Shown here piece by piece: positions 1 to 64,000 of a stretch of 64,000 nt of DNA. This DNA comes from Paenibacillus sp. GM2. GTDB lineage: Bacteria > Bacillota > Bacilli > Paenibacillales > Paenibacillaceae. Within the stretch, counting starts at the first letter, position 1. Every line of letters starts with the position of its first letter. The notes under the pieces are model-generated. The model saw only the letters and a program-made list of their open reading frames with translations, was not told the origin of the DNA and did no database searches. The stretch covers positions 456,305-520,304 of the forward strand of contig NZ_LN831279.1 of the NCBI RefSeq assembly GCF_900069005.2, in the 5' to 3' direction. The position numbers were made by a program, and so were the translations under genes.

Positions 1-488
1 TCTTCGCCCTGCTCGGCGGCGCCCCGCTGGCGATCGCATACCGGGCCGTGAATACGCTGGACTCGATGGTCGGCTACAAGAACGATAAGTATATCGATCT
101 GGGTTGGGCCTCGGCCCGGCTGGATGATGTGGCGAATTATATTCCCGCGCGTATAACAGCCTTACTGCTGTTCCTTGGGGCCTGGCTGATGAGGCTTGAT
201 GTGAAGGGGGCCGTACGCGCTGTACGGCGCGATGCTCCGAAGCATCCCAGTCCAAACAGCGGTTACCCGGAAGCTGCGGTAGCCGGAGCGCTAGGTGTTC
301 AGCTTGGCGGAGAAAATTCGTATCATGGTGTCGTATCGTTCCGGGCTCACATGGGCGAGAAAACTCGTGAGCTTCATGGCGAGGATATTCCACGTGCGGT
401 TGGACTGATGTTTTTCACAGCGAATGCGGCAGTCTTGCTGGGGACGTTGATTGTGGTCTGGGTGAATGGCGGATGGCATGGGATCTGA
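1..488 (+). CDS. cobD: Adenosylcobinamide-phosphate synthase, C-terminal part
   Basis: This is the 3' end of a cobD/cbiB gene cut by the window edge; the first full codon is at position 3. CobD/CbiB is an integral membrane enzyme that joins the aminopropanol arm to cobyric acid to make adenosylcobinamide. The visible part has the family block NTLDSMVGYKNDKY and then LDDVANYIPARI. A hydrophobic segment follows, and another lies at the C terminus (AAVLLGTLIVVWV). The rest of the late cobalamin pathway (cobT, cobU, cobS, cobQ) lies about 21 kb downstream, so the pathway is split here. Family assignment is secure; the N-terminal part is not visible. Confidence 0.93.
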   Translation, partial: FALLGGAPLAIAYRAVNTLDSMVGYKNDKYIDLGWASARLDDVANYIPARITALLLFLGAWLMRLDVKGAVRAVRRDAPKHPSPNSGYPEAAVAGALGVQLGGENSYHGVVSFRAHMGEKTRELHGEDIPRAVGLMFFTANAAVLLGTLIVVWVNGGWHGI

Positions 489-628
489 GTGTGAAGTGAC
501 ATGTGAGGTTTTCATAGTAGTGATGTAGTTCAGATTAACGCAGGTTCACTCATTTGCCTTGTATCAGCAGCTTGTGAATGGTCAAGTAATGAATAATAGA
601 ATCTTATGGATGGAAAGGTGGAGGAGCA

Positions 629-1489
629 ATGGGATATGAATTTGTGATCGAGCCGCTAAGCTATATCGCTTTCGAGGATGAGACGGCGCAGCTGGAGCAA
701 TGCAAGGAATGGGGACTGGTCTCCGGCAAGGCAATAAAGACAAAGGCGTTCTATTACAAGGGATACGGCCAGAATCTTCCCTGCAATATTGTTGGAATGG
801 TGGATAAAAATACCGCAGTAATTGAATTGGAAAATAAGCAATTGCACTGCATTCACCCTTCTTATTTGAAGGAGATGCAGGCGGCGAGCTATGGACAGAA
901 GCCGGTTGCGGAGGAGGCGGGGGCGGATGATCCTGAAAATGCAGTGTCTGAGACTGATGAAGCGTTAACCTCTTCCGAGCTGGATCATAACGAAGTACAG
1001 GTGGAAGAGGGAACCTCGGAGGATGCTGAAGTGGTAGTGACGGCAGCGGCGGATCAAAATACGGAAGCAATAACGACTGAACCCGAACCTGCTGCTGAGT
1101 CTCCCGAGGGGGTCGAACCGCCTATCGTTGATATTTCGGACCCCGATTATGCACCGAAGGAAAAAGTGAAGAAAACGAAGAAGGCGAAAATTGAACTGCC
1201 TGAGGGCAAAGTGAAAATGAAGGCTACAGTGCAGGATTTTACGACGGTACCGAATCATTTTGCCGATCGGGACGATGAAGTAATTATCTACGAGGCGGTT
1301 GCAATTCTGGAGCCGGACACCGAAATCGGAGAAGCCTGGTCCAGCCATAGCGCAACCCTTAAAAAGCTTGAGCTTGCCATCGGGGATACAATTACTTTTG
1401 AAGCGAAAATAGTGGCCAAGAAGCTGACCAAACACCCGGTAGCTTATAAAATCAACAACCCGGCCAAAATTCAAAAGGAAAACTCCTGA
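629..1489 (+). CDS. Hypothetical protein with acidic linker and basic C-terminal domain
   Basis: I do not recognise this 286-residue protein. It has three parts. Residues 1-85 look like a small folded domain rich in beta strands. Residues about 90-175 are a low-complexity linker rich in Glu, Asp, Ala and Thr, probably disordered. Residues about 180-286 are a lysine-rich stretch followed by a domain that alternates strands and could be an OB-like fold. No signal peptide or membrane segment is visible. The start at 629 has GGTGGAGG seven bases upstream. It stands alone between cobD and a repeat array. The fold suggestion is a guess. Confidence 0.7.
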   Translation: MGYEFVIEPLSYIAFEDETAQLEQCKEWGLVSGKAIKTKAFYYKGYGQNLPCNIVGMVDKNTAVIELENKQLHCIHPSYLKEMQAASYGQKPVAEEAGADDPENAVSETDEALTSSELDHNEVQVEEGTSEDAEVVVTAAADQNTEAITTEPEPAAESPEGVEPPIVDISDPDYAPKEKVKKTKKAKIELPEGKVKMKATVQDFTTVPNHFADRDDEVIIYEAVAILEPDTEIGEAWSSHSATLKKLELAIGDTITFEAKIVAKKLTKHPVAYKINNPAKIQKENS

Positions 1490-1525
1490 ACAAATCGAAT
1501 AGCGCCTCTTTAAGCCATTTCTAAC

Positions 1526-1808
1526 GAAACTGAGAATCGTTATTTGGGCTGTAAAAGGCCGATAAAAGTTTTAACGAAACTGGGTATCGCTATTTCAGCA
1601 AAAAAGTAGCAAAAGGCCTGCCTTTTTCGCAAATAACGATCTGTAGTTTCGTTAGATATGATTTAGCGCTTATTTAGGTGGAATAACGATCCGTAGTTTC
1701 GTTAGATTTGAATTGACGCTCATTTTGGTGAAGTAGCGATCCGTAGTTTTGCTAGGTCTGAAATTAATGCCTATTTTGGTGAAATAACGATCCATAGTTT
1801 CGTTAGAG
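1526..1808. repeat. Array of six 25-bp repeats, two inverted relative to four
   Basis: This non-coding stretch holds six imperfect copies of a roughly 25-bp unit. Two copies, near 1530 and 1571, read TAACGAAACT and end in CGTTATTT or CGCTATTT. Four copies, near 1631, 1681, 1731 and 1781, read in the opposite orientation as ATAACGAT, a short spacer and TAGTTTCGTTAG, at about 50-bp spacing. A transcript could fold into long hairpins by pairing the two orientations. No ORF with a ribosome site is seen. Related elements with TAACGGAA cores occur at 16153 and 52150. Confidence 0.85.
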
Positions 1809-1887
1809 AGCTGTAAAGTTCAAAAAGCAGTTTGGGCGTTTCAATCTATCGACTTTTATTTTTAGCAAAGAGAGGAGGAGGCTCATC

Positions 1888-3207
1888 ATGCAAATCAAGA
1901 TTGGTATTATTGGCATACGGCCGGTTGTGGACAAGCTGCTCAAAGTGCTTAAGGCGTTTCCGACGTTTATACCGATTGTGAGGATTGTGCAGGACGAAGG
2001 CGAGGTTCCAGCGGCCGCTGAGCTGCTGATGGCTGAGGTGGAGGCGCTGATTTTGTTTGGGGCGCAATCGCACCGCAAGGTGAAGGAGAAAGTCAATGTG
2101 ACGATTCCAGTGCATTATGTTCCTTTAACCGGAGCAGGGCTGTACCGGACGCTGTTTCAAGCTCTGCAGACCGGTCGTCTGGACGGCGGCATCTGCATCG
2201 ATTCACTGACCAGGACGATGGTTACGAATGCTCTTCAGGATCTCGGGATCGAGCAGACGAGAATCGTACTCTACAATGGTCCTGCACATGCTTCAGCGGA
2301 CAAGCTGTTTGCTTTTCACCAACAACAGCTGAACGCCGGGGCCTGCTCTTTGGCGATTACCGGGGTAGAATCGGTTGCCCGCAGATTATCCGCTGCTGGT
2401 GCTGCCAATGAGTGGCTGGTTCCATCGGATCAGGATATGAGCGTAACCCTGGAGCGTGCGCTGCTGTCCACAGAATCCAGGCGGATGAAGGAATCGCAAA
2501 TTGTGGTGGGCATGATCAAGGTCGATGAGTTCGGCAAGCTTGTGATGAAGCGCGGCAGCGAGCATGAGGTACAGAAGCTGAAGCTTGACATCCACCGGAT
2601 GGTATTGGATTATGTTGAGTCGCTGGATGGCTATCTGACGCCGATCGGTGGCGATGAGTATTTATTTTTTACAACGCGAGGCATCTTCGAGCGGGAAACC
2701 GGCGGGTACAAGACGATTCCGCTGGCCAAGGATGCCAACCAGTCCTTCGGGATTTCCCTTAGCTTTGGAGTCGGGTTTGGAACCTCAGCCAATGAGGCGG
2801 GAACCAACGCGCGGGCTGCGCTGCGCAAATCTAGGGAAGCCGGCGGGAATACCTGCTTCATTATCCGCGAGGATCAGACGTTGATCGGACCGCTGGAAAT
2901 GTCGGATCCTATACAGACTGTGCTGTCTCCTACCTACTCCGGCTTAATAAAACAAGCGGAGGAAGCGGGGATGACAAGCGCTTATTTGAGCAAGCTGCTG
3001 TCTTATACGGCGAAATTCGGCAAATATGAATATACGGTGCATGAGCTTGCTGCTTTGCTTGATATTACAGTCAGAAGTGCCCATCGGCTGCTGCTGCTTT
3101 GGATCGATAACGGACTTGTTGATATTGCCGGAATGGAGAAGGTGCCAAAGGGGCGACCTCGGCAAATTTACCGTTTTTCCTTTTTAAAGGATAAGGCCAT
3201 GATTTAA
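1888..3207 (+). CDS. Transcriptional regulator with receptor, GGDEF-like and winged-helix parts
   Basis: This 439-residue protein is probably the regulator of the operon that follows. Residues 1-180 resemble a periplasmic-binding or PrpR-N-like sensor fold (IGIIGIRPVVDKL at the start, then short alpha/beta repeats). Residues about 205-335 look like a degenerate nucleotidyl-cyclase domain with GGDEY at 254-258 and SFGVGFG further on. Residues about 370-439 form a winged helix (YTVHELAALLDITVRSAHRL). No signal peptide is present, so it acts in the cytoplasm. The start has GAGAGGAGG just upstream. The last few bases before the next operon carry tandem repeats that may be its operator. The ligand is unknown. 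Confidence 0.75.
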   Translation: MQIKIGIIGIRPVVDKLLKVLKAFPTFIPIVRIVQDEGEVPAAAELLMAEVEALILFGAQSHRKVKEKVNVTIPVHYVPLTGAGLYRTLFQALQTGRLDGGICIDSLTRTMVTNALQDLGIEQTRIVLYNGPAHASADKLFAFHQQQLNAGACSLAITGVESVARRLSAAGAANEWLVPSDQDMSVTLERALLSTESRRMKESQIVVGMIKVDEFGKLVMKRGSEHEVQKLKLDIHRMVLDYVESLDGYLTPIGGDEYLFFTTRGIFERETGGYKTIPLAKDANQSFGISLSFGVGFGTSANEAGTNARAALRKSREAGGNTCFIIREDQTLIGPLEMSDPIQTVLSPTYSGLIKQAEEAGMTSAYLSKLLSYTAKFGKYEYTVHELAALLDITVRSAHRLLLLWIDNGLVDIAGMEKVPKGRPRQIYRFSFLKDKAMI

Positions 3208-3214
3208 ATTTTTT

Positions 3215-3250
3215 GACTATTTAAAGACTATTTAAAGATTTGTCTTTATA
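3215..3250 (+). promoter_or_regulatory. Tandem 11-bp operator candidate before the catabolic operon
   Basis: The unit GACTATTTAAA occurs twice back to back (3215-3236). It is followed by AAAGA-TTTG-TCTTT, a short inverted repeat. This lies in the 96-bp gap between the regulator gene and the operon start at 3304, so it is a natural operator candidate. A plausible -35 is TTGTCT with TTATGA 17 bases later, but the promoter is weak by eye. Confidence 0.5.
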
Positions 3251-3303
3251 TATCCCCCGTCGTTATGATGGAGACAGATCCACAGACGAAAGGGGAAAAT
3301 GCG

Positions 3304-4320
3304 TTGAGAACAATTGAGGAATTGGAAGCAAAATTGGCGGAGCCCTCCGAGGCATTGGTCAAGGATTTATCTACCATCGAAGGAAATATTCTGATTCTTG
3401 GTGTAGGCGGGAAAATGGGCCCTAGCCTAGCCCGGCTGGCGCAAAACGCTGTGCGTGAGGGCGGCTTGAACAAGCGCATCCTCGGCGTATCGCGATTTTC
3501 CAATGAAGAGGCGAGACGCGAGCTGGAGGACGCAGGTATAGAGACCATTTCCTGTGACCTGTTGAACGATGAGGAGCTGATGAAGCTGCCCCATGCTGAC
3601 AACATTATTTATATGGCTGGCAATAAATTTGGAACTACGGGCCGGGAGCATTTCACCTGGGGCATGAATACGTATTTGCCGGGCCGGGTGGCCGAGAAAT
3701 ATAAGGATTCGCGGATCGTCGTATTCTCTTCGGGGAATATTTATCCGTTTATGCCGGTCGGCAGCGGCGGAGCCAGCGAATCGATTACACCGGAGCCGGT
3801 CGGGGAATATGCCCAATCGACCCTGGGGCGGGAGCGCATCTTTGAGTATCATTCGCATAAGAACGGAACGCCGATGCTGTTCTATCGCTTGAATTACGCG
3901 ATTGATATGCGCTATGGCGTACTGCTCGAAATCATCAAGTCTGTCCAGGAGCAGCGGGCGATCAATCTGACGATGGGGCATGCGAATGTGATCTGGCAGG
4001 GGGATGCCAACCAGATGGCGCTGCGCTGCCTGACGGAATGTACGAATCCGCCAAGCATTATGAATATCACCGGGCCGGAGACGATGTCGATCCGCTGGGC
4101 AGCTGAGGAGTTCGCCAAGCGGCTTGGCAAGGAAGCGATCTTTGAAGGTATGGAATCCGAGCTGGCGCTGCTCAATAATGCCTCGAAGTCCCATCAGCGC
4201 TTCGGCTACCCAACGGTGTCCTTGCTGCAAATGATCGATTGGCTGGCCGAATGGGTTGAAGCCGGAGGAGCGACATGGAATAAACCGACTCATTTCCAGG
4301 AAAGAAAGGGGAAATTCTAG
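3304..4320 (+). CDS. NAD-dependent epimerase/dehydratase family protein
   Basis: First gene of the six-gene operon. It belongs to the extended short-chain dehydrogenase superfamily, which acts on nucleotide sugars or free sugar derivatives. The Rossmann glycine motif GVGGKMGP lies near residue 33. The C-terminal third (MNITGPETMSIRWAAEEFAKRL) is typical of substrate-binding parts of this family. A TTG start at 3304 is preferred: AAAGGGG sits about eight bases upstream, while the in-frame ATG at 3265 has none and would overlap the promoter region. The product would be 338 residues. It overlaps the next gene by one base. The substrate cannot be read from sequence. Confidence 0.8.
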   Translation: MRTIEELEAKLAEPSEALVKDLSTIEGNILILGVGGKMGPSLARLAQNAVREGGLNKRILGVSRFSNEEARRELEDAGIETISCDLLNDEELMKLPHADNIIYMAGNKFGTTGREHFTWGMNTYLPGRVAEKYKDSRIVVFSSGNIYPFMPVGSGGASESITPEPVGEYAQSTLGRERIFEYHSHKNGTPMLFYRLNYAIDMRYGVLLEIIKSVQEQRAINLTMGHANVIWQGDANQMALRCLTECTNPPSIMNITGPETMSIRWAAEEFAKRLGKEAIFEGMESELALLNNASKSHQRFGYPTVSLLQMIDWLAEWVEAGGATWNKPTHFQERKGKF

Positions 4321-5390
4321 TGGCTGCTACAACACTTTCACCGGAATTGATGAAAGCGCTGCACGAGGGGCTGGTCATCCCTGCCCACCCTCTGGCGTTG
4401 GATGAAAACCGTCGATTGGATGAGAAGCATCAACGGGCGTTAACCCGTTATTATGTCGCATCGGGGGCCGGTGGGATAGCGATCGGCGTTCATTCCACTC
4501 AATTTGAAATTCGTGATCCGGAGCATAATCTGCTTGAGCCTGTACTTAGAATGGCTGCAGAGGAGATCGCCAAGTCCGATATAGATCGTCCGTTTATTAA
4601 AGTGGCCGGCGTATGCGGGCCAACGGAGCAAGCGGTCAGTGAGGCGCGGTTAGCGAAATCCCTGGGCTACGATGCTATTCTGCTCAGTATGGGCGGACTG
4701 ATGTCCTGGAGTGAGCAGGATATTCTGGACAGGACGAAGCAGGTTGCCAACATTATACCGGTTATCGGCTTTTATTTGCAGCCGTCTGTTGGCGGGCGGA
4801 TTTTCAGCTTCGATTTTTGGCTCCAATTTGCCGAGATTCGGAATGTGGTCGCGATCAAGATGGCTCCGTTCAACCGTTACCAATCGCTCGACGTGGCGCG
4901 TGCAATCTGCTATTCCAGCCGACGGGATGAGATCGCGCTGTATACAGGCAATGATGATAATATCATTAATGACCTGCTGACCACCTACCGTTTTAAAGTG
5001 AATGGAGAGCTTGTGGAAAAGGCCGTTGTTGGCGGCTTGCTGGGCCATTGGGCCGTCTGGACGAAAAAAGCCGTCGAGCTGCTGGAAGAAATCAAGCTGG
5101 CCCGCCCTCATGGCGAAATTGCCAAGGAATGGTTAACCCGCAACATTCAGGTGACAGATACCAATGCGGCCTTTTTTGATCCTGCGCATCAGTTTGCCGG
5201 CTGTATTCCGGGCATTCATGAAGCACTGCGTCGTCAGGGCCTGATGCAGGGCATTTGGTGTCTAAATCCGCATGAGACGCTGTCGCCGGGGCAGATGGAG
5301 GAAATCGACCGTATGTATCGGGATTATCCGCATTTGCATGATGATGAATTTGTAGCAGCACATCTGGCCGAATGGCTTGAAGATCAATAA
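4320..5390 (+). CDS. Dihydrodipicolinate synthase-family aldolase/lyase
   Basis: A 356-residue member of the DapA/N-acetylneuraminate lyase family of Schiff-base TIM-barrel enzymes. Lys180 in VVAIKMAPFNRY is the likely Schiff-base lysine. The protein is about 60 residues longer than DapA itself, with the extra length in the C-terminal part. It is therefore probably not a lysine-pathway DapA but a catabolic aldolase or dehydratase. The GTG start overlaps the upstream TAG by one base and has AAAGGGG upstream, so the two are translationally coupled. The genes after it make pyruvate and ammonia from serine, which suggests a retro-aldol step feeding them. That link is inference. Confidence 0.82.
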   Translation: MAATTLSPELMKALHEGLVIPAHPLALDENRRLDEKHQRALTRYYVASGAGGIAIGVHSTQFEIRDPEHNLLEPVLRMAAEEIAKSDIDRPFIKVAGVCGPTEQAVSEARLAKSLGYDAILLSMGGLMSWSEQDILDRTKQVANIIPVIGFYLQPSVGGRIFSFDFWLQFAEIRNVVAIKMAPFNRYQSLDVARAICYSSRRDEIALYTGNDDNIINDLLTTYRFKVNGELVEKAVVGGLLGHWAVWTKKAVELLEEIKLARPHGEIAKEWLTRNIQVTDTNAAFFDPAHQFAGCIPGIHEALRRQGLMQGIWCLNPHETLSPGQMEEIDRMYRDYPHLHDDEFVAAHLAEWLEDQ

Positions 5391-5407
5391 ATAAGGAGGG
5401 CTCAAAC

Positions 5408-6091
5408 ATGCGATTCAAGGATGTATTTTCTATTATCGGTCCGAGCATGGTGGGCCCCTCCAGCTCTCATACTGCAGGTGCTGTGCGACTGGGAAGAACT
5501 GCACGTCATGTCCTTGGGGAGCAGCCGGAGCAGGTGGAGATCATTTTCTACGGTTCCTTTGCGACGACGCATCGTGGCCACGGTACAGATCTGGCTATAA
5601 TCGCCGGTCTGCTCGATTATGATACGGATGATCTGCGAATCCGGGAGGCTTTTGAACGGGCTGAAGAAGCCGGGATGAAGGTGAATATCCGCTCTGCACA
5701 GAAGGCTGGAGTGCACCCGAATACCGCAACAATGATTCTACAACGAGGAGATCAGAGGATCGTTGTAACGGGCAACTCTATTGGCGGAGGAAATATAGAG
5801 GTTGTCAGCATCGATGATTTCGATGTTAAATTTACGGCGATCTATCCGACGCTGCTGATCTTTCACGCCGATCGGCGCGGTATTTTGGCCGAGATGACGG
5901 ATATATTCAAACATGCCAACGCTAATATCGGTTATATGGAAGTCGATCGGAAGTCGCGAAGCGGAGATGCTCTGACTGTGATTGAGTGCGATGAAATATT
6001 AGCTGGTGAATTTATCGATAGAATCTGCGGCTTGCCGGATGTTGATAGGGTTCGTCTTATTCATCTTGGTGCTAAGGGGGACAAGGGATGA
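5408..6091 (+). CDS. sdaAB: L-serine dehydratase, iron-sulfur-dependent, beta subunit
   Basis: Beta chain of the two-subunit Bacillus-type L-serine ammonia-lyase, which converts L-serine to pyruvate and ammonia with a [4Fe-4S] cluster. The N-terminal block SIIGPSMVGPSSSHTAGAVR is diagnostic. Residues about 150-225 form an ACT domain (LLIFHADRRGILAEMTDIF), probably regulatory. The length of 227 residues is normal. AAGGAGGG sits upstream of the ATG. It overlaps the alpha-subunit gene by four bases (ATGA), as expected for a stoichiometric complex. Finding it inside a sugar/aldolase-type operon is unusual. Confidence 0.93.
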   Translation: MRFKDVFSIIGPSMVGPSSSHTAGAVRLGRTARHVLGEQPEQVEIIFYGSFATTHRGHGTDLAIIAGLLDYDTDDLRIREAFERAEEAGMKVNIRSAQKAGVHPNTATMILQRGDQRIVVTGNSIGGGNIEVVSIDDFDVKFTAIYPTLLIFHADRRGILAEMTDIFKHANANIGYMEVDRKSRSGDALTVIECDEILAGEFIDRICGLPDVDRVRLIHLGAKGDKG

Positions 6092-6972
6092 AGTTCGCAA
6101 ATTTAGAGCAATTGATTCGGCTTTGTGAGCAAGAAGCGGTTGCGATCGGGCAGTTGATGGTTGCAGAACAGGCAGCCGAGACGGGAAAAACGGAGCAGCA
6201 AGTCATTCTGCAGATGACGGAGTACTATGGAGTTATGAAAGAGGCGGTTCAAAAGGGGTTAGTGAGCGAGATGTTGCCTCGCAGCGGATTAACCGGCGGG
6301 GATGCCAGGCGGGTTCATGCCTACTTGCAGGAAGGCATGCCTTCCCTCGGCGAGGAAACCTGCACCGCAATGGCATATGCACTGGCAGTGTCTGAGGTGA
6401 ATGCTTCGATGGGAAGAATTATTGCCACTCCCACGGCAGGCTCCTGCGGTATTATCCCCGGGGTGTTTGTCAGCTCGCAGGAACGATTTGGCTGGAGCGA
6501 TGCGCATATGGTTCAGGGACTGTTCAGCGCGGGAGCGATCGGATATGTTATTGCTAATAATTCATTCGTATCCGGGGCGGAAGGCGGATGTCAGGCTGAG
6601 GTTGGCTCGGCCATCGGTATGGCTGCCGGAGCACTGGTTGAGCTGCGTGGAGGAACGCCGGAGCAGGCGGTGCATGCCGTAGGCCTGGCGTTGAAAAATA
6701 CGCTCGGACTGATTTGTGATCCGGTAGCCGGTTTGGTCGAGATCCCCTGTATCATCAGAAACGGCTTTGGCGCGGTTACGGCGATGGCTGCCGCGGATAT
6801 GGCATTGGCCGGAATAAGGAGCGTTATTCCGTCGGATGAGGTTATCGATGTGATGCTGGAGGTCGGTAGCATGATGCCCGAGAAGCATCGCGAGACAGCG
6901 CAGGGCGGGCTCGCGCAGACCCCTACTGGCAAGAGGATTATGAAGGAGCTGTATGAGAAAGAGGAGGGATGA
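6088..6972 (+). CDS. sdaAA: L-serine dehydratase, iron-sulfur-dependent, alpha subunit
   Basis: Catalytic chain of the two-subunit L-serine ammonia-lyase; 294 residues, the usual length. Cysteines likely to hold the [4Fe-4S] cluster are seen in PTAGSCGIIPG, GAEGGCQAEVG and LICDPVAG, with a further one in VEIPCIIRNGFGA. These are the conserved blocks of the family. The start overlaps the end of the beta-subunit gene (ATGA). Cytoplasmic and oxygen-sensitive by analogy with the family. In this operon its job is probably to drain serine released by earlier steps into pyruvate. Confidence 0.93.
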   Translation: MKFANLEQLIRLCEQEAVAIGQLMVAEQAAETGKTEQQVILQMTEYYGVMKEAVQKGLVSEMLPRSGLTGGDARRVHAYLQEGMPSLGEETCTAMAYALAVSEVNASMGRIIATPTAGSCGIIPGVFVSSQERFGWSDAHMVQGLFSAGAIGYVIANNSFVSGAEGGCQAEVGSAIGMAAGALVELRGGTPEQAVHAVGLALKNTLGLICDPVAGLVEIPCIIRNGFGAVTAMAAADMALAGIRSVIPSDEVIDVMLEVGSMMPEKHRETAQGGLAQTPTGKRIMKELYEKEEG

Positions 6973-6974
6973 AG

Positions 6975-8162
6975 ATGAGATTATCATCATTCGTTCATGC
7001 GGGCAAACAAATTGAGGCGGAGCTGATTGCTTTTCGCAGGGAGCTGCACCGTTACCCCGAGTTAAGCTTGCAGGAATCGGAGACAGCCGCGAAGGTAGCG
7101 CAGCGGCTTGGCGAGCTTGGGATTGATTTCCGCAGTAGAGTTGGTGGAAATGGCATCGTTGCTGAGCTGACCGGGGAGCAGCCGGGGCCGGTTATTGCGC
7201 TGCGGGCGGATATGGATGCTCTGCCGATTCATGAGGAATCAGGACTGGAGTTCGCTTCTACGCGCCCGGGAATTATGCATGCCTGCGGGCATGATGCACA
7301 TACAGCTATTTTGCTAGGTGCAGCGGAGCTGCTGGCCGACAAAAAAATAAAGGGTACCGTGCGCTTTCTGTTCCAAGCGGCTGAGGAGATTAATGCAGGA
7401 GCGAAGGCGATGGTTGAGCAGGGCGCGCTGGAAGGCGTTGATGAAATCTACGGACTGCATAATCTCCCGACCTTATCCGCAGGACTGGCGGCTACGAGGT
7501 ATGGTTCCCTGATGGGCTCGGTCGATCGCATCGAGATTCATCTGGAAGGCCGCGGCGGACATGGAGCGATTCCGGATCAATCCGTCGATCCGGTTGTATG
7601 TGCTGCCAATATCATTATGGCGCTGCAGAGCATTGTCAGCCGGGAGGTCTCTCCCTTTGATCCGGTTGTCGTTACAATCGGCAGCATCAAGTCGGGCGAA
7701 GCGAACAATGTGATTCCGCATTACGCGGATATGACCGGTACAATCCGTACCTTTGACGCCAAAATTCAAAAGCAGATGCCGGAGAGAATAGAGCGAATCG
7801 TCAAGCAAATAGCCGCAGGCCATAAATGCCAGGCGGAGCTCAAATATATCGGGCAGACTCCTGTGTTAATCAATGATGAGGAATGCAATCGTCATGTTGA
7901 GCAGGTGATCGATCAGATGATAGGCTCTGAGCGCAGAGTCGAGGCCCCTCCAACCCTGGCTGGCGAGGACTTCTCTGTCTATTTGCAGCATGTGCCGGGT
8001 TGCTTCTTCTGGCTGGGCTCAGGCCCCGCTGTGGATGCAAGCAGCGCTTATGGACTTCATCATCCGAAATATAGATTGAATGAAGATTGTATTCCGCTTG
8101 GTGCGGCCTTACTTGCAGCTGTAGCACAGCAGAGATTAGCTGTAAACGAACATACCGTCTGA
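6975..8162 (+). CDS. M20 family amidohydrolase
   Basis: A metal-dependent peptidase-M20D type amidohydrolase. This group removes N-acyl groups from amino acids or hydrolyses related amides. Metal-binding residues appear in HACGHDAHTA (about residues 100-110) and in AAEEINAGA with the catalytic glutamate. A dimerisation domain follows (GRGGHGAIPDQSVDPV). The ATG at 6975 has GGAGGG six bases upstream and is preferred to the ATG at 6969, which touches that site. The N-terminal half is very like hippurate and N-acetyl-amino-acid hydrolases. In this operon it may deacylate an N-acyl intermediate before the serine dehydratase acts; that is inference. Confidence 0.87.
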   Translation: MRLSSFVHAGKQIEAELIAFRRELHRYPELSLQESETAAKVAQRLGELGIDFRSRVGGNGIVAELTGEQPGPVIALRADMDALPIHEESGLEFASTRPGIMHACGHDAHTAILLGAAELLADKKIKGTVRFLFQAAEEINAGAKAMVEQGALEGVDEIYGLHNLPTLSAGLAATRYGSLMGSVDRIEIHLEGRGGHGAIPDQSVDPVVCAANIIMALQSIVSREVSPFDPVVVTIGSIKSGEANNVIPHYADMTGTIRTFDAKIQKQMPERIERIVKQIAAGHKCQAELKYIGQTPVLINDEECNRHVEQVIDQMIGSERRVEAPPTLAGEDFSVYLQHVPGCFFWLGSGPAVDASSAYGLHHPKYRLNEDCIPLGAALLAAVAQQRLAVNEHTV

Positions 8163-8179
8163 GAAAGGGGATAACAAGG

Positions 8180-9082
8180 TTGAAACACTTGAATATTGGA
8201 ATTATAGGTACGGATTCCTCCCATTCCGTTGCATTCACCAGGCTGCTCAACGACCCGTCCGACGCCAATCATGTTCCGGGCGGGAAGGTTGTAGCAGCTT
8301 TTTTGGGCGGCTCTGAGGATTTCGCGCTTAGCGCGAATCGGGTTCAGGGTTTTATGAGTACGCTAGAGACTGAATTTGGCGTACGCCGGATGGATAGTCC
8401 GGAGGAAATCGCGGCAAGCTGTGACGCGATATTGCTTACATCGGCGGATGGGCGAGTGCATTTGGAACAATTCAAGCGGATCGCTTCCTATGGCAAGCCG
8501 GTTTTTATCGATAAGCCGTTGGCACTATCCAGCGCACAAGCGGACGAGATCTTCCGCACCGCCCGGGAGCAGCAGGTTCCATTGATGAGCAGCTCGGCTC
8601 TCAGATACGCCCGGCAAATTACCGATGATCTGGCCTCGCATGGCTCCGTGTCCGTGATTCGTGCCGATGTGGGGGGACCCTTGGATGTCGAGCCCACGCA
8701 GTCTTATTATTACTGGTACGGAATACATTCCGTTGAGCTGTTATATGGCATTATGGGCAGCGGCTGTGCGGAGGTAAATGTATTAGGAGGGGAAAAGGTG
8801 GAGCAACTATCCGCAGTCTGGTTGGATGGACGGATAGGAACAGCGAGTCTCAGCCGTCAGGAAGGAACTCCGTTTAGTGCAACAATTCAGCGCCACGGTC
8901 AATCCTCATCGATTGAGATTGATTTTGCGGCCAAGCCCTTTTATGCAAGCCTGCTTGAACAGATTATGATTTTGTTCCAGACGCGGATTTCTCCGCTAAG
9001 GTGGCAGGAGACGCTGGAGGTCATCCGCTTTGTTGAAGCCGCTGAAGAGAGCAGAAGGCTGGGCAAGCCAGTCCGTCTGTAG
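8180..9082 (+). CDS. Gfo/Idh/MocA family oxidoreductase
   Basis: Last gene of the operon, about 300 residues. The N-terminal NAD(P)-binding motif is IGIIGTDSSHSVAF; DSSHS in place of the usual GxG end is an unusual version. The block KPVFIDKPLA carries the conserved Lys-Pro of the family. A TTG start at 8180 is chosen because AAAGGGG lies nine bases upstream and 17 bases separate it from the previous stop; the open frame extends back into the M20 gene without a ribosome site. It is shorter than many family members (330-390). The substrate is unknown. Confidence 0.83.
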   Translation: MKHLNIGIIGTDSSHSVAFTRLLNDPSDANHVPGGKVVAAFLGGSEDFALSANRVQGFMSTLETEFGVRRMDSPEEIAASCDAILLTSADGRVHLEQFKRIASYGKPVFIDKPLALSSAQADEIFRTAREQQVPLMSSSALRYARQITDDLASHGSVSVIRADVGGPLDVEPTQSYYYWYGIHSVELLYGIMGSGCAEVNVLGGEKVEQLSAVWLDGRIGTASLSRQEGTPFSATIQRHGQSSSIEIDFAAKPFYASLLEQIMILFQTRISPLRWQETLEVIRFVEAAEESRRLGKPVRL

Positions 9083-9108
9083 AGGTAATCAGGAGTCCCA
9101 GCATCAAG

Positions 9109-9155
9109 TCTTGAATTCAGCCGGGCCTAGGAAGAAGCTTGCGAGGTCGTTTCAT
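9109..9155 (+). repeat. Short dispersed repeat, copy 1
   Basis: The segment reading CTTGAATTC, two bases, CCGGGCCTA and then a looser match ending in GTTTC recurs at 31014-31060 in another gap. About 47 bp are involved with roughly 70 percent identity by eye. Neither copy lies in a convincing gene. Its nature is unknown. Confidence 0.45.
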
Positions 9156-9225
9156 GCGAACACGTATAGCTCCGCTCCCAGGCCTCTTTTTCATCCAAGC
9201 TTCACGTTGCTGAATGGCTTGTTAA

Positions 9226-9237
9226 ACAAACGTTTGT
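9226..9237. promoter_or_regulatory. Perfect 12-bp palindrome ACAAACGTTTGT
   Basis: A perfect palindrome in the gap after the operon. Such AAACGTTT-centred sites are common operators for TetR-type regulators, and a TetR gene lies 800 bp downstream. No clear promoter is seen beside it. Assignment to a regulator is a guess. Confidence 0.35.
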
Positions 9238-9436
9238 AAGGAATTGGAAGCGGTTGATTGGCTACCTCCTCATTGGTTTATGGGGAAGAAATTCGGAAGA
9301 TAAGGAAAAAGACAAAAAAACGAAGATATGAATATAGCATTTTCCACCTCTTTAGCTTTTTCCACACCTCAAAACACCTGATACATCAAGGTTTTTTCGT
9401 TATTTTATATTTTACATACCAAAAAATCGCGGTTGA

Positions 9437-9450
9437 TGAAAACGCTTTAT
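9437..9450. promoter_or_regulatory. cre-like catabolite repression site
   Basis: TGAAAACGCTTTAT matches the left two thirds of the Bacillus CcpA site (TGAAAACGCTTTCA type). It lies just past the 3' end of the broken Gfo/Idh gene, so if it was once intragenic or upstream of another gene its target is gone. Match is partial. Confidence 0.35.
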
Positions 9451-9600
9451 TTACGAGGTGTTAACCCTCATCCTACAATTTGAATTGTCCGATACGAGAG
9501 ACTTAAATTGAAGCTCCTCCGGGTGTTGCAATGCGTAGGTGGCATAGGCCAGGGCACCACGATTTCCAGCTCCGATGAGAACAGCTGTTACTTTTTTCAT
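9451..9600 (-). pseudogene. Gfo/Idh/MocA oxidoreductase, N-terminal remnant
   Basis: On the minus strand, ATG at 9600 follows CAATGGAGGAG and opens a 49-codon frame. It starts MKKVTAVLIGAGNRGALAY and continues as a typical Gfo/Idh Rossmann start for about 32 residues. After ELQF the sequence stops resembling the family and ends at a TAA. The remaining 300 or so codons are missing. The ribosome site and a strong promoter upstream (9750-9778) remain intact. This is a truncated gene, probably from a deletion or insertion event whose other side is no longer present. Confidence 0.72.
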
Positions 9601-9749
9601 GAATAACTCCTCCATTGTCGATAATCATTCATTCGCTACGGTTGATGGGATAAGCCCATAAGCGTAAAGCCTCAAAATACTTAATCCACTAAACAGGGGG
9701 ATACACTCAATAAAGTATATTTACATAGTGTAACCCCATGTTTATTGTA

Positions 9750-9778
9750 ATTATATTATGGTGTTAACACAGTGTCAA
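9750..9778 (-). promoter_or_regulatory. Consensus promoter with GTGTTAACAC operator in the spacer
   Basis: On the minus strand, TTGACA (9773-9778) and TATAAT (9750-9755) are separated by exactly 17 bases, a near-perfect vegetative promoter. The spacer holds the perfect palindrome GTGTTAACAC (9761-9770). A related TTACACTATGTAA lies just downstream. This looks like a repressor-controlled promoter. It points at the broken Gfo/Idh gene, so it now drives little of use. Confidence 0.75.
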
Positions 9779-9856
9779 CCCTTATAAAAAGCTTGTAGAG
9801 ACTGGCGATCGCTCGCTCGTTGGCGTAGATCTGGATTTATGCTAACCGGTTTGGTT

Positions 9857-9919
9857 GCGGGGAAATTAGCTCAGTCGCAGTAGGGTTGATTGCGGGAAAT
9901 AGCTCAGTCGCAGTAGTTG
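9857..9919 (+). repeat. Tandem repeat of a 25-bp unit
   Basis: The sequence GAAATAGCTCAGTCGCAGTAG occurs here twice in nearly identical form, as GAAATTAGCTCAGTCGCAG and GAAATAGCTCAGTCGCAG, about 34 bases apart. It is non-coding and precedes the TetR promoter. Possibly a local duplication. Confidence 0.5.
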
Positions 9920-9963
9920 TTGATTTCAGGTACCGGATAGAGTAAGCTAGGCAGCATAAAGAT

Positions 9964-9982
9964 TGTTTACGCAATGGAAACA
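9964..9982. promoter_or_regulatory. Inverted repeat upstream of the TetR gene
   Basis: TGTTT and AAACA are separated by nine bases, 50 bases before the TetR gene. This is a possible autoregulatory operator. Half-sites are only five bases, so the support is modest. Confidence 0.3.
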
Positions 9983-10031
9983 CTATGAACATCGAATATA
10001 AATACGTAGCGTGATGAAGGAGGGAATGCGC

Positions 10032-10685
10032 TTGGGTACGAAATGGGAGCAGGAATTGGATTTAATGCGTCAGTCGCGACGGGAACAAATTATGGATGCT
10101 GCCTATGAGCTTGTACTAGAGAAGGGGCTTATTTCGATCACGATTGTCGATATCGTCAAGAAGGCGGAAATTAGCCGGGTAACCTTGTATAAGTATTACA
10201 GCTCGATCCATGAGATTGTATTTGATATTCAGATCAGAATATTGAATGAGATGAGCGTGCTGTTGGGGGAGAAGCTCAAGGGCAAAAATGGGTTGGAGAA
10301 GCTGCATGATTATTTTGCTACCTTCGTCCGTATGTACCAGACCCGACCGGATTATTTTCGCTTTGCCGCCATGTTCGACCAATTCTACCAGTCCTCTTAT
10401 CCAACGCCGGAGCTGGAGGAGCAATATCAGAGTTTCACGAAGCAGGGGATCGACTTGATTGAACATATTATTGAAGAAGGAATGGTTGACGGCTCGATTC
10501 GTGCAGAGACAAATCCCCCGATGATGGCGCAAATGCTGTCGCATATTATGATGGGAACAACACAAAGAATTGCGGCGCGCAGCGAAATATACAAGACAGA
10601 GAGTAAGGTCGATTCCGAGGATCTGCTTCATTATTTAGCGGATTTCTTAACCACTTCACTGGCGTCTGCCCCATCGCAGGCATAA
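10032..10685 (+). CDS. TetR/AcrR family transcriptional regulator
   Basis: A 217-residue one-component repressor. The N-terminal helix-turn-helix is clear (REQIMDAAYELVLEKG, then ITIVDIVKKAEISRVTLYKY). The C-terminal half is the all-helical ligand domain. The TTG at 10032 is preferred since GGAGG ends eight bases upstream; the ATG at 10026 sits almost on that site. It is followed 16 bases later by the CobC-like gene. Ligand and targets are unknown; candidates for binding are the palindromes at 9226, 9761 and 9964. Confidence 0.88.
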   Translation: MGTKWEQELDLMRQSRREQIMDAAYELVLEKGLISITIVDIVKKAEISRVTLYKYYSSIHEIVFDIQIRILNEMSVLLGEKLKGKNGLEKLHDYFATFVRMYQTRPDYFRFAAMFDQFYQSSYPTPELEEQYQSFTKQGIDLIEHIIEEGMVDGSIRAETNPPMMAQMLSHIMMGTTQRIAARSEIYKTESKVDSEDLLHYLADFLTTSLASAPSQA

Positions 10686-10701
10686 CATGGAGGGCGATAC
10701 A

Positions 10702-11307
10702 ATGAGTAAAAGCCACGAAGATGTGGAGTGGTGGCTAATCCGGCATGGGGTGACCGCATGGAATTTGCAGCGCAAATATCAAGGCCATAGCGACGAGAAA
10801 ATACTGCCAGGGGAAGCTGGCGGGTTAACTCCGCTGCAAAGCCAATTGGCTGGGATATCTTTCGCTGGTGTATATTGCAGTGATCTTGAGCGTTGTCGTC
10901 AGACCCTTCGATTTATTCGTCCGGATTGGACCGGGCAAGCGGTCTATGATCCAAGACTTAGAGAGATGAACTTTGGGGCCTGGGAAGGCAGAACCTATGA
11001 GATGCTGGAGCATGACCCGCTCTACCGTGCCTGGATTGACGATCCCAAGCTGCATACCCCACCCGAAGGGGAATCATGGGAGCTGTTCCATAACAGGGTC
11101 GCCGATTTTCAACGGGAGCTGGTGCAGATATCGAGGGAGCTTGCGAGCGGGAACGGTAATCCTGCAATCCTGCTCATTGTGACCCATGGGGGTGTGATAT
11201 CAACGCTAAATATGCTAATGAATCCTCATGTCGGCTTTTGGGACAGCAAGGTTTTGCCCGGGGAAATTATGAAACTAAAGCTTCGTTCTAATGAGTTGGA
11301 GTGGTAA
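10702..11307 (+). CDS. Histidine phosphatase family protein, possibly alpha-ribazole phosphatase
   Basis: A 201-residue phosphoglycerate-mutase-like phosphatase. The catalytic LIRHGVTAWN motif is at the N terminus, YCSDLERCRQT and REMNFGAWEGRTYEM follow, and THGGVIS holds the second histidine. This pattern matches CobC alpha-ribazole-5'-phosphate phosphatases, and cobalamin genes are nearby, but the family is broad. The ATG at 10702 has GGAGGG seven bases upstream and is preferred to 10687. It follows the TetR gene closely, so they are probably one transcript. No promoter is seen between them. Confidence 0.82.
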   Translation: MSKSHEDVEWWLIRHGVTAWNLQRKYQGHSDEKILPGEAGGLTPLQSQLAGISFAGVYCSDLERCRQTLRFIRPDWTGQAVYDPRLREMNFGAWEGRTYEMLEHDPLYRAWIDDPKLHTPPEGESWELFHNRVADFQRELVQISRELASGNGNPAILLIVTHGGVISTLNMLMNPHVGFWDSKVLPGEIMKLKLRSNELEW

Positions 11308-11352
11308 GCGGCGATTCGGACATAATACCTGAAATTTGAATTAAAATCACAC

Positions 11353-11399
11353 TTGACAGGTATGAATTGTTGGTTTAATATGATGAAAAATCATTTTCA
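11353..11399 (+). promoter_or_regulatory. Promoter with TGAAAA-ATCA-TTTTCA inverted repeat at the start site
   Basis: TTGACA (11353-11358) and TAATAT (11376-11381) are 17 bases apart. The inverted repeat TGAAAA-ATCA-TTTTCA (11384-11399) covers the expected transcription start. It is AT-rich and resembles a Fur or similar repressor box, but the spacing is not the classical Fur one. It drives the arylsulfotransferase and transporter genes. Confidence 0.65.
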
Positions 11400-11442
11400 T
11401 TTTCATTGGCTTCGTATGGAGCTCGCCGATTGGATCGCCAAA

Positions 11443-11487
11443 GGCTTCTGGAACTCTTTTAAGGGAGAGTCCTGGGGGCCTTTTTTG
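11443..11487 (+). terminator. Leader terminator upstream of the sulfotransferase gene
   Basis: GGCTTCTGGAACTCT can pair with AGAGTCCTGGGGGCC, with some G-T pairs, and is followed by six T. It lies about 55 bases after the expected transcription start and before the gene at 11521. That makes it either an attenuator in the leader or the terminator of the upstream phosphatase transcript. No known riboswitch class is recognised in the 100-nt leader. Confidence 0.6.
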
Positions 11488-11520
11488 TTATGAAAAAAAC
11501 AACGTAAGGAGAGTGTGAAT

Positions 11521-12972
11521 ATGGGACACCCATCGATTTATCCGACAGGGGCTACGGTCTATAGGCCAGAGCTGGCCTGGAGCGGATATACCCTCTATCA
11601 AGCTGCTGATCTGGGGGCACTGTTAGTCGATATGAACGGGAAAGAGGTTCATCTATGGAAAGGGCTGCGTGGGTTTCCAAATAAGCTGCTGCCCGGAGGA
11701 TATGTACTTGGAAGCACTGCTGAGCGTGATCCGAAGTATGGATTTCAGGACGAATCTGATCTGGTCCAGGTCGATTTTGCGGGGAATATCGTATGGCGCT
11801 TCAACCGCTATGAATGGATAGAGGACCCGGGGCATGAACCGCAATGGATGGCCAGGGCGCATCATGATTACCAGCGGGAAGGCAATTCGGTGGGCTACTA
11901 TGTACCTGGCTCCGATCCGAAGACAAGCGAAGGGAACACGTTGATCCTCGTTCACAAAAATGTGCAAAATCCGGCTATCTCTGACAAGCCGCTGCTGGAT
12001 GATGCGATCATCGAAGTCGATTATGCAGGCAATATCGTCTGGGAATGGAGTTGCAATGAGCACTTCGAAGAACTGGGCTTTGATGAATCAGCCAGAAATG
12101 TTCTGTTCCGCGACCCAAATACCCGTTTCTTCGGCGATCATGCCGGTGACTGGATGCATATCAATTCCATGTCGGTACTTGGTCCTAACCGCTTCTATGA
12201 TCAAGGGGATGAACGCTTCCATCCGGACAATATTATCTGGGATGCAAGGGAGTCCAACATCATAGCTATCATTGACAAACGGACGGGGAAAATCGTCTGG
12301 CGGCTGGGGCCGGATTATTCATCCCCGGAACTTAAAGGTCTAGGCTGGATTATCGGCCAGCATCATGCACATCTGATTCCACGCGGTTTACCCGGAGAAG
12401 GCAATCTGCTGGTGTTTGACAACGGCGGTTGGGCTGGCTATGGCGCCCCTAATCCCGCTTCTCCTTACGGGGCGAAAAACGCCGTTCGTGATCATTCCCG
12501 CATTCTGGAGATCGACCCGGTGAGCTTGGAAATCGTCTGGCAATATACGCCGACAGAGGCCGGATTTCAGGAGCCGCTGGATTCTTATCGGTTCTACAGC
12601 CCCTATATCAGCTCCGCGCAGAGATTACCCAACGGCAATACGCTAATTACGGAAGGCGCGGACGGCCGGATTCTGGAAGTTACACGGTCGCATGATTTGG
12701 TATGGGAATATATTTCGCCTTATAAGAACACACGAAATGCCAATATGGTGTACCGGGCTTACCGGGTTCCATATGAATGGGTACCCCAGCTTCCGCGGCC
12801 GGAGGAGAAGGCGATTGAACCGCTTGATATCGCTAATTTCAGAGTGCCCGGTGCGGCGCCCAGGGGAGCTCATTCCGTCGTTGAAGTTGCTGGAACGATA
12901 TCCTATGGCGACGGGGCGGCCTGCGTAGCCCGAACTGATGAGAAGTCATTTTATCTGAATAATATAGATTAG
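11521..12972 (+). CDS. Aryl-sulfate sulfotransferase family protein
   Basis: A 483-residue member of the arylsulfotransferase (ASST) family. The family folds as a six-bladed beta-propeller and, in characterised members, moves sulfate between phenolic compounds. Repeated blocks of type ILEIDPVSLEIVWQYTP and NTLIPTEGADGRI type are visible, with QHHAHLIPRG and HINSMSVL carrying candidate catalytic histidines. No signal peptide is present, unlike the periplasmic Gram-negative enzymes. The ATG at 11521 has AAGGAGAG eight bases upstream. The next three genes form a transporter for sulfonate- or nitrate-like substrates, which suggests shared use of organosulfur compounds. Confidence 0.85.
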   Translation: MGHPSIYPTGATVYRPELAWSGYTLYQAADLGALLVDMNGKEVHLWKGLRGFPNKLLPGGYVLGSTAERDPKYGFQDESDLVQVDFAGNIVWRFNRYEWIEDPGHEPQWMARAHHDYQREGNSVGYYVPGSDPKTSEGNTLILVHKNVQNPAISDKPLLDDAIIEVDYAGNIVWEWSCNEHFEELGFDESARNVLFRDPNTRFFGDHAGDWMHINSMSVLGPNRFYDQGDERFHPDNIIWDARESNIIAIIDKRTGKIVWRLGPDYSSPELKGLGWIIGQHHAHLIPRGLPGEGNLLVFDNGGWAGYGAPNPASPYGAKNAVRDHSRILEIDPVSLEIVWQYTPTEAGFQEPLDSYRFYSPYISSAQRLPNGNTLITEGADGRILEVTRSHDLVWEYISPYKNTRNANMVYRAYRVPYEWVPQLPRPEEKAIEPLDIANFRVPGAAPRGAHSVVEVAGTISYGDGAACVARTDEKSFYLNNID

Positions 12973-12988
12973 TTGAGGGGGGAGGGCT

Positions 12989-14038
12989 ATGCGGTTACAA
13001 CGAAATTTAGGAACAGGCATAATCTATAGTCTTATTCTGCTGCTTCTGCTCAACCTGCTCGCAGGCTGCGCTGCAAATCGTGGGGGAACAGCGGCAAAAG
13101 CGGGTGCAGCCTCGGAAAAGAGCGATGGCGAGGTGGCTGTGAAGCTGAATATTGCTGATATTTCAACAAATCCGGTGTTCCGGGTGGCGGTACATCAAGG
13201 ATTTTTGGAGAAGTATGGAATCAAAGCTGAGCTTGTTAATTTTGCAACACCGGCAGAAGGAATCAATTCATTGTTTATTAAGCAGGCGGATATCGGCTGG
13301 GGGGCGGATTATCCTATTCTGAACGCCGTAAGCAAGGGAGAATATACGATCATCGCTTCGACGGGCACTTCCACCGACAAGAACGCCGCTCAATGGAAGC
13401 TATTCGTACGCGATGAAATCCAGCAGCCTGAGCAATTAAAAGGGAAAGCTTTAAGCTTTTTGCGAGGCACATTTATTTCTTATTTATGGGATGAGTATTT
13501 GGCAGAGCATGGGATTGAGATCAAGGAGACGAAGCTGGTCGGACAGGGCGGCTCAGATGAATCCTATATCGCGCTAAAGAAGGGCGAGGTCGATGCGGTC
13601 TGGGTCAGCGGCGCGGCCATGACGCAAAAATTTTCGGAGCTGGAGGGAGTGCACCAGTTGACGGATATGTCACAGACCGGAGTGCGAATCGGCAGTCAGA
13701 TTATTGTCCCGAATTCGCTTATTATTCAGCATCCGGATAAGGTGAAGGGGTTCCTGCTGGCGCTTGATGAATCCTCCCGATATATTAAGGAGCATCCGGA
13801 CGAAGTGGCGGATTTGCTATACAAAGAAGTGAAGCAGCCCAAGGAATCAACGCTGAAGGATCTATCGGTGACGAACTGGGAAGTAAACTTTACGCAGCAG
13901 GCCTATGAGAGTCTGGAGCGGCAGAAAAAATATATGGTCGAAAATAGCATTATCCAGCAAGATTTCAATCTGACGGATAAGATCGATTTGCAGTTTTTAC
14001 GGGAGGCATTGCCGGATCGCGAAGCTTACACGCCTTAA
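12989..14038 (+). CDS. ABC transporter substrate-binding lipoprotein, SsuA/TauA-like
   Basis: A 349-residue extracellular binding protein anchored as a lipoprotein: the lipobox LLAGC ends at about residue 27 after a hydrophobic stretch. The mature part resembles the NMT1/THI5-like group used by sulfonate, taurine and nitrate importers (FRVAVHQGFLEKYGIKAELV, then KQADIGWGADYP). It starts 16 bases after the sulfotransferase gene and is followed nine bases later by its ATPase gene. The ligand is not readable, but an aryl sulfate or sulfonate is plausible from context. Confidence 0.88.
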   Translation: MRLQRNLGTGIIYSLILLLLLNLLAGCAANRGGTAAKAGAASEKSDGEVAVKLNIADISTNPVFRVAVHQGFLEKYGIKAELVNFATPAEGINSLFIKQADIGWGADYPILNAVSKGEYTIIASTGTSTDKNAAQWKLFVRDEIQQPEQLKGKALSFLRGTFISYLWDEYLAEHGIEIKETKLVGQGGSDESYIALKKGEVDAVWVSGAAMTQKFSELEGVHQLTDMSQTGVRIGSQIIVPNSLIIQHPDKVKGFLLALDESSRYIKEHPDEVADLLYKEVKQPKESTLKDLSVTNWEVNFTQQAYESLERQKKYMVENSIIQQDFNLTDKIDLQFLREALPDREAYTP

Positions 14039-14052
14039 GGAGGGATTTGAGT

Positions 14053-14829
14053 ATGTCCGCAGCCAAGCCGATTCATACCATAACGATCGAGCAACTGAAT
14101 AAGAGCTATAACGAAGGCGGTATCGGGGAACTTCATTACATTATCAAGGATGTAAATCTTGTAATTCGCGGCGGTGAATTTTTTATATTACTTGGCCCAA
14201 GCGGGTGCGGCAAATCTACATTGCTGAACATGATAGCCGGATTCGTCTCTAAGACGGGCGGAAGCCTGCGGGTCGGGGGCAAGGATATTCACAAGCCGGA
14301 CCGCGATCGCGCGGTTGTGTTCCAACAGGCGGATTCTTCGTTGTTCCCTTGGTTAACCGTGCGGCAAAATATCGAATTTGGCCTGAAGATGAAAAAGGTG
14401 CCCCCGCAGAAGCGCCGGGAAATTAGTGATTACTATACCGGGCTTGTAGGGTTGAACGGTCATAGTGACAAGTTCCCGAAGGAGCTGTCGGGCGGGATGA
14501 AGCAGCGGGTCCAGCTGGCCCGCGTACTCGCCAATGATCCCGAGATTCTGCTTATGGATGAGCCCTTCGGTGCACTTGATGCGATGACGCGTCGCACGAT
14601 GCAAAAAGAGCTCGTCCGAATCTGGCAGCAGACGAACAAGACGATTGTATTCGTGACCCATGATATTCAGGAAGCAATTTTGCTCGGCGGAAGGATTGGC
14701 ATCATGTCGCCGGGACCCTCCTCGCACATCTCACAGATTTACGAGATTCCGCTCTCTTATCCACGCGATGTGACTGCTGCGGAATTTTATGAATATTACC
14801 ATCTGATTCAGTCGCATTTCGAGGAATAG
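14053..14829 (+). CDS. ABC transporter ATP-binding protein, SsuB/TauB-like
   Basis: A 258-residue ATPase of the nitrate/sulfonate/taurine import group. Walker A is GPSGCGKST, the signature is LSGGMKQRV, and Walker B is LLMDEPFGALD, followed by the H-loop THD. It pairs with the permease gene 11 bases downstream. The ATG at 14053 is preferred to the TTG at 14047 because AAGGAGGG lies eight bases upstream. Confidence 0.92.
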   Translation: MSAAKPIHTITIEQLNKSYNEGGIGELHYIIKDVNLVIRGGEFFILLGPSGCGKSTLLNMIAGFVSKTGGSLRVGGKDIHKPDRDRAVVFQQADSSLFPWLTVRQNIEFGLKMKKVPPQKRREISDYYTGLVGLNGHSDKFPKELSGGMKQRVQLARVLANDPEILLMDEPFGALDAMTRRTMQKELVRIWQQTNKTIVFVTHDIQEAILLGGRIGIMSPGPSSHISQIYEIPLSYPRDVTAAEFYEYYHLIQSHFEE

Positions 14830-14840
14830 GAGGGAGATAT

Positions 14841-15617
14841 ATGCGCAAATGGAGAAGTAAAGGCATTAGCCTCCTGTTGATTTGGATATTCGCTCTGGCG
14901 GCCTGGGAAACGGGCTCACTGCTGTACGGCCCGGAGGTGATCCCTGGTCCGCTTGATACGGCGGCTGGGGCCCGGGAGCTGCTGCAGGACGGGTCGCTTT
15001 TGCAATATATCGGCATCAGCTTTTACCGGGTATTTACAGGCTGGGCGCTTGGCAGCTTAATCGCAATTCCACTGGGCCTGCTTATTGGGAAGGTTGCAGC
15101 GATCCGTTCCTTCGCAGAACCTTTTCTCAATTTTATCCGGTTCATTCCGCCGATCGCTTTTATTACTTTGTTCCTCGTCTGGTTCGGAATCGGCGAGCAA
15201 TCCAAGATCGCTCTGATTCTATATGCGACTCTATTTATCGTCATTATGAACACCTTGACCGGGGTGCTGGCCGTTGAAGAGGATAAGATCCGCGCAGCCC
15301 GCAGTATGGGGGCATCCGAATGGCAGATCGTCCGCTATGTCATCATTCCGGCAACCGCGCCGTATATGTTCACCGGTGTACGCCTAGCCATGGGCACCTC
15401 CTATATGGCCATTGTCGGGGCAGAGATGATTGCCTCGAACGAAGGCGTAGGCTTCCTGATCTGGAACTCGCGCTTATTCTTCCGGACAGACTGGATTTTC
15501 GTTGGTCTGATCAGTCTGGGCCTGATGGGCTTTATAACCGATCGCCTGTTTGGCCTGTTCGGCCGCAAAGTGCTGGGTCGTTATGGCGTGATCAGCTCAG
15601 CGCCTGTGCGCCGATAG
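14841..15617 (+). CDS. ABC transporter permease, SsuC/TauC-like
   Basis: A 258-residue integral membrane permease with about six hydrophobic segments. The ATPase-coupling loop is seen as ARSMGASEWQIVRYVIIPATAP, with the family EAA-type arrangement. The N-terminal motif LIWIFALAAWETGSLL is its first segment. GGAGGG lies before the ATG. It ends the sulfotransferase-transporter operon. A stem that could end the transcript follows at 15641. Confidence 0.9.
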   Translation: MRKWRSKGISLLLIWIFALAAWETGSLLYGPEVIPGPLDTAAGARELLQDGSLLQYIGISFYRVFTGWALGSLIAIPLGLLIGKVAAIRSFAEPFLNFIRFIPPIAFITLFLVWFGIGEQSKIALILYATLFIVIMNTLTGVLAVEEDKIRAARSMGASEWQIVRYVIIPATAPYMFTGVRLAMGTSYMAIVGAEMIASNEGVGFLIWNSRLFFRTDWIFVGLISLGLMGFITDRLFGLFGRKVLGRYGVISSAPVRR

Positions 15618-15640
15618 GCAGATATTTATAGAAGAGTTAT

Positions 15641-15680
15641 AAGAAGAGGTCTCGTAACTTGCGTTACGCGGCCTCTTCTT
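15641..15680 (+). terminator. Stem after the transporter operon
   Basis: AAGAAGAGG and CCTCTTCTT form a nine-pair stem with a loop of about 22 bases. It follows the permease stop by 24 bases. There is no T run after it, so as an intrinsic terminator it is weak. Confidence 0.45.
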
Positions 15681-15769
15681 ATGCGTCTGTGGAGTCCTTT
15701 TTCGCACTGCGCGCAGGGGACTGCGCGCGGTGCTTTGCTGCATGACGGTGGTCGGTCGACCCCACGGTT

Positions 15770-16150
15770 TGCCTTATCAGCTTATTGGATTAGCTGTTGG
15801 GGTGTTATCCGTTGAGTTTAGCTTTTGGGTTGTTAGATTGCTGGGCAGTAGGGCAGCAGGGCTGTGGGACTGTTGGCTTGTTGAATCTATAAATTTATGG
15901 ATGGTTGGCCTGTCGGATCGCTGGATCGTTAGACTATCGGCTTGTGGGCTGGTTGGATCATTGACTTGTTAGATCATTGAATTGATAGATTGTAGGACTG
16001 CCGGTTAGTTGGTTAATTGAATTGATAGATTGCAGGACTGTTGGTTAGTTGGTTAGTTGACTTGTTGGCTTGTTAGATAGTCGGATTGCTGACTTGTTGG
16101 GTTGTGGGATTGTGGGATTGTCGGACTGCTGGTTGTCGGATGTTAGATTG
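15770..16150 (+). repeat. T/G-rich imperfect simple-repeat tract
   Basis: About 380 bases of one strand are composed mainly of T and G, made of loose copies of TTGTTGG, GGTTGG, GGACTG and TTGATAG. A 40-bp tandem duplication is clear at 15976 and 16016 (both begin ATTGAATTGATAG). No coding frame with codon structure is seen. It leads directly into the repeat element at 16153. A similar but shorter GGTTGCC-rich tract leads into the related element at 52150. Confidence 0.75.
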
Positions 16151-16152
16151 TT

Positions 16153-16338
16153 CTAACGGAACTCACAGCCTCTATTTCCCATAATTTGACCCCTATTAAA
16201 TTGTAACGGAAAGGGGTTCCGCTATTTGTTGATAGAACAATCAATTTCGTAGAAATTCCCCCTAATAAGGTCGCTCATTTCCGTTAGATTTTCTAAAATC
16301 GCTTTTTTGTTCAAATAGCGCACCTCATTTCCGTTAGG
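16153..16338. repeat. Dispersed intergenic repeat element, copy A
   Basis: This element contains four units. Two read TAACGGAA and end in CTATTT (near 16154 and 16205). Two read in the opposite orientation and end in CATTTCCGTTAG (near 16285 and 16337). It aligns along its whole length with 52150-52336: shared blocks include AACGGAA, CCGCTATT, TAATAAGGTCG and TCATTTCCGTTAGATTTTC. The half-and-half inverted layout would let a transcript fold on itself. It has no ORF. Confidence 0.85.
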
Positions 16339-16504
16339 TCCTTAGGACAAAGAGCAGATACTCAAGGAACTACCTAATATATGCGCTCAATTACGATTAT
16401 CTTATCGAGATTCGAAGGTTACTGCGTATGAGGCCATTGCGGGTTAGTCTCTAGCTTTTCTTTTTGCGGGGAAAAGGGGTATGATGGTGCTCTGAGGAAT
16501 TCAA

Positions 16505-17494
16505 TTGGTCAAAAGAGGAATGAGAGATTTGATGCAGCAAATGGAGAGTTCCAGCCGATATATTTACCCTTTTGCCTGTCATGAGACAGAGCGTGATCTG
16601 TGCAGGATGGAGCTTCAGGCGCTATTTGGATATGCTGTTGATCCTGTTGGACCGTATCCATTTGTGGATACGTCCATTGTAATCGATCCGAGCCGCAGTC
16701 CTTATCTGTCGCTGAGGATGGATGTATGGATTAGCGAGGTTTCTTGGGAGGAACTGCTGCGGCAGGCAGCTGAGCTGGAGCTTCAGGATAGGACATTTAA
16801 AGTAAAATATATCAAAAATGGTGATCCGCGCAGCTTTGACGAGCAGCGGCAGATGGAGCGTCAGGTTGGGAGTGTGATTCGCGGCAAGGCGGAGATGCGT
16901 ACGCCGGATCTGATCTATGGCTTGCTCTCTCATCACGGGCGCTGGACGCTGGGGGTCTGTCATCCGGCACGTTCAGTCTGGCTGGAGCATAAGCATAAGC
17001 CGCAAAATTACTCGACAGGACTCAGCACCGCAGTTGCTCGCGCATTAGTTAATATCGCGGCTCCTCAACCGGATGGCTTGCGGTTGATCGATCCCTGCTG
17101 CGGCATGGGCAATGTGCTGATCGAGGCGTTGTCGATGGGGATCGACATGGTCGGTCAGGATATTAATCCGCTGGCGATTAAGGGCGCACGTGTGAATTTG
17201 CACCATTTTGGCTATGAGTCGAAAGGCTTGGTAGAGATCGGTGATATGAACGACATAACTGAACATTACGACGCCGCGGTTCTTGATATGCCCTATAATC
17301 TCTGTTCGGTGCTTCCACGAGATGAACGGATTAGGATGCTTACGAGTCTGAAGCGAATTAGCATCCGTTCGGTGATTGTCTCTTCAGAGCCGCTTGAGGA
17401 GGAGATTCGCGAGGCCGGTCTGACGGTAATGGATCAAGGGAAAATCTTGAAAGGTTCATTTATTCGCAATGTATGGCTGTGCAGGAGCGAGTGA
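16505..17494 (+). CDS. Class I SAM-dependent methyltransferase, TRM11/UPF0020-like
   Basis: A protein of about 329 residues that probably methylates RNA. The C-terminal half holds a Rossmann methyltransferase domain: LRLIDPCCGMGNVLIEAL is the SAM-binding motif and AVLDMPYNL is the DPPY-type motif of N-methyltransferases. The N-terminal part is an RNA-binding-like region without a clear THUMP domain. The start is uncertain: TTG 16505 has GAGGA about six bases upstream, but ATG at 16520 or 16532 could also be used. It stands alone upstream of the cobalamin riboswitch. Confidence 0.78.
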   Translation: MVKRGMRDLMQQMESSSRYIYPFACHETERDLCRMELQALFGYAVDPVGPYPFVDTSIVIDPSRSPYLSLRMDVWISEVSWEELLRQAAELELQDRTFKVKYIKNGDPRSFDEQRQMERQVGSVIRGKAEMRTPDLIYGLLSHHGRWTLGVCHPARSVWLEHKHKPQNYSTGLSTAVARALVNIAAPQPDGLRLIDPCCGMGNVLIEALSMGIDMVGQDINPLAIKGARVNLHHFGYESKGLVEIGDMNDITEHYDAAVLDMPYNLCSVLPRDERIRMLTSLKRISIRSVIVSSEPLEEEIREAGLTVMDQGKILKGSFIRNVWLCRSE

Positions 17495-17644
17495 GGGGGG
17501 TTAAGGCCATCTTAATGCAGAATTGCTGCAGTAGATAGAGCTATATGAACGGCTCTGGATATTGTGTTCAATCTTCTTTTCCCCTATAATCCAATAGAGA
17601 AGATAGCCTTGCTTCGAGCTGATTAATTGAATAAAAATACTTGC

Positions 17645-17822
17645 TGGTCCTGAGTTAGCGGCGCATGACGCCATACGCTCGGGTGAAAAGGGAAGCCGGT
17701 GCAAGTCCGGCGCGGTCCCGCCACTGTAAACAGGAACGAAGCCTAATTTGCCACTGTCAACGCTCAAGTTGATGGGAAGGCGGGCTTCAAGTCTTAACCT
17801 GTAAGTCAGGAGACCTGCCGCG
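17645..17822 (+). promoter_or_regulatory. Cobalamin riboswitch
   Basis: The element senses adenosylcobalamin or a related corrinoid. The B12 box is at 17693-17727, with GGTGCAAGTCCGG, then GCGGTCCCGCCACTGT. The downstream AAGTCAGGAGACCTGCC block is at 17803-17819. This pattern is diagnostic. It lies upstream of btuF with a terminator hairpin between, so high B12 would stop transcription of the uptake genes and, by read-through, cobTUSQ. Confidence 0.96.
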
Positions 17823-17936
17823 AGTATATGAGACGGTCCTTCGAGGAAAGGATGGCGTTCTGCTAAGCTAAAGATGCTGATCTGCGTATGGAGGTTACTT
17901 GTTCTGTCCGGATCAGACATAATACTTTGTAGACGT

Positions 17937-17970
17937 AACCCATCCTATCGGATCGGGTTTTCTTTTTGTT
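17937..17970 (+). terminator. Terminator of the cobalamin riboswitch
   Basis: AACCCATCC pairs with GGATCGGGTT across a four-base loop and is followed by a T-rich run (TTTTCTTTTT). It lies 115 bases after the aptamer and before btuF. It is the likely expression platform. Confidence 0.82.
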
Positions 17971-17977
17971 GTAGTAG

Positions 17978-18061
17978 TTTCAAAAAGTCCGCTTTTGATC
18001 AGAAATTAAAAAATCCTGCCGGAAGCAGGAGCCTCGGTGCTGAAAGGCGACCTTTTTGAAC
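17978..18061. repeat. 84-bp palindromic element between riboswitch and btuF
   Basis: TTTCAAAAAGTCCGC at the left end and GCGACCTTTTTGAA at the right end are near-perfect inverted repeats. The centre holds a second hairpin, TCCTGC-CGGAA-GCAGGA (18014-18030). It is non-coding. A shorter hairpin with the same CTTTTTGAAC edge lies at 36881-36908. I have a recollection that such elements recur in Paenibacillus genomes, but could not check. Confidence 0.6.
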
Positions 18062-18097
18062 ACCACTTGCAAGGACTCCAAGCATAAGCAATGGCGT

Positions 18098-18133
18098 GCA
18101 AGAACAAAAGCAAGAACAAAAGCAAGAACAAAA
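18098..18133 (+). repeat. Three tandem 12-bp repeats in the btuF leader
   Basis: CAAGAACAAAAG occurs three times in a row with one change in the last copy. It lies directly upstream of the btuF ribosome site (AAAGGAGAGGG at 18143). It keeps an open frame with btuF, which is why a longer ORF appears, but is most likely untranslated leader. Confidence 0.7.
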
Positions 18134-18158
18134 AATTATTCAAAAGGAGAGGGAAAAC

Positions 18159-19172
18159 TTGAAGAACTGGAGAAAAATATGGGCGGCCGCCCTACTGACG
18201 CTCGTCATTATGGTCGTTGCAGGATGTGGCGCCAATGATTCAACGAATAATGCTGCGAACGGGGCGGCAAATAACAGCACGAATCAGGCTGTTGAACAGA
18301 GCAACAATAGCGGAAATGCAGGGGAAGCACAGCATACGGCCTACCCGCTTACGGTAAAGGATGATTTCGGCACAGAGGTTACATTTGACGCGGCTCCGCA
18401 GAAGATTGTCTCCTTGTCTCCTTCGGAAACGGAAGGTTTGTTCGCAATCGGTCTGGACGAGCAGATTGTCGGCGTCTCCGATAATGATGATTACCCGGAA
18501 GCCGCGTTGTCCAAGCCGAAGATGGGCGGCTTCCAAGTTAATGTAGAATCCGTTGTAGCGGCTGAACCGGATCTTGTCGTTGTAACAGGGACGATGATCA
18601 AGGAAGAGACGATCAAGAGCTTGACTGATCTCGGGATTAAAGTATTTAAATCCAATCCGAAGACAGTGAATAACGTAATGGACCATATTAAGATGATTGG
18701 ACAAATTACGGATCATCAAGCTGAGGCGGAGCAAGTTGTGAAGCAGATGCAGGATGAGCTGAACCAAGTAACAGAAGCCGTAAAATCGGTTAAAGAAGAA
18801 GATAAGAAAAAAGTATATATCGAGTTCTCGCCAGGCTGGACTGTTGGTAAAGGCGAGTTTATGGACGAGATGATCACGCTCGCCGGAGGCGTTAACGTTG
18901 CTTCCGATATAGAAGGCTGGAGCCAGATCAACGAAGAGAATATCATCAAGGCAAATCCTGATGTGATTCTGTATGCCAAGAGCGTAATTGAAAATGACAA
19001 GACCTTGGCCGAGATTGTAAAAGGACGCAGCGGCTGGGATCAAATTACGGCTGTGAAAAATGATCAGGTTATCGGACTGGATGATAATTTGCTTAGCCGT
19101 CCGGGCCCACGCGTAACGCAAGGACTGATTGAAGTGGCCAAAGCGATCTATCCGGAATTGATGCAGCCATGA
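18159..19172 (+). CDS. btuF: Vitamin B12 ABC transporter substrate-binding lipoprotein
   Basis: A 337-residue extracellular binding protein of the helical-backbone (PF01497-type) group, used for B12, haem and siderophores. The lipobox VAGC follows a 20-residue hydrophobic segment. A Asn/Ser-rich linker follows the anchor. The fold shows KIVSLSPSETEGLFAIGL and PKMGGFQVNVESVVAAEPDLV. TTG at 18159 is chosen: AAGGAGAGG is about eight bases upstream and the repeat tract before it looks untranslated. The upstream riboswitch strongly suggests corrinoid as substrate. It overlaps btuC by four bases. Confidence 0.9.
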   Translation: MKNWRKIWAAALLTLVIMVVAGCGANDSTNNAANGAANNSTNQAVEQSNNSGNAGEAQHTAYPLTVKDDFGTEVTFDAAPQKIVSLSPSETEGLFAIGLDEQIVGVSDNDDYPEAALSKPKMGGFQVNVESVVAAEPDLVVVTGTMIKEETIKSLTDLGIKVFKSNPKTVNNVMDHIKMIGQITDHQAEAEQVVKQMQDELNQVTEAVKSVKEEDKKKVYIEFSPGWTVGKGEFMDEMITLAGGVNVASDIEGWSQINEENIIKANPDVILYAKSVIENDKTLAEIVKGRSGWDQITAVKNDQVIGLDDNLLSRPGPRVTQGLIEVAKAIYPELMQP

Positions 19173-20215
19173 GGACGAAGCTGGCCGGATACGGTATCAT
19201 AGGTCTTGCTTTGCTCGCAATCACCGTCTTGATCTGTATCGGGGTTGGCTCGGTATATTTGCCGGCCGGAGAGATTATCGCCATTCTCGCGCATCATATT
19301 CCGTGGGTTGGCGATCATATTACTCCGGATTGGAGCATGGCTTCTGAACAGATTGTTATGAAGGTTCGCCTTCCGCGAGTGATGCTGGGCCTGCTGGTCG
19401 GCGCTTCGCTCGCGGTAGCGGGCTCTGCTTTTCAGGGAGTACTGCGCAATCCGCTCTCCGATCCATTTACACTTGGCGTGTCATCGGGCTCAGCGCTAGG
19501 GGCCGCAGTATTAATCTTTCTTGGCTGGCAGTACTCCGTAATCGGAGTGTTCACACTGCCGGCTGTTGCATTTTTAACAGGATCTTTAACGTTATGGATC
19601 GTGATGTGGCTGGCTCGGGAGAACGGGAAAATACCGATCGAGAATTTGATTCTATCAGGCGTTGTGATGCAGTCTTTCCTCGGGGCTGTCGTCTCCTTTC
19701 TGACAGCGATGTCGAAGAAGACGGTGAATGAAATTTTATATTGGACGATGGGCTCCTTAAGCTTGCGAGGATGGTCGTATACGGCCATCCTGCTGCCATA
19801 TTTGGCGCTGGGGTTCATTTATCTCTGGAGTCGGGCCAGGACGCTGAATTTGCTCGCGCTTGGCGAGCGACAAGCCACCCATACGGGACTCAATGTGGAA
19901 TTTACCAAGTTATCGGTGTTGTTTGTGGCCACGCTGCTCACGGCAGCGGCTGTCTCGGTATCCGGAGTGATTGGCTTTGTCGGCCTGGTCGTACCGCATA
20001 TTATTCGCCTGATTACGGGTCCTGATTATCGCCTGATTATTCCGCTCTCCGCGCTTGGCGGGGGCATCTTCATGATGTGGAGCGATCTGGCAGCGCGTTC
20101 GCTGCTGGCGCCAATCGAGATACCGTTGGGAATTGTCACAGCCTTCGTAGGGGCGCCTTTCTTCGCTTACTTGCTGTATCGCAAGAAGAAGGAAAGAGAG
20201 GTGGAGATGCGTTGA
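19169..20215 (+). CDS. btuC: Vitamin B12 ABC transporter permease, FecCD family
   Basis: A 348-residue multi-pass permease of the BtuC/FhuB/FecCD family, with about ten hydrophobic segments. Diagnostic blocks are RLPRVMLGLLVGASLAVAG, FQGVLRNPLSDPFTLGVSSG and GFVGLVVPHIIRLI. It overlaps btuF (ATGA) and btuD (TTGA), so the three are tightly coupled. The riboswitch supports B12 as substrate. Confidence 0.93.
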   Translation: MRTKLAGYGIIGLALLAITVLICIGVGSVYLPAGEIIAILAHHIPWVGDHITPDWSMASEQIVMKVRLPRVMLGLLVGASLAVAGSAFQGVLRNPLSDPFTLGVSSGSALGAAVLIFLGWQYSVIGVFTLPAVAFLTGSLTLWIVMWLARENGKIPIENLILSGVVMQSFLGAVVSFLTAMSKKTVNEILYWTMGSLSLRGWSYTAILLPYLALGFIYLWSRARTLNLLALGERQATHTGLNVEFTKLSVLFVATLLTAAAVSVSGVIGFVGLVVPHIIRLITGPDYRLIIPLSALGGGIFMMWSDLAARSLLAPIEIPLGIVTAFVGAPFFAYLLYRKKKEREVEMR

Positions 20216-21000
20216 TTGAAGTGCGGCATATTGATAAATCATATGGAAGTTTGTCCGTACTTGAGGATATAAACTGGCGGGTCCAACGCGGGCAGTTCTG
20301 GGGCATCATCGGTCCAAATGGCAGCGGGAAATCAACGTTGATCAGCCTCTTGTCCGGAGTAGAGAAGCCGAACCGCGGCGAGATCAGCCTGGATGGCAGG
20401 CTGATTGCCGAATACGGGCGCAAGGAGCTGTCGCGCAAGCTGGCGGTTTTGCAGCAGGATGGGCTTCCGGCAGTAGCCTATCCTGTCCGGGAAGTGATTG
20501 AGATGGGGCGGTTTCCGTTCCAGAATTGGCGCGGCAGAGAAGATAGTGAAGCCGCTCGGCAACTAATGGACGGTATTATGGATAAGCTTGAGCTGAATGC
20601 TCTGGCTCATCGGCCGCTTCATGTATTAAGCGGCGGACAGCGGCAGCGGGTGGCCTTGGGCAAAGTGATGGCCCAGCAGCCTGAGATCGTCCTGCTCGAT
20701 GAGCCAACGACTTATCTGGATATCCGACATCAGACACAGTTTATGGAGCTGGTCGCCAGCTGGCAGCGTGAAGCGGGCTTGACGGTCGTATCGGTCATGC
20801 ATGATCTCAATCTGGCCGCGCTGTATTGCGACCATTTGCTTGTGCTTCATCAGGGGAAAATTGTGGCAGAAGGTTCACCTGCGGAAATTATTAATTTTGA
20901 ATTGATTGAAGCGGTATTTCAGGTGCAGTCTCATATCGTTGCTCACCCCGATCACGGAGAGCCCCAGTTATTGCTGCGTAAGGAAACTAGTAGTGAATGA
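20212..21000 (+). CDS. btuD: Vitamin B12 ABC transporter ATP-binding protein
   Basis: A 262-residue ATPase: Walker A GPNGSGKST, signature LSGGQRQRVALG, Walker B VLLDEPTTYLD, H-loop VMHDLN. The TTG at 20212 overlaps the btuC stop and has AGGTGGAG upstream; the open frame reaching back to 20077 runs inside btuC and is not used. It completes btuFCD. Confidence 0.92.
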   Translation: MIEVRHIDKSYGSLSVLEDINWRVQRGQFWGIIGPNGSGKSTLISLLSGVEKPNRGEISLDGRLIAEYGRKELSRKLAVLQQDGLPAVAYPVREVIEMGRFPFQNWRGREDSEAARQLMDGIMDKLELNALAHRPLHVLSGGQRQRVALGKVMAQQPEIVLLDEPTTYLDIRHQTQFMELVASWQREAGLTVVSVMHDLNLAALYCDHLLVLHQGKIVAEGSPAEIINFELIEAVFQVQSHIVAHPDHGEPQLLLRKETSSE

Positions 21001-21120
21001 TAGAGCATCTAAACTGGTGAACAGGTCATCGCTAGTTCATATTTTGCAGCAGGATCTTGCAATATTAGTGATATAGTTATGGTATAGTCGCATATCACGC
21101 ACCAGGAAGGGGATATACAC

Positions 21121-22200
21121 ATGAATCATTTAATCGCACAAGTTATCGATAAAATCTCAGCTCCGGACGAGGCTGCTTCAGCAGCTGCGGCAGAGCATCT
21201 CGATCAGTTAACCAAGCCGCCGGGGAGCCTCGGGAAGCTGGAGAATCTGGCCGTGAAGCTAGCGGGAATTACCGGGAAGGTACATCCCGATTTATCCAAG
21301 CGTTCTGTCATCGTTATGGCTGCTGATCATGGTGTGTGCGAGGAAGGCATCAGTGCTTTTCCAGCGGAGGTAACGCCGCAGATGGTACATAACTTCCTGG
21401 CCGGTGGAGCAGCAGTGAATGTGCTGGCTCGTCAAGCCGGAGCCGAGGTGATGTGCGTGGACATCGGAGTAAATGCCAAATTGTCACACCCGGAGCTTGT
21501 TATGAAGAAGATCCGCTATGGGACAGCGAATATGGCCAAAGGTCCGGCGATGAGCCGTGAGGAAGCGGAAGCGGCCGTACTGGCGGGAATCGATACGGTG
21601 GAGGCGGCAGTAGCCAACGGATCAAGATTGTTCGTGACCGGCGAGATGGGGATCGGTAATACCACGGCCAGTGCGGCAGTGATGAGCGTGTTGACCGGAA
21701 AATCGCCGCAGGAATGCGTTGGCCGGGGAACGGGTCTTAATGACGAACGCCTTCAGCATAAGATTGCTGTCGTCCAGAAGGCAATTGATGTTAACCAGCC
21801 GGATATGAACGATCCGCTGGATGTACTATCCAAGATTGGCGGGCTCGAAATCGCCGGCCTGACCGGGGTGATTCTGGCTGCCGCTGCCCACCATTGTCCG
21901 GTCGTCATTGACGGATTTATCTCCAGTGCAGCGGCATTAATTGCGCAGCGCCTTGCCCCAGAGGCTGCGCATTATATGATCGCCTCGCATGCTTCGCATG
22001 AACAGGGGCATGAGCAGCTGCTTGGTGAGCTGGGGCTTGCCCCGATGCTGCATCTGGACATGCGATTGGGCGAAGGGACTGGCGGCGTATTGGCGCTGCA
22101 TCTGATCGATGCGATCTGCCGTGTAATGTCGGAGATGGCGACCTTCGAGAGTGCCGGGGTTTCTACAGGCGAAGGGACTGGGCCGGAGGCATCCGTATGA
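21121..22200 (+). CDS. cobT: Nicotinate-nucleotide-dimethylbenzimidazole phosphoribosyltransferase
   Basis: CobT makes alpha-ribazole phosphate, the lower-ligand nucleotide of cobalamin. The 359-residue length is normal. The motifs LTKPPGSLGKLE and VMAADHGVCEEGISAFP are diagnostic, and MRLGEGTGG near the C terminus carries the likely catalytic glutamate. AAGGGG precedes the ATG. The gap of 120 bases after btuD has no clear terminator, so it may read through from the riboswitch. It overlaps cobU by four bases. Confidence 0.95.
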   Translation: MNHLIAQVIDKISAPDEAASAAAAEHLDQLTKPPGSLGKLENLAVKLAGITGKVHPDLSKRSVIVMAADHGVCEEGISAFPAEVTPQMVHNFLAGGAAVNVLARQAGAEVMCVDIGVNAKLSHPELVMKKIRYGTANMAKGPAMSREEAEAAVLAGIDTVEAAVANGSRLFVTGEMGIGNTTASAAVMSVLTGKSPQECVGRGTGLNDERLQHKIAVVQKAIDVNQPDMNDPLDVLSKIGGLEIAGLTGVILAAAAHHCPVVIDGFISSAAALIAQRLAPEAAHYMIASHASHEQGHEQLLGELGLAPMLHLDMRLGEGTGGVLALHLIDAICRVMSEMATFESAGVSTGEGTGPEASV

Positions 22201-22790
22201 TCATTACGGTGACCGGCGGGGCGCGAAGCGGCAAGAGCTCTTTTGCCGAGAAATGGTGCATGAAACAGGCGGAGCGAGGGATTTATATTGCTACGGCACA
22301 AGCATTCGACGATGAGATGCGGGAGCGAATCAGGCTGCATCAGAGCGTCCGGGTGGACAGCGGTTTTGCTTGGGAGACGAAGGAAGAGCCGCTGCGGCTT
22401 GCCGCGCTGTTATGCGAGTTGGCTCAGTCGAACGATCGCAGTTCTTCCTCGATCAAGGAGCCTGTGGCAGACGAACCTGTTGTATTGGTGGATTGTCTCA
22501 CATTATGGCTCTCTAATATATTGCTCGCATATGGCGACGGGCGGGAGGTGGAGCAGCAGGTACTGGATGAGATCGAACGATTAGCTTCGGTCGTCTCGTC
22601 CTATTCCGGCAATCTGGTACTAGTGACGAATGAGGTCGGGGATGGCATCGTGCCTGAATACCGTCTGGGTCGAGTCTACCGGGACTTGTCTGGAATTATG
22701 AATCGCAAAATGGCTGAGATTTCGCAGCAAGTATTTCTCGTCACTGCGGGAATTCCCATTGAACTCAAGAGCAGGGAGTATCGATTATGA
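22197..22790 (+). CDS. cobU: Adenosylcobinamide kinase / adenosylcobinamide-phosphate guanylyltransferase
   Basis: Bifunctional enzyme that phosphorylates adenosylcobinamide and attaches GMP. The P-loop GGARSGKS lies at residues 7-14. His48 in ERIRLHQ matches the guanylylated histidine of the Salmonella enzyme. VLVDCLTLWLSN and VTNEVGDGIVPE are family blocks. At 197 residues it is close to the usual size, with a short serine-rich insertion near residue 80. Four-base overlaps with both neighbours. Confidence 0.95.
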   Translation: MIITVTGGARSGKSSFAEKWCMKQAERGIYIATAQAFDDEMRERIRLHQSVRVDSGFAWETKEEPLRLAALLCELAQSNDRSSSSIKEPVADEPVVLVDCLTLWLSNILLAYGDGREVEQQVLDEIERLASVVSSYSGNLVLVTNEVGDGIVPEYRLGRVYRDLSGIMNRKMAEISQQVFLVTAGIPIELKSREYRL

Positions 22791-23593
22791 GACAACAAGG
22801 ACGGCCAATTTTGGCCGCTTTTCAATTTCTATCGCGTTTTCCGGTGCGAGCCGAGCTTGATTTTACACCGGAGTTGCTGAAGAGGAGCGCCAAATATTAT
22901 CCGCTCGTCGGCGCGGCGATCGGCATTGTTATTTGGATCATCGGTGTGCTGGCTAGCCTAGCGCTGCCTGTACTGCCGGTCTCGGTCCTTCTGCTGATCG
23001 CTTGGGTCTGGCTGACCGGAGGATTGCATTTGGATGGCTGGATGGATTCTGCCGATGCGTTCCTGAGCTATCGTCCCCGTGAGAAAATGCTGGAGATTAT
23101 GAAGGACAGCCGAGTTGGAGCGATGGGTGTGCTAGCCTGTGTGCTGCTGCTGCTCTTGAAAATGTCGCTGCTTGCCACACTGCTGAGCCGCGGACTGTAT
23201 GTATCGGGAGCAGCCATAATGACGGCTCCTGTATGGAGCCGCTGGTTCATGGCGCTGGCGATGCGCCATTGGCCGACCGCGCGCGGCGGGGAAGGATTGG
23301 CCGGACGATTCCGGGGGCAAAGTGTCCGGGATACGCTGCTTGCGACTTTACTGGCTCTGGTGCTATCGGCAGGACTGCTTCTGCTGGCCGCCGTGCCGCA
23401 ATGGGGAGATCTGAATATGATCAGCCCAATGATCTATTATGCTCTTGCTCCTTTATTAGCTTGGGGCGTCGGTTCCTGGATGGCGAGCCGGATGAGTGCA
23501 AGGCTGGGTGGCTTGACGGGCGATACCTACGGCGCAATCAATGAAGGGCTGGAGGCGGTATTGCTACTGCTCGCCTGCTTGCTTTTTCAATGA
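22787..23593 (+). CDS. cobS: Adenosylcobinamide-GDP ribazoletransferase (cobalamin synthase)
   Basis: Integral membrane enzyme joining adenosylcobinamide-GDP with alpha-ribazole or its phosphate. 268 residues with about six hydrophobic segments. Diagnostic blocks are FQFLSRFPV, GGLHLDGWMDSADAF and KDSRVGAMGV, which carry the catalytic aspartates, and GGLTGDTYGAINE near the C terminus. Starts within the cobU stop. Confidence 0.95.
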   Translation: MRQQGRPILAAFQFLSRFPVRAELDFTPELLKRSAKYYPLVGAAIGIVIWIIGVLASLALPVLPVSVLLLIAWVWLTGGLHLDGWMDSADAFLSYRPREKMLEIMKDSRVGAMGVLACVLLLLLKMSLLATLLSRGLYVSGAAIMTAPVWSRWFMALAMRHWPTARGGEGLAGRFRGQSVRDTLLATLLALVLSAGLLLLAAVPQWGDLNMISPMIYYALAPLLAWGVGSWMASRMSARLGGLTGDTYGAINEGLEAVLLLLACLLFQ

Positions 23594-23613
23594 GTGAAGT
23601 GGAGGTTTGATCG

Positions 23614-25326
23614 ATGAGGCAAGAGGATTTAGGAAGAGAGCAAGTTGCTATAACGGAAAAAGATACAAAGCGGAATTGCGGAGATTCCAGCCATCGGGGC
23701 GCTGTGCTGATGCTGCAGGGAACGGCTTCTGATGTAGGCAAGAGTGTCATCGTGACTGCCTTATGCCGAATTTTCGTTCAAGACGGACTCACGACGGCCC
23801 CCTATAAATCGCAGAATATGGCGCTAAATTCCTATGTTACCGCCGATGGCCGGGAGATTGGGCGCGCACAGGGCGTGCAGGCTGAAGCCTGTGGAATCGA
23901 GGCGACAACGGATATGAATCCCGTCCTGATTAAGCCGACGGGAGATATGCACTCGCAGATCGTTGTTCACGGCAAGCCTTATCAGCATCTGAGCGCGATG
24001 AAATATCGCGAGGAGTTCCTGCCCGTGGCCCGGCCGATCGTGATGGAGGCTCTGAACCGACTGAGGAATGAATACGACCTCGTTGTGCTGGAAGGTGCGG
24101 GAAGTCCGGCGGAGATCAATTTGAAGCAGCGTGATATCGTTAATATGAATCTGGCTGGATGGGCGGAAGCTCCGGTTATTTTGATCGGCGATATCGATCG
24201 CGGCGGGGTGTTTGCATTTCTGGTCGGAACACTCGAATTGCTGGAGCCTGAAGAGAGAGCCCGGGTGAAGGGCTTCATCATTAATAAATTCAGAGGCGAT
24301 CTGGAGCTGCTTCGGCCAGGGTTGGATTGGCTGGAACAGCGGACAGGCATCCCCGTCCTCGGAGTGCTGCCCTTCTTGCCGGATTTGGAGATCGAGGCTG
24401 AGGATTCAGTCATTCTCGACTCCTACGCTTCGGTACCTAAGCAGGGCCGCGATATCGATATTGCCGTGATTCGTTATCCGCGTATTTCCAACTTTACGGA
24501 CTTCGACATGCTGGACGCAGAGCCGGATGTGTCTGTGCGTTATGTCCAGCGAGCGGCGGAGCTAGGAGAGCCGGATGTAATCATCCTTCCGGGCTCCAAG
24601 GATACGATCAGCGATTTGACATTTCTACGGGAACAGGGGCTGGATGGGGCAATTGAGCAGCATCTGGAGCGCAGCGCTCATTCGCAACTGGTCGGTATTT
24701 GTGGCGGTTACCAGATGCTTGGGGATGCACTGCTTGATCCGGAGGCTGTTGAATCCGGCAAGGTGAAGCGATCCCGTGGACTTGGCTGGCTGCCGCTGAC
24801 AACGACGTTTCTCCCTGGCAAAAAAACAATCCGCACCACAGGACATGTTCTACCTGATGCCTCGCTCCGCCTTTATTCAACGGAGCCCGTTATCCCCGTT
24901 GGCGGCTACGAAATTCACTCCGGGGAGACGGTATACTCAAGTCAGGCTGGGTTTGGTTTAGAGTCATCGAACTCTGACACCGTAGCGAACTCACACGGTA
25001 CAACAGGAAGTATAGATAACAGGGAGAAAGAAGCAATGTCCTTATTCCTGGTTGAAAGCGCTGATGGAGGGGAACGCACGGAGGGCGTCTGCCGTGTGGA
25101 TGGGCGAGTGTTTGGTACGTATTTACACGGTCTTTTCAATAGTGATGAGTATCGCCGGGCTTGGTTGGATGGCATTAGACAAGCCAAAGGGCTGGAGCCT
25201 CTGGCTGCGACATTTTCCGCTGCGGCCAGGCGTGAGAGGGCGTTTGACCGACTTGCCGATCATGTAAGAGGCCATCTGGATATGGATCAAATATATGAAA
25301 TTGCGGGCCTTCCAAAGAATCCTTAG
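23614..25326 (+). CDS. cobQ: Cobyric acid synthase
   Basis: CobQ/CbiP amidates four side chains of the corrin ring using glutamine. At 570 residues it is longer than most (about 500). The BioD-like N-terminal domain has GTASDVGKS. A glutamine amidotransferase domain follows with Cys363 in VGICGGYQMLG. The extra length lies in a Ser/Asn-rich insert near residues 440-475 and in about 30 residues at the N terminus. GGAGG precedes the ATG. It ends the cobTUSQ run; a new promoter starts four bases after its stop. Confidence 0.94.
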   Translation: MRQEDLGREQVAITEKDTKRNCGDSSHRGAVLMLQGTASDVGKSVIVTALCRIFVQDGLTTAPYKSQNMALNSYVTADGREIGRAQGVQAEACGIEATTDMNPVLIKPTGDMHSQIVVHGKPYQHLSAMKYREEFLPVARPIVMEALNRLRNEYDLVVLEGAGSPAEINLKQRDIVNMNLAGWAEAPVILIGDIDRGGVFAFLVGTLELLEPEERARVKGFIINKFRGDLELLRPGLDWLEQRTGIPVLGVLPFLPDLEIEAEDSVILDSYASVPKQGRDIDIAVIRYPRISNFTDFDMLDAEPDVSVRYVQRAAELGEPDVIILPGSKDTISDLTFLREQGLDGAIEQHLERSAHSQLVGICGGYQMLGDALLDPEAVESGKVKRSRGLGWLPLTTTFLPGKKTIRTTGHVLPDASLRLYSTEPVIPVGGYEIHSGETVYSSQAGFGLESSNSDTVANSHGTTGSIDNREKEAMSLFLVESADGGERTEGVCRVDGRVFGTYLHGLFNSDEYRRAWLDGIRQAKGLEPLAATFSAAARRERAFDRLADHVRGHLDMDQIYEIAGLPKNP

Positions 25327-25328
25327 TT

Positions 25329-25357
25329 TTGACATACGCTTACATTTGTAATACGAT
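25329..25357 (+). promoter_or_regulatory. Promoter of the c-di-AMP riboswitch transcript
   Basis: TTGACA (25329-25334) and TACGAT (25352-25357) are 17 bases apart. Transcription would begin near 25364, just at the start of the aptamer. That makes the riboswitch transcript independent of cobQ. Confidence 0.7.
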
Positions 25358-25362
25358 AAATA

Positions 25363-25480
25363 TACGCTTAATTTTCGAATGGTAAAGTCGAAAAGCGGGG
25401 GAACCATTTTTTGGGGCGAATCGTTGTAAATACACGTAGGGAACCATCTTTCCCGAGTCCGTCAGCTAACCTCGTCAGCA
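25363..25480 (+). promoter_or_regulatory. ydaO/yuaA c-di-AMP riboswitch
   Basis: The conserved blocks of this class are present in order: CGCTTAA at the start, GGGGGAACCA, TTGGGGCGAATC, GTAGGGAACC, and then GAGTCCGTCAGCTAACCTCGTCAGC-type end with GTCAGCTAACCTCGT. This class binds cyclic di-AMP and usually turns genes off at high ligand. It controls potassium and osmolyte transport and cell-wall genes in Firmicutes. Here the next gene is a KamA-family radical SAM enzyme. Confidence 0.93.
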
Positions 25481-25486
25481 GTGGAT

Positions 25487-25535
25487 GGGTCATCATTTAT
25501 ACCGCTTTGCAATGACCCTGTTACGGGTCTTTTTG
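25487..25535 (+). terminator. Terminator/antiterminator of the c-di-AMP riboswitch
   Basis: GACCC (25514) pairs with GGGTC (25525) across TGTTAC and is followed by five T, forming an intrinsic terminator. The alternative partner GGGTCAT at 25487 can pair with ATGACCC (25512-25518), which would break the terminator. This is a simple on/off switch immediately after the aptamer. Confidence 0.82.
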
Positions 25536-25677
25536 CGCTTATGAATCTTTAAATTGTAAGCAATATGACCCGTTATTACTCGGCATCTAATGCCTTGCGC
25601 TGCACTGTCATCTTTGGTTTCCATGCTTCTTCTTTACGAATCGGCGATGTTGTTTGAGATAAAGGAGGAGATGGTGT

Positions 25678-26817
25678 ATGGCAAGCCCGAAGTACATTAC
25701 AAATATCGATAGGGTGACGCAGCTATCCCAGGCGGAACGGGAGCAATTGCGTCCGATTACTGACAAATTCGTGTTCCGGGTAAATGATTATTATTTGAAC
25801 CTGATTGACTGGGACGATCCTAAGGATCCGATTCGTAAGCTAGTGATTCCGAATACGGGGGAACTGCGCGAATATGGGCGCTGGGATGCTTCTGACGAGG
25901 ATACGAATTATGTCGTACCCGGCTGTCAGCATAAGTACCGGACAACGGCGCTTCTAATCGTCTCTGAGGTATGCGGCGCTTATTGCCGCTACTGCTTCCG
26001 CAAGCGGTTATTCCGTAATGATGTGAAGGAAGCGATGGCTGATGTCACGCCGGGGATTGAATATATCTCCAGGCATCCTGAGATCAACAATGTGTTATTG
26101 ACGGGCGGGGACAGTCTGATCCTTGCGACCTCCAAGCTGCGCATTATCCTCGAACGGCTACGGGCGATCGATCATGTGAAGATCATCCGGCTTGGCTCGA
26201 AGATCCCTGTGTTCAATCCGATGAGGATTTATGAAGATCCTGATCTATTGCAGTTGATCTCTGAATTCTCCTCAGCGGAGAAGCGCATTTATGTAATGGC
26301 GCATATTAATCATCCGCGGGAGATTACGGTGGAAGCGCGCAAATGCTTCGAGGCACTGCATAAAGCTGGAGCCATCGTTGTGAATCAGACGCCGATCCTG
26401 AAGGGAATTAATGATGATGAGAAGGTGCTTGGGGAACTGCTCGACAAATTGTCCTGGGCAGGCGTGACGCCTTATTATTTCTTCATCAACCGCCCGGTCG
26501 CCGGCAACTCCGATTTTGTGATTCCGCTGCAGCGGGCCTATCAACTGGTGGAAGGGGCTAAGGCCCGTACTTCCGGTCTGGGCAAGCGCGTTCGCTTATC
26601 GATGAGCCATACATCCGGCAAAATCGAAATATTGGCGATCGAGCACGGAATGGCGTACTTGAAATATCATCAATCCCGTGAGGATGAATATGGGAAGTTC
26701 ATGGTGCTTGAATGTCCGGAGGATGCAGCCTGGTTTGATGATCTTCCCGGTAATGAATCGTATTGGAAAAGACCCGAGAAGAAGCTGGCCGAGGCTGTCT
26801 CGGTGAATGAACTGTAA
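25678..26817 (+). CDS. KamA-family radical SAM aminomutase-like protein
   Basis: A 379-residue radical SAM protein of the lysine 2,3-aminomutase family. The cluster motif is CGAYCRYCFRKR at about residue 102, followed by LLTGGDSLI and the PLP/SAM-barrel block NQTPILKGINDD. It is shorter than true lysine 2,3-aminomutases (416 or more). The C-terminal segments that hold the lysine side chain in that enzyme are replaced: a D-containing CDL block by INRPVAGNSDF and the VDAPGGGGK block by SMSHTSGKIE. So lysine is probably not the substrate. AAAGGAGG precedes the ATG. Upstream is a c-di-AMP riboswitch. The product is unknown. Confidence 0.85.
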   Translation: MASPKYITNIDRVTQLSQAEREQLRPITDKFVFRVNDYYLNLIDWDDPKDPIRKLVIPNTGELREYGRWDASDEDTNYVVPGCQHKYRTTALLIVSEVCGAYCRYCFRKRLFRNDVKEAMADVTPGIEYISRHPEINNVLLTGGDSLILATSKLRIILERLRAIDHVKIIRLGSKIPVFNPMRIYEDPDLLQLISEFSSAEKRIYVMAHINHPREITVEARKCFEALHKAGAIVVNQTPILKGINDDEKVLGELLDKLSWAGVTPYYFFINRPVAGNSDFVIPLQRAYQLVEGAKARTSGLGKRVRLSMSHTSGKIEILAIEHGMAYLKYHQSREDEYGKFMVLECPEDAAWFDDLPGNESYWKRPEKKLAEAVSVNEL

Positions 26818-26836
26818 GAGGCAGGTAGGTCTTTAA

Positions 26837-26880
26837 CCAAGAAGAACCGCTGGAATATTAATTCCGGCGGTTCTTCTTGG
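26837..26880. terminator. Bidirectional terminator between the KamA-like gene and the chemoreceptor
   Basis: CCAAGAAGAACCGC and GCGGTTCTTCTTGG form a 14-pair stem around a short loop. It serves both convergent genes. Confidence 0.8.
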
Positions 26881-26894
26881 TTTACTGATCTCAT

Positions 26895-28583
26895 TTAAAC
26901 TTTGAATTTATCTACAGCCTCGCTTAAGGAAAGAGCATGGCGGTGGAGCTGTTCAATCGCTCCGACATGGTTCTTCATTTCCTCGATTTGTCGGCTGGTG
27001 TTGTTGGAGATTTCTTCGATGCTAAGAAGGGATTTCCCGGTTATATTAGCCGATTCTTCAACAGAGGCGGTGACTTCCTCCGTGCTGGCCGAGATTTCCT
27101 CGGTTGCCGCCGAGACGGATTGAACGCTGGAGTTAATCTCCGAGATCAGCTCGGTCAAATGGCTGAACGCCAGCTCTGCCTGATTCACTTGCTCCGTACC
27201 GGAACTAATCTCACGGGTGGCACGCTGCATCGTCTGCATCGAGCTTACAGTCTCTTCCTGGATGCTTAGCAAGTATTCGCTGATCTTCGTTGTGGCATCC
27301 CTCGTCTGTTCAGCAAGCAGGCGAATTTCTTCGGCGACGACGGAGAAGCCTTTGCCATGCTCTCCAGCCCGTGCTGCTTCAATCGCTGCATTCAGCGCCA
27401 GGATATGAACCTGTTTTGTAATACTTGAGATCAAATCTACGACTTGAATGATGGATGAAGCACGTTCGTTCAGAGTTGAAATATGCGTGAGCAGTGCTGC
27501 GGCGGCCTGCTCGACAAGCTGCATCTGACCGGTTGCCGATTTGGCCAGCTCATTCCCGTTGTCAGCTTCATCTGAAGCTTGACCGATGCGTTCCGTCACT
27601 TCAGCCGAGGAGCCGGCGATATGCTGAATTCCTAACGAGATTTCTTCCATCGCACGGGCATTTTCTGCGGCGGCTCCGGCGATGATGGTGCTGCCTTTCT
27701 CAATTTCCTGCATCGAATTGCCGGAATGCTCGATCAAATTCTGGAAGGTATTCACAGATTGATAGATCTGATCGGAGCCCTGGATCACCCCGTGGGAGCT
27801 ATTTTGAACCTTGGTGATCATTTCCTTTAGCTCGGTAATCATCGTTTGGAAGCTGGCCGAGAGCTCCGCGATCTCATCGCGTCCCGTAATAGTAATCTGT
27901 TGGGTTAAATCTCCCTGCGCCATTTGTCTGGTTACTGCCGCCAAATTCTTGATCGGCTTGATAATGCGTTTGCTGTTCACATAAGCTGCGATCAGCGCCA
28001 GCACAATGACAAGGGCAGCGATCACGATTCCGGTCCATAGAATCTGATCTTCCTTCTGCTTGATAAAGTTTGCATCCATACCTACAGCCAGAACAGCCGT
28101 GCTGCCGGACAGGCGGATATAGGCTGTTTTGTGCACGCCGTATTGATCGCTGTACAGCTCGCTGACGCTCAGTTTGCCAGGATCTTGTACTTTCATCGCT
28201 TCATGGATCTCAAGCTCGTCTCCAACCTTCATGATCGAATCTTTATTGATTCCGATTACGATCGCCTTATCTTCTTGGACATCGAGAAGATAAGCGGTAT
28301 GCAGATGGAATTCCTCAACCTTCTTGCTGAGGTAAGACTCAACGGCAAAGCGGGAATTTTCGTTGCCTTTAATAAGCTGAAGAGCCTGTGAATTATCAAG
28401 TCCTTTGTAAATATCCCTGGAGCTTGTATGCAGAACCTCATCGAATTGAGGAAGTACATTCTCGTCAATAATACTCATGGCAATAAAATAGAAGGTTGTG
28501 CTGAATAAAATGGATGACAGGATTGTGATGACCGCAAAAGTCAGCATAAATTTGCGACCAATGGAGTGATTAAATTTTCGCAT
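26895..28583 (-). CDS. Methyl-accepting chemotaxis protein
   Basis: A 562-residue transmembrane chemoreceptor. The first membrane segment is at about residues 12-34 and the second at about 183-203, with an extracellular sensor domain between them of about 150 residues (a single-Cache-type size). A HAMP domain follows ([20 protein letters not shown]). The signalling hairpin tip is [19 protein letters not shown]. It faces away from the KamA-like gene. A weak ribosome site (AGGGGATATCA) precedes the ATG. The ligand is unknown. Confidence 0.92.
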
Positions 28584-28881
28584 TGATATCCCCCTGAGTT
28601 TCTATTAATCTAGTTCTTAATACCTATTTATGTATGATGCATTAGAATAAAAGACATATAAAGGTATTGTAAGATAAAATGAAACATTTAAACAATGATA
28701 TTATTTATTTTTTTATTGATAGCGATTTCATTGTTTCGAGATAGTGAATTTTAGCCGTTTCCCGGGCCTGTTTTATTGATTAAAAACAAACTTTTTGTAC
28801 AACTCTATAATGGAAGAAATAATAGGGTGGCAACTTGCGAAAAGCTATGTTATCGTAGAAAATGCTGATTTGAATATCAGC
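28584..28881 (+). other. Intergenic region before the queuosine-precursor transporter
   Basis: The gap between the divergent chemoreceptor and transporter genes is AT-rich on the left. A TATAAT lies at 28806-28811 on the plus strand with no clear -35 partner at 17 bases. A small hairpin, GCTGATTTGAATATCAGC, sits just before the preQ1 aptamer. No other gene is seen. Confidence 0.5.
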
Positions 28882-28916
28882 CGCGGTTCGTAACCATCCC
28901 GCGTAACCAAAACTAG
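28882..28916 (+). promoter_or_regulatory. preQ1-I riboswitch, translational type
   Basis: CGCGG, TTCGTAACCAT, CCCGCG and then TAACCAAAACTA match the small preQ1-I class closely. The stem is CGCGG with CCGCG. The A-rich tail AAAACTA runs straight into the ribosome site AGGAGG (28915-28920) of the following gene. Binding of preQ1 would therefore hide the ribosome site. Confidence 0.85.
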
Positions 28917-28926
28917 GAGGCATGTT

Positions 28927-29628
28927 ATGTTTAACTTTTTCTGGGGCCTTATATATATGCTCATAAATCTCACCTTCTTCCTGATCTGTTATCGCTGGTT
29001 TGGCAAGAAGGGATTATATGCCTGGATCGGGGTTGCCACGGTTATCGCCAATATTCAAGTCGTTAAGACGATTGACATGTTCGGCATTGTGATGACACTT
29101 GGCAATACAATGTATGTAAGCCTGTATTTGACGAGTGATTTGCTAAATGAGAAGTATGGGCGTCAAGAGGCCAAGAAGGCGGTATGGTTCGGCTTCTTCA
29201 CGCTGATTATGACGACGATTCTGATGCAGATGGTTCTTGTGTTCCAGCCGCAGCCAGGTGATCTGGCGCAAGCTTCGCTTAAGACGATCTTCGGGTTGAT
29301 GCCAAGATTGGCGCTGGGCAGCTTGACCGCTTATTTCATCAGTCAGTTTCTCGATGTCCGCTTGTATTCTTGGATTCGCCGTTTCTATCCTTTGCGCAAT
29401 CAGCTCTGGATTCGGAACAACGGAAGCACGATGATCAGTTCCTTTGTCGATACGTTGATCTTCTGTTCAATTGCCTTTATTGGTAAATACAGCTTTGACG
29501 TATGGCTCGAAATTCTGTTCACTACTTATATAATAAAATTTGCACTGACCGCGGTGGGTACGCCTTTTCTGTACATTGCACGCAACTTCCATTCGGACGG
29601 TGAGCCGGAACTCGATCAAGTGAAATAA
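28927..29628 (+). CDS. Queuosine precursor transporter, YhhQ/VUT family
   Basis: A 233-residue membrane protein with about six hydrophobic segments. The blocks SLYLTSDLLNEKYGRQEAKK and TIDMFGIVMTLGN are typical of the VUT (DUF165) family, which takes up queuosine precursors such as preQ0 or preQ1 in characterised members. The preQ1-I aptamer just upstream supports that role here. AGGAGG precedes the ATG. It ends before a strong terminator. Confidence 0.88.
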   Translation: MFNFFWGLIYMLINLTFFLICYRWFGKKGLYAWIGVATVIANIQVVKTIDMFGIVMTLGNTMYVSLYLTSDLLNEKYGRQEAKKAVWFGFFTLIMTTILMQMVLVFQPQPGDLAQASLKTIFGLMPRLALGSLTAYFISQFLDVRLYSWIRRFYPLRNQLWIRNNGSTMISSFVDTLIFCSIAFIGKYSFDVWLEILFTTYIIKFALTAVGTPFLYIARNFHSDGEPELDQVK

Positions 29629-29637
29629 TAGCCAAAA

Positions 29638-29676
29638 AACCTCCAGGGCCGCATTCGCGCGTTCTGGAGGTTTTGT
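29638..29676. terminator. Bidirectional terminator
   Basis: AACCTCCAG and CTGGAGGTT form a nine-pair stem with T-rich (plus) and A-rich (before) flanks. It lies between the convergent transporter and peptidase genes. Confidence 0.85.
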
Positions 29677-29709
29677 TGTTGACTAGAGCACGATGTTGCT
29701 TATGGCAGA

Positions 29710-30798
29710 TTAGTCGATAAAGGTGAGCTGCTTCGGAAATTGAGTCAGCACGTCAACGCCGGCTTCGGTAACCAGCACATCGTCTTCAATCCGGACGCCG
29801 GCGATCCCGGGAACATAGATACCAGGCTCGACGGTAAATACGTTGCCAGCGGAGAGCGTGAGTTCATTTAATCCGTGCACGGAGGGGAATTCATGAACAT
29901 CGATGCCGAGTCCATGACCAAGGCGATGCAGGAAATATTCCCCGTAACCCGCCTCGGTAATCAAGTCTCGGGCTGCTTTATCGATCGAGGCGAAAGTAAC
30001 GCCGGGACGAATGTGGGCAATTGCCGCTTCATTGGCGGCAAGTACGGTATTGTAGATCCGGGTCTGTTCGTCCGTGATCTCTCCATAGGCGAAGGTGCGA
30101 GTAATGTCCGAAGCGTAGCCGTCTGCGTAGACGCCGATATCGAACATGACCAGATCGCCGCGGCGCAGCTGTCTTTTGCCTGGAACCCCGTGTGGCAGTG
30201 CGGCATCCTCACCGAATAATACCATCGAATCGAAGGAAGGACCGTCTGCCCCCAGCTTGCGAATCTGGTATTCGACCTCAGCTACCATCTCATTCTCGGA
30301 CACGCCTTCCTTCACCTGCTTGAGCGCCGCCTGCAATACCTGCTCGATCAGGGAAATGGCGTGGCGCAGCTTCGCGACTTCCTCAGGAGACTTATGCATC
30401 CGCAGCTCACGCAGCCAAGGGCCGACATCGAAGCTTGACGAGAAGGAGAGGGCTTCTTGCAGCGCTTCATAGCGGGCCATGGACAGATTTTCTTTCTCAA
30501 GACCCAATGTTCCGATCTTGCCTTGTACCTTTGCTGCTAATATCTGATAAGGATTATCGGTATCCTGATGCGTGATAATATCGGTAATACCCGCCGCCGC
30601 ACGGGCGGCTTCTTCATCGAGGGCCGGAACGAGCAGGAATGGCTCATGGCCAGTCTGCAATACGGCTCCCAGAAATCTCTCATGGGGGTCGCTCAGAAAG
30701 CCTGTTAAGTAATATACATGTTTGGGATCCGTAATGAGCATGGTATCGATCCCGGATTGCTTCATATTTTCTTCAAGTCCGGACCATTTAGCGTTCAT
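29710..30798 (-). CDS. M24 family aminopeptidase, Xaa-Pro peptidase type
   Basis: A 362-residue two-metal peptidase of the PepP/PepQ group. The N-terminal creatinase-like domain begins TDPKHVYYLTGF. The metal-binding set of the pita-bread fold is visible: VMFDIGVYADGYASDITRT (two Asp), HRLGHGLGIDVHE (His), TVEPGIYVPG and VRIEDDVLV (two Glu). The start at 30798 has AAAGGAAG upstream; the longer frame to 30942 has no ribosome site and odd composition. It acts on X-Pro bonds in the cytoplasm by family. Confidence 0.9.
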   Translation of the reverse strand: MNAKWSGLEENMKQSGIDTMLITDPKHVYYLTGFLSDPHERFLGAVLQTGHEPFLLVPALDEEAARAAAGITDIITHQDTDNPYQILAAKVQGKIGTLGLEKENLSMARYEALQEALSFSSSFDVGPWLRELRMHKSPEEVAKLRHAISLIEQVLQAALKQVKEGVSENEMVAEVEYQIRKLGADGPSFDSMVLFGEDAALPHGVPGKRQLRRGDLVMFDIGVYADGYASDITRTFAYGEITDEQTRIYNTVLAANEAAIAHIRPGVTFASIDKAARDLITEAGYGEYFLHRLGHGLGIDVHEFPSVHGLNELTLSAGNVFTVEPGIYVPGIAGVRIEDDVLVTEAGVDVLTQFPKQLTFID

Positions 30799-31013
30799 AA
30801 GTATTTGATACTTCCTTTCTGAGATAACTATTAAGAGGTAATTCAAAAATTCCACTTTGGATAAGGAAACCGATCGGGGCAAATTCAAGGCTGAGCGATC
30901 GCGATTCAGGGCAGGTATTCTTCCGAGATAGAATTTCTTCAACTCCGTGGATATTCATAAAACCTATATCTAACACGAAGTAACACGGAGAACCTATTCA
31001 CCATCGAAGCTTG

Positions 31014-31060
31014 ACTTGAATTCGACCGGGCCTAAGCGAATGCTGACGAGTCCTGTTTCC
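31014..31060 (+). repeat. Short dispersed repeat, copy 2
   Basis: Matches the segment at 9109-9155: CTTGAATTC, two bases, CCGGGCCTA, then a looser match ending GTTTC. Both copies lie in gaps that follow metabolic genes. Its nature is unknown. Confidence 0.45.
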
Positions 31061-31126
31061 TCCAGTTATTATTATAGGGCAATTGAGTCATTAACGATAG
31101 TTGGCTGGAAGGGACCAGCGCCGAAT

Positions 31127-31162
31127 AAAGAAGATGCTCAGGATAGTATCCCAAGCATCTTC
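31127..31162. terminator. Strong hairpin, possible terminator
   Basis: AGAAGATGCT and AGCATCTTCT form a perfect ten-pair stem; inner bases GGATA and TATCC extend it. No T run follows on either strand, so it could also be an RNA element. Position in a decayed gap gives no clear gene to end. Confidence 0.5.
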
Positions 31163-31534
31163 TCTAAATATCTATGGATGAAGCCGTTGTTTTTCCTTGT
31201 CGGAAACATTCGTACGATTTGATGGATGAGCGGGGCAACGGCTGCGGAAGGCCAGAAGCAAAGAATCTATAATGCAGCTGTTCTTCTTGGAAGGACCTAT
31301 TCTTATAATGAAGAACTTTGTTCTTCAGCGCTTATGATGTTTCTTGCGAAGCCCGCGGATATACGGGTATTGAATAACAACTTTGATAATAAAATTAGGG
31401 AGAAAGACAACTGCCGATGATCCGGATTGTTCAGCTATCGACAGTGGAGCCCTTCTCCTTTTTAATGAGGAATAGAGAATTCCCTAATGAACGTTGAACT
31501 TTTCAGGAGATAAAGAAATGTTGATTGAAAGTTA

Positions 31535-31563
31535 TTTACATTTGCTGTATTCCTACATACAAT
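31535..31563 (+). promoter_or_regulatory. Promoter of the MFS exporter gene
   Basis: TTTACA (31535-31540) and TACAAT (31558-31563) are 17 bases apart, 40 bases before the gene start. Confidence 0.7.
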
Positions 31564-31603
31564 GAGATTGTTATTCAAATTTTAGTTATTGGGAGGTTGC
31601 AAA

Positions 31604-33133
31604 GTGATCGCTGAGAGAAAGGACAAGACCAAGTTCATATTGTTCGGCTTGCTGCTCGGCATTCTAATGTCAGCCATGGACAATACGATCGTAACAACGG
31701 CGATGGGAACGATCGTCTCCGAGCTAGGCGGGATGGATCAGTTCGTATGGGTCACCTCCGCATATATGGTAGCAGTTATGGCAGGGACGCCGATCTTTGG
31801 CAAGCTGTCTGATATGTACGGACGGAAACGGTTTTTTATTTTTGGCATCGTAACGTTTATTGTCGGTTCAGTATTATGCGGAATTGCAACGAGTATCGTT
31901 CAACTCAGTATTTTCCGGGCGATTCAGGGGATTGGCGGCGGTGCGCTGATGCCGATAGCTTTTACAATTATTTACGATATTTTTCCGATTGAGAAGCGTG
32001 GCAAAATGACGGGCCTGATGGGGGCTGTATTCGGCACATCGAGTATATTCGGTCCGCTGCTGGGTGCGTTCATTACAGATCATCTCGGCTGGAACTGGGT
32101 ATTTTATATTAATGTGCCTATCGGGATTGTCGCTCTCGGCTTGATTATTGTGTTCTATCATGAGTCGCTGACGCATGAGAAACAACGGATCGACTGGGGC
32201 GGGGCGTTTACGCTGGTCGGCGCTGTCATCTGCTTGATGTTTGCTCTTGAACTGGGCGGAGAGAAATATGCCTGGAGTTCCGTGGAAATTATTAGCCTGT
32301 TTGCCGGATTCGCAGTATTGTTCGCTGCCTTCCTGCTAGTGGAGGTGCGGGCCAAGGAGCCGGTTATTTCGTTCTCCATGTTCAAAATTCCATTGTATGC
32401 TACAAGCAGCTTGCTTGCGCTGTTCTATGGCAGTGTATTTATTATTGCCACGGTATATATTCCAATCTATGTGCAAGGGGTGTACGGCGGAACGGCGACC
32501 AATTCAGGGATTATTCTGATGCCGATGATGCTGGGTTCTGTATTTGGCAGTATGCTGGGCGGGATTTTAACCTCGAAAATGTCCTACCGCAGTGTAATGA
32601 TGATTTCTGTGGTGTTCTTCTTAGGGGGGATATTTGCCCTGAGCACGCTAACTGGTGAATCCTCGCGTACTCTGTTGACCATATACAGTATTTTAACCGG
32701 GTTCGGGGTAGGTTTCTCGTTCTCTGTGCTTGGGATGGCTGCGGTTCATCACTTTGATGCCCGGCAGCGCGGGGCTGCTACCTCAACGAACTCATTCCTG
32801 AGATCGCTTGGTATGACGCTGGGCATTACGATCTTCGGGATCGTTCAGCGCAATCTGCTGGCCAATAATATGATCGAGGCGTTTGCAGGGATGGGGCAGT
32901 CCGGACAGAGCTTTGGAGATACGAGAGATATGTTAAGTCCTGAGAAGAGGGCTTTAATTCCAGCCCCGATATTGGAAAAAATAACCGGAGCATTGTCTTC
33001 ATCGATCGCCCATACCTTCCTGTGGGCCTTGATTCCTACTGCATTATCCGTTGTTGTCGTCATTCTTATGCCGAAGGATCGGATTAAGCCCAAAGCGGTG
33101 CAAGCTGCTGAGGTTTCGAAACAGCATGTGTAG
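31604..33133 (+). CDS. MFS drug exporter, DHA2 (EmrB/QacA) family
   Basis: A 509-residue proton-driven exporter with 14 predicted membrane segments. The N-terminal motif LMSAMDNTIVTTAM is the D1 motif of the DHA2 group, KLSDMYGRKRFF is the A-loop, and GPLLGAFITDHLGWNWVF is motif C with its downstream block. GTG at 31604 has GGGAGG eight bases upstream and is preferred to the TTG at 31589. Substrates are typically hydrophobic cations or drugs; the sequence does not say which. Confidence 0.9.
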   Translation: MIAERKDKTKFILFGLLLGILMSAMDNTIVTTAMGTIVSELGGMDQFVWVTSAYMVAVMAGTPIFGKLSDMYGRKRFFIFGIVTFIVGSVLCGIATSIVQLSIFRAIQGIGGGALMPIAFTIIYDIFPIEKRGKMTGLMGAVFGTSSIFGPLLGAFITDHLGWNWVFYINVPIGIVALGLIIVFYHESLTHEKQRIDWGGAFTLVGAVICLMFALELGGEKYAWSSVEIISLFAGFAVLFAAFLLVEVRAKEPVISFSMFKIPLYATSSLLALFYGSVFIIATVYIPIYVQGVYGGTATNSGIILMPMMLGSVFGSMLGGILTSKMSYRSVMMISVVFFLGGIFALSTLTGESSRTLLTIYSILTGFGVGFSFSVLGMAAVHHFDARQRGAATSTNSFLRSLGMTLGITIFGIVQRNLLANNMIEAFAGMGQSGQSFGDTRDMLSPEKRALIPAPILEKITGALSSSIAHTFLWALIPTALSVVVVILMPKDRIKPKAVQAAEVSKQHV

Positions 33134-33147
33134 ATCAAAGAAAGAGT

Positions 33148-33226
33148 AGCCCGCCTGGCTGTTGCCCCTGATCGAGCTCCAGTAGCTGAATCGACAGGGG
33201 CGCAGAAAAAGGCGGGCTTTTTATTT
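33148..33226 (+). terminator. Terminator after the exporter gene
   Basis: AGCCCGCC and GGCGGGCT form an outer stem; GCCCCTG and CAGGGGC form an inner one. A T run (TTTTTATTTT) follows on the plus strand. Confidence 0.85.
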
Positions 33227-33247
33227 TACGGTGATTGTTAGAGCTGG

Positions 33248-34231
33248 TTATGATTCGTATAGATGCTGCAGCTCTTTTACTAATTGGGACGGCTTTCTTC
33301 CATAGAGGGCATCCACTAAATTCCGCGCTGCAAGCATCCCCATTTCCAGCCTGGTTTGCGAGGTAGCTGAGCCGATATGCGGCAGAACCACAACTTGATC
33401 CATCGTAAGCAGCGGGTTATTCGGGTCGACCGGCTCCTGCTCGAATACGTCCAGACCTGCACCGAAGATTTGCTTCTGGCGAAGGGCGTTAATCAAGGCG
33501 GCCTCATCTACTGTAGCTCCACGGGAGGCGTTGATAAATACAGCGGAAGGCTTCATCATGGCGAATTCGCGTTCACCGATGTAGTGCCTGGTCTCCGGAG
33601 TTAACGGGGTCATCAGTACGATAAAATCGGACTCGCGCAGCAGTTCTTCTTTGGAACGATAGGCCGCATCCAAGGCTTGTTCAACAGCAGGCTTAGGATG
33701 ACGATTATGATATAAAATGTTCATGCCAAATCCCCATTTGCCCCGCTGAGCTACCGCTTGTCCGATATTTCCCATGCCGATGATGCCTAATGTTTTGTGA
33801 TGAACATCTATACCAAAAATATTCTCATCGTCCTTGCTGGACCAATGTCCGGCTCTAACATAGCGATCTAGTTCAGGGACACGGCGTGCTACAGACAGCA
33901 TCAGGGAGAGGATTAAGTCAGCAACCGTATCATCAAGCACTTTCGGTGTGTTGGTTCCAACAATTTTACGTTCCCGCATCGCTTCCAGATCGAAATTGTT
34001 ATAGCCGACGCTGATATTACTGACCGCTTTTAACTTTGGAGAGTGTTCCAGCAGTTCTTGATCGATTCGCGTTCCAGAGGTTAATAATCCTTCACAATCT
34101 GCCAGTTGCTCAAATAAGTACTCACGTGGGATGGGTTCCAAGCGATCCCATTTTTTGTAGCGGAAGTGCTCCGCAATATAACTTTCGACCTCGACGGGGA
34201 TTTTTCTGGCGATATAGATTTGCGGTAACAT
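33248..34231 (-). CDS. D-isomer-specific 2-hydroxyacid dehydrogenase
   Basis: A 327-residue NAD(P)H-dependent dehydrogenase of the D-glycerate/glyoxylate reductase type. The Rossmann motif GIIGMGNIGQAVA and the catalytic trio (Arg in INASRGATVDE, Glu in GLDVFEQEP, His in LPHIGSAT) are all present. AGGAGGT precedes the ATG. It reduces small 2-oxoacids such as glyoxylate, hydroxypyruvate or 2-ketogluconate. It is a single gene, converging on the exporter. Confidence 0.9.
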   Translation of the reverse strand: MLPQIYIARKIPVEVESYIAEHFRYKKWDRLEPIPREYLFEQLADCEGLLTSGTRIDQELLEHSPKLKAVSNISVGYNNFDLEAMRERKIVGTNTPKVLDDTVADLILSLMLSVARRVPELDRYVRAGHWSSKDDENIFGIDVHHKTLGIIGMGNIGQAVAQRGKWGFGMNILYHNRHPKPAVEQALDAAYRSKEELLRESDFIVLMTPLTPETRHYIGEREFAMMKPSAVFINASRGATVDEAALINALRQKQIFGAGLDVFEQEPVDPNNPLLTMDQVVVLPHIGSATSQTRLEMGMLAARNLVDALYGRKPSQLVKELQHLYES

Positions 34232-34274
34232 AGATGGACCTCCTGTATCTGAGTCATATAATTCTTATTGTAAC

Positions 34275-34300
34275 AAAAAAGAGGCTTCGAGAGCCTCTTT
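34275..34300 (-). terminator. Terminator after queF
   Basis: On the minus strand AAAGAGGC, a short loop and GCCTCTTT are followed by a T run. This ends the queCDEF transcript. Confidence 0.8.
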
Positions 34301-34346
34301 GAAGCTGAGAAACCTTGTACTTTAGTACAAGGCGGGTGCTGTTTGG

Positions 34347-34844
34347 TTAACGGTTATCAACTTTCTCCGGGTACATATCATGATTCATCAGTCGGTGCTC
34401 GGCCATCGCTTCATATTTCGTCCCTGGACGACCGTAGTTGCAGTATGGGTCGATGGAAATGCCGCCCCGCGGGGTGAATTTTCCCCATACCTCAATATAT
34501 TTGGGCTCCATCAGCTTGATCAGATCATTCATAATGATGTTGACGCAATCCTCATGGAAATCACCGTGGTTGCGGAAGCTGAACAGGTACAGCTTGAGCG
34601 ATTTGCTCTCAACCATTTTCAGGTCGGGCATGTAGCTGATATAGATCGTAGCGAAATCAGGCTGCCCAGTAATGGGGCAGAGGCTCGTGAATTCCGGACA
34701 GTTGAATTTTACAAAATAATCGCGGTAGGGGTGCTTGTTATCGAAGCTCTCCAAAATTTCTGGTGTATAGGTCATGGGGTAGTTAACAGCTTGATTACCC
34801 AGCAGGGTGACATCCTGCATTTCTTCTTGTTGTCTTCCTGACAT
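34347..34844 (-). CDS. queF: 7-cyano-7-deazaguanine reductase
   Basis: QueF reduces preQ0 to preQ1, the base inserted into tRNA. The 165-residue length fits the short Bacillus type. The catalytic cysteine is in [15 protein letters not shown], and [11 protein letters not shown] is the family block with the NADPH-binding His/Glu. GGAGG precedes the ATG at 34844; the longer frame to 34940 is not used. Fourth gene of the queCDEF run. Confidence 0.95.
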
Positions 34845-34915
34845 AGAGGTATCCTCCTTAAAATATGAGTCATAGAATAAAGCATAATACGATCCGTAGT
34901 GGGCGGCGTTTAACC

Positions 34916-35659
34916 TTAGACTCCGCGTTTGTTGCCCCATACCAAGGCATGCAGCTGCGGCAGTACCCTGACGTCATTAAGCTCTGATGAGTTCATGACA
35001 CGATCGATCAGATGCTCATAGCGCTCTAGCAAATCGCTGGCATGGTTCTGAGTATCCATGCGGCGTACGTCGGGATTGCCGACTTGTATATACATAGGTA
35101 TATCAAAATAACGCTGATGTACCGCTGTGGCATAATTCAGATCAAGATCGTCGAATACGACCACCTTCAGACTCATACTATAGGAGGCAGGGCGATGGTG
35201 AAGTTTATTCACAATCTCGTCCAGCCTCGACCAGTCCGTCTCCATTCCGGAGCTTGGCGGCTTCGGGGAGAGGGTGACTTGTTCCACCTCGCCCAGCCAA
35301 TCCTGCCAGCGTGAGCCTTGGGTTTCTATCGCTAGCGTAATACCCTGTTGATGGAGCAATTCAACTAGAGACTGCAGCTGCGGAAGCAGAACCGGGTTGC
35401 CGCCAGACAGCGTGACATGAGAGAAGCGTTCTTGCCCAATCTGTTGCAGTTCTGCCCAGATCTCCGCCGCCGTCATCAGCCGGATCGACTCCTTGGCACT
35501 TCCGTCCCAAGTGAAGGCTGAGTCGCACCAACTGCAATGGTAGTCACAGCCGGCAGTGCGCACGAACATCGTCTTCTGACCAATGACCATCCCCTCGCCT
35601 TGAACGGTTGGTCCAAAGATCTCCAGAACAGGAATCCGGGACTTTTTCACTGTGCTCAT
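34916..35659 (-). CDS. queE: 7-carboxy-7-deazaguanine synthase
   Basis: Radical SAM enzyme that contracts the ring of 6-carboxytetrahydropterin. The cluster motif is CDYHCSWCD (CX3CX2C), followed by the family [10 protein letters not shown]. The length of 247 residues is normal. The ATG at 35659 overlaps the queD stop by one base. Third gene of the run. Confidence 0.94.
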
Positions 35660-36147
35660 CAATACATCCACTCCCGTCTGGCCTCAGCATAGCTCGTTCC
35701 CGTCTCGTACAGCCGGACGAATTCTGTACGTCCGCCGAGAACGGAAGAACGATAGGCACCCGATTGCAGGGCGTTCTCCATCCGTTCAAACAACCAGACC
35801 ACCATATTCTCGGCTGTCGTGTTCATTAACGGCAGCGTCTCATTTAAATAGCGGTGATCGAGGAAACCCTCGATCTCTTCCTTCCAGATCGTCTTGATCG
35901 CTCCGAAATCGACGGTAATGCCGATATCATTGGGGATGCCGCTGATGCCAAAGACCACTTTATAGGTATGTCCATGCAGGTTCTTGCATTTGCCTTCATA
36001 GGCATGCAGATGATGGGCAGCATCGAAGGTGAATTCTTTGCTCACTAATACGCGGCGCTGGTGGTATCGAAGCTGTTCATGCTGTATATCCTGTTCATAT
36101 TTTTGCAGGCGGTCTACAATCCGAAATTCTCCAGGGGAGCGGCTCAT
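35659..36147 (-). CDS. queD: 6-carboxy-5,6,7,8-tetrahydropterin synthase
   Basis: QueD converts dihydroneopterin triphosphate to 6-carboxytetrahydropterin. Zinc-binding histidines appear in [10 protein letters not shown] and LHGHTYKV. It has about 35 extra N-terminal residues compared with short QueD proteins, rich in Arg, Gln and Glu; the ATG at 36147 overlaps the queC stop (ATGA) and is the only well-placed start, but an internal start near VLVSKEF is possible. Length 162. Confidence 0.92.
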
Positions 36148-36812
36148 AAAGACATCTCCCCTTGGCGCATTTCCAGGTATTTCTCCAGGCCGGATCTTCT
36201 TAGCTTGCAGGCGGGGCACATTCCGCAGCCGTCGCCGATGATTCCGTTGTAACAGGTTAATGTGCGTTCTCTGACAAATTCAAAAGCTCCCAGCTCATCG
36301 GCCAGCTTCCAGGTCTCGGCCTTATCGATCCACATCAGCGGGGTGTGGATGACGAAGTTGTAGTCCATAGCCAGGTTAAGTGTGACATTAAGCGACTTCA
36401 CGAAGGAATCCCGGCAATCGGGGTATCCGCTGAAATCCGTCTCACATACACCGGTAACGAGATGCCGGGCGGAACGGCCCTTGGCGAACACAGCTGCAAA
36501 GCTCAGGAAGAGATGGTTGCGCCCTTCAACAAAAGTGCTTGGCAGCTCGCCTTCCTCTTGAACGATCGGCATGTCGCTGTTCGTGAGCGAGTTCTGCGTA
36601 ATTTGGCCCAGCAGACTCATGTCGAGGACGGTCAGCTTCACGCCCAGTACGGCGGCGATTGCTTTGGCGCATTCGATCTCCAGCTTATGGCGCTGGCCGT
36701 AGTCGAAGGTGATGGCCTCCACTTCACGGAATTGCTGCAGGGCCCAGAATAGGCAGGTAGTGCTGTCTTGGCCGCCGCTGAAGACGACGACCGCTTTTTC
36801 ATTTTTGAGCAT
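36144..36812 (-). CDS. queC: 7-cyano-7-deazaguanine synthase
   Basis: QueC turns 7-carboxy-7-deazaguanine into preQ0 using ATP and ammonia. The PP-loop [12 protein letters not shown] is at the N terminus. The zinc cysteines are in [20 protein letters not shown]. Length 222 is normal. ATG at 36812 follows GAGAGG by seven bases; the frame extends to 36845 but that would overrun the ribosome site. First gene of the operon, with a preQ1-I riboswitch upstream. Confidence 0.95.
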
Positions 36813-36880
36813 AAAAAAACCTCTCATTCTCCTTAAATTTGTCATCGGAAGAAAGAGAGTTCTTGAACTGTATTAGCGTT

Positions 36881-36908
36881 TGCTCAAAAAGCCGGAGCTT
36901 TTTGAACA
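36881..36908 (-). terminator. Hairpin in the queC leader
   Basis: TCAAAAAGC and GCTTTTTGA pair across CGGA. It lies between the preQ1 aptamer and queC. It has no T run beyond its own arm. Its CTTTTTGAAC edge resembles the palindrome at 17978. Confidence 0.4.
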
Positions 36909-36919
36909 ACCTCTATTAC

Positions 36920-36953
36920 AAAAAACAAGCCCATGCGAAATAGAAGGCAGGGC
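36920..36953 (-). terminator. Candidate terminator of the queC riboswitch
   Basis: On the minus strand, GCCC and GGGC close a hairpin, followed by TTGTTTTTTG. It lies just after the aptamer, so it may be the expression platform. The stem is short. Confidence 0.45.
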
Positions 36954-36958
36954 GCCAT

Positions 36959-36992
36959 TAGTTTTTTATAGAGGGAGTTCGCGAACCTCTCT
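36959..36992 (-). promoter_or_regulatory. preQ1-I riboswitch upstream of queC
   Basis: On the minus strand the element reads AGAGAGGTTCGCG, AACTCCCTCT and ATAAAAAACTA, an almost exact match to the Bacillus preQ1-I consensus. The stem is AGAGG with CCTCT. It controls queCDEF so that preQ1 limits its own synthesis. Confidence 0.95.
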
Positions 36993-37042
36993 CATGCAGC
37001 GTCTGCATGAACTTCTTCAATTTTGATGGCGGATACGCAGTC

Positions 37043-37048
37043 ATTATA
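37043..37048 (-). promoter_or_regulatory. Extended -10 promoter of queCDEF
   Basis: On the minus strand TATGCTATAAT is an extended -10 box (TG-C-TATAAT). The start would be near 37036, about 45 bases before the aptamer. No good -35 is seen. Confidence 0.55.
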
Positions 37049-37121
37049 GCATATTTATATTAGGGAGGAATGTGATAATCTATGGAATCTATCAGATGGA
37101 CACGTAAAATTCGAAAATCTA

Positions 37122-37150
37122 TTTACAAGTAAACGCCGTTGAAACATAAT
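37122..37150 (+). promoter_or_regulatory. Promoter of the stalk-domain lipoprotein gene
   Basis: TTTACA (37122-37127) and CATAAT (37145-37150) are 17 bases apart, 36 bases before the gene start. Confidence 0.6.
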
Positions 37151-37185
37151 GGAATATATTAACTAGGGAAGGGGACTCATCGATA

Positions 37186-38688
37186 ATGATCAAAAGAATG
37201 AAATGGTTAGCGATCCCAATGGCATTGCTGTTGGTGATGTTGACTGGCTGCCAGGCTGTAGGAGGGCTTGATATCAACAAAGCGCTCGCGAACAGCATGA
37301 ACCCGTTGTCCAGCGAGTCGAAGCAGAAGATCTCGATCGAACTCGTGCCTGCGGCCGGTATATCTGCTGAAGATCAGCAAATGATTGATCTGATCAATTC
37401 TTTGTATCTCACAATTGACAGCGGTAAAGTTCAAGATAAAACTACCGCCTCGATAAAAGGGTCTATTGGATTCCAAGGCAAGGAATTGCCTTATCAAATG
37501 TCCATGGACAAACATGGAATGGCGATTCAATTGGAAGGAGCCAAGCAACCGCTCTACATATCGCTGGATGACAGCGAGCTGGGATACCCGGATATGAGTC
37601 AATATGAAGAGAAGATTCAAGGCTTCTCTCAGAAGGTAGTCCAATTCGCTATCAACCATGCTCCGAACCCGACGAAGCTGTCCGTGAAGCAGGTGCAAGA
37701 CAAAGTGAACGGCGAATCCTTGGCTTTGACGAATCTTCACGTTGAAGTGAATGGTGAAGAGCTATTGGCGATGGTTAAGCCATTCTTGACAGAGGTAGTG
37801 AAAGACGAGGCTGGTCTGAAGGAATTGATTAACGCGTTCTATGATACATTCTATCCGGTCTTCAGTTCGATGGAAGAAGAGGGGTATGATGTAGGAACGG
37901 ATCTTCCGGTGGACTCCAAGGGAGCTGCTGTTGGAGCGATCCATGGCCAATTGATAGAGAGCCTGACTGAGTTCCTGAACAATTATGATGCCAGTCTGGA
38001 AGAATCGCTGAAGGAAGCTCCTGAGCTGACGACGGTACTTGGCAAAGATTCCACACTGAACTTGGATCTCTACCTTGATAGCAAACAAAATATTCGCAAG
38101 CAAAACCTGGATCTTGCCATTGCACTTCCTGCCGATGAGTATGTTCCGTTCTCGGCGATCAAGCTTCATACGGAGAGTGAGGTCTGGAATGTCGGCGCTG
38201 AAGTATTGATCGACAAGATCGATACAAGTGCAGGCGTGCTTGATATTACAGAGGGAGACTTTACTCCGGGACAGATGCTGCGCAATTTCGAAGGGGACTC
38301 CTTGGCGTATAAGACGCTCAAAAATGATTTGAAGATCACGGAGAAGCTGATCTGGCTCGATCCTGAGGATGAGTATGACGGTATCATTTCCAAGAAAAAT
38401 GTATCCTTCGCTCCGCTGCGCTATTTGTCCGAACAACTGGATGCAGAAGTGAAGTGGACCAAGGGCTCTAAACAAATTGTTATTATCGATGACCTCAACG
38501 GCCGGGAAATTGTGCTGACTGTTGGTTCCGACAAAGCAACGATTGGCGGTCAGTCCGTTACAATGCCACAGCCTGTATTCGTTCATAGCGATGGTACCAC
38601 CTATGTACCGCTGCGCTTTATTGCTGAATCGCTGGGCGCTACAGTAACAAAGGATGCGGATGGCTGGATTATTATTGAACGTAAATAA
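37186..38688 (+). CDS. Lipoprotein with copper amine oxidase N-terminal-like (stalk) domain
   Basis: A 500-residue exported lipoprotein: the lipobox LTGC follows a 20-residue hydrophobic segment. Residues about 30-380 show no known domain; they alternate charged and hydrophobic segments. The C-terminal 110 residues match the stalk domain common in Paenibacillus surface proteins (PLRYLSEQLDAEVKW and later YVPLRFIAESLGATV, two repeats). GGGAAGGGG precedes the ATG. Probably a surface or envelope protein; no activity can be assigned. Confidence 0.8.
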   Translation: MIKRMKWLAIPMALLLVMLTGCQAVGGLDINKALANSMNPLSSESKQKISIELVPAAGISAEDQQMIDLINSLYLTIDSGKVQDKTTASIKGSIGFQGKELPYQMSMDKHGMAIQLEGAKQPLYISLDDSELGYPDMSQYEEKIQGFSQKVVQFAINHAPNPTKLSVKQVQDKVNGESLALTNLHVEVNGEELLAMVKPFLTEVVKDEAGLKELINAFYDTFYPVFSSMEEEGYDVGTDLPVDSKGAAVGAIHGQLIESLTEFLNNYDASLEESLKEAPELTTVLGKDSTLNLDLYLDSKQNIRKQNLDLAIALPADEYVPFSAIKLHTESEVWNVGAEVLIDKIDTSAGVLDITEGDFTPGQMLRNFEGDSLAYKTLKNDLKITEKLIWLDPEDEYDGIISKKNVSFAPLRYLSEQLDAEVKWTKGSKQIVIIDDLNGREIVLTVGSDKATIGGQSVTMPQPVFVHSDGTTYVPLRFIAESLGATVTKDADGWIIIERK

Positions 38689-38708
38689 TATTTGCCGTTA
38701 AATGAAGA

Positions 38709-38752
38709 AACAACCATAGTCCTGATTAAGGGATTGTGGTTGTTTTTCTTTT
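38709..38752 (+). terminator. Terminator after the lipoprotein gene
   Basis: AACAACCA and TGTGGTTGTT form a stem with a long loop, followed by TTTTTCTTTTT. Confidence 0.8.
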
Positions 38753-38798
38753 TGAAGCATCTGTACAGAACGGATCACTAAATTTGAGTATGGGGCGT

Positions 38799-39428
38799 TT
38801 ATTTCAGCGTCTCCCATTTCATCCACATCTCTGGAGGGTTCATCGTGTATATTCCGTTCTCACGACTCATGAATTGATGCATGATGAACTCCCGGCGAAG
38901 GGTTGCAAAGTCATCATGGTATTGCTTGATGAATTCATTGATTTCCTTCTCCGTATAGCTCTGTCCTTGTGTAAGTCCGCTGATCATATGCTCCAGCACG
39001 ATTAACTTCTTCTTCAGTTGAGCCGGGATATGCTGCAATCTTCCCGCCGATGTGAAGAAATTGGATAACACAGATTGTTTAAGCTTTTGATTTTGATCTT
39101 CCATCGGATGATCCTCTCCTTCGGGCAGGCGAGTAGCATTCTTATAAATGATGTTGGCCGTCGCGGTTCCATAAGCATTAATAAAATAGTGGTTCAATGA
39201 GAAGTAGATCGTATTCTTCTCGCGACGTTCATTGATCAGACTCGCAGCGCGAAGTTTGGCTGCATGATGCGTTATCGTGGCCGGTGTCACGAATAATTTC
39301 TCAGCCAGCACCAGTCCGTTCAATTCCCCTTCGGCCAGCAGGATCAATATTTTGATCCGGGTAGGGTCGGCCAATGCTTTATGGTAAGCAACGATTTTAT
39401 CCAGTTGCACAGCTATCACCTCTGCCAA
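38799..39428 (-). CDS. ArsR-type transcriptional regulator with DUF2087-like C terminus
   Basis: A 209-residue regulator. Residues about 15-90 form a winged helix of the ArsR type (LADPTRIKILILLAEGELNG, then VTPATITHHAAKLRAASLI). No metal-binding ELCVCDL-type motif is present. The C-terminal 70 residues (LEHMISGLTQGQSYTEKEIN) match DUF2087. The upstream AT-rich gap holds TCTAATT repeats that may be its operator. Target genes are unknown; the cellulase genes lie just beyond, on the same strand. Confidence 0.82.
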   Translation of the reverse strand: MAEVIAVQLDKIVAYHKALADPTRIKILILLAEGELNGLVLAEKLFVTPATITHHAAKLRAASLINERREKNTIYFSLNHYFINAYGTATANIIYKNATRLPEGEDHPMEDQNQKLKQSVLSNFFTSAGRLQHIPAQLKKKLIVLEHMISGLTQGQSYTEKEINEFIKQYHDDFATLRREFIMHQFMSRENGIYTMNPPEMWMKWETLK

Positions 39429-39445
39429 TGTAGTGCTGTTAAAAC

Positions 39446-39485
39446 TAATTTAACATACATCTAATTTAATATATATCTAATTATA
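39446..39485. promoter_or_regulatory. Direct repeats upstream of the ArsR-type gene
   Basis: The motif ATCTAATT appears twice and CTAATTTAA once in 40 bases of very AT-rich sequence. This could be an autoregulatory operator. The same region holds the likely promoter. Confidence 0.35.
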
Positions 39486-39518
39486 AGTAAAGGATTCTTT
39501 TGCATATTTAATAAGAAA

Positions 39519-39547
39519 CCGCCTGGCAAATAACTTGCCGGGCGGTA
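39519..39547 (-). terminator. Terminator after the cellulase operon
   Basis: On the minus strand ACCGCCCGGCAAG, a loop and CTTGCCAGGCGGT-type arm form a strong stem followed by TTTCTT. Confidence 0.75.
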
Positions 39548-39571
39548 TGGCTTCGATAACTTATTCGCTGA

Positions 39572-42559
39572 TTATGGCTCCAAGCCGAATACGAGGGCCC
39601 CGTTCAGATAGACAGGAACGCGCTCCCAATCCGCGTAATTCGATTGGGTTGCATCATAGGAGTAGTCATCACTTTCAGCGTAATTACTCCAATCGGTCTT
39701 ATTGAACCGAACTTGAATTTCCCCGGTATTTGCCCCAGGTGCAAGGGTGCCGGCCCCGGGCCCAAAGGAGACCTCCAGATAGTAATCTGCTCCGGCTGCC
39801 GGGCTGTTCAGCTTGACGAAATTGCCGATGATATTACCGCTGCCGAGCGCGGCATAGTCACAGTGGAATTCCTGCGGCTTGTCTCCATCGATCGTATAGT
39901 AATAACGAAATTTGACGTTGCTTAGAGCGATGGGCGTATCCCCGTTATTTACGATGCGGAATTGGGCGCGAATCTGATTATCGTTCGGATTGGTGTCATT
40001 TGTACGATATTGGAGGACCAGATCTCCGGCAGCAGGTACCGGAATCGCCTTAGGAGTCGCGCTGACCTCTGCGGAATACGGGCTTTCTCCAATGGCGTTC
40101 ACTGCACTGATGACGTAATAATAGGTTGTATCATTCACGACGCTCGTATCCGTGTATGAAGTGCCGGTGATTGTCGCTATTGCCGTGTAAGGGCCGCCGC
40201 TTACAGTTGCCCGATGAACCGTATAGCTGTCTGCACCGGATGCTTTGCTCCAGGACAGGTCGATCTTGGCATCTCCCGCATTTGCTTTGGGATTAGCCGG
40301 AGCTTTCGGAGCAGTCGGCTCAACCGGACCGCTGCCGCCGCCTTGAATCAAGCGATCATATTCTGCATAGGCAGTGGCCATATCCACCTGAGCCCAGAAG
40401 CGGTGATAGGTGAATTCAGGCGCACCATTTTCCCACTTCTGTGTACTAGGGTTCCAAGAGGTGTTGTATTTATTTAATAAATACGGCCATGAGGAATCAT
40501 TTTGGATGTTCGGGAGAACATCAATGTAGCTGGCATATACGCCATTTCCGCCCTTGGCCGGATCGGAAGGGACCGTATTGCTGCCGGGAATCGTATTGCC
40601 TTGTCCAAACGTGCCGCTCCATCCATTCGGGAAATAGATCTCCTTCGTGAAGTAACGGTAGTAATCGGCACGCGGTTCTGAAGTAGTTATGCCGATTCCG
40701 TCGTTATAGGCCCATGCCGTATCCAGCAGCGATTTGGCGGCCTGTTCGGCCTGCGACCCCAGGCCGATATCATTGCCATTCTCCGCTTTAGTTGCTGCGG
40801 CGAAGAAAGTGAGGGCTTTGATGTAGCTGCCTAATACACCAACGTCCTGTCCCGGATTGTTGACTGTGACATGCAGGTTCGGATTGCCTGTATAACTGCC
40901 AAGGCCGTTCCAGGAATCCGGTTTGCCCTGCCATTCGAGATTGCTTGGAATCCAGAATTCGCCGGGAGCGGAGACCGTAGCGATTTGCGGGTTACTGCCG
41001 CCGAGCACACGGATGCCTTGGCCATCCAGGTAGTATCCCTCGCCATCCGTTACCGGACGCTCGTTCACAAATACATAATCAAGCGACCAGTCTACCCATT
41101 TCTGCGTAATCTGCTTGGCCATTTGGAAATTGGCCGAGCTTGTATCGCCGTTTGAAGCAAGGATATAGTACAGCTCGGCGATCCGCTCTACCGGCCAGGC
41201 TTGCATGCCGAACCAGTTGTTTGATGGAGGATCATGATAGACCGGGGCTTCATCATAGGCCATTTCATAGAATGTACTAGCTCCGGCCGGATAGGCCGCA
41301 TAAGAACCATTCCAGCTATTCGTTGCTCCCCCGGCGATCGCTCCTTCGCTGGATTGCAGCCAGGTGTAGAATTCAAGCTGGCGGGAGAGGGAGGTCGCCC
41401 AGTCCTGCCCGGCTGTTGGAGAGGCTGGAATGAGCCCGCCGTCCGGATCGGATAAGGCGTAGGCTGCAACGACGTTCTGATAGCCTTGATGCGCGTGGCT
41501 TGCTCCGATGCGCCAAGCCCAGTTGCCGGTTTGTCCTAGCCCGCCGCCCCAGGCTGTGTACCAAGCCATCAGATAATGGCTGGCATCCTTGCCAGTACCG
41601 GCGGATGGGATGCCGTTGGCGGCGCTGCCGATTTTTTGGAAGTATTTATCGTACATGCCGTAGCGCAAATAGTCGCCCATTTTCTCCGCTTTTTGCAAAT
41701 AAACCTCGTTATCATAACCCAGTTCTTTTGCCCAATACATGGCCTGAATGGCCCGGGCGTCGGCATCGGTCGCATTGGTATAACGCCACTGCGCCGCAGG
41801 AGCATTGCTCTCCTTGGTGAACAGGGTCATGAAGCCTTCCCCCGATTTGCCGAAGGTCTTGTCATCCTGAGAAGGGTGGGAGACCGCCTCCCATACAGAT
41901 TCCTGCTCGCCTCGCTGGAAGGTGTTAACATATGCTGCAGTATGGGACGGATTAAGCAAATTCCCATACCCATACCAATTATCTACATCGACGAGCCAAT
42001 GCATCAGATAGGTCTGGTTGTTCCCGTAGGTAGCCTTCAATTCAGCATCGAGCGGGTCCTTGCCAGGGGAGTATTGGCCGCTAAGCTGGCTGGGATATTG
42101 GTCCGGCTGTGCGTATTCGGCCGCGTAGGTAGCCGGACTATTAGGATCGTAGTAATTCATCGTTGGCTGCTCCTGAACACCATCGCCTTCGTTAATAGGG
42201 ATAATATAAGTCTCCATATTGTCCCATGCTGCTTCGAGCTTGCTCCAGTCCTCGGTATAATAGCCGTACAATACTTCAAGCCACATCCAGTAGCTGTACG
42301 CTTCCGAGGTCGTCATATGCCCGTAGTTAGGCGCTTCGCTCATCAGTGTCTCGATGGCATGATAAGGGATTCCCTCTGCGGAGTAATAACCGTTGGAGGG
42401 ATCTTTGATTTGCGCATATAGCTGCAGGAAGCGGGTCTCTTCCAGGGAAGCGGCGGAAGCTTTATTAGCACCCAATCCGAAGGCGCCTGTCATAAGTGAT
42501 ACGAGTAACGCGGCGGTCATGACGATCGATGCGGTTTTTTGGAATACGGTCGATTTCAT
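39572..42559 (-). CDS. Glycoside hydrolase family 48 cellulase with FN3 and CBM3
   Basis: A 995-residue secreted processive cellulase. Residues 1-37 are a signal peptide ending ASA. The GH48 domain runs to about 735; it acts from cellulose reducing ends by family. The proposed catalytic acid lies in EAPNYGHMTTSEA (Glu75 and Glu86 correspond to the two key glutamates of Cel48F). An FN3 domain covers about 750-840 and a CBM3 covers about 850-995. The start is ATG 42559; GTG 42571 is an alternative. Second gene of the cellulase operon, 64 bases after the GH9 gene. Confidence 0.94.
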   Translation of the reverse strand: MKSTVFQKTASIVMTAALLVSLMTGAFGLGANKASAASLEETRFLQLYAQIKDPSNGYYSAEGIPYHAIETLMSEAPNYGHMTTSEAYSYWMWLEVLYGYYTEDWSKLEAAWDNMETYIIPINEGDGVQEQPTMNYYDPNSPATYAAEYAQPDQYPSQLSGQYSPGKDPLDAELKATYGNNQTYLMHWLVDVDNWYGYGNLLNPSHTAAYVNTFQRGEQESVWEAVSHPSQDDKTFGKSGEGFMTLFTKESNAPAAQWRYTNATDADARAIQAMYWAKELGYDNEVYLQKAEKMGDYLRYGMYDKYFQKIGSAANGIPSAGTGKDASHYLMAWYTAWGGGLGQTGNWAWRIGASHAHQGYQNVVAAYALSDPDGGLIPASPTAGQDWATSLSRQLEFYTWLQSSEGAIAGGATNSWNGSYAAYPAGASTFYEMAYDEAPVYHDPPSNNWFGMQAWPVERIAELYYILASNGDTSSANFQMAKQITQKWVDWSLDYVFVNERPVTDGEGYYLDGQGIRVLGGSNPQIATVSAPGEFWIPSNLEWQGKPDSWNGLGSYTGNPNLHVTVNNPGQDVGVLGSYIKALTFFAAATKAENGNDIGLGSQAEQAAKSLLDTAWAYNDGIGITTSEPRADYYRYFTKEIYFPNGWSGTFGQGNTIPGSNTVPSDPAKGGNGVYASYIDVLPNIQNDSSWPYLLNKYNTSWNPSTQKWENGAPEFTYHRFWAQVDMATAYAEYDRLIQGGGSGPVEPTAPKAPANPKANAGDAKIDLSWSKASGADSYTVHRATVSGGPYTAIATITGTSYTDTSVVNDTTYYYVISAVNAIGESPYSAEVSATPKAIPVPAAGDLVLQYRTNDTNPNDNQIRAQFRIVNNGDTPIALSNVKFRYYYTIDGDKPQEFHCDYAALGSGNIIGNFVKLNSPAAGADYYLEVSFGPGAGTLAPGANTGEIQVRFNKTDWSNYAESDDYSYDATQSNYADWERVPVYLNGALVFGLEP

Positions 42560-42623
42560 AGTTGTCACCAACCTTTCTTCACATTATTTGAATCCTTCTT
42601 TGAGATAATCGTCTGTATAAAAA

Positions 42624-45383
<2,760 letters not shown>

Positions 45384-45504
45384 CTAATTATGTGCGGGAT
45401 GCTTGTTCCAGGCTGCGGGTTGCAGGTTCCAAGTGAGAGATTATGAGATAAGTTCATCTTGTGGCTTGGCAGAGGAGTAACTTAATTTATGACAATACAA
45501 AAAA

Positions 45505-45545
45505 GCCCGTTCACCTCACTTTCCGTAAAAGTAGGGGACGCGCTG
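45505..45545 (-). terminator. Candidate leader terminator upstream of the GH9 gene
   Basis: On the minus strand CTACTTT pairs with AAAGTGAG across a small loop, flanked by CCCC and GGGC pairing, then TTTTTT. It lies between the likely promoter region (45560-45640) and the GH9 start, so it could attenuate the operon. Stem quality is moderate. Confidence 0.45.
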
Positions 45546-45643
45546 TCTTAAAATATCGACATTTTTCTCTGGTCCTATCCAGAATATACCATATAGACAT
45601 ATATATTACTATATTTTACAGTAAAAAAATTCTATTATTTCCG
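45546..45643 (-). other. AT-rich promoter region of the cellulase operon
   Basis: This stretch is very AT-rich. On the minus strand TTTACT is followed after 16 bases by TATATG, a possible promoter, and another TATATT lies further on. No clean consensus is seen. No gene fits here. Confidence 0.4.
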
Positions 45644-45684
45644 AAAAACAGCCAGGATCCTGTTTTAATAGGATCGCTGGCTGC
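45644..45684 (-). terminator. Terminator after the globin-coupled transducer gene
   Basis: On the minus strand CAGCCAG, an inner stem with AGGATCC-type pairing and CTGGCTG are followed by TTTTTC. Confidence 0.8.
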
Positions 45685-45699
45685 TCGAAAAGAAGCAAA

Positions 45700-47448
45700 T
45701 TACGCTTGTTTGCTGCGCGCTTGCTGAATGATCTCCTGCTGAAGCTGGTCGAGCGTCTCAATCATAGTTTGTGAAACGAGCTCCAATTCCATGATCCGCT
45801 TGTCAGCCTGCACATGCTGGTTGGATTGTATATAATCCATAGCTTCATTTGCTAGATGATGAACACTTTCGTGCCGTTCCCCTAAAGAGCGGAAGGCGGA
45901 CAGGGAGGCCAGCCTAGGGTTGTCCTTGTTCTCCTTATGCCATTGAGTCAAGCGGCAAGGCTCTTGAATCTGGTTTCCTTGGTGATCGGCATGATTAAAG
46001 CCAAGTGCAGCATTGTATACCCACCAACGCAATAATAGATGATCTGTTTTCACGGTACGCAGTATTTGCGAATGGCTGAGCTGAGCGTTTATTTTAAGCG
46101 TTTTCAATCGTAAGGAGTCAACTTTGCGGCTTACCTCGTAAATATCCTTCCCCGTCGCGCTGGCGAATTGCTGAATTTCCTCCTGGTGACGCAGCAAAAT
46201 AGAGGTGCGTTCCGTAATATCGCTGGTTGCTGCGGCTTGTTGTTCAACAATGGAGGCCACGTTGGCCGTGTAATCACGGAAGCCCTCAATGCGTTCCATA
46301 ATCTGATCAAGACTGCCAAGCGCTTCGCTTGTTGTCTCTACGCGCTCAGCGATATGAGAACCCATCGACTTGGTCTCTTCTCCAATTTGTTTGGCCGTAT
46401 CCGTGAATGCTGTGATCACCCCGGTAATTTGTCCAACAGCCTCCTTAGTCTGTTCTGACAGCTTGCGTACCTCGCTCGCTACGACAGCGAAGCCAAGACC
46501 CTGCTCTCCGGCTCTGGCGGCTTCAATGGATGCATTCAAGGCCAGCAGATTGGTCTGATTGGCGACATTATTGATTACGTCGATAATATCCGTAATATGA
46601 TGAATCGATTGCAGAAATTGCTCGAAGTGCTGGCTGGAACGGGAGACATCCTGGGCCGTATCGGAGAAGTCCTGAAGCGCCTCTCGAACGGAATGCTCCA
46701 CTTGCTTGGCCTGTCTCATCATGTCCTCGGATTGATCGCTTAGCTGAACGGAATGATCCGCTACCTCTTGGATCGAAGCAGTCAGTTCCTGAGCCGCTGA
46801 GCTGATATTTGTCGTCTCCTGCAAGGATAGGTTCACGGAATCAATCAGCGGTTTTACTTTATCCATTTGAATCAATTCTTCGATGATCTGGCTGTTGGTC
46901 TCTATGTACTGGAAGTCGTGGGCTTCATTGTAGGCTTCAAGCACAAGCTGAGAATCCAGCATCAGTACGCGCTGCAAGGAGATGATAATCTCGGCGACTT
47001 CGCTGGCCCTTGAGAACTTGCGGACGATAGCCGGAATGAGAATCTCGTAAATTCTTGTATAAGCCCCGATAAACCATTCAGGCGACAGCTTGATTCGGTT
47101 ATGGACAAAGCCGATTTTTTTACGGGAAATGACATATTCTTCGTTAAACTCTACTCTCGGGATTGATTTCAGATATTCAACAAATGTCTTTGACAGGCGT
47201 TCTCTTGTGCTGTGATCTTTAATGATTTGCAGCATTTCGGGGATTTGGAACAGTATATCGTAATTGCTATCGGTAATGGGCTTGGCCAGATTATCAATTA
47301 ATTCGGTAAGCTTGCGCAGATTGTTCAGATCTGACTGACTGATTTGCAGGAAGTATAACTTCTGTTGAAGCGCTTGCACAGAGGTGAGTTCGGATTCGGA
47401 AAGAGCCACTGGCGCCCCGGAATCTGTTTTATGGCGCATACGGAACAT
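45700..47448 (-). CDS. Globin-coupled aerotaxis transducer with C-terminal CZB-like zinc domain
   Basis: A 582-residue cytoplasmic chemotaxis transducer. Residues 1-185 are a HemAT-type sensor globin, with the likely proximal haem ligand His116 in [12 protein letters not shown]. Residues about 200-455 form the chemotaxis signalling domain, tip [21 protein letters not shown]. Residues about 465-545 form an extra domain with His470 ([11 protein letters not shown]), Cys498 (EPCRLTQWH) and His526 and His530 (RHESVHH). The His-Cys-His-His spacing matches the CZB zinc-binding domain. Known HemAT proteins (about 430 residues) end before this. No membrane segment. AGAGG precedes the ATG. Confidence 0.88.
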
Positions 47449-47585
47449 GGTAATAACCTCTTTTCATATGTATTTTAGTAGGATTCCTGTTTTTTCTTCT
47501 GCTGGGATAAATTTCTGGATATCGCATAGAAAAGAAGATACTCACCTCATTATGGCAAGCATCCTCTCTTAGCAATCGTTGATTG

Positions 47586-47990
47586 TTATTCGGCCGCTTT
47601 GTTATTTTGCTGTCTAAGCAAATCGCGTATTTCTGTGAGCAAGACTTCTTCATTCGAGGGTTTAGGAGCTTCCTCCGCAGCGGGTTTGGCCTCTTCTTTG
47701 CGTTTGAATTTATTAATAGCCTTGATGAAGAGGAAGATAGCTGCTGAGATAATCAGAAAATCAATGACTGTCTGTAGGAATACGCCATAAGCCAGTTCTG
47801 CATCCCCAACCGTAAGCACCAATCCGGATAAGTTGACGCCTCCAAGAAGCATACCCACCAGCGGCATAATAACATCACTGACGAGAGAAGCGACAATTTT
47901 GCCAAAAGCGCCACCGATGACAACCCCGACAGCCAAATCAAGTACATTGCCTTTAAGCGCAAATTCTTTAAATTCTTTGAGTATACCCAT
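47586..47990 (-). CDS. mscL: Large-conductance mechanosensitive channel
   Basis: A 134-residue homopentameric tension-gated channel that vents solutes on osmotic downshock. The N-terminal block [23 protein letters not shown]-type start is diagnostic ([20 protein letters not shown]). The second membrane segment is [16 protein letters not shown]. The C-terminal helix is charged and slightly long. AGGTG precedes the ATG. Single gene. Confidence 0.95.
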
Positions 47991-48165
47991 TTATTCACCT
48001 GCTTGTGTAAAAATAATGATTCCTTTTTAAGAATCCATCTTTGGTAATATATCAATAAATGTTGGATTATGCAAGAATACTGGAATAGTAGGAGATTAAT
48101 AATATTGAATATTTATTCATATAATAGTATTATAATTCAAAAATATAAAAGGGAGTGAACTCAAA

Positions 48166-48939
48166 ATGGATAGCAGATCGATTGAGGAATTATCCTTGAA
48201 TCATTGGCCGTCGTTATCGACGTTAGTGTATGATGGCTGGTTGCTGCGGTTCGCGAATGGTTATACGAAGCGGGCTAATTCGATAAGCCCGATCTATGGT
48301 TCAACCTATGATCTTCAGCGGAAAATGGATGATTGCGAGAAAATGTATAGGGATCAACGGCTTCCTGTAATTTATAAAATAACTCCATTTGTGCATCCGG
48401 TGAATTTGGACGAAGTGCTAGGGGAGCGGGGATATTCGCAGCTGGATATAACCAGTGTTCAGGTGCTCGATCTGGAGCATGTCAGGCAGCCGCAACTGCA
48501 AGGGGTGAAGGTAAGCGAAGAGGCTGACCCGGCGTGGATTCATGCTTTTTGTGCGATAAATCGGGTTAAGGAAGAACACAAAGCGACGATGGTCACCATG
48601 CTGGGCAATATCAAGGCTCGTAAGGCCTTGATCAGCTTATATGCTGATGGCAGAGCCATAGCTTGCGGCTGCGGAGTGCTCGAGCGGGGATATATGGGAT
48701 TGTTCGATATTGTTACGGACCCCGTTTACCGCAATCAGGGTTATGCGGAACAGATGATTCTTCATTTATTGCAATGGGGCAAGCAGCATGGAGCCAGACA
48801 CAGCTATTTAGCGGTGGTCGCAAATAATGCGCCTGCCCGGCGGCTTTATGAGAAGCTCGGGTACACGGAGATTTATCGGTATTGGTATAGGGTGAAGGGG
48901 ATGGGAGAACGGGCAACTCATCGTTATATCCAAAAATAA
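48166..48939 (+). CDS. GNAT family N-acetyltransferase
   Basis: A 257-residue acetyltransferase. The C-terminal half holds the GNAT fold: GLFDIVTDPVYRNQGYAEQM is motif A with the acetyl-CoA loop (RNQGYA), and ARRLYEKLGYTEIYRYWY is motif B. The N-terminal half (STLVYDGWLLRFANGYTKRAN) is a second, non-catalytic half typical of a Bacillus subgroup. GGGAGTGA precedes the ATG. Substrate unknown. The last 16 bases overlap the convergent unknown gene. Confidence 0.85.
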   Translation: MDSRSIEELSLNHWPSLSTLVYDGWLLRFANGYTKRANSISPIYGSTYDLQRKMDDCEKMYRDQRLPVIYKITPFVHPVNLDEVLGERGYSQLDITSVQVLDLEHVRQPQLQGVKVSEEADPAWIHAFCAINRVKEEHKATMVTMLGNIKARKALISLYADGRAIACGCGVLERGYMGLFDIVTDPVYRNQGYAEQMILHLLQWGKQHGARHSYLAVVANNAPARRLYEKLGYTEIYRYWYRVKGMGERATHRYIQK

Positions 48940-49373
48940 AAACCTTTTATAGCATTGTCAATTGAGGCTTGGGAGTTTGTTGCAAGTAGTATCCCACTTA
49001 CGGCTTCTTCCAAAGTATTACAGGTTTCCCGTTGATGCTCCGGAGCGCATGTTCCTTTAAATGTTTTATATTGATAGCCTTCTGATTCTATTTTGTTTTC
49101 TTCAATGAAGTATGTATTTAACCATGCGCTTTTTTTAAGATCGGGAAAAGTTTGCGTCACAATATATTCGACATCCGTACTTTCTTCCAAAAAGGCTGCT
49201 TCAAGCTCTTTCATTTTTTGCTTATTGATGATCTCAATTTCATCTGCAGCAATGATTAAATCTCCATTTTGAGAAGCTGACTGTCTTTTTCTCATTCTAT
49301 CGATTTCGATTCTGCGTAGATCTTCCCATGCTCTTATATTTGTATATATTTCAACTGAGTCTTTCATTCCCAT
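48924..49373 (-). CDS. Hypothetical protein
   Basis: I do not recognise this 149-residue protein. It is charged, with a helical N-terminal half (DLRRIEIDRMRKRQ, then EIEIINKQKMKELEAAFLEE). The C-terminal half has two cysteines (GTCAPEHQRETCNT). No signal peptide or membrane segment is visible. GGAGG lies nine bases before the ATG. It converges with and slightly overlaps the GNAT gene. Confidence 0.6.
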   Translation of the reverse strand: MGMKDSVEIYTNIRAWEDLRRIEIDRMRKRQSASQNGDLIIAADEIEIINKQKMKELEAAFLEESTDVEYIVTQTFPDLKKSAWLNTYFIEENKIESEGYQYKTFKGTCAPEHQRETCNTLEEAVSGILLATNSQASIDNAIKGFYFWI

Positions 49374-49397
49374 CCGATGTATCCTCCTATTAATCAG

Positions 49398-49423
49398 GCC
49401 CTCCGGAAATCCGAAGGGCCTAA
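49398..49423 (-). terminator. Stem after the L25/Ctc gene
   Basis: On the minus strand GGCCCTTCGG and CCGGAGGGCC form a strong stem. No T run follows, so efficiency is uncertain. Confidence 0.5.
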
Positions 49424-49449
49424 GAGATGAATCAAATTCCTAATATATA

Positions 49450-50034
49450 TTAAGCTTCGACGGTCGCCTCGATATCCTCTGCTTGAACCTTCGGGGTTAC
49501 TACCGAGACAAGCAGCTCATTTGTGGCCGAGATCAGGACGAGCCCATCCGGAAGCTCAATGTCGCCAACGTGAATGGAATCCCCAATTTCAAGATGGCTG
49601 ATATCTACGATAATCGAACCCGGAATCTTGTCCGGGAAGGATTCGATTTCAATAAAGGTACTTTGGGTTTGGACGATTCCGCCCAGCTTTGTACCTCTCG
49701 GAGTACCAGCGAACTCGATGTTGACCTTGGTCCGTACGAGTTCATCCTTCTTGACACGCAGGAAATCCACATGAATATATTCCTGTGTTACCGGATCGCG
49801 CTGAATCGCCTCCAGAAGAACAGGAATCGAGTCATGATTTTCAAGATTCAGTTCAATAATACCGCCACTGCCTCGTCTTATCCATTTTCCGAATTCCTTC
49901 GTGGACAAATGGATGTTCTGATTTTCTGTGCCAGATCCGAATACAACAGCAGGAAGCCGCCCTGAATTCCTCAGTCGCTTCAATCCCGTTCGATTCATTG
50001 GTATACGTTCTTCAACTTGAAAACATGTTCTCAT
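49450..50034 (-). CDS. 50S ribosomal protein L25 / general stress protein Ctc
   Basis: A 194-residue protein that binds 5S rRNA, with the L25 domain at the N terminus and the TL5-type C-terminal beta domain. Family features are RNSGRLPAVVFG, LLEAIQRDPVTQEYIHVDF and LEIGDSIHVGDIELPDGL. The C-terminal tail is short and acidic. The very N terminus (MRTCFQVEERIPMNRT) is slightly unusual. In B. subtilis ctc is a SigB stress gene; I could not confirm a SigB promoter here. Confidence 0.92.
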   Translation of the reverse strand: MRTCFQVEERIPMNRTGLKRLRNSGRLPAVVFGSGTENQNIHLSTKEFGKWIRRGSGGIIELNLENHDSIPVLLEAIQRDPVTQEYIHVDFLRVKKDELVRTKVNIEFAGTPRGTKLGGIVQTQSTFIEIESFPDKIPGSIIVDISHLEIGDSIHVGDIELPDGLVLISATNELLVSVVTPKVQAEDIEATVEA

Positions 50035-50348
50035 TATACTACACTCCTCTGAAATAGTTGGTATTCAATGCCCTCAAAATCTATCGTCTATATGACTACG
50101 GATTTCGCCCCCCGTAGCTGGGGAAGCATGAGCACCATCACATCACCCTCCTTAATACATTTAATGTAAAAAGTCGTATAAATACGCGCTAAGGCACTTC
50201 GTTCTCAGCGGAACGAAATGCCTTATTAATAGGTACGATAACATAGAAAAATGGTTCTGTCGACCACATACTGGTTTAATATGGAATTTTTCGGCTGCCG
50301 GTTTTCATTCGTTCAAATTTTTGCTAATATGAAAGCATTAGTGCTGTA

Positions 50349-50421
50349 TGTGACTGGCGAAGCAAGTGGAATTAACCACGAGGGAGCATGCGGCTGATAA
50401 ACGATTCCGTTCGCCTGGGGA
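50349..50421 (+). promoter_or_regulatory. ZTP (pfl) riboswitch upstream of folD
   Basis: The class consensus is clear: TGACTGGCGAAG, then GTGGAATTAACCAC, GAGGGAGC, and CCGTTCGCCTGGG at the end. It binds ZTP/ZMP, which build up when 10-formyl-THF is short, and turns on one-carbon genes. It lies 110 bases before folD. Confidence 0.95.
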
Positions 50422-50482
50422 AAAGTATCTTCGATTGTCTCGTCCATTTGACGGGGCGCTCGTGGATGCTTTTTTTGCTTTT
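50422..50482 (+). terminator. Expression platform of the ZTP riboswitch
   Basis: CTCGTGG (50459-50465) is followed shortly by a run of seven T. Its perfect partner CCACGAG (50376-50382) lies inside the aptamer, overlapping the CCAC arm of the GTGG-CCAC hairpin. So terminator formation and the folded aptamer compete directly. A local CGTC-GACG stem also lies before the T run. Confidence 0.65.
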
Positions 50483-50535
50483 TTGTCAGTAAGTAGATGG
50501 ATTTGTCCAATAAAATGATGGAGAGGATGTTTGGA

Positions 50536-51399
50536 ATGACATTGCTTATGAAAGCAAAAGTGGCGGCGGATCAAGTATATGAGACGATTCGGGCCAAGGT
50601 GGAGGAACTGAAAACCAAGGGGATTCAGCCACGTATGGCAACGATTTTGGTTGAAGGAGACCCGGCCTCTGCCTATTATGCCAAAGTCAAGCAGAAGATC
50701 GCCGAGAAACTGGGCGTTCAGTTTACACTTTATAATTTGCATGCCGAGGTCACGGAAGCAGAGGTGCTGCAGCTGGTTGCGGAGTTGAATCAGGATACGA
50801 AGGTACATGGGATTATGTTGGAGCTTCCTTTGCCCAAGCCAATTTCTGCCGCAAAAATCGAGCAGGCGATTTCACCACAAAAGGACGTGGACGGCGTGAC
50901 ACCGGCGAATAAATGGGCCGCGATGACTGGTGAAGCCGGACTTTATCCTGCTACACCCCAGGCTTGCATCAAGCTGCTTAAGCATTATGGGTATAGCCTG
51001 GCAGGCAAGAACGTTACTCTGGTTGGCCGGGGGCAAACGGTTGGAATGCCGCTATTTCATTTATTGCAGCGGGAGAATGCCACTGTGACCGTATGTCATT
51101 CGCGTACCCCGCACATCGCCTCGCATTTAAGTCATGCCGAGATTGCTTTTGTGGCCGTTGGACGGCCTGAAGTAGTGAACCAGCAAATGGTGCATGCAGA
51201 CCTGGTTGTTATTGATGCAGGGATTAACGAAGCGGAGGATGGAAAAATGGTCGGGGATGTCGCGGCTGATGTAGCTGACCACGTTCAAGCGATATCGCCT
51301 GTACCGGGCGGTGTAGGTACATTAACGACCGCTATTTTGTATGAGAATCTGCTGAAGGCGATAGAGATTCAACGGGAGGAGGCTGGCAAGCATGAGTGA
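50536..51399 (+). CDS. folD: Methylenetetrahydrofolate dehydrogenase / methenyl-THF cyclohydrolase
   Basis: FolD interconverts methylene-, methenyl- and 10-formyl-tetrahydrofolate. The 287 residues carry the family blocks ASAYYAKVKQKIAEKLG (with the catalytic lysine), MLELPLPKPI, DVDGVTP and PVPGGVGTLTTA. The NADP motif is GRGQTVGMPL; GRSxxVG is usual, and the Gln in place of Ser is a small variation. ATG 50536 has GGAGAGG nine bases upstream; the frame back to 50497 is not used. It overlaps the broken fchA by eight bases. Confidence 0.95.
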   Translation: MTLLMKAKVAADQVYETIRAKVEELKTKGIQPRMATILVEGDPASAYYAKVKQKIAEKLGVQFTLYNLHAEVTEAEVLQLVAELNQDTKVHGIMLELPLPKPISAAKIEQAISPQKDVDGVTPANKWAAMTGEAGLYPATPQACIKLLKHYGYSLAGKNVTLVGRGQTVGMPLFHLLQRENATVTVCHSRTPHIASHLSHAEIAFVAVGRPEVVNQQMVHADLVVIDAGINEAEDGKMVGDVAADVADHVQAISPVPGGVGTLTTAILYENLLKAIEIQREEAGKHE

Positions 51400-51965
51400 A
51401 ATTACATGGCAGGATTCCATTGAGAGCTTCGTAAGCAAAGCCAGCAGTTCCAGCCCCCCCCCGGGTGGGGGCAGCGTAGCAGCGCTGGTCGCAGTACTTG
51501 GCACCGCAATGACCTCGATGGTGGGCAATGAATCGCTTAAATGAGGAGTGCAGGGAGTTATTTGATGGCGATATCGCATCTTTTAACAACTATATGTCCG
51601 CTTTGAAGCTGCCGAAGGAGACGGAGGCCGAGAAGCTGGCCCGTAAGCAAGCGATCTATGAAGCTGCGATCAACGCGATCGAAGTTCCGGTTCAGCTTAT
51701 GGAAGTGTGCAGGACCGGTATAGAATGTGCTTATAGCATCGCAGAGAGCTCGAACAAAAATGTCATCTCCGATCTCGGCATCAGCGCCATTTTGTTCGAA
51801 GCAGCCGCTCAATCGGCTTTACTGACCGTTGAGATCAATTTAGCCTCGCTGAAGGATCTGGAATTGAAGCAGCAGTATGCCGATAAGGTGTCCACATTAA
51901 TGCAGCAAATCAGCGATTTGAAGAATAAAGCGTCGCGAATTATTCAGGATCGAATCGAGGGTTGA
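51392..51965 (+). pseudogene. fchA: Formimidoyltetrahydrofolate cyclodeaminase family gene, disrupted
   Basis: From ATG 51392, overlapping folD, 49 codons encode the start of a cyclodeaminase (ITWQDSIESFVSKASSSSP, then GGGSVAALVAVLGTAMTSMVGN). The frame then ends at a TGA near 51541. The rest of the family (ECRELFDGDIASFNNYMSAL to the end) continues in another frame from about 51528. Between MVGN and RLNEECREL about 20-25 residues are missing compared with the family. So a small deletion with frame change broke the gene. The remaining 145-residue open frame looks intact but lacks the N-terminal part. Confidence 0.75.
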
Positions 51966-52003
51966 CCCTTTAGAGCGGCCCAGTCAGGCTCGCGAATTTG
52001 CGG

Positions 52004-52056
52004 CTGCCTTCCCCTGGCGTGGCGTAAGGGGAGCAGTCCTTTTTAGTCTTTTTTTG
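52004..52056 (+). terminator. Terminator after the folD transcript
   Basis: CTGCCTTCCCCT and AGGGGAGCAG form a stem across a short loop, followed by CCTTTTTAGTCTTTTTTT. Confidence 0.75.
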
Positions 52057-52057
52057 G

Positions 52058-52130
52058 GGTTGCCTTTTTGGTTGCTTTTAGGTTGCCTTTAGGTTGTCTT
52101 TTGGGCTGCCTGGGTGGGGCGCCCAGTCTG
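52058..52130 (+). repeat. Short G/T-rich repeat tract
   Basis: Loose copies of GGTTGCCTTT follow the terminator and lead towards the repeat element at 52150. This mirrors the longer T/G-rich tract ahead of copy A at 16153. Confidence 0.5.
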
Positions 52131-52149
52131 GGTTCCCTGCCTTCAGTAC

Positions 52150-52336
52150 ACTAACGGAAGCCACAGCCCTTATTTCGAAGATTTCAGCCATTATACAGAT
52201 TTAACGGAAATCTGTGCCGCTATTACCTGCCGATTAGCTACAATTCACAATAAATCCCCTTAATAAGGTCGTTCATTTCCGTTAGATTTTCCAAAGCTGC
52301 TTTTTCGACCCAATAGCGTCCCTCATTTCCGTTAGA
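52150..52336. repeat. Dispersed intergenic repeat element, copy B
   Basis: Four units in the same two-and-two inverted layout as 16153-16338. Forward units begin CTAACGGAA and TTTAACGGAA; reverse units end TCATTTCCGTTAG. Shared blocks include CCGCTATT and TTAATAAGGTCG. The two copies are about 70-75 percent identical by eye over their full length. No ORF. Confidence 0.85.
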
Positions 52337-52502
52337 ACTTAAACCAACTAGACCCACTCATCAGCTGCAACATTTTGGCGTCTGTATATCGATAGTAGCA
52401 AGCATGTGATCCTAAGGTGAATGTCCCATACCATATTCTGTGTGTCGTAATCAGAAAAATGCTTTGTGTACCTTGATGAAATCATAAAAAAGAGGGCGAA
52501 TC
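52337..52502. other. Gap before the AraC-family gene
   Basis: About 165 bases after the repeat element and beyond the 3' end of the minus-strand AraC gene. A weak T-rich stretch is present (plus strand). I see no gene or strong hairpin. Confidence 0.4.
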
Positions 52503-53417
52503 TTAATCCGCTCTCTTTTTAATCGGTACATACAAATCCACCTTGCATTTACCTTCAGGATCGGTGGCCGGGTCGTTCTTGCAGAACTCCAGACACGGCC
52601 TCTCATCAGGCTCGTATTCGCTGTTCGGAAGCCATTGCGCAAATATACTCTGGTAGGTGATTCCGAGCTTATCAGGTGTATCATAGAACTGGAACAAAGC
52701 GTTCAGTCCGCCAGGCAGCCGCTTGAAGCTAATGCCAACCCGCTCTTGCTTCTTGAAATGAGCGGGCAAGGTGACGCAAGCATCATAACGGCAAGCGAAT
52801 TCGTCTACGGCACCCGGATCATCCAGAGAAATTCCGATAAAATATTGATCGGCAGGAGAGAGGCTATGTTCACTTGCCCAGCTCCCAATTTGAGCCCATG
52901 CATAATGGGTGTCCAGATAGCTGCCGACATGTCTTGCATAAGCTACCTCATACTCGGGTAATTCTTTGACAGATATATTCATATTCCAGATCCTCCTAAA
53001 AAAGCTGCTTTCGTTACTTCTATAGTAACTAAGAGGAGCTGTGATCTCTGCCGGAATATTGCTGGAATCTTGCGAGAAATTGCGATGTTTATAGTCGGCT
53101 CTTATCTCGCTAGGGGTCTTGTTATAGTATCTCTTAAAGGCCGAATTAAAGGTAGTAATCGAGTCGAATCCGCAAAGCTGGGCGATATCCGTAACGCTTG
53201 TAGTAGTGCTAGTCAAGTACTGGATCGCTTTAAGCAGACGTATCTCGTTGACATAGGCAATAGGCGTCTTGCCCACCATCGAAGTGAAAATTCTGCTGAA
53301 ATGATACTTCGAGAAGTTGGCGTATTCCGCGAGTTCATCCAGCGTCAGCTTGCGATCGCTATGATCCTTAATGTATTGAACAACCTGGTTCATTCTTTCT
53401 AAATAATCATGATTCAT
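52503..53417 (-). CDS. AraC-family regulator with GyrI-like effector domain
   Basis: A 304-residue regulator. The N-terminal 105 residues are two helix-turn-helix units of the AraC/Rob type (LTLDELAEYANFSKYHFSRIF and, after it, VTDIAQLCGFDSITTFNSAFKR). Residues about 145-304 are a GyrI-like small-molecule-binding domain (VKELPEYEVAYARHVGSYLD at its start). Regulators of this layout often respond to drugs or other hydrophobic ligands. Ligand unknown. Single gene. Confidence 0.9.
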   Translation of the reverse strand: MNHDYLERMNQVVQYIKDHSDRKLTLDELAEYANFSKYHFSRIFTSMVGKTPIAYVNEIRLLKAIQYLTSTTTSVTDIAQLCGFDSITTFNSAFKRYYNKTPSEIRADYKHRNFSQDSSNIPAEITAPLSYYRSNESSFFRRIWNMNISVKELPEYEVAYARHVGSYLDTHYAWAQIGSWASEHSLSPADQYFIGISLDDPGAVDEFACRYDACVTLPAHFKKQERVGISFKRLPGGLNALFQFYDTPDKLGITYQSIFAQWLPNSEYEPDERPCLEFCKNDPATDPEGKCKVDLYVPIKKRAD

Positions 53418-53497
53418 CGTCGTTATTCCTTTAGATATAATTGCAGGGCAGGGGCAAACTTATAAATCAGTTTCATAAATAAGATCAGCGCTGATTT

Positions 53498-53635
53498 TCA
53501 GCTCTTTACTAAAAATGATGTAAATAAGGAGCTGCCTGGCCCGGCGGGCGTAGCGCCAGCATCATTCCCTATGCAAAATGTACCGTCCTTGTGAAATTCA
53601 AGAACAGCCAGAATCAACTCAGATGACATTTTCAT
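53498..53635 (-). CDS. Possible short gene or fragment
   Basis: A 45-codon minus-strand frame starts at an ATG at 53635 and ends at 53498. Its product (begins MKMSSELILAVLEFHKDG, contains GNDAGATPAGPGSS) has normal composition for a protein. There is no strong ribosome site. It lies between the pentapeptide gene and the AraC gene. It may be a remnant; I do not recognise it. Confidence 0.25.
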   Translation of the reverse strand: MKMSSELILAVLEFHKDGTFCIGNDAGATPAGPGSSLFTSFLVKS

Positions 53636-53649
53636 CAGGATGGACTGCG

Positions 53650-54456
53650 TCAACTCAACCAATGATCAGGAACCCTTAAGTCATGAGGTAATCGGGTGTC
53701 TTGATTGCCTTTTGCGGAATTCACCTGAGCTTGACTCAGGAAAATACATCCGATCAGATTAGCCCCCGATAAATCAGCATCTCGCAAGTCGGCGCCGATG
53801 AAATCTGCTTTTCTTAGGTCAGCATTGTTCAGATTAGCCGCTATCAATAATGCGCCCCTCAAATTCATACCTTGCAGATTAGCCTCCTTCAGATTAGCCC
53901 CAATAAGATCGCGGTGTGACATGTTGTCCTGGCTGCGCTGAACATGTTCTGTGCGAACAAGTTCACTGGTATGTATGAGCAGAGGATTCACCATTGCGCG
54001 ATGGCTGGATATATCGAGGTTCAGAATCTCCGCCGGGCTAAGTCTGGTTAAAGATAAAGTCAGCTCATAGATATTCAACAGCTCGTTCTTAATGGTGCGT
54101 GTTTCCGCCAAGTCCAAGGCTTGATTTAAATAGTAGAGCATCTCGTGCAATTGTTGAACAATGGGGAATACCGCATACATTTCTGTGGATAGCACCGTGC
54201 TATCTCTCCAGTCCCTGCCTTTGTAGATCTCCTGCGAGACATGCTGTCCTGCACCAAAGCATTCATAGGCAACACATCCGCGAAATCCTTTGTCTCGCAA
54301 ATGCTCGTGAATGCCGCAGCGATGATCAGCCCCCAGGTTGCGGCAAGGAACCCCATCTGCTTTGCTATATGCAAAATCCGCAGATTTTGCGTACGGTAAG
54401 GCCACACAACATAATCCAAAGCATTGTTCACAATTAGAATATAGATTGCGGTTCAT
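53650..54456 (-). CDS. Pentapeptide repeat protein with cysteine-rich N terminus
   Basis: A 268-residue protein in two parts. Residues 1-75 have eight cysteines ([34 protein letters not shown]), probably a metal- or cluster-binding domain. Residues about 175-245 are pentapeptide repeats of the A(D/N)LXX type ([20 protein letters not shown]). The middle is helical. ATG 54456 has AGGAAG eight bases upstream. Pentapeptide proteins sometimes protect gyrase from quinolones, but the repeat count here is small. Function unknown. Confidence 0.8.
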
Positions 54457-54595
54457 GAAGAACACTTCCTAGTTAAAATTTACACTACTATTGTAATGGA
54501 ATATTTTATTCCCACCAATGCTTTTTCTCGATATTCCTGCATCCTACAATTTGGCGTTTCCAGGGACGGTGATTTTAATATCATTAATCGAACCT

Positions 54596-55530
54596 ATAAA
54601 CCAATGATTCCTACCAACACAGGATAGCCCATGTAATGAAGCAGAATGTTTCTATATTTTAACGCTCAGCGCCTTCCCAATCCCCACTTGATTTCTTTGC
54701 GAATCTATCATCCTCGACATCATCAGGAATAGGATTAATGCTTCAATGATAAACAGGACGAAGGGAATCACTCTACTCATCAACTTATTGTTATGTATAG
54801 CGTGAGTTATTTGCGCATCGTTGAAAGTTCGCTCTTTGCTTACTTGATCCCAATAGGGATGAAGCTTGGACTGAGCCTTAAAAACCCCGGCTATTTGTTC
54901 ATTATCGTAGTCTTTCTCAGCCTCTATCATGAAAAAGCTGTCTATGATTCCAGGAATCGCATCCTGGGTTATGTAAGCTACTCCATAGCTTTTATAATCC
55001 TGGATTCCGTTCTCTTTGGTGTATTCAACATTCTCAATTAAGCCGCTAATGATAAATTCCAAGTTCTTTTCATTCGTGTTAATGGTGATTTTATCACCCA
55101 CTTGAATATGATGTTCCTTGGCATAATGGGAATCCAATAAGAGGTCATCTTTTTTTGACGGCATATTGCCCTTAAAGATTGCAGGTGTATTGATTTCATT
55201 GGTGGCGGGAAGCGAATAAATTTTTAGTGTGGCCTTGTCATTCTTGAAGACCTGCGTGGCATCCAAGGTGTAATGTCCCTCCATTTTATGAATACCTTTA
55301 ATTTTGTTCAAATCAGCTATACCATCCTTGGATATGCGGGTGTAATGGACATTCAAGTCGCTTAGATGGTGTTCAGCAAAGTAATCCTCTGTGCAGCCGC
55401 CAAGATTGCCGCTCAAAGTGATTAGTCCGGTACAAAAAAATGCTCCTACTGTGATAACCAGGACAAAGGCTGTAAGCTGCCCGACAGAATGATTGATATC
55501 TCTCAATAATTTGATGAATAATCTTATCAT
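54596..55530 (-). pseudogene. FtsX-like ABC transporter permease, truncated and frameshifted
   Basis: From ATG 55530 the frame encodes the N-terminal half of a large FtsX/MacB-type permease (RLFIKLLRDINHSVGQLTAF, an extracellular domain, then a membrane segment near residue 260). It ends at TAG 54652 after GKALSVKI. In another frame the sequence continues as RNILLHYMGYPVLVGIIG, which is what the family has there. One extra A in the AAAA run at 54657-54660 explains the shift. The second half (about 450 residues) is missing beyond 54600. It is coupled to the ATPase remnant (TAATG). Confidence 0.8.
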
Positions 55531-55697
55531 TACCACTCAATCCCTTCGACACTTTGTTTCCCCTTATTCGCCGTAATGCTCTCTATCCGTCCGCTCCCCT
55601 TGAATATGGAGAAATTCATTCCATTCAGAGCTTTCATAGATATTTCTCCCACTTTGTATTCTTTTGTTGCATCCTTTAATTTGACGAATGGATTCAC
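55530..55697 (-). pseudogene. ABC transporter ATP-binding protein, only the two ends left
   Basis: GTG at 55697 opens a 55-codon frame. It begins as a MacB-type ATPase (VKLKDATKEYKVGEISMKAL), passes to NGMNFSIFKG, and there jumps to a tail SGRIESITANKGKQSVEG-IEW of the type seen at the C terminus of such ATPases. Walker A, the signature and Walker B are all missing. An in-frame internal deletion of about 180 codons fits. Its stop overlaps the permease start (TAATG). Confidence 0.7.
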
Positions 55698-56007
55698 TCG
55701 CTACGGCTCCTCGTCGGGTATTTATTCTAGTATTCATAATATACCGATCGGAAAATGCTGCATCATGCAGCCGATGTATCTTGCTCTCCGTCTCGGGAAG
55801 GAGATTAAAAGGCTGCTGCTCTTGCAAAAGGAAAAGAAAACCGGCTCCAAATAGGAACCGGCTTCTGTGTAAATTTACTTCTTGCACGTATTAATCTTCA
55901 GGAAACAATCGTATATCATGGGACTAAATACTCATAAATGCACTACCGATAAATCCCTGGCTATAGTAATATACTATTAAGACTAGCCAGATTTGGAGTG
56001 AACATGG
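55698..56007. other. Gap between the decayed transporter and the ankyrin gene
   Basis: About 300 bases. CCGGCTCC and GGAACCGG (55839-55862) form a stem; on the minus strand it is followed by TTTTCTTTTCC, so it could be a terminator, though no minus-strand gene is visible upstream. On the plus strand a short frame ends just at this stem (LGKEIKRLLLLQKEKKTG) and could be the tail of another lost gene. Confidence 0.4.
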
Positions 56008-57084
56008 TTGAAGAAGTTCTTTTATTTTTTAGGTTATTGTATATTATTGTTTGTTCTCGTCGCGAGAGGACTGCATTATACGGGGAAAATCATTTCGCAC
56101 AATAAACTGAAACCGATTACGAATCAAATTGTAGCCGACCTTAGTTATTTGGCTGAAAATGATAGTTTTAATCCTACAAAAGAATGGATAAATCAATACA
56201 TAGATCAGTTATATAATTCAAATATCATTAACAATAGGGAAGACATTGAAATCAGAATTTCAGAAATCGAAGACATGTATTTCATTGATGCTTACTACAG
56301 GAAATATACAGACCTATTAACTTTGCATGCACATAGCAGTAACAAGGGTTTTTTGGCCAGCCCTGTATCTGGAAATATAACTGTATCCAATGAGAAAGAA
56401 GAAACGTTCTATGAAGATGATTCTGAGCAAATCGTAAATGCACCGCTCGAACCTATAGAAAACCATGGGGATATTCCCGTAGATCATCAGATTTCATTAG
56501 ATGCCTCAGCGTCCAATGCTGCTGATGATGAAGATGAACCGGGATCGGATTATTTTACGCTGCGAGACAGCTTGCCATTGCTTGAGGCAGTTTATAATAG
56601 CGATACAGAGCAAGTACTGACACTGCTCAAAAAAACAAATATAAACCTACAAGATGAAAGAGGATTTACTCCTCTAATGATCGCTGTCCGAGTTTGGGAT
56701 ACCGAGATGGTAAAGCTGCTGCTAAACAAAGGGGCGGACCCTGATTTAAAGGATGAAGAGGGATGGACGGCTCTTATGCTTGCCGCAGGAGAAAATAATA
56801 GTTCTTCGGTAGATGGTCCTGTTGATGGGGATAGTGATCTGTATGAGATGATGGAATACCTCTTAGATAGCGGCGCAGACCCCAATGTTACTAATCTTGA
56901 TGGGTACACCGCATTAATGTGGGCAGCCCAAAGTAATGATGTCCGCATTGTTAAATTATTGTTGGATCATTCTGCTATTCCGGGTATAGTTGCATATGAC
57001 GGGAACACGGCGATGAAGAATGCACAGATGGTGGAAAACAGGTCTATTCAGTCACTACTCATTCAAGCTGAAATAAATGAATGA
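56008..57084 (+). CDS. Membrane-anchored ankyrin repeat protein
   Basis: A 358-residue protein. Residues about 4-24 are a single membrane segment (signal anchor). Residues 25-180 form an unknown region, ending in an acidic stretch. Residues about 190-350 hold four ankyrin repeats (GFTPLMIAVRVWDTEMVKLL, GWTALMLAAGE, GYTALMWAAQS, and a last weak one); the second repeat carries a Ser/Asp-rich insert. The TTG at 56008 has GGAGTG seven bases upstream. AT content is higher than in the core genes. Function unknown; such repeats bind other proteins. Confidence 0.8.
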   Translation: MKKFFYFLGYCILLFVLVARGLHYTGKIISHNKLKPITNQIVADLSYLAENDSFNPTKEWINQYIDQLYNSNIINNREDIEIRISEIEDMYFIDAYYRKYTDLLTLHAHSSNKGFLASPVSGNITVSNEKEETFYEDDSEQIVNAPLEPIENHGDIPVDHQISLDASASNAADDEDEPGSDYFTLRDSLPLLEAVYNSDTEQVLTLLKKTNINLQDERGFTPLMIAVRVWDTEMVKLLLNKGADPDLKDEEGWTALMLAAGENNSSSVDGPVDGDSDLYEMMEYLLDSGADPNVTNLDGYTALMWAAQSNDVRIVKLLLDHSAIPGIVAYDGNTAMKNAQMVENRSIQSLLIQAEINE

Positions 57085-57129
57085 TTATGGTAAGCCATTT
57101 GGCGGAATTCGTGCTGAAAGTTCCAGTGG

Positions 57130-57210
57130 TATGATCCCCTTCCAAGTAGACACTCGGATGAACTTCCCTGTTAATGGAGTTTGAAGTGCCCCTGGAAGGG
57201 GATTTTTTTA
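57130..57210 (+). repeat. Inverted-repeat-bounded 80-bp segment; terminator or insertion-sequence remnant
   Basis: ATCCCCTTCCA at 57134 pairs with TGGAAGGGGAT at 57196, followed by seven T, so it can work as a terminator for the ankyrin gene. The ends continue with similar sequence (AGTAGACACT against a GGGGCACTT-type arm). That end layout recalls insertion-sequence termini, so this may be a leftover of a transposable element. Confidence 0.5.
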
Positions 57211-57237
57211 TGGGGATAAAAAAAGGACGTTGTTCTC

Positions 57238-57954
57238 TTAACGTTCCATCAGAGAGTTCATGATACTAACAATGCTTTGTTTACTTATGGGCTCAGCATG
57301 CCCTACAACACAAATATCAAAATCAAATCCTTCTATCGCAGCCATTAAAGAACGCAATTTCTCTTTATTCAAGTAGCAATCATTATAATAATCCACGCCA
57401 ACCGCATCGCCTATAAATAACACTCTTTCTTGGGGGATCAAGATGCAGACGGAATCCTCGCTATGCGGTGAGGGAAGATGATGCAATTCTGCAGTAATGC
57501 CGCCCAGATCGATTTCCAAATATCCGTTGAAGGAGATATCGGAGGTTACCACTCGTATTTCCGATAATGCAGGGTATTCATTCCGGATACAGGTATCGGC
57601 AAATTCAATCTCTTCGCCTGCTTCCAATCTCATTTTCATTGCAGAATCTGTCCATTCCCATTTCGCGATCTCCGCTAATTTATCATTCGTTTTTTGATGG
57701 GCAAGGGTAGTCCCCTTCACGGCATGCATTCCAAATGTGTGATCCCAGTGCCAATGCGTAATGGCAATGATCTCCGGGTTTCTTAAACCTTCATTGCTCA
57801 CGGCTTCATTAAATTCTTCCACATGATTTTTGGAATTGCCTGAGTCTACCATTAAGGAACGTTTTTGCCCATTGATATAACCAAGAACCGGCCTGTCCGA
57901 TTCTTTGCTGAACATCGTATAGAATACATGATCCGTTATGCGTCTTAGTTCCAT
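57238..57954 (-). CDS. MBL-fold metallohydrolase
   Basis: A 238-residue metallo-beta-lactamase-fold enzyme. The zinc motif THWHWDH is near residue 66, a third His is in HHLPSPHSEDSV, an Asp in LFIGDAVGVDYY, and the last His in VVGHAEP. GGAGG precedes the ATG. It groups with general hydrolases rather than with true beta-lactamases. Substrate unknown. It shares a direction with the DUF4256 gene, 27 bases away, likely one transcript. Confidence 0.87.
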   Translation of the reverse strand: MELRRITDHVFYTMFSKESDRPVLGYINGQKRSLMVDSGNSKNHVEEFNEAVSNEGLRNPEIIAITHWHWDHTFGMHAVKGTTLAHQKTNDKLAEIAKWEWTDSAMKMRLEAGEEIEFADTCIRNEYPALSEIRVVTSDISFNGYLEIDLGGITAELHHLPSPHSEDSVCILIPQERVLFIGDAVGVDYYNDCYLNKEKLRSLMAAIEGFDFDICVVGHAEPISKQSIVSIMNSLMER

Positions 57955-57981
57955 AAAACAGTTCCTCCAATATCGTATAAA

Positions 57982-58548
57982 TTACACCCTTAGTGAGCCG
58001 CGGAATCCTCTGCTGGCATAGTAAGAATCCGCACCGTTATGATACACAAAGACCTTTCCGTAACGGAAATCGCCAAAAATGGCGCCGCCATGTGATCTGA
58101 TGTCCGCAGGGGTCTTTAGCCAGCTTGATGTTTTTGTATCAAAATTTCCAAGTTTCTGCAGTTCCCTGTATTGCTCCTCCGTTAAAAGCTCTATGCCCAT
58201 GGAAGCCGCCATATCCATCACGCTGTTTTCCGGCTTATGCTGTTTTCGAGACTCCAACGCTTCACGGTCATAACAAATACTTCTGCGGCCTTTTGGACTT
58301 TCCGCTGCGCAATCATAAAAGATGAACTCATTCGTCTCCGCATCGTAGCCAACAACATCGGGTTCTCCTCCGGTGAGCTCCATTTCATGAAGTGACCACA
58401 ACTTCTCCGCGTTAGCTTCCAGCTTGGTTTGTACTCCAATCCATTCAAGATCTATATGACGGTCCATGCTGCTCTGAAAACGGACCTTTAATGCCTGAAG
58501 CAGTTCTTCACGCTGCTCCGGGGATAATTGCCTTTTCATCTTTTCCAT
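57982..58548 (-). CDS. DUF4256 family protein
   Basis: A 188-residue protein of a family of unknown function common in Bacillales. Recognised blocks are GGEPDVVGYDAETNEFIFYD, CAAESPKGRRSICYDREAL and the end RSHGGAIFGDFRYGKVFVYH. GAGGAGG precedes the ATG. No membrane segment. Upstream of the MBL-fold gene on the same strand. Confidence 0.88.
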   Translation of the reverse strand: MEKMKRQLSPEQREELLQALKVRFQSSMDRHIDLEWIGVQTKLEANAEKLWSLHEMELTGGEPDVVGYDAETNEFIFYDCAAESPKGRRSICYDREALESRKQHKPENSVMDMAASMGIELLTEEQYRELQKLGNFDTKTSSWLKTPADIRSHGGAIFGDFRYGKVFVYHNGADSYYASRGFRGSLRV

Positions 58549-58755
58549 AATAAAAACCTCCTCAAATGAGATGTTACGAGTATTAACGGGCCGGCCGAAC
58601 TGAATACATTATAACAATAAGTCATTGCCAAGGGGAGAATTCACACTTGTTTTAATGAAACATAACTGCCTTCTTTCACGTATATCCCTTTAGTTTCATA
58701 ATTTTAACCAAGAAAACGATAGAGAAACCTATAGACTATCGTAGAGGATATGTGA

Positions 58756-59670
58756 ATGCCGAATATGAAAAAGCGAAGGTGGATTTTATGGCTGTCAGCT
58801 TTGGGGCTTATCGCGGCCATTTCAATGACAATTTTCTTGCAAATCATTATTCATTCTAATGTGCCGGAACTTGCAGAAGGCAGCATTGAGCAGCGGTACG
58901 CACAGCAAGGAAGCTACCATGTAAAGGTAAAAGAGGTTAAGAGTACGAGCGGAGAGGCTTTATATAGAATATACTACCCGGCATTTCAAGCGGACGAATC
59001 CTATCCTATTATTTCCTGGGGGAATGGAACAGGCGCCACGCCGGATCGCTATGATGGGCTCTTGACACATCTGGCAAGCTGGGGATTTATTGTAATAGAT
59101 TCCTATAGCCAAACAACGGGAACAGGACGTGAAATTGTCGAGGCTATTGATTATTTGAGGAAGGAAAACGGACTAACAAACAGCTTGTTTTATCAAAAAA
59201 TACAAATGGAGCAAATTGGCGTAGCTGGACATTCTCAAGGGTCTACCGGGGTTATTAATGCTCATACCAACTACAAAAGCGGATCGTTGATTAAAACGGT
59301 TGTATCCATTGCTCTCCCGGATTTGAAGCACTGTGATCCAGAAGATGTGTACGATACTTCGCGTATTACCGTTCCTTTTCTCGTTATGGGCGGTACACGG
59401 GATTTTATAATCTCACCGCTATCAACCAATCAATCAGCCTTGCATACCGCTAACGCAAGCACGCCTGTGATGATGGGGATGGCCAAAGGTGCCGCTCATA
59501 CAGCGATTGAAGGGGAGGGAGGCAATCATAGGGGATATTTGACGGCCTGGATGAGATTTCGGCTGTATGATGATCAGGAAGCTAGGAAGGCATTTTATGG
59601 TGCTTCGTCCGAGATGATGCATAATACAAATTGGGTGGACGTTATGCAAGCAAATATGGACGATCAATAA
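58756..59670 (+). CDS. Alpha/beta hydrolase, membrane-anchored
   Basis: A 304-residue hydrolase with an N-terminal membrane segment (about residues 10-32). The catalytic serine is in VAGHSQGS, the Asp in MGGTRDFI and the His in EGGNHRGY, in the right order for the fold. It resembles chlorophyllase and dienelactone hydrolase-like esterases. No strong ribosome site is seen before the ATG at 58756; ATG at 58765 is an alternative. Substrate unknown. Confidence 0.82.
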   Translation: MPNMKKRRWILWLSALGLIAAISMTIFLQIIIHSNVPELAEGSIEQRYAQQGSYHVKVKEVKSTSGEALYRIYYPAFQADESYPIISWGNGTGATPDRYDGLLTHLASWGFIVIDSYSQTTGTGREIVEAIDYLRKENGLTNSLFYQKIQMEQIGVAGHSQGSTGVINAHTNYKSGSLIKTVVSIALPDLKHCDPEDVYDTSRITVPFLVMGGTRDFIISPLSTNQSALHTANASTPVMMGMAKGAAHTAIEGEGGNHRGYLTAWMRFRLYDDQEARKAFYGASSEMMHNTNWVDVMQANMDDQ

Positions 59671-59683
59671 TTTGAGCAGCAAC

Positions 59684-59716
59684 AAAAAAACGGCGTATTT
59701 GCCGTTTTTTTGTTAG
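59684..59716 (+). terminator. Terminator after the hydrolase gene
   Basis: AAAAAACGGC and GCCGTTTTTT form a stem and T run; it can work in both directions. Confidence 0.85.
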
Positions 59717-59741
59717 CATTATTATGGGACGTGGTGGCTAC

Positions 59742-59990
59742 TTAATGAATTAGCAACCATTCCCTACAGGCATCTGCACGTAGTTGCAGTTCATTAAACA
59801 GCACGCCAGCATGGTAGCCGTCGCAAACGGCATGGTGGAATTGCCCTGACAAGGGCAGCTTTATTTTTCCATCGTGCTGAAAATATTTCCCCATTGTAAA
59901 GATAGGGAGCAAATACGTTCCTTCGTTATATATACATTCAGGTTAAAGCCCGTGAAACTGACCCACGGAATGATAGAAATGGAGAAGAGG
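59742..59990 (-). pseudogene. Chloramphenicol acetyltransferase remnant
   Basis: On the minus strand the sequence encodes the C-terminal third of a CatA-type enzyme. NLFSISIIPWVSFTGFNLN is in one frame and GTYLLPIFTMGKYF, KIKLPLSGQFHHAVCDGYH and LFNELQ follow in another, so a frameshift lies near 59930. The HHAVCDG motif with the catalytic histidine is intact. The N-terminal two thirds are absent. It stops at TAA 59742. The gene is dead. Confidence 0.8.
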
Positions 59991-60078
59991 TTTATCATAC
60001 CCTTATCACATTCCTTCTAGAAGTGATCTACCGCTTCTATTTATCTGCACGTTATTTCAGTAGGCTGATATCTCTCAT

Positions 60079-61551
60079 CTATTCTTTTCGAACCAACAGG
60101 GTTACGGCTTCCACATGACTCGTCTGCGGAAACATATCCACTGGCTGCACCCATTCCAGGGAGTAGCCACCGTCCAGCAGGTCCTTGCAATCTTTGGCTA
60201 AGGTAGACGGATTGCAGGAGACGTAGACGAAGCGCTTCGGCTTCGTGCGCAGCACCGCTTTGATGAAGCGGGAATCCAGACCGGTGCGCGGCGGGTCGGC
60301 GATGATCACGTCAGGGGAGAAGCCGTTCTTCACCCAGCGCGGCAGCAGTTCCTCGGCGTAGCCTTCGTAGAAGGCGGTGTTGGAACGCCCATTACGAAGC
60401 GCATTAGCCTTGGCATCTTCGACCGCTTCCGGGATCGATTCAATTCCGCGCACCTCGCGCGCATAGGGAGCGAGCCACAATCCGATCGTACCCGTGCCGC
60501 AATAGGCATCGACGACCGTCTCCTTGCCGGTTAATCCGGCGGCAGCTCTTACCATCTCGTAGAGCTTCACGGTCTGCAGCGGGTTTAGCTGGAAGAAGGC
60601 GCGCGGAGACAAAGTGAATTCCAGATCGCCCAGCGATTCCTGAATGCTATCCTCGCCCCACAGGCTTACCGTCCGATTACCGAAAACCAGCGAAGTGTTC
60701 TTCGGATTAATATTCATAGCGATACTCGTCAGTCCGGGAATCGCGAGCCGTAATTCCTTGATTAATTGTTCTTGCTTCGGAAGCTTATCGCTGCTCGTCA
60801 CAAGTGTGATTTGCAGCTCTTCAGACTGAAAGCCGAAGCGAACCACAATAGTACGAACCAGCCCCTGATTGCTTTTCTCCTTATAGACAGGAATTTGCAG
60901 CCGCTGCAGCACCTTGCGTGCCTGGTCTACAGCTTCATTCACCTTCGGATGCTGAATCGGGCAACCGGTAATATCGACCAATTGATGGGAGTCAGCCGCA
61001 TACAGGCCGGCGATTATGCCATCCGGACCCATTCCCAGCTGCAATTGCGCCTTGTTCCGGTATCCCCAGGGATGATCCATGCCAAGCATCGGCTTCATCC
61101 GGACATTTTCAAGACCGGCATAACGCGAGAAGGCCTCGCGTACGATGTCTTCCTTCGCAGCCATTTGCCCTTCATAGGATAAATGCTGGATCTGACAGCC
61201 GCCGCAGATGCTAAATACCGGACATGGGGCGTCAACCCGATAAGCCGAACGCTTTTCAATGTGCTTGATCTCGGCTCCAATGTATCTCGGTTCTACTTTG
61301 GTGACCTCCGCCTTGATGACCTCTCCCGGCAAGGCCCCGTTAATGAATACGGCTTTTCGCCGGTAATATCCGACCCCTTCGCCATTAATACCCAGCCGTT
61401 TGATCGTTACGACGATGCGGTCTCCCGCACGCAGCTCCTCCGCCGAATCGCGGCTGGCAACTCGGTCCGGGGCAGGGCGCTTTGGCTTCGGGTTATTTTT
61501 AGAATTCGGTTTTGAGCTAGGGTTTGCTTTATGATAGGTTTTGCCTTTCAT
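60079..61551 (-). CDS. 23S rRNA (uracil-5-)-methyltransferase, RlmCD type
   Basis: A 490-residue SAM-dependent RNA methyltransferase. Residues 1-40 are a basic tail; about 45-105 form a TRAM domain (DRIVVTIKRLGINGEGVG). Cysteines in APCPVFSICGGCQ may hold an iron-sulfur cluster. The catalytic domain has VVDAYCGTGTIGLWLA, IIADPPRTGLD and the nucleophile block YVSCNPSTLAKD. Gram-positive members modify U747 and U1939. The ATG at 61551 lacks a strong ribosome site in view. It is the first gene on the right-hand minus strand. Confidence 0.9.
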   Translation of the reverse strand: MKGKTYHKANPSSKPNSKNNPKPKRPAPDRVASRDSAEELRAGDRIVVTIKRLGINGEGVGYYRRKAVFINGALPGEVIKAEVTKVEPRYIGAEIKHIEKRSAYRVDAPCPVFSICGGCQIQHLSYEGQMAAKEDIVREAFSRYAGLENVRMKPMLGMDHPWGYRNKAQLQLGMGPDGIIAGLYAADSHQLVDITGCPIQHPKVNEAVDQARKVLQRLQIPVYKEKSNQGLVRTIVVRFGFQSEELQITLVTSSDKLPKQEQLIKELRLAIPGLTSIAMNINPKNTSLVFGNRTVSLWGEDSIQESLGDLEFTLSPRAFFQLNPLQTVKLYEMVRAAAGLTGKETVVDAYCGTGTIGLWLAPYAREVRGIESIPEAVEDAKANALRNGRSNTAFYEGYAEELLPRWVKNGFSPDVIIADPPRTGLDSRFIKAVLRTKPKRFVYVSCNPSTLAKDCKDLLDGGYSLEWVQPVDMFPQTSHVEAVTLLVRKE

Positions 61552-61759
61552 CTTAAATCTCCATCCTGGATCAGTTTGTTAATGCAAATGATACAGTGTA
61601 GCGTGTCCAGGGTCAATGAAACCTCCATTTAATGCAGTAAGAGGCCTCATTGCGGATTGAATCGGTTGCCCAATTGGACAAAGCCCAGTAAACTTAATGA
61701 ATAGAAACTGGGCTCCGCGATTTAGCGTGAGCAGGAACGGTGCAATAAGGAGATATGTT

Positions 61760-63604
61760 ATGAAAACAGAGTTGCAAAGTATGGAAGAGGCCAAGCAATT
61801 GCTGCAAAAGTATTACGGGTATCCCGATTTTCGCGAGGGCCAGCGCAAGATCGTAGCGAGCGTGCTGTCCGGGGCGGATACGCTTGGCATTATGCCAACC
61901 GGAGGCGGAAAATCGATCTGTTATCAGATCCCGGCGCTAATGCTGCCAGGGCTTACGCTCGTTGTCTCGCCGCTGATCTCATTAATGAAGGATCAGGTAG
62001 ATGCATTGCTGGCGGCAGGGGTATCCGCCGCTTATATTAACAGCACCTTGTCCGGTAAAGAGGTCAATGAACGGATCCGCGCTGCCAAACGCGGTGAGCT
62101 CAAGCTGCTCTATGTCGCGCCCGAGCGGCTGGAGCTCGACTGGTTCCGCGAGGAAATGAAGGAACTGACCATCTCGATGCTGGCTGTCGATGAGGCGCAC
62201 TGTGTATCGCAGTGGGGGCATGATTTCCGTACAAGTTATCTGGCGGTTACGCCTTTTGTCGCTGAGCTTCCACGCCGTCCAATTGTTGCAGCCTTCACGG
62301 CGACGGCTACCCCGGAGGTCATGGACGATATGATCGGATTATTGAAGCTTCATGATCCGTCTGTGTTCGTAACCGGTCTGGGCCGAGACAATCTGGCCAT
62401 GTCTGTGCTGCGCGGGGAGAACAAGCGGGAATTTGTACTGCACTACGCCAATACTCACGGCAGCCAGCCGGGCATCGTATATGCCGCGACGCGTAAAGAC
62501 GTGGACGATCTGTATGAGCGCCTACGGGCAGCGGGGATCCCGACGGGGCGTTATCATGCGGGCTTGCCCGATCAAGAGCGGGAGGAGAACCAGGAGGCTT
62601 TTCTCTATGATGATATTCGCGTGATGGTCGCGACGAATGCTTTTGGCATGGGAATTGATAAATCCAATGTCCGTTACGTCATTCATTACAATATGCCCAA
62701 GAACATGGAAGCCTACGTCCAGGAAGCGGGTCGAGCCGGGCGGGACGGAGAGCCAAGCGAATGCATTCTGCTGTTCAGCGCCCAGGATATTATGACCCAG
62801 AAGTTTCTGATCGAGCAAAATCCTCAGGATGAGACGCGCAAGCACAATGAGTACCGCAAGCTGCAGCAAATGATAGAATATTGCTATTCTGCCAAATGCC
62901 TGCGCTGGGGAATGCTTGACTACTTCGGCGAGGAGCATGATCATTCCCCGTGCGGCATTTGCAGCAACTGCCGGGATGAGCGCGAGCTCGTAGATGCTAC
63001 TACGGATGCGCAGATTATCTTCTCCTGCATCCATCGGATGAGAGAGAGATTCGGCGTCGCCCTTGTATCTTCTGTCTTAAAGGGATCTCAGAACAAGAAG
63101 GTGCTTCAATACCGCTTCGACCAGCTATCTACCTACGGTATGATGCGGCGGCGGACAGAGAAGGAGATCTCCGAGCTGATTAACGTATTGATCGCCGAGG
63201 GATATTTATCGCTGTCTGAAGGCCAATACCCGGTCGTGAAGCTTGCGCCGCTAGCCATTGATGTACTAAAGGGCAAGCAGCAAGTGATGCTGCGCGCGCC
63301 GGAAGCCCCTCAGACAGCGGCTGCGGGAGCGAGCGGTGGTACAAGGCGCCGAGGCCGTAATTACGACGATGGGCCATCGGCGGTGAATGAGACGGTGTTC
63401 GAGCAATTGCGTCTGATTCGTCGTGATCTGGCTGAGAAGGAACGGGTTCCGTCCTACATTATTTTCAATGATGCGACCCTGCGGGAAATGAGCGTAGTCT
63501 GTCCGACATCCGAGACGGATATGCTAAGAATAAAGGGCGTCGGCGAAGTGAAGTTCCGCAAGTATGGCGCGCCTTTTCTGGAGTTTTTTCAAAATATGGA
63601 ATAG
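61760..63604 (+). CDS. recQ: ATP-dependent DNA helicase RecQ
   Basis: A 614-residue DNA repair helicase. Motif I is MPTGGGKSICYQIPA, motif II is VDEAHCVSQWGHDFR and motif VI is QEAGRAGRDGE. The RQC domain has the zinc cysteines (YCYSAKCLRWGML and CGICSNC). An HRDC domain ends the protein (LAEKERVPSYIIFNDATLRE). ATG 61760 with AAGGAG upstream is preferred; the open frame back to 61697 has no ribosome site. Confidence 0.95.
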   Translation: MKTELQSMEEAKQLLQKYYGYPDFREGQRKIVASVLSGADTLGIMPTGGGKSICYQIPALMLPGLTLVVSPLISLMKDQVDALLAAGVSAAYINSTLSGKEVNERIRAAKRGELKLLYVAPERLELDWFREEMKELTISMLAVDEAHCVSQWGHDFRTSYLAVTPFVAELPRRPIVAAFTATATPEVMDDMIGLLKLHDPSVFVTGLGRDNLAMSVLRGENKREFVLHYANTHGSQPGIVYAATRKDVDDLYERLRAAGIPTGRYHAGLPDQEREENQEAFLYDDIRVMVATNAFGMGIDKSNVRYVIHYNMPKNMEAYVQEAGRAGRDGEPSECILLFSAQDIMTQKFLIEQNPQDETRKHNEYRKLQQMIEYCYSAKCLRWGMLDYFGEEHDHSPCGICSNCRDERELVDATTDAQIIFSCIHRMRERFGVALVSSVLKGSQNKKVLQYRFDQLSTYGMMRRRTEKEISELINVLIAEGYLSLSEGQYPVVKLAPLAIDVLKGKQQVMLRAPEAPQTAAAGASGGTRRRGRNYDDGPSAVNETVFEQLRLIRRDLAEKERVPSYIIFNDATLREMSVVCPTSETDMLRIKGVGEVKFRKYGAPFLEFFQNME

Positions 63605-63619
63605 GGTTGTGAACCAAGC

Positions 63620-64000
63620 ATGAAAGTCATCTTAACGACACTAAACGCAAAATATATCCATACCTCTTTGGCGATCCGCTTGCTCAAGGCTTACAGTGGC
63701 CATGAATTCGATATCGATCTGGTAGAGTACACAATTAAAGATCCGGTGATGAATATCGTGTCTGATCTATATCAGCGAAATCCGGATGTGATCGGGTTCT
63801 CCTGTTATATCTGGAATATGGAAGAGACGCTCAAGCTTGTTGATTTATTAAAAAAAGTGCTGCCCGACACGTTCATCGTGCTTGGCGGTCCCGAGGTGTC
63901 GTACGATACGGAATACTGGATGAAGCGTTGTCCGAATATCGACGCGATCGTAATGGGGGACGGGGAAGAGACGTTTCACCACTTATTGCAGGAACTGTCG
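63620..64000 (+). CDS. B12-binding domain radical SAM protein, N-terminal part
   Basis: The gene runs off the right edge; 127 codons are visible. The start is ATG 63620, 13 bases after the recQ stop. The visible part is a cobalamin-binding Rossmann-type domain: MKVILTTLNAKYIHTSLAIR, VIGFSCYIWNME, IVLGGPEVSYD and VMGDGEETFHHLL. These blocks are typical of B12-binding radical SAM proteins of the DUF4080 group. The radical SAM part lies beyond the window. Its function is unknown. Confidence 0.85.
   Translation, partial: MKVILTTLNAKYIHTSLAIRLLKAYSGHEFDIDLVEYTIKDPVMNIVSDLYQRNPDVIGFSCYIWNMEETLKLVDLLKKVLPDTFIVLGGPEVSYDTEYWMKRCPNIDAIVMGDGEETFHHLLQELS

Follow-up and report, generated by a model that had tools for sequence, protein, structure and literature searches.

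The window is a 64,000-nucleotide stretch of the Paenibacillus sp. GM2 genome, and all coordinates refer to positions within it on the forward (+) strand. A gene at 25678-26817 encodes a 379-residue protein of the KamA family (TIGR00238), a radical-SAM, PLP-type 2,3-aminomutase by family, with an arginine (Arg272) in the side-chain pocket. A ribosome-binding site (AAAGGAGGA, 25661-25669) lies eight bases before the ATG. Further upstream, a c-di-AMP (ydaO class) riboswitch aptamer occupies 25355-25495, where the Rfam covariance model RF00379 matched over its full length (model positions 1-134 of 134) at 84.5 bits (E 3.2e-18) against a gathering cut-off of 38. A sigma-70-like promoter (TTGACA-17-TACGAT, 10 of 12 consensus positions) at 25329-25357 overlaps the start of the aptamer and sits two bases past the point where the preceding gene stops. 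An intrinsic terminator (GACCC-TGTTAC-GGGTC-TTTTT) at 25514-25534, with its hairpin at 25514-25529, stands between aptamer and gene. The neighbours, assigned by eye, are cobyric acid synthase upstream and a chemotaxis receptor downstream on the other strand. The genome (5.85 Mb) gave one match to the window protein and eight RF00379 riboswitches, including that of the window. Judged by eye from translations, other aptamers of this class in the genome precede a Trk/Ktr-like protein and, as two consecutive copies, a KdpA-like protein, with two NlpC/P60-like proteins and one LysM protein as further targets.

Promoter-like sites and terminators were called by consensus scan, and these calls were weak on their own (5 promoter-like sites where 2.6 were expected by chance, and 2 terminators where 1.6 were). 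The terminator is convincing because it is conserved: in a scripted search, 75 of 86 riboswitch loci (gene G013 counted twice) had a terminator in the stretch from the aptamer to the start codon. Folded in isolation, positions 25505-25535 gave a terminator of -8.4 kcal/mol (z -3.1). A competing anti-terminator was the minimum free energy (MFE) structure of 25478-25520 in isolation, at -8.9 kcal/mol; on energy alone this isolated fold was no better than chance (z -0.3), and the MFE structure of the 68-nt tail retained the terminator and lacked the anti-terminator. The segment GATGGGTCAT at 25484-25493 was read from the sequence as common to both pairings. Its GATGG (25484-25488) pairs with CCATC in an aptamer loop at 25444-25448, a proposed pseudoknot, and its GGGTCAT pairs with 25512-25518 to give the anti-terminator. 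The GATGGGTC tail recurs across Paenibacillaceae riboswitch loci, and CCATC/GATGG is nearly invariant among the loci where the loop was found. At locus L010 both sides are altered (CCATA/TATGG), a compensatory change, and the leaders of two glutamate 2,3-aminomutase (EAM) genes, L134 and L145, carry other pairs that are still complementary. No Na+ riboswitch matched over the Rfam gathering cut-off in the window.

The GATGGGTC tail would have two alternative partners, the aptamer loop CCATC or, through GGGTC(AT), the left arm of the terminator. When c-di-AMP is high, as in a turgid, K+-rich cell, the aptamer would fold and its loop CCATC would capture GATGG. GGGTCAT would then be unable to pair with the left arm of the terminator, and transcription would stop. 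When c-di-AMP is low, the anti-terminator would form and the gene would be transcribed. The riboswitch would in this way turn off the transcription of a single gene, c-di-AMP being the expected ligand and its binding the event that shuts the gene off. The pairing alternatives and the terminator together indicate an OFF-switch layout, as was measured for the c-di-AMP riboswitch of Dehalobacter in PMC9337991. The first-pass annotation had described a ydaO-class aptamer with its own promoter and a mutually exclusive terminator, followed by a single KamA-family gene. Each element was recovered, OFF logic is likely, and confidence in the riboswitch and in the layout of gene control is high. The observation is confirmed; the interpretation then placed on it is partly supported, as set out below.

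Profile models place the window protein in the KamA family, at 222.1 bits with TIGR00238 against a cut-off of 199.2, and C99, C103, C106 and K315 are present. Scores with more specific models fell below their cut-offs. Equivalog models gave 220.3 bits against 650 for EAM (TIGR04368, with only model positions 71-360 of 404 matched), 212.3 against 525.4 for lysine 2,3-aminomutase (LAM, TIGR03820), 203.7 against 600 for arginine 2,3-aminomutase (TIGR04468) and 193.3 against 369.3 for EpmB (EF-P beta-lysylation, TIGR03821); the AblA_like_2 model gave 208.3 against 396.25. The LAM_C domain had no match in the window protein. Arginine aminomutase and EpmB were ruled out as identities by these scores, and the protein is not an EAM by membership because 220.3 bits lies far under the cut-off. 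By sequence, the best PDB match was LAM (2a5h, 2e-54). The AlphaFold2 model (pLDDT 93, pTM 0.91) matched 2a5h with Z 39.3 and rmsd 2.3 over 322 residues at 32% identity, and Foldseek likewise pointed to LAM.

The side-chain pocket separates the protein from both LAM and EAM. Arg272 aligns with LAM Asp293, which we take to be the ligand of the lysine amino group in 2a5h. In the alignment, residue 272 was arginine in 88 of 88 clade members (66/66 close Paenibacillaceae copies, 9/9 copies of a side clade linked to phosphonate clusters and 13/13 more distant relatives) and also in all 80 named loci, a set that has members in common with the 66. The equivalent site was lysine in 37/37 EAM proteins (37 of 38 were entered) and aspartate in 13/13 LAM-type and 3/3 arginine-type proteins, the last two sets being placed by clade, with one member of each (L099 and L100, respectively) scoring over its own cut-off. 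The window protein has neither residue; relative to EAM, the charge is kept and the residue is not. C99, C103, C106, R108 and the PLP-type K315 were invariant in the 66, the 9, the 13 and the 80. The arginine at the LAM Arg134 site is presumably carboxylate-binding. The column of LAM Asp330 is uncertain, the alignments placing a two-residue gap differently, and the 12 residues that precede the PLP lysine include no acidic one in any of the 66 active copies.

Lysine aminomutase identity was ruled out by the TIGR03820 score together with the pocket residue, and confidence that the window protein is not a lysine 2,3-aminomutase is high. The first-pass annotation had come to the same view from an apparent replacement of the lysine-binding residues; that replacement holds at the Asp293 site and is uncertain at Asp330. 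Its suggestion that the amino acid may differ from lysine also gains ground, the evidence now pointing to an acidic one. A basic residue and the lack of an acid in the pocket would fit an acidic side chain, so an acidic substrate is predicted for the Arg-pocket clade with fair confidence. The pocket charge matches that of EAM, which points to glutamate. Other acids such as 2-aminoadipate or phosphono amino acids could fit as well. Aspartate was ruled out by reasoning, since 2,3-migration regenerates aspartate.

The distribution of the switch was read from related genomes. RF00379 matches were present in all 197 genomes of the family, the matches listed being partial, and riboswitch positions upstream of genes were scored on the fetched DNA of each locus. 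The protein was matched at E 1e-30 or better in 98 of the 197. Of 77 close copies, 75 were read; G094 (internal stop) and G034 (contig end) were left out. By regular expression (regex), the riboswitch core was found upstream of 56 of the 66 copies that do not belong to the phosphonate clade, against 0/9 of those that do. The regex agreed with Rfam on the 20 loci compared: Rfam gave a riboswitch in 17 of 20 close copies tested, and the three misses were regex misses as well. The first-pass annotation had named two outcomes that would refute it, a missing covariance-model hit and homologues that all lack the riboswitch and carry the lysine-binding residues. Neither occurred: RF00379 matched, and the riboswitch is common among homologues, none of which has aspartate at the lysine-binding site. 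Ten of the 66 copies are without the riboswitch, nine of them forming one clade. At three named loci of this clade, the gene follows an apparent argGH (by eye).

Among 80 named loci, the best 80 of 496 relatives, the core was found by regex in 48/56 from Paenibacillaceae, 0/21 from Bacillaceae, 0/2 from Anoxybacillaceae and 0/1 unplaced, and Rfam gave no riboswitch at the eight loci of Bacillaceae and kin on which it was run. The regex found it in 0/13 more distant phylum relatives (L120-L132); the flanks of 12 of these 13 loci were read by eye, and neighbours were shared only within one bacterial family, with nothing telling. LAM-type and arginine-type genes of the same bacterial family carried it in 0/9 and 0/3 of those read. 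The tree was a quick one without bootstrap, with weak forks near the pseudoenzymes described below, and L112, L113 and pseudoenzyme L105 sit on long branches in unsure places. No neighbour recurred in the fetched flanks across riboswitch-type copies, and an operon partner was rejected on that ground; the phosphonate and Bacillaceae contexts discussed below therefore serve as hints only.

The same RNA class was found on EAM genes. From the 30 best-scoring EAM loci of the phylum draw, 20 were taken, and 13 of these had a c-di-AMP riboswitch upstream by Rfam at 90-109 bits, as did 5/5 further loci (L134, L135, L137, L140 and L145) whose genes score over the EAM cut-off. The riboswitch regex was applied to all 30 and missed L272, where the flank was cut short. 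The same signal would therefore control EAM genes in other Bacillota. EAM at E 1e-150 was present in 182 of 398 phylum-draw genomes overall (135 over the EAM cut-off) and absent, at that threshold, from the genome of the window and from all 15 phylum-draw genomes with the Arg-pocket clade. These 15 genomes fall in few families, and the absence may reflect ancestry.

Taken together, the best explanation is a c-di-AMP OFF switch on a glutamate-type 2,3-aminomutase making the osmolyte beta-glutamate. The Arg-pocket enzyme would most likely shift the amino group to carbon 3 in glutamate or a closely similar acidic amino acid. The product beta-glutamate, inert and anionic, would balance K+ and so serve as an osmolyte with no other enzyme needed. 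This would account for the lone gene, because beta-glutamate requires no further enzyme and hence no acetyltransferase; the first-pass annotation had noted that no acetyltransferase adjoins the gene, which is true within the window. The c-di-AMP riboswitches before K+-uptake-like genes in the same genome (by eye) also count in favour. In methanogens, according to the review PMC1224877, beta-glutamate forms a static anionic pool, is an ideal compatible solute, and glutamates reach K+-like levels; the review also reports that, in those organisms, early NMR work spoke against beta-glutamate being made by a glutamate aminomutase, a route it states to be ruled out. We judge the case for glutamate as substrate with an osmotic role to be evenly balanced, and the whole explanation, switch and product together, to fall just short of that.

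A 2,3-aminomutase acting on 2-aminoadipate, glutamine, a phosphono amino acid or a small neutral amino acid, with a product that serves as an osmolyte, goes into the cell envelope as a building block or is an intermediate of catabolism, is rather unlikely and draws on two genomic contexts. The first is the side clade of nine rows (SH-aLRT 99), in which the same active-site and catalytic residues are present (9/9) and the riboswitch is absent. In the fetched flanks, PEP mutase and phosphonopyruvate decarboxylase are close by for seven of the nine, whereas the remaining two adjoin a YheC/D ATP-grasp protein. Models run on one such cluster (G156) gave PEP mutase at 374.8 (cut-off 319.55), phosphonopyruvate decarboxylase at 400.6 (312.5) and 2-AEP aminotransferase at 370.9 (360.8), plus three ATP-grasp proteins. 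Given this context, what the enzyme makes may also be built into a phosphonate product. The second context is that of Bacillaceae and kin, for which 15 loci were chosen out of 24 that carry names and belong to other families than Paenibacillaceae, among the best 80 of 496. Here a TAXI-type TRAP binding protein was near in 8/15 loci, a TRAP permease in 8/15, a GSAM-like class III aminotransferase in 7/15 and an RpiR-type regulator in 7/15. At the one locus tested, the TRAP proteins scored over cut-off and the aminotransferase and regulator below specific cut-offs; this aminotransferase was below every NCBIfam cut-off shown and also matched the beta-phenylalanine aminotransferase 4ao9. The closest solved relative of the TAXI-TRAP binding protein at that locus was 1us4/1us5, a 'putative GluR0 ligand binding core' that we take to be a glutamate/glutamine binder, and this transporter context counts towards glutamate as the substrate. 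The aminotransferase, TRAP transporter and RpiR-type regulator look catabolic, and the context could equally be so. Against this set of substrates, the c-di-AMP link common to EAM and the lack of a partner gene suit beta-glutamate better.

The conserved c-di-AMP-controlled role might instead be non-catalytic, with aminomutase activity ancestral or secondary. This reading arises from 21 riboswitch-linked paralogues, from 21 genomes, that are without the CxxxCxxC motif (41-57% identity to the window protein; 36% for L105). Of 22 such pseudoenzyme-like copies, 21 were read and G075 was left out. All 21 retain the riboswitch core by regex, and Rfam confirmed ten of the ten tested. Their deletions vary in length among lineages, and they fall in about four tree places within the riboswitch-bearing clade, where the forks are weak; the tree program warned that L085 and L115/L116 were possibly joined falsely through long branches. 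Within groups, dN/dS was 0.05-0.47 in 27 of 28 pseudoenzyme pairs, the 28th (L115/L116) being saturated at synonymous sites with pN/pS 0.40. These values cover 16 of the 21 (L084, L085 and L105 entered no pair), so at least 16 are selected as proteins. Mere pseudogenes were rejected for most, with intact ORFs of 210-400 aa and the dN/dS range above. A Cys motif hidden by frameshift was also rejected, CxxxCxxC occurring in the three forward frames only off-frame and unlike KamA sequence. The PLP lysine is kept by 9/21, Arg272 by 14/21 and the carboxylate-site Arg by 3/21. The modelled pseudoenzyme L091 retains the fold (pLDDT 84.5; best match 2a5h, E 9.3e-18). An intact riboswitch-type copy is also present in seven of the 21 genomes and a phosphonate-clade copy only in two; in the other 12, no intact Arg-type copy was found at E 1e-30. 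Ten of the 21 pseudoenzymes belong to one genus group (g13). Six loci (L086, L088 and L095-L098) share downstream neighbours, and in four of these a PspA-like gene, noted by eye, lies 174-302 bases downstream.

A non-catalytic role for the family as a whole is nevertheless improbable. In all 66 active copies every catalytic residue tested is intact, which argues for chemistry, as selection without chemistry would not preserve them, and the pseudoenzymes may simply have taken on a different function. Retention of the protein without catalysis was counted against the glutamate-osmolyte reading. The active enzyme and the pseudoenzymes can also be joined in one proposal, which we put forward tentatively: in Paenibacillaceae, c-di-AMP would control an Arg-pocket, probably glutamate-type aminomutase together with its radical-SAM pseudoenzymes, which lost the Fe-S motif, probably in several lineages, retained the riboswitch, are under purifying selection and would do a c-di-AMP-linked non-radical job, maybe one shared with the active enzyme. 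Such a job might be that of an amino-acid-binding sensor, or of a regulator that responds to osmolyte or membrane stress.

A lysine 2,3-aminomutase that supplies beta-lysine for N-epsilon-acetyl-beta-lysine, like the Na+/c-di-AMP tandem-riboswitch case published for ablA of Dehalobacter sp. CF (PMC9337991), is very unlikely: the fold is the same and LAM is the best PDB match, but the TIGR03820 score is less than half its cut-off, the LAM aspartate is arginine in every clade member read, neither an adjoining acetyltransferase in the window nor a neighbour conserved across riboswitch-type copies was found, and the same family has separate LAM-type genes (L099 over the LAM cut-off) without the switch in the nine read.

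The beta-glutamate explanation is thus the one we prefer, and part of its setting has precedent. The first-pass annotation had supposed that c-di-AMP control of a beta-amino-acid osmolyte would be new; in that form the claim is not supported, given Dehalobacter ablA in PMC9337991, where eam is also named among genes with Na+ riboswitches, and the riboswitches on EAM genes found here. Within open-licence papers, a scope that leaves the primary riboswitch papers outside, none was found that joins c-di-AMP with glutamate 2,3-aminomutase. Among the open-licence titles listed, none dealt with a KamA-like riboswitch-linked radical-SAM pseudoenzyme or with a Paenibacillus phosphonate cluster with KamA, and open-licence literature on c-di-AMP riboswitches and Paenibacillus yielded only unrelated work. 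The Arg-pocket clade under a c-di-AMP switch, the EAM parallel and the riboswitch-linked paralogues without the Fe-S motif are apparently undescribed within this open-licence scope. The gene lists of Nelson et al. 2013 and Block et al. 2010 may already include eam or KamA genes. If the explanation is true, c-di-AMP, a K+ and turgor signal, directly controls the synthesis of an anion that could accompany K+, and such control runs through two aminomutase clades in different lineages. Soil Bacilli would then have a beta-glutamate osmolyte route, the KamA family would gain a new specificity group marked by one residue, and a radical-SAM enzyme would have been turned into a riboswitch-controlled non-enzyme.

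Compared with RF00379 riboswitches on K+ transport and wall-hydrolase genes, the RNA class is the same and the controlled gene here is an amino-acid mutase. With LAM (AblA/KamA; TIGR03820, 2a5h) the window protein has in common the fold, the radical-SAM cysteines, the PLP lysine and the presumed carboxylate-binding arginine, whereas the lysine-holding aspartate is replaced and LAM_C is unmatched. Arginine 2,3-aminomutase likewise has the KamA fold and catalytic residues in common, with aspartate in the pocket in 3/3. EAM shares the KamA fold, the catalytic residues, a basic residue at the side-chain site and a frequent c-di-AMP riboswitch; that residue is lysine in EAM and arginine here, and the window protein stands far under the EAM cut-off. 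In Dehalobacter, ablA is likewise an osmolyte-tied KamA-family gene behind a c-di-AMP aptamer that has a terminator to itself and follows OFF logic, but the arrangement there is a tandem and here a single aptamer, and the window protein has arginine where LAM has aspartate.

A c-di-AMP riboswitch was found upstream of the glutamate 2,3-aminomutase (EAM) gene at 13 of 20 EAM loci tested in Bacillota genomes (among loci L263-L290), and at all five further EAM loci tested (5/5; Bacillota, among L134-L145). This pairing was not found in the literature searched. At one locus, L145, the EAM gene has a c-di-AMP riboswitch on its 5' side and a SAM riboswitch directly 3' (1192-1298, minus strand).

c-di-AMP riboswitches also precede genes for KamA-like proteins without the CxxxCxxC motif, the Paenibacillaceae pseudoenzyme paralogues (L084-L098, L105, L114-L118). 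A PspA-like gene lies directly 3' in four such loci (L086, L088, L095 and L096), and DUF4178-like and DUF4247-like genes are present in some; these names were assigned by eye.

Arginine 2,3-aminomutase-type genes were observed at three Paenibacillaceae loci, one typed by score (L100; 662.4 against the arginine 2,3-aminomutase model, cut-off 600) and two by clade (L107, L110). In alkaliphilic Bacillaceae (L248-L255), the orthologue of the window's KamA-family protein sits in a gene cluster that also encodes a TAXI-TRAP transporter, a class III aminotransferase resembling GSAM, and a regulator of the RpiR type. Near the orthologue locus of Alkalihalobacillus sp. BA299 lie a selenocysteine tRNA (L248:12828-12920) and a SECIS element (L248:17185-17222). 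A recurring phosphonate gene cluster (L074-L083, L163, L165, L166) combines PEP mutase, phosphonopyruvate decarboxylase and 2-AEP aminotransferase with a KamA-like aminomutase and ATP-grasp ligases of the YheC/D type.

Other riboswitches in the window were a cobalamin riboswitch (17627-17836), a ZMP/ZTP riboswitch (50340-50427) and a preQ1 riboswitch (36952-36995, minus strand). Elsewhere in the same genome, a KdpA-like gene is preceded by two tandem c-di-AMP riboswitches (L003, L005; G000:C10:1589414-1589956).
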